This document shows positions 1 through 10,458 of a DNA stretch of 10,458 bases, piece by piece (within the stretch, counting starts at the first letter, position 1; every line of letters starts with the position of its first letter). The stretch is from assembly GCA_021817355.1 (NCBI GenBank), contig JAKAVI010000086.1, forward strand, positions 1 to 10,458, in the 5' to 3' direction. The notes beneath the pieces were generated by a model. It ran no database searches. It was not told where the DNA came from and saw only the letters and a list, made by a program, of their open reading frames with translations. A program made the position numbers and the translations under genes. The DNA comes from Pseudomonadota bacterium. Lineage in GTDB: Bacteria > Pseudomonadota > Alphaproteobacteria > Micropepsales > Micropepsaceae.

Positions 1-134
1 GACGAGCGCACCAAGGCATAGAAATGCTCCTGTACGTCAATACCCTCGAACTGGGCACAGGCGGCCTTGGCGATGGTGTTCAAGGTTTCGCCGGTCGAAT
101 CTGAGACCAGATGGAGATGAACCCGCCTGTTCAT
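1..134 (-). CDS. Pyruvate, phosphate dikinase regulatory protein (DUF299 family), N-terminal part
   Basis: This is the first 44 codons of a gene that runs off the left edge of the window. The ATG is at 134 on the minus strand, and an in-frame TAA lies 8 codons upstream (159-161), so the start is well bounded. No clear Shine-Dalgarno sequence precedes it. The visible protein begins [19 protein letters not shown] and continues through [11 protein letters not shown] to LVRS. The [13 protein letters not shown] opening is the hallmark of the DUF299/PDRP family (RP001 in Rickettsia). These are bifunctional cytosolic enzymes that inactivate pyruvate phosphate dikinase or PEP synthase by ADP-dependent threonine phosphorylation and reactivate it by phosphate-dependent dephosphorylation. 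The P-loop-containing remainder lies outside the window. Which dikinase it controls cannot be told from this fragment. Divergence from hemE across a non-coding gap matches the Caulobacter origin region. Confidence 0.88.
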
Positions 135-255
135 AAGAGACGCATCTTTGGATCTGAATTACCCCCAGCTCGTACACATTCCATCACGCCAGGACCACAG
201 CCTTCAACAGCTCAGGCGGCCAAGAAGATGAATCCATCCCCAAGCTAAGGCCAGA

Positions 256-275
256 GGGTGCACCCTTGGTGCACC
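256..275. repeat. Two phased GGTGCACC palindromes
   Basis: GGTGCACC occurs at 257-264 and again at 268-275. Each copy is a perfect palindrome, and the first extends to GGGTGCACCC (256-265). Their starts are 11 bp apart, about one helical turn, so a dimeric protein could bind both copies on the same DNA face. The binding protein is unknown. The repeats sit in the middle of the candidate origin. Confidence 0.6.
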
Positions 276-344
276 ACTGCCTGGACACTGTGTACGGCCA
301 GCGCCAAGGCAGATCCAGCTGGCAGAACGCCTGGAGTCTTGAGT

Positions 345-358
345 CCCAATAGCTTGGG
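345..358. repeat. Inverted repeat CCCAA-TAGC-TTGGG
   Basis: This is a perfect 5-bp inverted repeat with a 4-base spacer. It directly follows the GAGTC at 341-345 and lies in the candidate origin upstream of the hemE promoter. It could be an operator or a small hairpin, but nothing in the sequence identifies a binding protein. Confidence 0.45.
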
Positions 359-385
359 TTCTAGAGCTGGCGCCGGTCCACCCAT

Positions 386-401
386 CCATGCACAATTCAC
401 A
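386..401 (+). promoter_or_regulatory. Tandem DnaA-box-like sites
   Basis: CCATGCACA (386-394) and CAATTCACA (393-401) lie in the same orientation and overlap by two bases. Each matches the E. coli-type consensus TTATNCACA at 7 of 9 positions, with the ATNCACA core intact. They abut the AT-rich stretch 391-440, and the first overlaps the predicted -35 element of hemE. DnaA binding is inferred from the sequence match and the genomic position only. Confidence 0.4.
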
Positions 402-417
402 GACCTAACATCATAAT
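389..417 (+). promoter_or_regulatory. Predicted hemE promoter
   Basis: A -35-like TGCACA (389-394, 4 of 6 to TTGACA) is followed by a 17-bp spacer and a -10 CATAAT (412-417, 5 of 6 to TATAAT). Transcription would start near 424, leaving a very short leader before the AAGGAG ribosome binding site at 428-433. GAATC (420-424) and GAGTC (431-435) flank the predicted start, so adenine methylation by a CcrM-type enzyme could influence it. The weaker alternative TTGAGT (339-344) with TAGAGC (362-367) also has a 17-bp spacer. Confidence 0.45.
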
Positions 418-440
418 CAGAATCTTTAAGGAGTCTTTCT

Positions 441-1481
441 GTGGTAGAGGCCGAGGCGAAGAAGGTTATACGGGTTCTCGATGGAACCTCGGTGTCGCCG
501 CCCCCTGTATGGCTGATGCGGCAAGCCGGTCGCTACCTGCCTGAATATCGCGCCCTGAGGGCCAAGGCCGGGTCATTTTGGTCCATGTGCATGGATCCAG
601 AGATGGCCACAGAAATCACGTTGCAGCCAATCTGGCGTTTCGGCCTGGATGCGGCGATTGTCTTTTCTGACATCCTTGTTGTTCCTTATGCGCTGGGAGC
701 GGAGGTGCGATTTGAGGAAGGGATAGGGCCGCTTCTGACCCGCTATGAGGAGATTGCACAAATCGATCGTGATCCGCGCAGCTGGCGACAGAAGCTTGCG
801 CCGGTTTACGACACGCTCCGCCTGGTGCGGGCCGGGCTTGAGAGCAGCAGGGCGCTTCTTGGCTTTGCTGGAGCACCGTGGACGCTGGCGACTTACCTTG
901 CGGAGGGTGGCGGCTCGAACGATCAGCATGCGGCCAAGCTGTGGGGCTATCGCAATGGGGAAAGCTTTGCCGAGTTGCTGGCGCTTTTGAGTGAATGTGT
1001 AGCCGAGCATCTGATCGAACAGCTGAGGGCTGGTGCAGATGCCGTGCAGATCTTTGACAGCTGGGCGAGTGGGCTTTCTACCGACTGTTTTGAGGACTGG
1101 GTGATCCGGCCGACGCAGCGCATCGTAGCGAAGGTACGCAAGGAGATCCCCAACGCGCGGATCATAGGGTTTCCCCGAGGAGCCACCTTGGAAGGCTACC
1201 GCTGCTATGCGGAATGTTGCGGTGTCAGTGCGGTATCCCTCGATACGGCGGTGCCATTGGAGTGGGCGGTAGAGACGTTGACCCCGTACTGTTCATTGCA
1301 GGGTAATCTTGATCCACTTCTGCTGCTTGCTGGAGGTCAGCGGCTTGCGCGAAAGGTTCGGGAGATCCGGGAGCTGACGGAGGGCAAGGCCTTTATCTTC
1401 AATCTTGGCCACGGGGTTGTACCACAAACACCGCCCGAGCATATCAGTGCGCTTCTTGAAGTCGTACGGGCGCCCTTATGA
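441..1481 (+). CDS. hemE: Uroporphyrinogen decarboxylase HemE
   Basis: HemE removes the four acetate carboxyl groups of uroporphyrinogen III to give coproporphyrinogen III in the cytosol. The 346-residue length is normal for the family. The N-terminal signature PPVWLMRQAGRYLPEYR (residues 21-37) supplies the substrate-binding arginines R27 and R31. The catalytic aspartate is D77 in FSDIL, with Y152 in the ATYLAEGGGS segment, S207 in IFDSW, and H324 in the C-terminal FNLGHGVVPQTPP motif. Translation starts at GTG 441, seven bases after a strong AAGGAG (428-433). No better start lies nearby, and this one keeps the usual short N-terminus before the signature. The stop overlaps the hemH start in ATGA (1478-1481), indicating translational coupling. 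It is the first gene of a hemE-hemH-hemJ operon. The promoter is predicted inside the candidate origin, as for Caulobacter hemE. Confidence 0.97.
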   Translation: MVEAEAKKVIRVLDGTSVSPPPVWLMRQAGRYLPEYRALRAKAGSFWSMCMDPEMATEITLQPIWRFGLDAAIVFSDILVVPYALGAEVRFEEGIGPLLTRYEEIAQIDRDPRSWRQKLAPVYDTLRLVRAGLESSRALLGFAGAPWTLATYLAEGGGSNDQHAAKLWGYRNGESFAELLALLSECVAEHLIEQLRAGADAVQIFDSWASGLSTDCFEDWVIRPTQRIVAKVRKEIPNARIIGFPRGATLEGYRCYAECCGVSAVSLDTAVPLEWAVETLTPYCSLQGNLDPLLLLAGGQRLARKVREIRELTEGKAFIFNLGHGVVPQTPPEHISALLEVVRAPL

Positions 1482-2512
1482 AGGTAGCTGTGGTCCTCTT
1501 CAATCTGGGTGGTCCGGATGGACCAGAGGCGGTGCGGCCTTTTCTGAGTAATCTTTTCTGTGATCCTGCGATCATCTCGCTGCCTGGGATTGTGCGTCTT
1601 CCGCTCGGTCACTTCATCGCTTGGCGGCGGGCACCGGTTGCGCGGCAGATCTATGAAAAAATCGGCGGCAGCTCACCCATCGTCGCCGAAACCAGGGCCC
1701 AGGCCGAGGGACTTGAAGCGCTTCTGAAGAGCCTTGGTCATGAGCCCAAGGTGGTGATGGCGATGCGCTACTGGAAACCTTTTGCGCCCGAGGCTGTGGC
1801 ACAGATCAAGTCGTTTGAGCCTGATGAAATCGTGCTGCTGCCGCTCTATCCGCAATATTCGACAACAACAACGGCCTCGTCTGTGCGCGACTTCGAGGGG
1901 GCGGCGAGACGCGCAGCTCTCGACGTGCCGGTACACAGGGTCTGCTGCTTTCCGGATGAGCCTGGTTTTGTTGCAGCCCAGGTGCGACTGCTGCGTGCGG
2001 CGCTGGCGCAGCGACGCAGTGGAGTGTCCTATCGGGTGCTGTTTTCCGCCCATGGCCTGCCCAAACGCATTGTCAGTCGCGGTGATCCCTATCCCGGGCA
2101 GGTGAACACGACGGTACGCTCGATCGTTTCGGGTCTCGGCGATAGGATCGAGCACGTGATCTGTTACCAGAGCCGGGTCGGACGACTGGAGTGGATCGGG
2201 CCCGCGACGGATGCGGAAATCATCCGGGCCGGTCATGAAGGTAAGGGTGTGATCGTGGTGCCGGTCGCCTTTGTCAGCGAGCACTCAGAAACACTGGTTG
2301 AACTCGATATCGAATATGGACATCTGGCCAGCTTAAGTGGTGTGGCCGATTATATCCGGGTACCTACGGTGGGAACCGCACCGGAGTTCCTCAAGGGGCT
2401 TGGCAACCTTGTCGAGGCGGCGCTGAGGGGTGGTGAGGTGGTGAGTTCGGGGCCGCGGCGGATATGCCCGCAGTCCTGCGGGGGTTGTGGCTATGGTCTG
2501 AACAAGGGGTAG
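1478..2512 (+). CDS. hemH: Ferrochelatase HemH with C-terminal cysteine cluster
   Basis: Ferrochelatase inserts Fe(II) into protoporphyrin IX, the last step of protoheme synthesis, usually at the inner face of the membrane. The 344-residue protein shows LFNLGGPDGPEAVRPFLSNL (7-26), YEKIGGSSPI (59-68), LPLYPQYSTTTT (121-132), the catalytic histidine H192 in FSAHGLP, CYQSRVG (229-235), and SEHSETLVELDIEY (267-280) with the conserved E271. The C-terminus is cysteine-rich: C330, C334 and C337 in RICPQSCGGCGYG. Several alphaproteobacterial and animal ferrochelatases hold a [2Fe-2S] cluster with C-terminal cysteines, so a cluster is plausible. The internal cysteine used by the human enzyme (YSCSTT) is replaced by threonine here (T129), so a fourth ligand would have to come from elsewhere, perhaps C156 or C157. 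The start codon overlaps the hemE stop by 4 bp. Confidence 0.97.
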   Translation: MKVAVVLFNLGGPDGPEAVRPFLSNLFCDPAIISLPGIVRLPLGHFIAWRRAPVARQIYEKIGGSSPIVAETRAQAEGLEALLKSLGHEPKVVMAMRYWKPFAPEAVAQIKSFEPDEIVLLPLYPQYSTTTTASSVRDFEGAARRAALDVPVHRVCCFPDEPGFVAAQVRLLRAALAQRRSGVSYRVLFSAHGLPKRIVSRGDPYPGQVNTTVRSIVSGLGDRIEHVICYQSRVGRLEWIGPATDAEIIRAGHEGKGVIVVPVAFVSEHSETLVELDIEYGHLASLSGVADYIRVPTVGTAPEFLKGLGNLVEAALRGGEVVSSGPRRICPQSCGGCGYGLNKG

Positions 2513-2519
2513 GGGCGTG

Positions 2520-2957
2520 ATGGCGGCGGGAACGGTATATCTATGGGTCAAGGCATTTCACATTATTTCGGTGATCGCGTGGATGGCAGGAATGCTCTAT
2601 CTGCCGCGACTTTTCGTCTATCACTGCGAGACGGCCGCGGGTTCGGAAGCATCCGAGCGCTTCAAGGTCATGGAACGGCGCCTGCTCAAGGCAATTATCA
2701 ATCCGGCCATGATCGCGACCTGGGGCTTTGGCATCACCCTCGTCATCATGAGCGGAGCCTGGCAGTTCGGCTGGTTCCATGTGAAATTCCTCCTGGTGCT
2801 GGCAATGAGCGGCGTCCACGGTTTGTTTGCGCGCTGGGCAAGGCTTTTTGCCCAGGACCGCAACAGTAGGCCGGCGCGCTTCTATCGCATTTGGAATGAG
2901 GTGCCGACCGTCTTGATGATCGCAATCGTGATCCTGGCCACGGTCAAGCCGTTCTAG
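2520..2957 (+). CDS. hemJ: Protoporphyrinogen IX oxidase HemJ (UPF0093 membrane protein)
   Basis: HemJ is a small integral membrane protein that oxidises protoporphyrinogen IX to protoporphyrin IX, the substrate of HemH. It replaces HemG or HemY in most alphaproteobacteria. The 145-residue length is typical. The hallmark opening WVKAFHIISVIAWMAGMLYL has the conserved H14, followed by LPRLFVYH, the central VKFLLVL segment with a conserved lysine, and a closing RIWNEVPTVLMIAIVILAT helix. I count four probable membrane helices. Start codons are adjacent: GTG 2517 and ATG 2520. I chose ATG; AGGGG at 2511-2515 and AAGGGG at 2504-2509 could serve either. The gene begins 7 bp after hemH, so it is almost certainly in the same operon. 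Together the three genes cover the first decarboxylation step, the aromatisation step and the iron-insertion step of late heme synthesis. Confidence 0.93.
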   Translation: MAAGTVYLWVKAFHIISVIAWMAGMLYLPRLFVYHCETAAGSEASERFKVMERRLLKAIINPAMIATWGFGITLVIMSGAWQFGWFHVKFLLVLAMSGVHGLFARWARLFAQDRNSRPARFYRIWNEVPTVLMIAIVILATVKPF

Positions 2958-3011
2958 AAAATACCCTGGGAGCGTCTTTTGGAGACTTTGCAACGGCAAC
3001 AAATCAGGCTA

Positions 3012-3021
3012 TAAGGCCTTA
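3012..3021. repeat. 10-bp palindrome TAAGGCCTTA
   Basis: This perfect palindrome lies 54 bp after hemJ, between the heme operon and rho. It is too short and lacks a T-tract to be called an intrinsic terminator. It could be an operator near a rho promoter, but that is speculative. Confidence 0.3.
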
Positions 3022-3113
3022 GTTCCCCAACACGCCACGGGCTGACGCGCTGGCAGAGGCGCGCAGAACCGGCCGAGACCGGCCCGGCGTATCGTTCAAA
3101 TCCGTTGATGTCG

Positions 3114-3180
3114 TCTGGCCGACCCGAGGTCGTCCGGAACCCATCCGGCCCGCCCTTCCACTTGCTCAGGTGTTTTCTTC
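3114..3180 (+). promoter_or_regulatory. rho leader: stem-loop plus C-rich rut-like segment
   Basis: Bases 3114-3124 pair with 3128-3138 around a CGA loop, giving an 11-position stem with one C·T mismatch and one wobble. The following stretch 3139-3170 is about half C with few G, the composition expected of a Rho utilisation site. A T-rich TGTTTTCTTC (3171-3180) runs up to the start codon. Rho autoregulates by attenuation in its own leader in several bacteria, so this could be the attenuator. No -35/-10 pair is clear in the remainder of the 223-bp gap (2958-3113). Confidence 0.4.
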
Positions 3181-4464
3181 ATGACTGTTCAAGACGGCCT
3201 GCAGGCCATGAAGCTGCAGGATCTCAAAGCCAAATCCCCCACCGAGTTGCTCGCCTTCGCCGAAGAGCTTGAAATTGAAAACGCATCGTCCATGCGCAAG
3301 CAGGACATGATGTTCGCCATTCTCAAGGAACTGGCGGAGCGCGACGTCGAAATCACCGGCGGAGGCACACTCGAAGTGCTGCAGGATGGCTTCGGTTTTC
3401 TGCGTTCTCCGGAATCGAATTATCTTGCCGGGCCCGATGACATCTATGTCAGCCCGTCACAGATCCGGCGGTTTGGGCTCAGAACCGGCGATACGGTGGA
3501 TGGACCCATCCGCAGTCCCAAGGATGGCGAGCGGTATTTTGCGCTGCTCAAGGTTTCGACGATCAATTTCGAGCCCCCGGAAGCGACCAAACACAAGGTC
3601 CATTTCGACAATTTGACGCCGCTTTACCCTACCGAGTGGCTGAAGATGGAGATCGATGATCCCACCTTGAAGGATCGTACCGGTCGGGTGATCGACATTG
3701 TGGCACCGCAGGGCAAAGGCCAGCGGGCGCTCATCACAGCACCTCCACGGACCGGTAAAACCGTCATCCTGCAGAACATCGCACGGGCGATCGCTGCCAA
3801 CCATCCGGAGTGCTACCTGATCGTGCTGCTCATTGACGAGCGGCCCGAGGAAGTCACCGACATGCAGCGCACCGTGAAGGGTGAAGTGATCTCCTCGACC
3901 TTCGATGAGCCGGCGCAGCGCCATGTTCAGGTGGCCGAAATGGTTATCGAAAAGGCCAAGCGGCTCGTAGAGCACAAGCGCGATGTGATCATATTGCTCG
4001 ATTCGATCACCCGGCTTGGCCGGGCCTACAACACCGTGGTGCCCTCGTCGGGCAAGGTGTTGACCGGCGGTGTTGATGCCAATGCACTGCAGCGACCCAA
4101 GCGGTTTTTTGGTGCCGCGCGCAATATCGAGGAAGGCGGCTCGTTGACGATCATCGCCACCGCCCTGATCGATACCGGTAGCCGCATGGACGAAGTGATT
4201 TTCGAAGAATTCAAGGGCACAGGCAATTCGGAAATCATTCTCGACCGCAAAGTTGCCGACAAGCGTGTGTTTCCGGCGATTGATATCCTGCGTTCCGGTA
4301 CACGTAAGGATGAGCTTCTCGCCGACAAGGGCACGCTGTCGAAGATGTATGTGCTGCGCCGGATTCTGGCGCCGATGGGCACGGTCGATGCCATCGAGTT
4401 CCTGCTCGACAAGCTGCGCTCGTCCAAGAACAACGCCGATTTCTTCGAGAGCATGAACACCTGA
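3181..4464 (+). CDS. rho: Transcription termination factor Rho
   Basis: Rho is a hexameric RNA-dependent ATPase/helicase that terminates untranslated transcripts. The 427 residues contain an N-terminal Rho_N helical region (about 10-55, [19 protein letters not shown]) and a cold-shock-like RNA-binding domain with RNP1 DGFGFLRSP (69-77). The RecA-type motor has Walker A APPRTGKT (187-194), Walker B DVIILLDS (268-275), the Q-loop region [22 protein letters not shown] (294-315) split by the GVDANAL segment, and the R-loop GTGNSEI (347-353 region). Nothing conserved is missing. ATG 3181 has only a weak AGG (3168-3170) upstream. An alternative ATG at 3208 (MKLQDLKAK) would give 418 residues, closer to the usual family length, also without a good Shine-Dalgarno. 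The 223-bp leader suggests transcription separate from the heme operon, with possible autoregulation. In many alphaproteobacteria mnmE follows rho, but it does not here. Confidence 0.97.
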
Positions 4465-4513
4465 GGGCTTGGATCGCACGCGGTGGTCCGGATTGTGGCC
4501 AACGCGGCCTCTA

Positions 4514-4543
4514 TTGACCGGGGCTTTGTGGCGGGCGCAAACT
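4514..4543 (+). promoter_or_regulatory. Possible promoter of the HD-domain gene
   Basis: TTGACC (4514-4519, 5 of 6 to TTGACA) is followed after 18 bp by a weak -10-like CAAACT (4538-4543, 3 of 6). It lies in the 101-bp gap between rho and the HD gene and would give a transcript starting about 15 bp before the start codon. The -10 match is poor, so read-through from rho is also possible. Confidence 0.25.
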
Positions 4544-4565
4544 ATTGATGAAACCGAGGGCGTAG

Positions 4566-5174
4566 ATGATGGCCGAGGAAGAACACGAGCGTGCCCAGTT
4601 TCGGGCCATGAGCGAAAGCACGGCGGAAGACTGGAACAAGATCAGTAGCGCGGCTCGCAACTTCAACCGGGCATTACCGGAAAGGGTTCTATCCCATCTG
4701 AAGCTGCTCGAGGGCGATTGCGGCGGCTTTGCTGTCGATCGCCTGGAACATTGCCTGCAGTCCGCGAGCCTTGCCTATCGCGATGGCATGGACGAAGAGT
4801 ATGTGGTGTGTGCGCTGCTGCATGACATCGGCGACACTCTCGCCGGGCATAATCACGCCGAACTTGCGGCGACAATCCTCAGGCCCTTCGTCAGCGAAGA
4901 CAACTGGTGGATGCTGCAGCATCATGGGATTTTCCAGGGCTATTACTTTTTCCACCACCTCGGTCTTGATCGCAATCTGCGCGACAATTTCCGTGGCCAT
5001 CGGGCTTTTGAACAAACGGCTGCGTTCTGTGCCCGCCACGATCAGAATGCCTTTGATCCGGATTACGATACCATGCCCTTAGTCGCCTTTGTGCCGATGC
5101 TGGAGCGGGTGATGGCCCGTCCGAAGCGGTCCATCTATCTGCGCAAGGACGAGGCGCCTGCGGCGGTGATGTAG
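4566..5174 (+). CDS. HD-domain protein, probable mixed-valence diiron oxygenase (PhnZ-like, COG4341)
   Basis: This 202-residue cytosolic protein carries one HD domain of the predicted-phosphohydrolase type that includes PhnZ. Visible motifs are LEHCLQSA (H62), ALLHDIGD (H86, D87), HNHAE (H95, H97), LQHHGIFQGYY (H119, H120) and ARHDQNAFDPDY (D159). These provide the six-ligand pattern H...HD...H...H...D expected of two iron ions, as in PhnZ and myo-inositol oxygenase, rather than the simpler HD phosphatase set. PhnZ cleaves a hydroxylated aminophosphonate with oxygen. No phosphonate gene is nearby, so the substrate here is unknown. ATG 4566 and ATG 4569 are adjacent; GAGGG (4556-4560) is 5 or 8 bases away and slightly favours 4569. 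The gene lies 101 bp after rho and ends 12 bp from the convergent quinone oxidoreductase gene. Family membership is fairly sure, but the reaction is inferred. Confidence 0.8.
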   Translation: MMAEEEHERAQFRAMSESTAEDWNKISSAARNFNRALPERVLSHLKLLEGDCGGFAVDRLEHCLQSASLAYRDGMDEEYVVCALLHDIGDTLAGHNHAELAATILRPFVSEDNWWMLQHHGIFQGYYFFHHLGLDRNLRDNFRGHRAFEQTAAFCARHDQNAFDPDYDTMPLVAFVPMLERVMARPKRSIYLRKDEAPAAVM

Positions 5175-5175
5175 C

Positions 5176-5192
5176 CCCTGAGCGCTTCAGGG
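5176..5192. terminator. Small stem-loop between convergent genes
   Basis: CCCTGA (5176-5181) and TCAGGG (5187-5192) form a 6-bp stem with a GCGCT loop in the 12-bp gap between the HD gene and the convergent oxidoreductase, extending into the last codons of the latter. The position suits a bidirectional terminator. No T-tract follows on either strand, so this is a weak call. Confidence 0.35.
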
Positions 5193-6158
5193 CCGCAGCA
5201 CGATGGCCCCGGTGGTTGCCCGCGAATGCAGTGCAAGATGGGCGGCGCGGGCATCCTTGAGCGCGAACTGCGCATGAATGTGGATCTTGATGGTCCCTCG
5301 CAGAATGAGATCAAAGACATCGTCGGCGGTGGCCTGTAGGTCGGCCTGGGTGCTGACATAATCAAAAAGTGTCGGTCGGGTGACAAAAAGGGAGCCCTTC
5401 TGTGCCAGTATGGCGGGAGAAAAGGCGGGCACGGGCCCAGAGGCGTTGCCGAAGCTAACCATCATCCCACGCCGGGCCAGACAGTCGAGAGAGCCTTCCC
5501 AGGTGTCCTTGCCGATGGAGTCATAGACAACCGGAACGCCGCTGCCGCCGGTCAGAGTGCGAACTTTTGCCACCCAGTCTTCGGTGCGTGTGTTCAGAAC
5601 ATGGGCACAGCCATACGCATGGGCGAGGGCCCGCTTGTCGTCCGAGCCTACGGTGCCGATGACCTCTGCACCGAGGGAGCGGCCCCACTGGCTTGCGATC
5701 GAGCCCACGCCTCCTGCTGCTGCATGCCACAGGATGGTTTGGCCCGGGGCAACGCCAAAGCAGCGCTTGAGAAGAAACTGGACCGTCATGCCCTTGAGCA
5801 TGGCGGCAACGGCGATGTCATCGCCAAGCTGTGGCGGCAAGATGATCAGTCGGTTGGCCAGAACATTGGCGCCTTCGGCATAGCCCACAAGAGGCTGGGT
5901 GCAATAGCCGACGCGCTGGCCGAGGTGAAAGCCGGTGACGCCCTCGCCCAGGGCCTCGATGGTGCCTACCGCTTCACCGCCAAGGGTAGCTGGCAGGGGT
6001 ACGGGGTAGAGTCCGCTGCGGTGATAGGTATCGATGAAATTCACGCCGATGGCAGTGTGGCGCAGGCGCACCTGGCCTGGTGCAGGCTGGGGCAGGTCGA
6101 TGTCGACATACTCGAGAACTTCAGGTCCGCCTGTCTTGGCAATGCGAATGGCTTTCAT
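5187..6158 (-). CDS. NADPH:quinone oxidoreductase (zinc-free MDR family)
   Basis: A 323-residue cytosolic enzyme of the zinc-independent medium-chain dehydrogenase/reductase family, most like QOR, which reduces quinones or enones with NADPH. The N-terminal GroES-like domain begins MKAIRIAKTGGPEVLEYVD and contains VNFIDTYHRSGLYPVPLP (39-56) and the LGGEAVG segment (59-65). The Rossmann fold has HAAAGGVGS (145-153) and GTVGSDDK (168-175), where K175 matches the NADPH-binding lysine of E. coli QOR. The C-terminal SRATTGAIVLRP keeps the conserved arginine (R313). The usual tyrosine in the NYR motif is replaced (VLNTRTEDW, 187-195). No structural or catalytic zinc cysteine motif is present. GGGAG (6168-6172 as read on the minus strand) lies 9 bases before ATG 6158. 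The gene is divergent from an MFS transporter, which hints at shared control through the palindrome at 6259-6270. The physiological substrate is not evident. Confidence 0.9.
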   Translation of the reverse strand: MKAIRIAKTGGPEVLEYVDIDLPQPAPGQVRLRHTAIGVNFIDTYHRSGLYPVPLPATLGGEAVGTIEALGEGVTGFHLGQRVGYCTQPLVGYAEGANVLANRLIILPPQLGDDIAVAAMLKGMTVQFLLKRCFGVAPGQTILWHAAAGGVGSIASQWGRSLGAEVIGTVGSDDKRALAHAYGCAHVLNTRTEDWVAKVRTLTGGSGVPVVYDSIGKDTWEGSLDCLARRGMMVSFGNASGPVPAFSPAILAQKGSLFVTRPTLFDYVSTQADLQATADDVFDLILRGTIKIHIHAQFALKDARAAHLALHSRATTGAIVLRP

Positions 6159-6258
6159 CAGCAGGGTCTCCCGACGGTGGGTATGGTGACAGGGTTACCA
6201 GTCTTTGCGGGGCACGATGATCCGTCCCGCGCCAAAATCAAGTTCAGGATGATGGCTT

Positions 6259-6270
6259 GCGTCATGACGC
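6259..6270. promoter_or_regulatory. 12-bp perfect palindrome, candidate operator
   Basis: GCGTCATGACGC is perfectly self-complementary and sits in the 151-bp divergent gap between the quinone oxidoreductase and MFS genes. It overlaps a weak -35-like TTGCGT (6257-6262) of the MFS gene, so a dimeric regulator bound here could repress that gene and perhaps both. No regulator gene lies in the window. The rest of the gap shows no clear promoter for the oxidoreductase. Confidence 0.45.
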
Positions 6271-6309
6271 CAACAGAACAATGCTCGCCAGACAAGAAGC
6301 TGCTCGGTT

Positions 6310-7539
6310 ATGGCAGGGCGAATGATCAGCAAAGAAGATGAACACAGCCTGATGGTCAATGAGGCCGTGGGGGAACGCCTCAGCCTGGCGCAGGCGGTGG
6401 CCGTGATCATGATGGGCGTCTGCGGATTGCTCATGTCCGGGGTGATGCCGGTTCTAATGGGCGGGTTGGTAGATTTGCATCGCCTCGACCCATCGCAGCT
6501 TGGGGTGACGGCCATGGCGGAGGGTCTTGTCATGGGCGTGTCGACGGCGGTGGCCTCGGCGCTACTGCCTCCGCGCGCGCTGCGGGCGTGGGCCGTGGGT
6601 TCTTCGCTCGCCCTGGCGGTACTCAGTGGTGCCGGAGCCTGGGCATCAGGCGCTGTGGTGATTGTGCTGCGTGCGCTGGCGGGATTGCCCGAAGGGATAT
6701 TGCTGTGGATCAGCATCGGCATGATCGCCCGGCATGCGACCCCTGAGCGGATGAGTGCTGTGCTTCTGGCCGCGATGACGGCGGCACAGTTTGTGCTCGC
6801 ACTTCTGCTCACGCTGGTGGTACTGCCGCGATTTGGCGTGTCCGGAGGCTTTATTGCCCTGGCCCTGGGCAGCCTGATGGCGGTCATCGCCGCAGCCAAG
6901 CTGCCGCGATCCTATGCGCCACTCATAAAGCCTGTAGGCGAAAGTACGGCGCCGCCTCCGCGCGGCTGGGTTGGCTTGGCGGCGACGGTCATATTCACTG
7001 CCTCGTTTCCGGCGGTCGCCGTATTTCTGCAGCCGATTGCCCATCAGGCCGGTCATGACGCGCAGGTGGCACGGCTGGCGTTGACGCTGTCGCTGTTTGC
7101 TCAGCTGATCGGCGGAGGCGTGGCGACATGGATTGCCGGACGCATTCACTATCTTCCGGTACTGCTGGGTGGCAGTGTGATCTATGTCGGCTGCTGGGCG
7201 GTGATGGGTGTTCAGGAGCCAAGCTGGGCATTCATTGCTGCCGTGACCGTGACGGGGTTCTGTTATCTCGGCATCACGCCGTTTTTGGTGCCGATGCTGA
7301 TTGAGGCCGATCCCTCACGGCGGGCGGCGATGATGGGCGGCGGGGCCCAGGTCTTGGCGGGCGCTCTTGGTCCGCTTGCTTCCTCACAGCTGGTGAGCAG
7401 GAGCAATGTCGATCCTGTCCTCTGGCTGGCGGCGTCGCTGCTGCTGTGCGGCCTTGCCATTATTATCGGTCTTTATTTCTTCGAGCGCCGCCAGCGCCTG
7501 CTGCGTCAGCTGGTGATCGTACCACAGGATCTCAGCTGA
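6310..7539 (+). CDS. MFS transporter, 12 TM
   Basis: This 409-residue inner-membrane protein has about twelve hydrophobic helices, roughly at residues 28-52, 63-85, 92-113, 116-142, 148-172, 177-199, 220-243, 255-277, 285-303, 309-333, 340-362 and 370-392. A charged central loop (about 200-218, PRSYAPLIKPVGEST) separates the two halves. This is the classic major facilitator layout for proton-coupled import or export of small molecules. I cannot assign a substrate. No drug-efflux motif stands out, and the N-terminal half lacks a clean GxLaDrxGrkxxl motif A between helices 2 and 3. Start choice is uncertain: ATG 6310, 6322 and 6352 are all in frame, and none has a good Shine-Dalgarno (CAGGG at 6314-6318 is very close to 6322). 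The stop overlaps the convergent hydrolase gene by 8 bp. Confidence 0.82.
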   Translation: MAGRMISKEDEHSLMVNEAVGERLSLAQAVAVIMMGVCGLLMSGVMPVLMGGLVDLHRLDPSQLGVTAMAEGLVMGVSTAVASALLPPRALRAWAVGSSLALAVLSGAGAWASGAVVIVLRALAGLPEGILLWISIGMIARHATPERMSAVLLAAMTAAQFVLALLLTLVVLPRFGVSGGFIALALGSLMAVIAAAKLPRSYAPLIKPVGESTAPPPRGWVGLAATVIFTASFPAVAVFLQPIAHQAGHDAQVARLALTLSLFAQLIGGGVATWIAGRIHYLPVLLGGSVIYVGCWAVMGVQEPSWAFIAAVTVTGFCYLGITPFLVPMLIEADPSRRAAMMGGGAQVLAGALGPLASSQLVSRSNVDPVLWLAASLLLCGLAIIIGLYFFERRQRLLRQLVIVPQDLS

Positions 7540-7552
7540 GATGCTGACGCAG
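7501..7552. repeat. Nested inverted repeats at the convergent MFS/hydrolase junction
   Basis: CTGCGTCAGC (7501-7510) and GCTGACGCAG (7543-7552) are perfect 10-bp inverted repeats 32 bp apart. Inside them, abutting the right arm, is a 14-bp perfect palindrome ATCTCAGCTGAGAT (7529-7542) that contains both stop codons. Each strand's transcript could fold the same way, so a bidirectional terminator or mRNA 3'-end protector is plausible. There is no T-tract. The outer arms encode Leu-Arg-Gln near the C-terminus of both proteins. Confidence 0.55.
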
Positions 7553-8230
7553 AAAGGTGGTTGAGCGCGTGTTGGCGAGATCGGCGCAGGCCTGATCGTA
7601 ATTGGCGCCACCCTGGCGGGCAAAGGCATGGTCCATCGTGGGATAGTGGTGGAGTGTGACCAGGGGATTGGATTTGAGACCGTCGGTGATCTTTTCCTGT
7701 GCCTCGGGAGGCACGAATTGATCCTTGCCGGCGATGTGCAGCATGAGCGGTGCGCGAATATTGCGGGCTTCTGCCATCCGGTCCTGGATGTTAACGCCAT
7801 AATAACCCACACAGGCATCGGCGTCGGTGCGGCAGGCGGTCAGATAGGCAAGCTGGCCACCCAGGCAATAACCGACGGCCCCGATCTTGCCGGTGCAGCC
7901 GGAGAGCTGGCGGGTGTAGCTGATCGCCGTGGCGATGTCGGTGATGCCCTTGTCGATATCAAATCGTGTCATGAGGTCGAAGGCGCGTTTCCACTCCGCG
8001 TCGGTCTTGTCCGTAAGCTGCACTCCTGGTTCCAGGCGCCAGAACAAGTCGGGGGCGAGAGCAAAGAAGCCACGCGCGGCGTAGGCATCGGCAATGTCGC
8101 GCATGACCTGGTTGATGCCGAATATTTCCTGGATGACGATGAGCCCTGGACCGCGCCCGGATTCGGGGACCGAAAGATAGCCCTGGAAACGACCGTCCTT
8201 ACCCTCAAGCGTGATGTTACGTCCACCCAT
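7532..8230 (-). CDS. Dienelactone hydrolase family protein
   Basis: An alpha/beta-hydrolase of 232 residues, the usual length for dienelactone hydrolases, probably cytosolic since no signal peptide is visible. The nucleophile is C122 in VGYCLGG (119-125), the acid is D170 in HIAGKDQFVP, and the base is H201 in PTMDHAF. The conserved glutamate E35 in VIQEIFGIN, which activates the cysteine in the Pseudomonas enzyme, is present. Family members open dienelactones in chlorocatechol breakdown, but many are general carboxylesterases, and no aromatic-degradation gene is nearby, so the substrate is open. I chose ATG 8230 because GGGGAG (8238-8243 as read on the minus strand) lies 7 bases upstream. 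An upstream ATG at 8287 would add 19 residues that run through a strong hairpin. The gene lies 87 bp downstream of the DUF255 gene on the same strand, and its stop overlaps the convergent MFS gene. Confidence 0.9.
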   Translation of the reverse strand: MGGRNITLEGKDGRFQGYLSVPESGRGPGLIVIQEIFGINQVMRDIADAYAARGFFALAPDLFWRLEPGVQLTDKTDAEWKRAFDLMTRFDIDKGITDIATAISYTRQLSGCTGKIGAVGYCLGGQLAYLTACRTDADACVGYYGVNIQDRMAEARNIRAPLMLHIAGKDQFVPPEAQEKITDGLKSNPLVTLHHYPTMDHAFARQGGANYDQACADLANTRSTTFLRQHLS

Positions 8231-8249
8231 AGCCAGTCTCCCCGGAATG

Positions 8250-8281
8250 CAGCGCCCGCAGGCTATCCTGTGCGGGCGCTG
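8250..8281 (-). terminator. Strong 11-bp GC-rich stem-loop between the DUF255 and hydrolase genes
   Basis: CAGCGCCCGCA (8250-8260) pairs perfectly with TGCGGGCGCTG (8271-8281) around a 10-base loop. It lies 37 bp past the DUF255 stop and just 7 bp before the hydrolase ribosome binding site in the direction of transcription. It fits a terminator of the DUF255 gene without a T-tract, or a leader structure of the hydrolase mRNA, or both. Confidence 0.6.
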
Positions 8282-8317
8282 TGGCAAAGTCTCGAATTGA
8301 CGCGCGTCAGTGGCCGA

Positions 8318-10402
8318 TCAGTTTAGCTTCTGGCCGACTTTTGCGGCCTCGGCGCGCGCCTTCATTGCCATTGCAAGTTGTGCTGGCAGGATCAATTGTT
8401 GGGCAAGCTGGCCTGGATCGGTAATGGGTGCCGAACACATGGTGTTTTGGCAGATATAGGCAGTGGGCTCGCCGTCCAGCATGGTTTTGCCATGCGCGAT
8501 ATGACCTTGCGGCAGCTTGTGGGCCGGCGAAACGACCATGAGCACATGTGGAGGCAGGGTACGCGAGCGTACGGCATCGACAAGTGCACGCGTCTTGGCA
8601 TTGGAGGTGGGGCCCACGATCACGATCTGAAGAGATAGCAGCGCGGTTTCAAAGCCGCTCAAGTAGGTTGGCATGGACAGGGGAGCCCGGCTCAGCTCGC
8701 CGGCAAAGGCGGTCAAGATGGCGTTGAGACGGTCGCGGTAGGCGGTGTCGGCGGTGATGAGAAAGAGCTTGGTTAGCTCGCCGATCATCACCCCGTTTGC
8801 ACTTGGCGTCACCTGATCGAATATGGTCCGTGGACGGACGAAAAGCGCCGGCTGGTCATTGGCCGTCATGCAGTAGCCACCGTGGATTGGATCCCAATAG
8901 GAGGCATCAAGCACCCGTACCCACGCCTTGGCGTGTTCGATGTAGCGGGCATCCTGCGTGGCGTCAAAGAGCGTAAGCGCGGCACGGATCATCTGGGCAT
9001 AGTCGTCGGAGAAGCCTTCTTTGCTGCGGGAGTTGCCGCGCCAGCAGTGCGAAAGTCGGTCGCCATCGCCGAGTGTGCTGCGGATGAACTCAAAGCTGCT
9101 TTGAGCGACAGCCAGCCACTCAGGCTGTTTGAAAGTGGCGCCGGCGCGGGCCAGTGCGGCGATCACCATGCCGTTCCAGTCTGTCAGAATCTGCTCGTCG
9201 CGCTGAGGCGTCGCGCGCTTGTTGCGCGCTTCCAGAAGCAGACTGCGCTGACGGGCGAAAAGAGTTTCGTCAGCGTCGGCGAGAGGATAGCCGGCAATGG
9301 GACCTAGTCGGTGCAGGACGTTCTTGCCATTGAGGCTTCCTTCACGGGTGACGTTGTAGACTTCCTTAAAGCGCTGCGAAAATGTGCCTTTCAGCATCGC
9401 GTCGATTTCTGCTTCGCTCCAGAGATAATACTTGCCTTCTTCGCCGTCAGTGTCGGAGTCCATGCAGGCGGCAAAGGCATCGCCAAGGCGCATGTCACGC
9501 AGCAGAAAGCGGACGGTCTCCTGGATGCGATCGATGAAGAGCGGCCATTGGTTGAACTGGGCAACCCGAACGAGCTGGTCGATGAGCAGGGCCTGGTCAT
9601 AAAGTGTCTTCTCGAAATTTGGCACGGTCCAGCGCTCGTCCGCAGCGTAACGCGCGAAGCCGCCACCGACGTGATCCCAGACGCCGCCCATGCAGATATT
9701 GTGGAGCGAGGTGAGTACGATCTGGCTGAACTGGTCGAGGCCGGTACGCAAAAAGGCGTTCCACATCACGTCCAATACATGCGGTGCAGGAAACTTCTGT
9801 GGGCCGGTGACGCCGCCATAGAAAATGTCGAAGGCCTGGCCGATGCGCACGGAGGCGGTGTCGAGCACGCTGTTGTTAATGGGGCCTCTGCGATCGCTGG
9901 CCCACAGTTCGGAGAGGCCTTCGTGGACGCGCGTGGCGTTTGCCAGCACGTCCTGTTGTTGCTCGCGCCAAGAGCGGGCAAGATCGGTGAGGACGCGGGT
10001 GAAGGAGGGTGAGCCAAAGCGGTCTTCTTTCGGTAGATAGCTGGTGGCGAAAAAAGGCTCGGTTTGGGGGGTCAAAAACACGGTCAGTGGCCAGCCACCA
10101 CCATGACCAAGCATGTTGGCAGAGGCCTGGTAGAGCTGGTCGAGGTCGGGGCGCTCTTCGCGATCAACCAGGATTGGGATAAATTCGGAGTTGATGAGGG
10201 CAGCGGTGGCAGGATCGCAGAAACTCTCGGCGTTCATCACGTGGCACCAGTGACATGCGGCATAACCAATCGACAACAGAATGGGCTTGCCCTTTGTACG
10301 TGCCTCTTCAAGGGCAGCTTCGCCCCAGACGCGCCACTCAACGGGATTGTCCTTATGGGCAAGAAGGTAGGGGCTGGTCGTGTGGGCGAGCTGATTGCTC
10401 AT
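8318..10402 (-). CDS. DUF255 thioredoxin-fold protein (YyaL/SPATA20 family)
   Basis: This 694-residue protein has the full length and layout of the YyaL/SPATA20 family: an N-terminal thioredoxin-like domain (about 1-165) and a long helical region resembling six-hairpin glycosidases. N-terminal landmarks are TTSPYLLAHKDNPVEW (8-23), KPILLSIGYAACHWCHVMNAESF with the redox-type C50-H-W-C53 motif (39-61), VDREERPDLD (79-88) and GGGWPL (101-106). The molecular function of the family is not established; protein folding, redox or sugar-related roles have been suggested. No signal peptide is visible, so a cytosolic location is likely. ATG 10402 has AGGA (10410-10413 as read on the minus strand) 7 bases upstream, and the protein begins at the normal family position (MSNQLAHTTSPYL). 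It may share a transcript with the hydrolase 87 bp downstream, although a strong hairpin separates them. Confidence 0.93.
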   Translation of the reverse strand: MSNQLAHTTSPYLLAHKDNPVEWRVWGEAALEEARTKGKPILLSIGYAACHWCHVMNAESFCDPATAALINSEFIPILVDREERPDLDQLYQASANMLGHGGGWPLTVFLTPQTEPFFATSYLPKEDRFGSPSFTRVLTDLARSWREQQQDVLANATRVHEGLSELWASDRRGPINNSVLDTASVRIGQAFDIFYGGVTGPQKFPAPHVLDVMWNAFLRTGLDQFSQIVLTSLHNICMGGVWDHVGGGFARYAADERWTVPNFEKTLYDQALLIDQLVRVAQFNQWPLFIDRIQETVRFLLRDMRLGDAFAACMDSDTDGEEGKYYLWSEAEIDAMLKGTFSQRFKEVYNVTREGSLNGKNVLHRLGPIAGYPLADADETLFARQRSLLLEARNKRATPQRDEQILTDWNGMVIAALARAGATFKQPEWLAVAQSSFEFIRSTLGDGDRLSHCWRGNSRSKEGFSDDYAQMIRAALTLFDATQDARYIEHAKAWVRVLDASYWDPIHGGYCMTANDQPALFVRPRTIFDQVTPSANGVMIGELTKLFLITADTAYRDRLNAILTAFAGELSRAPLSMPTYLSGFETALLSLQIVIVGPTSNAKTRALVDAVRSRTLPPHVLMVVSPAHKLPQGHIAHGKTMLDGEPTAYICQNTMCSAPITDPGQLAQQLILPAQLAMAMKARAEAAKVGQKLN

Positions 10403-10433
10403 GAATGAATCCTGGGCCTTTGGTGAGAGAACT

Positions 10434-10448
10434 ACGCTTTCCTAGCGT
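10434..10448. promoter_or_regulatory. Inverted repeat upstream of the DUF255 gene
   Basis: ACGCT (10434-10438) and AGCGT (10444-10448) are separated by 5 bases and lie about 32 bp before the DUF255 start codon, where an operator or promoter would be expected. The window ends at 10458, so the promoter and upstream neighbour cannot be judged. Confidence 0.3.
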
Positions 10449-10458
10449 GCTATTGTCC

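What the first reader, a model, noticed from the sequence alone, without database searches (positions are those of the whole stretch)
135..440. Candidate chromosome origin between the RP001-family gene and hemE
The divergent RP001/hemE arrangement is the published setting of the Caulobacter origin and is conserved near the Rickettsia origin. The gap is non-coding, has an AT-rich end, DnaA-like boxes, an IHF-like site and clustered methylation sites. If correct, the window begins at a replication origin whose architecture differs from Caulobacter (no full CtrA box, no perfect DnaA box).
Basis: partly seen in the sequence, partly recalled or inferred. Interest (0 to 1): 0.75.

Follow-up and report, generated by a model that had tools for sequence, protein, structure and literature searches.

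The report
Likely chromosome replication origin beside hemE
The short stretch between two back-to-back genes is most likely where this uncultured bacterium starts copying its chromosome, and its relatives keep the same candidate DNA-opening module and methylation sites there even when the neighbouring gene has been lost.

Summary
The 306-bp gap (135-440) between the divergent RP001-family gene and hemE is real. It lies at the most AT-rich spot of the window and holds 5 of the window's 15 GANTC sites. No whole genome is held for the window, so the origin claim rests on relatives. On the closest relative's contig the strand-balanced GC skew jumps from about -0.02 (30 kb left) to +0.23 (right of the gap); no such flip is seen at dnaA in a close relative. 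On two single-contig chromosomes the balanced fit puts the origin about 10-50 kb from the gap. parS lies about 6-28 kb from hemE in 11 genomes; in 3 genomes whose hemE has left, parS stays with RP001.

An order-wide module precedes hemE: tandem degenerate DnaA boxes, a DnaA-trio-like tract, an AT-rich end, fixed GANTC sites. It survives repeated hemE loss (6 changes on the best tree, 3 forced) while hemE's ribosome-binding site decays.

No CtrA site, IHF site or good DnaA box is in the gap. G031 gives contrary skew, G028 mixed, and G073 raw GC skew cannot separate gap from dnaA. Verdict: a hemE-locus oriC, variant of a known kind; methylation gating is the untested novel reading.

The parts
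3..134 (-). N-terminal 44 codons of the RP001-family gene (Kinase-PPPase / pyruvate,water dikinase regulatory protein), cut by the window end
   Evidence: PF03618 E 6.3e-08; 95% identical to the RP001 protein of L001
135..440 (.). Intergenic candidate oriC, 306 bp
   Evidence: Divergent RP001|hemE in all 30 relatives first fetched (G001, fetched twice as L001 and L003, and 29 others, L004-L032), gaps 200-304 bp; window 306
135..214 (.). RP001-proximal conserved block (86% identical to L001, against 55% in the middle 215-332)
   Evidence: alignment
170..178 (+). TCGTACACA, DnaA-box-like, 2 mismatches to TTWTNCACA; GTACACA kept in the three nearest relatives (L001, L004, L005)
237..242 (+). TCCCCA (the W-box sequence of Caulobacter), at the same place in the three nearest relatives
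   Evidence: alignment; TCCCCA 28 in 31 gaps against 8.7 in shuffles, but 1 in the window gap alone is not significant (P 0.28); W-box definition from PMC4285127
257..275 (.). Inverted repeat around GGTGCACC; only partly kept in L001, role unknown
   Evidence: z -2.0; GTGCAC 2 in the gap against 0.08 in shuffles
339..345 (+). TTGAGTC, putative hemE -35 element that contains a GANTC site (another GAGTC at 334-338)
   Evidence: TTGANTC at this place in 26 of 31 gaps
361..366 (+). CTAGAG, putative hemE -10 element (16-nt spacer)
   Evidence: promoter role inferred
386..394 (+). CCATGCACA, first of two tandem DnaA-box-like sites (3 mismatches to TTATCCACA)
   Evidence: tandem CCACAANTCACAG with <=2 mismatches in 29 of 31 gaps
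393..401 (+). CAATTCACA, second tandem DnaA-box-like site
410..418 (+). ATC-ATA-ATC, DnaA-trio-like tract (three in-frame NTN); several relatives have ATC-ATC-TTC-ATC-ATC
   Evidence: rule from PMC8287927
411..440 (.). One of the most AT-rich 30-mers of the window (70% A+T); putative DNA-unwinding end, overlapping the hemE 5' leader
420..424 (.). GAATC, GANTC site between the trio tract and the ribosome-binding site
   Evidence: a GAATC at the same distance from the boxes in 7 of the other 30 gaps
431..435 (.). GAGTC, GANTC site overlapping the hemE ribosome-binding site (AAGGAG 428-433); the most constant site of the gap
   Evidence: A GANTC site 15-62 nt beyond the tandem box in 37 of 37 hemE-bearing and 11 of 13 hemE-lacking gaps of the clade
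441..1481 (+). hemE, first gene of hemE-hemH-hemJ-rho
   Evidence: PF01208 E 3.6e-106

Best explanation
The gap is the chromosomal replication origin of a Rhizomicrobium-like (Micropepsales-like) alphaproteobacterium. Shown by sequence: the hemE-proximal 55-60 bp belong to an order-wide conserved module that follows a sigma70-like hemE promoter. Its order is two tandem degenerate DnaA boxes, a short spacer, a trinucleotide DnaA-trio-like tract, and an AT-rich end, with GANTC sites at the -35 and at the ribosome-binding site. Inferred: DnaA loads on the tandem boxes, aided by weak upstream sites (TCCCCA, TACACA), extends along the trio-like strand, and opens the AT-rich end. Transcription from the hemE promoter runs through the same DNA and may help it open. 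CtrA boxes play no part. GcrA/CcrM may tie promoter and origin to the methylation state of the GANTC sites.
For: Location: (1) Closest relative G001: balanced 4-fold GC skew -0.03, -0.03, -0.02 in the three 10-kb pieces left of the gap, +0.23 right of it; the window's right side is +0.28. (2) Single-contig chromosomes, balanced GC-minus-AT: G054 best origin 1600-1620 kb (gap 1638.5 kb), G073 2960-3000 kb (gap 3008.9 kb); 0 of 150 permutations reached the gap's fit in either. (3) parS about 6-28 kb from hemE in 11 of the 18 genomes with an exact site (26 searched); in G028, G047 and G029, where hemE has left the locus, parS is about 12-17 kb from RP001. Module: (4) published unwinding-system rule, single-box form: 10 of 31 gaps on the hemE strand against 1.8 in shuffles (maximum 6 of 200), all 10 at -50 to -54 from hemE. 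(5) 384-440 is 95% identical to L001, while hemE is 78%. (6) Gap and module survive loss of hemE in 13 of 67 genomes; hemE state changes 6 times on the best tree, 3 forced by well-supported branches. (7) Distal GANTC kept in 37 of 37 and 11 of 13; AGGAG in 32 of 37 and 2 of 13. Precedent: Hyphomonas neptunium; Caulobacter (as cited in PMC1914354).
Against: No own genome; G001 and G021 are fragmented. G073 raw GC skew fits dnaA (0.77) as well as the gap (0.74); its best range, 3170-3370 kb, contains dnaA at 3226 kb. G054: GC alone prefers 440-1370 kb (raw) or 960-1060 kb (4-fold); raw AT and GC-AT prefer 1700-1730 kb, 60-90 kb from the gap. G031:C5 raw skew has the sign opposite to that expected; G003 is weak. 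G028: raw AT skew fits 3520-3560 kb (gap 3516 kb), but GC fits 120-1100 kb, a range that holds dnaA at 910 kb; none of the four balanced fits at the gap reaches P 0.05. Left of the gap in G001 the skew is near zero, not mirror-negative. The window needs 3 mismatches to pass the rule, at which shuffles give 9.2 of 31, maximum 19 (observed 20). The trio tract is ATC-type, not 5'-CTA-3'. hemH-hemJ-rho still needs a promoter after hemE loss. The rpsT-dnaA intergenic region of G001/G021 is also conserved, AT-rich and holds 3 one-mismatch DnaA boxes.
Confidence: 0.72

Rival explanations
1. The gap is only the divergent promoter and 5' leader of RP001 and of the hem-rho operon. The origin lies nearby but elsewhere, within the tens of kb that skew and parS cannot resolve.
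For: A sigma70-like element with constant spacing is conserved. After hemE loss the same promoter would still drive hemH-hemJ-rho. Skew resolution is 10-100 kb. Another conserved stretch nearby (hemJ-rho, 2958-3180) is 90% identical to L001.
Against: A promoter does not need tandem CACA boxes, a trio tract or GANTC in fixed register. hemE's ribosome-binding site decays after hemE loss while the rest mostly stays. In six genomes searched for perfect TTATCCACA boxes (3-14 each) no two lie within 2.5 kb of each other, so no rival cluster of perfect boxes was seen. The balanced skew changes at the gap itself in G001.
Confidence: 0.15
2. The origin is at the dnaA locus (rpsT-dnaA intergenic region), as in many bacteria.
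For: In G001 and G021 this region is conserved, AT-rich (68-70% over 50 bp) and has 3 one-mismatch DnaA boxes; a perfect TTATCCACA lies close by, inside what reads as rpsT. G073 raw GC skew fits dnaA as well as the gap (0.77, 0.74). G028 GC skew prefers a range that includes dnaA.
Against: G021: balanced GC skew -0.02 before and -0.10 after dnaA, no flip. G054: dnaA lies near the skew terminus (balanced fit 0.00 against 0.67 for the gap). G073 balanced: 0.19 against 0.58. In G054, G028 and G047 parS is 1.7 Mb or more from dnaA.
Confidence: 0.08
3. The conserved hemE leader is a cis-acting RNA element (for example heme or iron control of the hem operon), not an origin.
For: The module lies downstream of the putative -10 and so would be transcribed; it is conserved over an order.
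Against: No Rfam match at E <= 1. The same box-tract-AT order, with CTA-type repeats in some, is seen in distant gaps, in several of them more than 100 nt upstream of hemE. The leader's RNA structure was not tested.
Confidence: 0.05

Closest known systems
Caulobacter crescentus Cori (origin between hemE and CC_0001/COG1806)
   Same: Same flanking genes; AT-rich end; TCCCCA W-box-like site; several GANTC motifs, which were noted for Caulobacter origins too (PMC3973325, passages)
   Different: No TTAA-N7-TTAA CtrA site in any of the 31 gaps, no TGATCCACA G-box within 1 mismatch in the window, no IHF site within 1 mismatch; GANTC in fixed positions across the order. The Caulobacter sequence itself was not available for alignment here
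Hyphomonas neptunium chromosomal origin
   Same: Marker-frequency peak close to hemE, parAB about 7 kb from hemE; GC skew and dnaA gave no clear result there (PMC6650430, passages)
   Different: Experimentally mapped; its sequence was not compared here
Basal unwinding system (DnaA boxes, spacer, DnaA-trios) of Bacillus subtilis, Helicobacter pylori and many others
   Same: Tandem boxes, spacer of 12-16 nt and at least 3 middle-T triplets in the box strand, then AT-rich DNA (PMC8287927, passages)
   Different: Triplets are ATC/TTC rather than CTA; boxes degenerate in the window (3 mismatches)
Dam/SeqA-controlled oriC of enterobacteria
   Same: Clustered adenine-methylation sites inside the origin
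   Different: GANTC/CcrM instead of GATC/Dam; no sequestration protein was looked for or is known to me; in Caulobacter CcrM is not needed for initiation control (PMC3973325)

Membership tests
hemE/RP001-locus oriC of Alphaproteobacteria | Non-coding gap between divergent RP001-family gene and hemE | tested here: met
hemE/RP001-locus oriC of Alphaproteobacteria | Skew switch at the locus | tested here: inconclusive
   Balanced skew favours it in G001, G054, G073; G073 raw GC cannot separate it from dnaA; weak in G003, contrary in G031, mixed in G028. Not testable in the window's own genome
hemE/RP001-locus oriC of Alphaproteobacteria | parS close by | tested here: met
   In relatives only: 11 of 18 genomes with an exact parS near hemE, 3 more near RP001; G001's parS is on another contig, so not seen beside the window's closest relative
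hemE/RP001-locus oriC of Alphaproteobacteria | Autonomous replication and replication start at the fragment | not testable with these tools
   needs cells
Cori-type origin as in Caulobacter | CtrA boxes TTAA-N7-TTAA | tested here: not met
   0 in the window gap and 0 in 31 gaps
Cori-type origin as in Caulobacter | G-boxes TGATCCACA | tested here: not met
   None within 1 mismatch in the window gap; 1-mismatch sites in 4 relatives
Cori-type origin as in Caulobacter | W-boxes TCCCCA | tested here: inconclusive
   1 in the window gap (P 0.28 alone); 28 in 31 gaps against 8.7
Cori-type origin as in Caulobacter | IHF site | tested here: not met
   None within 1 mismatch
Basal unwinding system | DnaA box with <=2 mismatches to TTATCCACA | tested here: not met
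   At the module the window's boxes have 3 mismatches; 10 of 31 gaps meet the full rule
Basal unwinding system | At least 3 NAN trios within 16 nt | tested here: met
   ATC-ATA-ATC after 15 nt
Basal unwinding system | DnaA-dependent strand opening | not testable with these tools
   needs purified DnaA
Methylation-gated origin | Enriched, fixed methylation sites and the enzyme | tested here: met
   GANTC 82 in 31 gaps against 27.4, mostly from fixed positions; RAMA (CcrM-type) domain in 15 of 16 and GcrA in 14 of 16 relatives searched
Methylation-gated origin | Initiation depends on methylation state | not testable with these tools
   Not required in Caulobacter

The most novel reading that the evidence does not exclude
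In this order the origin is gated by CcrM methylation. GANTC sites sit in the hemE -35 and at the far edge of the unwinding element and are kept under selection for GANTC itself: the N and the ribosome-site letters vary, and the sites mostly persist after hemE and its ribosome-binding site are gone. After initiation they would become hemimethylated, changing GcrA-dependent transcription through the unwinding element and delaying re-firing. This would be an alphaproteobacterial counterpart of Dam/SeqA control that does not need CtrA boxes.
Probability: 0.2. Interest if true: 0.82.

Novelty: new variant of a known kind. Interest (0 to 1): 0.58.

Why it matters
Alphaproteobacterial origins are hard to find when dnaA is elsewhere, skew is weak and DnaA boxes are degenerate. 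This work gives a concrete sequence module for one order, in place of a bare gene-neighbour rule. The repeated loss of hemE helps to separate origin signals from hemE expression signals. If the fixed GANTC sites matter, an old question, whether CcrM methylation ever times initiation as Dam does, becomes testable at defined bases.

Tried and rejected
- IHF site and count of DnaA-like boxes as evidence: not above chance at useful stringency.
- Perfect DnaA-box clusters elsewhere: no two perfect boxes within 2.5 kb in six genomes.
- Rfam match: none.
- Plain GC skew on G003, G031 and G028: weak, contrary or mixed, reported as such. Raw GC skew on G073 cannot separate gap from dnaA.
- The trio tract read in the wrong frame: corrected after reading the published rule.
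- The large GANTC excess over 31 gaps is mostly two fixed positions, not a general enrichment (judged).
- Independent-pairs test of ribosome-site loss: only 3 well-supported pairs, so no significance is possible.
- Taxonomy: 'Rhizomicrobium/Micropepsales-like' rests on protein names from sources, not on a genome tree.
- In one search the automatic search misplaced the module in L016, L159 and L161; four hemE rows were not found by the pattern and G038 was misplaced. G038 was dropped from the counts.
- parS tally: of 18 genomes with a site, 11 near hemE, 3 near RP001 only, G001 and G006 on other contigs of fragmented assemblies, G081 on another contig, G085 about 103 kb away; G096 has further copies elsewhere. 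8 of 26 had no exact site.
- Papers: only passages or listings were read; Brassinga 2002 is not held. Searches for a published origin in this order (best 8 of 1,463 listed) or for a hemE-promoter study (best 8 of 184 listed) showed none; that covers only those listings of the open-licence library.

Full report
What is there. The window starts with the first 44 codons of an RP001-family gene (Kinase-PPPase, PF03618) on the minus strand and continues, after a 306-bp gap, with hemE, hemH, hemJ and rho on the plus strand. The gap has no DnaA box with 0-1 mismatch (the only such site nearby, 128-136, overlaps the RP001 start codon), no CtrA box, no IHF site within one mismatch, and no Rfam match. 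The most AT-rich 30-50 bp of the window lie within 388-446, and 5 of its 15 GANTC sites are in the gap (P 4.6e-5).

Relatives. No whole genome is held for the window. One MAG in genome contigs has a HemE 83% identical (L001 = G001). Of 100 relatives of G001, 90 have a HemE match; loci came for the 30 best. All 30 (G001 and 29 others) keep RP001 and hemE divergent, with gaps of 200-304 bp. Source names of related proteins include Rhizomicrobium, which is Micropepsales.

Anatomy. Alignment of 31 gaps, the window's included, shows a conserved hemE-side block: CTTGAGTC, 15 nt, CTANAG-like (a sigma70-like promoter by look, inferred), then CCACAANTCACAG, a short C-rich spacer, ACATCATCTTCATCATC, an A/T-rich end, AGGAGTCTT, and hemE. 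Between window and L001 the RP001-side 80 bp are 86% identical, the middle 55%, and 384-440 95%; hemE itself is 78%. Conserved non-coding stretches are not unique: hemJ-rho is 90%.

Is it an unwinding module? The published search rule for the basal unwinding system asks for a DnaA box with at most 2 mismatches, a spacer up to 16 nt, and at least 3 NAN trios on the opposite strand (PMC8287927, passages). Applied in its single-box form, it hits 10 of 31 gaps on the hemE strand (shuffles mean 1.8, maximum 6 in 200), all at -50 to -54 from hemE, and 2 of 31 on the other strand (shuffles 0.5, maximum 3). In 13 further gaps (four of them from the same clade) it hits 5 (shuffles 1.3, maximum 5), not all of them at the module. 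The window passes only with 3 mismatches, where 20 of 31 gaps pass against 9.2 in shuffles (maximum 19), so on its own it proves nothing. Some distant gaps show the same order with CTA repeats, for example G075 and G086. TCCCCA, the Caulobacter W-box (PMC4285127, passages), occurs 28 times in 31 gaps against 8.7 in shuffles. Shared ancestry inflates these counts.

Is it at the origin? Raw skew was weak in G003 and contrary in G031. Strand-balanced 4-fold skew (mean of plus- and minus-strand genes) was clearer. G054 (single 4.26-Mb contig, 40 stretches): best origin 1600-1620 kb for AT and GC-AT, gap at 1638.5 kb, dnaA at 4121 kb near the terminus; GC alone preferred 960-1060 kb. G073 (single 4.23-Mb contig, 20 stretches): 2960-3000 kb, gap at 3008.9 kb, dnaA at 3226 kb. 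For GC-AT, 0 of 150 permutations reached the gap's fit in either genome. Raw skews are less decided: G054 AT and GC-AT peak at 1700-1730 kb and GC at 440-1370 kb, and G073 GC fits gap and dnaA alike, 0.74 and 0.77. In G001 the balanced GC skew is -0.03, -0.03 and -0.02 in the three 10-kb pieces left of the gap and +0.23 right of it; the window's right side gives +0.28. In G021 it is -0.02 before and -0.10 after dnaA. G028 is mixed: raw AT skew fits 3520-3560 kb (gap 3516 kb) but GC fits 120-1100 kb, which includes dnaA at 910 kb, and none of the four balanced fits at the gap reaches P 0.05. Exact parS sites occur in 18 of 26 genomes searched: 11 within about 6-28 kb of hemE, 3 near RP001 only, 4 on other contigs or far.

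A natural experiment. In 13 of 67 genomes hemE is missing from the locus and RP001 faces hemH. In G028, G047 and G029 the hemE that is present is a copy 48-49% identical to the window's, 1.4 Mb or more away or on another contig, while parS stays near RP001. On the RP001 tree hemE state needs 6 changes, 3 forced by well-supported branches. The gap length (256-306) and module persist, with variant boxes in G025 and G010. Within the clade, excluding G038, a GANTC site downstream of the boxes is present in 37 of 37 hemE-bearing and 11 of 13 hemE-lacking gaps, while AGGAG is present in 32 of 37 and 2 of 13; the tree needs 10 changes for AGGAG and 1 for GANTC. In the aligned rows that have the site, N varies (G, T, C or A) and the flanking ribosome-site letters drift (G, A, T and C are fixed there by the way rows were chosen). 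This speaks for selection on GANTC itself, although the pairwise test has too few independent pairs to be significant.

Methylation. CcrM-type RAMA domains occur in 15 of 16 relatives searched and GcrA in 14 of 16. GcrA preferentially targets promoters with methylated GANTC (PMC3667746, passages). In Caulobacter CcrM is not required for initiation control, though GANTC motifs occur in its origin (PMC3973325, passages). So a gating role here is open, not shown.

The rival at dnaA. The rpsT-dnaA intergenic region of G001 and G021 is well conserved, AT-rich and has three one-mismatch DnaA boxes, with a perfect box inside what reads as rpsT (gene names read by eye). The balanced skew argues against it as the origin, but it should be tested.

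Known or new. A hemE-locus origin is published for Caulobacter and inferred for Rickettsia (PMC1914354, passages) and mapped close to hemE in Hyphomonas (PMC6650430, passages). What differs here: no CtrA or IHF sites, degenerate tandem boxes with an ATC-type trio tract, an origin module that overlaps the hemE leader, and fixed GANTC sites. I rate it a new variant of a known kind.

Noticed in passing
G028, G047, G029, G023, G012, G058, G025, G015, G010, G052, G107, G106, G104 (L153-L162, L190, L212, L213): hemE has been lost repeatedly from the hemE-hemH-hemJ-rho operon; in the ten of these genomes covered a HemE 48-49% identical to the window's is encoded elsewhere, which looks like replacement by a distant copy.
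   Followed up: partly
window 2958-3180: The hemJ-rho intergenic region is 90% identical to L001, nearly as high as rho itself (92%); perhaps a rho leader.
   Followed up: no
L218 850-1300, L219 1700-2600: A gene that reads by eye like a rhodanese-domain protein sits between rpsT and dnaA in G001 and G021, after a conserved AT-rich intergenic region with DnaA-like boxes.
   Followed up: partly
window 5187-10402: 4-fold GC skew of the three minus-strand genes is very strong (about +0.45 on the plus strand).
   Followed up: no
G054:C1: dnaA lies near the skew terminus, about 1.8 Mb from the inferred origin.
   Followed up: partly
window 257-275: Inverted repeat GGTGCACC-CTT-GGTGCACC in the poorly conserved middle of the gap.
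   Followed up: partly
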